From Candidatus Lindowiibacteriota bacterium (lineage in GTDB: Bacteria > Lindowbacteria > 2-12-FULL-62-27), in contig JAHFCY010000223.1 of the NCBI GenBank assembly GCA_023249255.1, forward strand, positions 1 through 5,368: DNA of 5,368 nucleotides, read 5' to 3'. A program made the translations under genes and the position numbers. Shown here piece after piece: positions 1 to 5,368 of this stretch (its first letter is position 1; each line of letters begins with the position of its first letter). Below the pieces are notes generated by a model that ran no database searches, was not told the origin of the DNA, and saw only the letters and a list, made by a program, of their open reading frames with translations.

Positions 1-1107
1 GCCGAGACGAAAAGAAAACTCGTAGAGACTTGGACTGCCGCTTGCCTCCAGCCGCGGACGCTCGTTCATCATGAATTCGATCGCGTGCCGGACGTCGAGC
101 GACTGCTTCATGCCCGCCGCCCGGTCCATCACGGCTTTGACGGAGTCGGCGCCCTTCGATGACTGCGAATTTCCGGTTGGGCCTTGCGAAATGCTCTGGA
201 TGTTCGAAACGGCCGACCCAGCCGTCGGGGGGGTCGACACAGACGGAGGCGGAGGCGCACTGACGGGCTTGAAAATTTTGCTCAACATATCCCGGCCAAC
301 GATCGTTCCGGTCATCGGATCCAGCCGGTACGCGTATTCGCCCGACAGGGCAAAGAGTCCGAGCGGGGAGACGTACGGTTTTCCTGAAATGGCATAGCCG
401 GTTTTGACGGACCCGTCGGAATTCAGGATCGCGACCCAATTTTTCACGGTGTCAAATCCGAGACGCGTGCCGTCGGAGAGTTCGTAGAAGAAGGCGAAGG
501 AGGGGGAGGAGGACGGAAGGGCGGAAGAAGGCGGAAGAAGATTGGGAGAAGGACTGATAGAAGACGGGGGAAGGGATGGGGAAGAAGGAATTGGAGAAGA
601 GACTGACGAAGGAGTCGGAGAAGATTTCGACAGTCCGTCAAACACGGCGCGGAATTCCGGCTCGACGGATGAAAATTCGGATGACGGCGCAAGCATGTTC
701 AGAACGTAGATATTGCCGTCGAGAACAAAATCGTAGGAGTGGATGTTCAATGTCGTCTCGTCAAAGGGGCTGATTTTCTGAAATAGGGTCGAATGGACTC
801 GCCCAAATCGCGCGTCGTTCCGTGTCTCGCTGGAAATCTGCGACCAGCCGAGGTCCGACCGGACCATGGACAGAAACTGGTCTGAACTCATCGAAGCGGA
901 ATTATACTTCCAGACGGCCAGCGAAACGGTCGGCCTGTCCGACAGATTGGCCTTCAACAACTCCGGACCCGGCTCCTTGCTAACCGCCCATTTGTCCGGG
1001 AGAGAGACCTTGACCGATCCCCGGGGGAAATCGGCGGCGTAGGATTCCTGGAGAAAACAGACCAAACTCAAAACAATCCAAATCCGCATAGGCAGGTACT
1101 TAAACAT
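1..1107 (-). CDS. Secreted multidomain protein of unknown function (C-terminus off the left edge)
   Basis: The frame is open for 369 codons from ATG at 1107 to base 1 with no stop, so the 3' end lies outside the window. Residues 1-25 form a signal peptide: a hydrophobic core (IWIVLSLVCFL) and a likely cleavage near SYA/ADF. Residues about 28-159 look like one compact alpha/beta domain opening with VKVSLPDKW, which resembles PsbP/DUF1795-like folds; this is only an impression. Residues 160-203 are an almost pure Ser/Pro linker. Residues 204-280 are a second Gly/Tyr/Asp-rich beta domain, followed by a short Pro-rich linker (281-296) and a polar C-terminal part. Periplasmic or cell-surface location is inferred from the signal peptide and linkers. 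The start is uncertain because no good Shine-Dalgarno precedes ATG 1107; Met7 (1089) is the alternative. No promoter is evident between it and the porin 1 terminator, where palindromic repeats lie instead. I do not recognise a function. Confidence 0.75.
   Translation of the reverse strand, partial: MFKYLPMRIWIVLSLVCFLQESYAADFPRGSVKVSLPDKWAVSKEPGPELLKANLSDRPTVSLAVWKYNSASMSSDQFLSMVRSDLGWSQISSETRNDARFGRVHSTLFQKISPFDETTLNIHSYDFVLDGNIYVLNMLAPSSEFSSVEPEFRAVFDGLSKSSPTPSSVSSPIPSSPSLPPSSISPSPNLLPPSSALPSSSPSFAFFYELSDGTRLGFDTVKNWVAILNSDGSVKTGYAISGKPYVSPLGLFALSGEYAYRLDPMTGTIVGRDMLSKIFKPVSAPPPPSVSTPPTAGSAVSNIQSISQGPTGNSQSSKGADSVKAVMDRAAGMKQSLDVRHAIEFMMNERPRLEASGSPSLYEFSFRLG
499..630 (-). other. Low-complexity Ser/Pro linker, purine/pyrimidine-biased DNA
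   Basis: These bases encode residues 160-203 of the secreted protein, almost entirely Ser and Pro with a few Leu, Ile, Val and Thr. The codons are mostly TCN and CCN, so the plus strand is nearly all purine with short interruptions. The bias extends slightly to about 488. At protein level this is a flexible extended linker of the kind found between secreted domains. At DNA level, long mirror-like purine tracts can adopt triplex (H-DNA) structure and are prone to length change by slippage. Confidence 0.8.
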
Positions 1108-1152
1108 ATTCAGGAGCGGGTGAAAAGGAAGAAGTAAAAACGGTGACTTTAT

Positions 1153-1197
1153 TCACCTCCTCTCCCCCAATGGGGGAGAGGATTAAGGTGAGGGGAG
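1153..1197. repeat. Palindromic intergenic repeat, family A copy 1
   Basis: The core is a perfect inverted repeat with 10-bp arms (1159-1168 and 1172-1181) around a 3-nt AAT loop. An outer 6-bp stem (TCACCT at 1153-1158, AGGTGA at 1186-1191) is separated from it by a 4-nt bulge on one side. The element lies between the porin 1 terminator and the start of the secreted protein. Its right arm aligns without gaps to the repeat inside the aminotransferase, so the two belong to one family. It reads as a REP-like dispersed element, and the plus-strand translation across it is spurious. Confidence 0.8.
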
Positions 1198-1213
1198 ACG
1201 GACGGCGGATCGG

Positions 1214-1257
1214 CCACCCTCACCCCCACCCTCTCCCGCCGAAGGCGGGCGAGGGGG
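1214..1257. repeat. Palindromic intergenic repeat, family A-related copy 2
   Basis: A second C-rich/G-rich palindrome follows copy 1 after about 16 bases. Its core is CCCGCC (1235-1240), loop GAA, then GGCGGG (1244-1249). The stem continues past one mismatch through 1229-1233 and 1251-1255. Its left flank CCCTCACC (1217-1224) is also complementary to GGTGAGGG at 1187-1194 of copy 1, so the pair can fold as one three-stem unit. This suggests the two palindromes form a composite element. Confidence 0.7.
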
Positions 1258-1264
1258 GTAGTAC

Positions 1265-1307
1265 AAAAAAAAAACCGTCCCTCGCCTTTTTAGGCAAGGA
1301 ACGGCTT
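1265..1307 (-). terminator. Rho-independent terminator of porin gene 1
   Basis: On the minus strand a 12-bp stem (1293-1304 with 1275-1286) contains two G-U wobbles and a 6-nt loop, TAAAAA. Three more pairs extend it into a run of ten T (1265-1274). It begins about 35 nt after the porin 1 stop codon. Confidence 0.92.
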
Positions 1308-1339
1308 GTGAGTTCGAATCTAAGCGAAATCGGGCTGAA

Positions 1340-2608
1340 TCAGAACGAGACGCCGACAGCGACAGTCAGAGCATCCGCGTCGGAACTTCGGCCGTCATTC
1401 GTGTTGGCCGCCGCCGCGTTGCCAAACCCGTCTCCACCTTCGTCCAACTTCGACCACTCCGCCTTGACCATGGCGTTGTCCGCCAGCTTGTAGCCGGCCG
1501 CGACGGTCCACAGGTGAGGCTCGCCGAGGTTGTTCGAAGCCGAATAGTCGGGATCGAGCTTATTGTAGCGAACAGCCGCGTAGGAATTCTCGTCGAAGTT
1601 GTATCGGCCCTGCGCGCCCCAGTACTTCCACTTGCGGTTTAGGCTGACTGCGCCCGTTGTGGACGAATCGGCCTTGATGTCGCCCCAGAATCCAAGGACG
1701 TATCCCTGGCCGTAGTCGTACTTCGCGGACGCTTCCCACATGCTGCGATCGTAGCCGTTCGTGAAGACCAGGCCGTTCAGGTTCGGATTCGCGGCCGTAC
1801 CCGCCGCACCCGTACCCATAGCATTAATGTTGTTGACGAGGAAGGCACTTCCGACATTGAGCGGATCCTGATCGCCGTCTTTGCGCTCGTTGTTCTTGTA
1901 GTAGCTGGCCTGAATCGTCAAGTTGTCCTGAACCTGACCTTCAAAGCGAGCCGCCCAAGCCAGATCGCGGTTCGACCGGACGGCCTCGCCCGCTCCGGAC
2001 GGATTGCCGTCGGTGACAGAACCGCCGTTCATGAGAGCAATTTCCCATGTCGCCGGCGTTTTGAAGTGTCCCTCAAGTCCTCCGGACAACGAAATACCGT
2101 TTTCCGTTCCGTTGATATCCAGAAGACCGTTGGTGATGAAGTCGTTGTTCTTGTCATCTCCGTGGTTGGTCCGCCGGGTCCACTCAAAGCCGTACGGGAT
2201 GTCAATCAAACCGGGTTTCAAGTTCATTCCGGTCCCCATGACATCCTTGATGATGATGCACGCGTTCAGCATGTTGACGGCGCTGGCGGTGAGACCGTCG
2301 ATGTTGTTTCCTCGAGCGGCAACCTGCCCGTCATTGACAAGCCGGGTGTTCTCGTGGCTGTAGTCATTGCCCGCCCAGAGACCGATCCCGATCGAAATCT
2401 TGTCCGTGATGTCGCCGTTGATGTACAGATTCACGCGTGGATCGTTGAAATTGAAATCCTCGTCGAGGTTGCCGGACGTCGAATCAAAATCGACCTTCTG
2501 CGCGCTGACAAGGGCCGCTCCTGTAATTTCGATCTTCGCGTCCGCAACGAGCGGAAGGGCGAAAACGAACACAGCGATGGCGGCTGTTGCAAGAAATCCC
2601 TTACTCAT
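1340..2608 (-). CDS. Porin-like outer-membrane beta-barrel protein 1 (paralog of porin 2)
   Basis: This 422-residue protein is predicted to be a beta-barrel channel in the outer membrane. Residues 1-24 are a signal peptide (MSKGFLATAAIAVFVFALPL, then VADA), with an AxA cleavage before K25. The mature part is rich in Gly, Asn, Asp and aromatic residues in alternating amphipathic strands and ends in the C-terminal Phe (VGVSF) typical of BAM-assembled proteins. Conserved blocks shared with the neighbouring paralog include EDFNFNDPR (50-58), IDIPYGFEW (135-143), KDGDQDPLNVGS (243-254), QGRYNFDENSYAAVR (333-347) and AAGYKLADNAMVKAEWSK (370-387). It resembles general or phosphate-selective (OprO/P-like) porins, but the substrate cannot be read from sequence. 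The start at 2608 was chosen over the upstream ATG at 2641 because it directly begins the signal peptide and follows the G-rich ribosome-binding region. One Cys (117) in the mature chain is unusual for a barrel protein. It has its own promoter and terminator. Confidence 0.9.
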   Translation of the reverse strand: MSKGFLATAAIAVFVFALPLVADAKIEITGAALVSAQKVDFDSTSGNLDEDFNFNDPRVNLYINGDITDKISIGIGLWAGNDYSHENTRLVNDGQVAARGNNIDGLTASAVNMLNACIIIKDVMGTGMNLKPGLIDIPYGFEWTRRTNHGDDKNNDFITNGLLDINGTENGISLSGGLEGHFKTPATWEIALMNGGSVTDGNPSGAGEAVRSNRDLAWAARFEGQVQDNLTIQASYYKNNERKDGDQDPLNVGSAFLVNNINAMGTGAAGTAANPNLNGLVFTNGYDRSMWEASAKYDYGQGYVLGFWGDIKADSSTTGAVSLNRKWKYWGAQGRYNFDENSYAAVRYNKLDPDYSASNNLGEPHLWTVAAGYKLADNAMVKAEWSKLDEGGDGFGNAAAANTNDGRSSDADALTVAVGVSF

Positions 2609-2774
2609 AAAGTGAATCCCCCTTTGCCGGTACTTTAGCAAAATGCCTTGCTTTTTTTTGAGTCAAATCTTCCTTACGAACAAATCCCCGTCCGTCCGCC
2701 ATGCGGCCGGACACACCCGTGCAAACACGCCGGAGCTCCACTCACCGAACACAGCTCCACCCACGTTCGCACAT
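2609..2774 (-). other. Predicted 5' leader of porin gene 1
   Basis: This is the untranslated stretch between the inferred start point and ATG 2608. It contains a small direct repeat of GTGGAGCT (minus strand, about 2727-2760) and a weak AGCAA/TTGCT hairpin near 2637-2652. No known riboswitch class is recognised. No convincing gene is seen on either strand of the 447-base gap between the two porin genes. Confidence 0.4.
2614..2632 (-). promoter_or_regulatory. Ribosome-binding region of porin gene 1, shared with porin 2
   Basis: The minus strand reads GGCAAAGGGGGA shortly before ATG 2608, with the G-run about 9 nt from the start. The same 12 bases precede the porin 2 start at matching distance. 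This supports both chosen starts and argues against the ATG 33 nt further upstream in each gene. Confidence 0.7.
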
Positions 2775-2780
2775 TCAGGC

Positions 2781-2827
2781 AGGATACCAATTCCGGTGGC
2801 GGTTTGTCAAATTTTTGTGAAAAAAAA
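2781..2827 (-). promoter_or_regulatory. Sigma-70-type promoter for porin gene 1
   Basis: On the minus strand a perfect -35 TTGACA (2805-2810) is separated by 18 nt from TATCCT (2781-2786, 4 of 6 consensus). Upstream of the -35 lies an A/T-rich stretch with T8 at 2820-2827, similar to an UP element. Transcription should begin near 2774, giving a leader of about 165 nt. The porin 2 promoter has the same layout. Confidence 0.65.
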
Positions 2828-2868
2828 CGTAAACCGGTCGGTAGACGGCGGAAATCCTTTTCAGGCTG

Positions 2869-2918
2869 GGAGCGCGCGCGTCTCGCGCGCCCTGTGGCGG
2901 GCAGGATGCCCGCGCTCC
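2869..2918. repeat. Cloverleaf-like GC-rich repeat element (family B)
   Basis: An outer stem GGAGCGC (2869-2875) with GCGCTCC (2912-2918) encloses two hairpins. The first is GCGCGCG (2874-2880), loop TCT, CGCGCGC (2884-2890), competing with the outer stem for two bases. The second is GCGGGCA (2897-2903), loop GGA, TGCCCGC (2907-2913). Such nested palindromes are typical of dispersed bacterial repeats. Its minus-strand translation gives an AGILPATGRARRARS-like peptide, a frequent spurious product of repeats of this kind. Only one copy is in the window, so repeat status is partly inferred. Confidence 0.65.
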
Positions 2919-2931
2919 AATGGATTGTTAC

Positions 2932-2971
2932 CATCCCTGACGCTCCCGCGGGATTCCCACATCCCTGTGGG
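2932..2971. repeat. Dispersed repeat family C, copy 1
   Basis: This 40-base element shares the core CGCGGGATTCC and most of its length with the copy at 4887-4925. It ends in a hairpin, CCCACA (2956-2961), loop TCCC, TGTGGG (2966-2971). It also contains the palindrome TCCCGCGGGA. It abuts the T-run of the porin 2 terminator, where it lies downstream of the transcript end. Confidence 0.7.
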
Positions 2972-2972
2972 T

Positions 2973-3007
2973 AAAAAAAACCTGTCCCGCAGTAGCGGGA
3001 CAGGTTT
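2973..3007 (-). terminator. Rho-independent terminator of porin gene 2
   Basis: On the minus strand a perfect stem of 10 GC-rich pairs (2995-3004 with 2981-2990), extended by three A-T pairs, closes a 4-nt loop (TACT). Its 3' side runs into T8 (2973-2980). It begins about 50 nt after the porin 2 stop codon and has no mismatches. Confidence 0.95.
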
Positions 3008-3055
3008 GAAAGTGCGTAACGTAGAGGCGAAAACTGACTTCGCCCGTGATCTAAA

Positions 3056-4414
3056 TTAGAACGACACGCCGAGGCCGACCGTCAAAGCATCCGCATCAGC
3101 TTTCTGGTTGTCATTAGATGGGCCGTTCCCATTGCTGAGACCGCCGCCGCCTTCGTCAAACTTGGACCATTCGGCCTTGACCATGGCATTGTCCGCCAGT
3201 TTATAACCGGCAGCCACTGTCCACATATCAGGCTGACCCAAATTGTTGGTAAATCCGGCGACCGTGTAATTCGGATCCAATCGGTTCCAGCGAACCGCAA
3301 GATACGAATTCTCGTCGAAATTGTAGCGACCCTGGGCGCCGTAGTAGTCATACTTGGGGTTGTTGCTGACGCCATTCGCGTTGAGAATTGCAGCCGAGCT
3401 ATCCGCCTTGGCGTCGATATTGCCCCAGAACGCCAAAACATATCCCTGGCCATAGTCATACTTGCCGGAGACTTCCCACATGTCCCGCTTGTAGGCGACC
3501 CCCGTCTGATCGGTGGTTACCACAAGACCCGCCAAGTTGCTGTTGCCCGTGCCGCCAGCGCCCGCCATCAGTGTAGAGTTGATGTTGCTGACCAGGAACG
3601 AACTTCCGACGTTGAGCGGATCCTGATCTCCATCCTTCTTGTTGTCGGACGTGTAGTAGCTGGCCTGCAGAGTGAGGTTTTCCTGCAAGCCGACTTCCGC
3701 GCGGATCGCCCACGACAGATCGTCGTTGGACCGCCTGATCGAATTGGCGCCGGACGGATTGCCGTCGGTGACTGCACCGCCGTTGAGGAGAGCAATCTCC
3801 CACGCCAGCGGTGTGCTGGTCGAACCCATATCAAAGGAGCCCGAGAGAGAAATTCCCTCGTCGCCGCCGTTGATGTCGAGAAGGCTGTTCGTAAGAAAAT
3901 CGTTCTTCATGTTATCCCCGTTGGCCGTGCGCATCGCATACTCATAGCCATAGGGAATGTCGATCGTACCGACTTTGAGATCAAACCCACTGCCCGCGAC
4001 GTCTTTCAACGTCACGTACGCGCGGATCATCTCGACTGCGTCATTGAGGCTGCCGCCATTGCCAAGCGAGGCTATAGCCACGCCGTTGGCATCCGCGGTC
4101 GCGGCCGCTCCGTTGGGAATTGCTCCGCCCAACTGGTTCTGACCGCCGCGCTGATTCTCATGCGACCAGTCGTTGGACGCCCAAAACTTCGCCGTCACGG
4201 AGATCTTGTCCGAAACGTCTCCGTTGACGTAGAGATTGATTCGCGGATCGTTGAAATTGAAATCCTCGTCCAGGTTGCCTTTCGTCGTGTCAAAATCGAC
4301 GTCCTGCGCTGTGACGAGAGCCGCTCCTGTGATCTCAATCTTGGCATGTGCCGCAAGCGGCAACGCCAAAACGAGAGCAACGAGAGCTGTGAAAGCTAAA
4401 AGACCTTTGTTCAT
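3056..4414 (-). CDS. Porin-like outer-membrane beta-barrel protein 2 (paralog of porin 1)
   Basis: This 452-residue protein is predicted to form an outer-membrane beta-barrel pore. Residues 1-24 are a signal peptide (MNKGLLAFTALVALVLALPL, then AAHA), cleaved before K25; the mature start KIEITGAALV is identical to porin 1. The rest alternates amphipathic strands with Asn/Gly/Asp-rich loops and ends in VGLGVSF with the C-terminal Phe. Shared blocks include EDFNFNDPRINLYVNGD (50-66), TIDIPYGYEYA (150-160), KDGDQDPLNVGSSFLV (260-275), YDYGQGYVLAFWG (319-331) and AAGYKLADNAMVKAEWSK (401-418). The main differences from porin 1 are in presumed surface loops: a long Ala/Gly/Asn insert at about 88-125 and longer segments near 281-309 and 335-355. 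Start 4414 begins the signal peptide and sits after the same G-rich ribosome-binding region as in porin 1. Substrate is unknown; an anion or general porin is plausible. It has its own promoter, long leader and terminator. Confidence 0.9.
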   Translation of the reverse strand: MNKGLLAFTALVALVLALPLAAHAKIEITGAALVTAQDVDFDTTKGNLDEDFNFNDPRINLYVNGDVSDKISVTAKFWASNDWSHENQRGGQNQLGGAIPNGAAATADANGVAIASLGNGGSLNDAVEMIRAYVTLKDVAGSGFDLKVGTIDIPYGYEYAMRTANGDNMKNDFLTNSLLDINGGDEGISLSGSFDMGSTSTPLAWEIALLNGGAVTDGNPSGANSIRRSNDDLSWAIRAEVGLQENLTLQASYYTSDNKKDGDQDPLNVGSSFLVSNINSTLMAGAGGTGNSNLAGLVVTTDQTGVAYKRDMWEVSGKYDYGQGYVLAFWGNIDAKADSSAAILNANGVSNNPKYDYYGAQGRYNFDENSYLAVRWNRLDPNYTVAGFTNNLGQPDMWTVAAGYKLADNAMVKAEWSKFDEGGGGLSNGNGPSNDNQKADADALTVGLGVSF

Positions 4415-4419
4415 GGAGT

Positions 4420-4437
4420 GAACTCCCCCTTTGCCGT
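4420..4437 (-). promoter_or_regulatory. Ribosome-binding region of porin gene 2
   Basis: The minus strand carries GGCAAAGGGGGA followed by a short spacer to ATG 4414, matching the stretch before porin 1. This shared block decides the start in favour of 4414 over the ATG at 4447. Confidence 0.7.
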
Positions 4438-4510
4438 TAAGGTCCAAAGTGTTCTCACTTTCGAACTGCTGACTGAAATGTATGTCAGAAATTCCACTGT
4501 GCTTCCTGTT

Positions 4511-4532
4511 GCGTTCACTATTCGTGAAACGC
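4511..4532. promoter_or_regulatory. Inverted repeat, possible operator or leader hairpin
   Basis: GCGTTCAC (4511-4518) and GTGAAACGC (4524-4532) form 8 base pairs around a 5-nt loop with one bulged A. It could be an RNA hairpin in the porin 2 leader or a site for a dimeric regulator. Nothing in the sequence decides between these. Confidence 0.35.
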
Positions 4533-4556
4533 GAGACTTCTTGGTTCGACCGCCAA

Positions 4557-4568
4557 GCGGCCGGCCGC
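4557..4568. repeat. Perfect 12-bp GC palindrome in the porin 2 leader
   Basis: GCGGCCGGCCGC is self-complementary over 12 bp and is flanked by TTGGT (4541-4545) and ACCAA (4576-4580), which extend the symmetry. It may be the tip of a leader hairpin or a protein-binding site. Confidence 0.45.
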
Positions 4569-4604
4569 GAAGCCTACCAACCGTCTATCCCACACCCCTA
4601 AACT

Positions 4605-4625
4605 GATACCTGATTTATCGAGTCA
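4605..4625. repeat. Imperfect direct repeat D, copy 1
   Basis: GATACC-TGATTTATCG-AGTCA matches the copy at 4768-4792 at 20 of 21 aligned positions, with two 2-base gaps. The two copies flank about 140 bases of the predicted leader. Confidence 0.5.
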
Positions 4626-4767
4626 TGCCTGCCCGAAATCCCAATGGTGTCTTGGGACTGCGGTCTTTCATCCCCACCCGGGCGAGACTCCACGCCCGTT
4701 CGAGGTCAATGTTCGTTCTATTCACCTGCCAAACAACGTACCACGAGCCAGTCCACCCGCCGAAAGC

Positions 4768-4792
4768 GATACCCCTGACTTATCGGCAGTCA
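4768..4792. repeat. Imperfect direct repeat D, copy 2
   Basis: This is the second copy of the direct repeat, with two extra dinucleotides (CC and GC) compared with 4605-4625. The extra bases complete a perfect CTGACT/AGTCAG hairpin with a 7-nt loop (4775-4793), which copy 1 forms only imperfectly. Confidence 0.5.
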
Positions 4793-4818
4793 GACTAACC
4801 CCGTTTAGGTATTAAGGC

Positions 4819-4866
4819 AGTGTAACGAACTTGGGGGAGGATGTCAAGTGATTTTGATAAAAAAAA
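4819..4866 (-). promoter_or_regulatory. Sigma-70-type promoter for porin gene 2
   Basis: On the minus strand a perfect -35 TTGACA (4842-4847) is followed after exactly 17 nt by TACACT (4819-4824, 4 of 6 consensus). T8 at 4859-4866 and an A/T-rich spacer lie just upstream of the -35, as at the porin 1 promoter. Transcription should begin near 4812. The T8 may also serve as the U-tract that ends the aminotransferase transcript. Confidence 0.7.
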
Positions 4867-4909
4867 TTTGGGCATCCCGCTTCGCGCATCCCTGTCACTA
4901 TCGCGGGAT
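4859..4909 (-). terminator. Possible terminator of the aminotransferase gene
   Basis: On the minus strand ATCCCGC (4903-4909) pairs with GCGGGAT (4874-4880) across a 22-nt loop, followed by GCCCAAA and T8 (4859-4866). The order stem then T-run fits an intrinsic terminator. The large loop and the 7-nt gap before the Ts make it weaker than the two porin terminators. It overlaps repeat family C. Confidence 0.45.
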
Positions 4910-4925
4910 TCCTACATCCATGTAG
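4887..4925. repeat. Dispersed repeat family C, copy 2
   Basis: The element matches 2932-2971 over most of its length and shares the core CGCGGGATTCC. Its terminal hairpin CTACA (4912-4916), loop TCCA, TGTAG (4921-4925) carries a C-G to T-A exchange relative to copy 1 that keeps the pairing. It ends directly against the stop codon (4926-4928) of the aminotransferase. Confidence 0.7.
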
Positions 4926-5368
4926 TCATGGGCGGAGGGAAGCGAGAAACCGGGTTATGCGGTCCAGGCCTTTTTTGATGTCGGATTCGGAGATGGCGTA
5001 GGAGAGGCGGATACAGGTTGGAGCACCGAAACCGACGCCGGAGACGGCGGCGACGAGTTCTTTGTCGAGAAGGGCGAGGCAGAGGTCGTCGGCGTTTCCC
5101 CTCATCCCAACCTTCTCCCCCAAAGGGGGACAAGGGGAGGTTGAGGGGGACAAATAGGCCGAAACGTCTGGAAATACGTAAAAGGCACCCTCCGGCTTTG
5201 GGCAGATGACGCCGGGGATTTGGGCCAGGAGCGACAAAATGAGGTCACGGCGTTTTCGGAAGGCTTCGACCATGGGGATTATGTCAACATCGCCCCGGCG
5301 GAGGGCCTCGAGGGCGGCGGCCTGGCACATGGTTGAGGGATTTGACGTTTCGTGGCTCTGAATCCGGC
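4926..5368 (-). CDS. Aspartate aminotransferase-like class I/II PLP enzyme, C-terminal part (N-terminus off the right edge)
   Basis: About 146 C-terminal codons are present, and the frame is open through the right edge. The likely reaction is cytosolic transfer of an amino group between an amino acid such as aspartate and 2-oxoglutarate. Family hallmarks are IQSHETSNPST at the left-most residues, CPKPEGAFYVFPDVSAY, and IRLSYAISESDIKKGLDRI near the end; the Arg of IRLSYA is the expected substrate alpha-carboxylate ligand. The PLP-binding Lys would lie upstream of the window. The normal loop between the DVSAY motif and DDLCLALLDKELVAAVSG is replaced by about 21 residues (LSPSTSPCPPLGEKVGMRGN and A) encoded by a palindromic repeat, in frame and without a stop. 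The usual VPGSAFG segment reads VSGVGFG. Other subgroup Iγ aminotransferases are possible, so no gene symbol is given. The stop abuts another repeat. Confidence 0.88.
   Translation of the reverse strand, partial: RIQSHETSNPSTMCQAAALEALRRGDVDIIPMVEAFRKRRDLILSLLAQIPGVICPKPEGAFYVFPDVSAYLSPSTSPCPPLGEKVGMRGNADDLCLALLDKELVAAVSGVGFGAPTCIRLSYAISESDIKKGLDRITRFLASLRP
5098..5148. repeat. Palindromic repeat (family A) embedded in frame in the aminotransferase gene
   Basis: The ends are 7-bp inverted repeats, CCCCTCA (5098-5104) and TGAGGGG (5142-5148). Inside is a hairpin of 11-base arms (5111-5121 and 5125-5135) with one mismatch and an AAA loop. Read on the minus strand, its right half aligns without gaps to copy 1 at 1164-1195 with 25 of 32 identical bases. 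Both copies are read in the same frame in this orientation: SPPMGERIKVRG in copy 1 and CPPLGEKVGMRG here. Confidence 0.82.

Follow-up and report, generated by a model that had tools for sequence, protein, structure and literature searches.

A palindromic triplex-type repeat, very probably inserted in frame, in a variable loop of an aminotransferase gene from the phylum Lindowbacteria

The locus

The window considered here is the whole stretch of DNA that was analysed, 5,368 nucleotides from Candidatus Lindowiibacteriota bacterium, and it coincides exactly with one contig of a source genome of 3.35 Mb in 366 contigs. At one end it holds the C-terminal part of an aminotransferase gene (4926–5366, minus strand; 146 codons plus the stop), truncated by the contig end. 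The product matches the class I/II aminotransferase profile of Pfam (PF00155, E 1.3e-11) and the profile NF041091 (E 3.2e-26), and its best match in the PDB is 1j32 (E 3.6e-24); from these best profiles and solved relatives it is classified as a subgroup I-gamma aspartate aminotransferase. On the 3' side of this gene, and like it on the minus strand, are two tandem porin-like genes (1340–2641 and 3056–4447) with about 75% DNA identity along extended stretches, for which searches of Pfam and NCBIfam gave no match. A third porin-like relative sits after the aminotransferase ortholog of a related genome (locus L099 of G001, described below). A 37-nt direct repeat, CATCCCTGACGCTCCCGCGGGATTCCCACATCCCTGT, is present at 2932–2968 and 4887–4923 (84% identical), downstream of the second porin-like gene and of the aminotransferase gene, and the segment GGGAGCGCGCGCGTCTCGCGCGCCCTGTGGCGGGCAGGATGCCCGCGCTCC (2866–2920), between both porin-like genes, resembles another dispersed repeat type.

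Anatomy of the insert

A sequence-only reading of this DNA placed a palindrome in frame inside the aminotransferase gene at 5098–5148, and those coordinates proved exact. The 51-nt repeat is on the minus strand and is read within LSPSTSPCPPLGEKVGMRGN. The 7-bp inverted ends that had been described are present (CCCCTCA at 5098–5104 and TGAGGGG at 5142–5148), the inner 11-base arms of the proposed hairpin, CCTTCTCCCCC and GGGGGACAAGG, are paired at all but one of their 11 positions, and the frame is open across the repeat, with neither stop nor frameshift, as had been read. Its size needed correction: about 21 residues had been claimed, and the net insert is 17 codons. Self-complementarity extends to 19 of 25 positions, the top score among all 51-mers of the window. 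Compared with dinucleotide shuffles, the segment folds unusually well both as RNA (z -4.0; 0 of 200 shuffles as good) and as DNA (z -3.3; 1 of 200), and the predicted fold of the 71-nt RNA around it has an energy of -39.5 kcal/mol.

The class II intrastrand-triplex plan consists of a pyrimidine stem, a loop, a purine stem, a short loop and a mirror purine stem (Holder et al. 2015, PMC4666352; Maher et al.). On the coding (minus) strand, 5098–5135 forms a core of this design, CCTTGTCCCC-ctttg-GGGGAGAAGG-ttg-GGATGAGGGG, that is, Y10-loop-R10-3 nt-R10, with one mismatch. The rule for BoxC elements allows stems of 6–15 nt, loops of 1–6 nt and at most one mismatch when the stem exceeds 7 nt; here the stems are 10 nt long and the two loops 5 nt and 3 nt. 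The insert thus fits a BoxC/PIT/TM-type purine-motif intrastrand triplex repeat, for which a DNA triplex is predicted. Within the window the plan occurs in two repeats only, the gene insert and an intergenic repeat, and 40 first-order Markov resamplings of the window contained no triplex motif. A search of Rfam with the repeat gave no match.

Dispersed copies

The sequence-only reading was also right in expecting further genomic copies, some of which are in frame inside genes. The nearest in the window's genome lie at C273:3443–3482 (90% identical) and C336:20–58 (88%). Allowing up to three mismatches, the pattern CCCCTCATCCCNNCCTTCTCCC matches 16 times in this genome against three times for the reversed control, and a wider family with the pattern CTCACC..CCTCTCCC has about 20 copies there. 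One member of the wider family is the intergenic repeat of the window (1158–1196, plus strand), of the TCCTCTCC..GGGGAGAGGA..AGGTGAGGGG subtype. This repeat, some 4 kb from the insert, had been taken as its match; it is indeed of the same kind (77% identical over 35 nt), but it is of a different subtype and more distant than the copies on C273 and C336. It forms the first half of a two-part element, the second half of which (1214–1257, minus strand; CCCTCACCC..CCCTCTCCCGCC type) is inverted relative to the first, and this paired arrangement recurs on contigs C17, C200 and C363. The inverted pair, about 20 nt apart (1156–1260), makes a composite of roughly 105 nt, there as on those three contigs, and the composite is often bounded by GTGACTATTCAC-like and GTGAACAGTCAC-like ends in the fashion of a MITE.

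Repeats of this class are not confined to the phylum. An exact-match search found CCCTCACCCNNNCCCTCTCCC in 33 of 192 genomes, spread over many families, and its reversed control in none. Outside the phylum, 43 type-A copies were read in four genomes, one of them within a long candidate reading frame that matched no family; in this small sample, in-frame copies look uncommon. In one genome of another phylum, G184, many BoxC/TM copies lie about 120–200 bases from contig ends (for example C72:117, C74:117 and C95:117), and from these positions the repeats seem to break assemblies.

The loop with and without the repeat

Excision of exactly 5098–5148 keeps the frame and gives ..FPDVSAYLSNADDLC.. 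at the junction. The stretch from GAFYVF to LLD, 33 residues with the insert, is then 16 residues long, which is its length in 1j32 as taken from alignment coordinates. Between two aligned blocks 1j32 has 5 residues and the window protein 22. Among 24 homologues from other genomes the GAFYVF-to-LLD stretch spans 17–26 residues, most having about 25 (a 25th, L040, was misparsed by the length pattern and is excluded from this range), which bears out the earlier statement that this loop varies in length in the family. Neither the PDB homologues nor those from other phyla have the segment itself, and within the phylum the one ortholog found has a different repeat in place of the window's loop sequence. 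Since loops of typical homologues have about 25 residues, partial loop replacement is possible, and the repeat may have displaced about eight residues rather than being a pure addition. At the junctions, TATTTGTC-insert-AAACGCC, inspection showed no target-site duplication. An AlphaFold model built from two sequences had a mean pLDDT of 35.6, too poor for placement of the loop.

One of the three genomes that make up the phylum sample is G001, Candidatus Lindowbacteria bacterium RIFCSPLOWO2_12_FULL_62_27, which belongs to another genus of the same family and phylum as the source genome. Its aminotransferase ortholog shares 70% identity with that of the window and is likewise followed by a porin-like gene; it is the only ortholog found in the phylum, also by a contig scan of the genomes, and the third genome had no ortholog gene. 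The same loop of the G001 protein reads STPPLTKGGQGGVP, encoded by CCCCCCCTTACCAAGGGGGGGCAGGGGGGGG, a member of a family with copies scattered over G001 (41 forward pattern matches, with some sites counted twice, against none for the reversed control) and nearly missing from the window's genome. Both inserts lie between the SAYLS and N[AS]DDL codons and both are of triplex type. On these sequences, one loop is occupied by two different predicted triplex-type repeats in two genera.

In-frame copies in other genes

At least 14 further genes of the two genomes carry in-frame repeats, amongst them GlmM, MetH, FolC and GH94. In the window's genome, a NirB-like reductase on C336 has the same subtype in the same frame as the aminotransferase (GEKAGMRGE versus GEKVGMRGN), FolC on C277 has a degenerate copy with two mismatches, and an RHS protein on C65 a further copy. 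In G001, the copy in GlmM directly follows DGDGDR and adds 8 residues relative to 7ojr; others are in MetH, in the C-terminal domain of RibD, in an MFS-spermidine synthase, inside the supersandwich domain of GH94, between the halves of a siroheme reductase, in an ApbE/FMN-binding protein, in an RHS protein and in four FlgD_ig proteins, the site being the same in three of them. The RibD copy is near the gene end; as the RibD domain match extends across the repeat, it is included in the count. Copies at a transglutaminase (L105), an FGGY kinase (L047), a UDG (L053) and a NarJ-like gene (L064) lie near gene ends or upstream and are not counted. The GH94 phosphorylase gene (L135; G001:C40:45600–48200) has a second triplex-type repeat near its start. 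The triplex plan, with a second loop of 3 nt and at most one mismatch, fits every intragenic copy examined except that in FolC. The subfamily C7TT..AAG7CAG8 is read as PPLxKGGxGGV in three enzymes.

It should be noted that most copies are non-genic. About 159 were scored in G001, with gene context taken from a self-trained codon model and family matches, and only 11–15 combine an in-frame position with coding signal on each flank. Where the coding signal on both sides is on the same strand, 11 of 12 copies are in frame (binomial against one third, p 5e-5), and other thresholds give 14 of 18 (p 1e-4) and 15 of 24 (p 3e-3); these figures are conservative in one respect, in that the out-of-frame cases include junctions of neighbouring genes, and are weakened in another, in that a single event accounts for the three FlgD_ig copies and so enters the count three times. 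Amongst the type-C copies of G001, four of six independent C2 sites are genic as against four of 27 C1 sites (Fisher p 0.02), a split that is suggestive only, the gene calls having been made by hand.

Interpretation and alternatives

We consider it very probable that a dispersed BoxC/PIT/TM repeat was inserted in frame, without target duplication, into a length-variable loop of the aminotransferase. The length of 17 codons and the freedom from stops in this frame mean that the gene stays intact; if so, we propose, the cell would make an enzyme with 17 extra residues, which are probably exposed. In the mechanism envisaged, the repeats would spread in the manner of selfish mobile DNA, and a genic copy would persist only if its length and frame kept the gene whole and the site tolerated the added residues, selection having presumably removed copies that were out of frame. 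The enzyme with the insert would be active, and this loop, being tolerant of inserts, could have been hit or replaced more than once. As to what might move the repeats, mobilisation by RAYT proteins was considered and rejected: the three genomes contain 24 Y1_Tnp genes, and no repeat lies within about 1.5 kb of them.

A broader proposal is that the triplex repeats of the phylum are protein-invading selfish DNA, that two families entered the loop independently in the two genera, and that the subfamily C7TT..AAG7CAG8 is mostly genic. It is offered tentatively, and we think it somewhat likelier to prove wrong than right. An alternative is that a single insertion pre-dated the split of the genera and that, in each lineage, the local repeat family afterwards replaced it or it came to resemble that family, in which case the two repeats would reflect one insertion followed by conversion. 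The placement of both repeats between the same codons and their common triplex type would be expected from such a history, and the presence of type-A and type-B-like repeats in both genera implies that the families are older than the split; however, length, arms and sequence are not the same in the two inserts, each insert looks like the repeat families found in the genome that carries it, and the G001 subtype is nearly missing from the window's genome. An ancestral insertion is a possibility that we take seriously but doubt.

It could also be supposed that the insert has been co-opted functionally, for example as an mRNA hairpin or DNA triplex by which expression or recombination of the gene is tuned, or as a loop with a new binding role. 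The predicted mRNA hairpin is strong (-39.5 kcal/mol, z -4.0), and BoxC/TM DNA is known to adopt a stable triplex form in vitro and, in E. coli, to mark loci that are unstable (PMC4666352). Such recruitment is nevertheless improbable: the genes that carry repeats are functionally unrelated and the encoded peptides differ, the repeats sit in linkers and variable loops, and no regulatory effect was found for BoxC/TM elements (PMC4666352). That this is an ordinary G/C-rich surface loop, palindromic and repeat-like by chance, is hardly credible: loop length does vary within the family, and the genome has a high G/C content, but no other 51-mer of the window is as palindromic, resampled windows yielded no triplex motif, the dispersed copies exceed the reversed control, and similar repeats are present in the sister genus and in many unrelated genes.

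An in-frame insertion of a dispersed repeat remains our preferred reading of the aminotransferase loop, and its wider interest lies in the record that it offers. BoxC/TM repeats are abundant and widespread. In-frame copies in recognisable enzymes, unlike intergenic ones, form a record of insertion that can be aligned, with target site, frame and length all legible.

Comparison with known systems

In-frame palindromes in genes are already known from the RPE and REP families. What seem to be new, in a literature search that covered few subscription journals, are the presence of BoxC/TM copies within conserved enzymes and the occurrence of two sequence families in a single loop. The repeats described here share with BoxC/PIT/TM elements the same block plan and a multi-copy, dispersed distribution over many phyla, and the intergenic copies of the window's genome closely match the E. 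coli consensus, CCCTCTCCC..GGGAGAGGG..GGGTGAGGG. The inserts in the aminotransferase genes, that of the window (CCTTGTCCCC..) and that of G001 (C7TT..), are sequence variants of this consensus. A further difference is one of position: in E. coli BoxC/TM elements have been described between genes only, all 23 copies being intergenic (PMC4666352), whereas here there are in-frame copies within conserved genes.

The MITEs ERIC, RU and Correia/NEMIS are likewise small non-autonomous repeats that can be fused in frame to genes, but they are about 100–200 bp long and mostly have terminal repeats and target duplications (Delihas, PMC2229807); the insert in the window is 51 nt long, and terminal repeats or target duplications of the MITE kind were not seen in it. 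In Neisseria, a MITE variant with an open frame is often intragenic and a variant containing stops is intergenic (Delihas, PMC2229807), and the C2 and C1 types may, by analogy, parallel these open-frame and stop-bearing variants. The GTAG/CGTC REPs are also short palindromes that can be intragenic, and they provide the closest precedent for the shared loop, in that recB carries a REP at roughly the same position in two Xanthomonas species, but the REP differs between them (Di Nocera et al. 2013, PMC3733652). They differ from the present repeat, the ends of which are CCCCTCA and TGAGGGG, without a GTAG or CGTC tag, and which has no Y1 transposase gene flanked by repeats.

The comparison drawn in the sequence-only reading was with the RPE, palindromes found in frame in Rickettsia genes (Ogata et al. 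2000, 2002; Claverie and Ogata 2003). It stands as far as the process is concerned: both are palindromic and dispersed, and both occur between genes as well as in frame in conserved protein genes. It does not extend to the repeat itself, which is of BoxC/TM type and not RPE-like. RPE are about 100–150 bp long and specific to Rickettsia, whereas the present repeat is 51 nt long, G/C-rich, of triplex type and from an unrelated phylum; the two are set apart here by description, on length and host. The in-frame copies in recognisable enzymes show that palindromes enter proteins, as RPE do in Rickettsia, in a phylum far removed from that genus too, and that the repeat involved there is unrelated to RPE.
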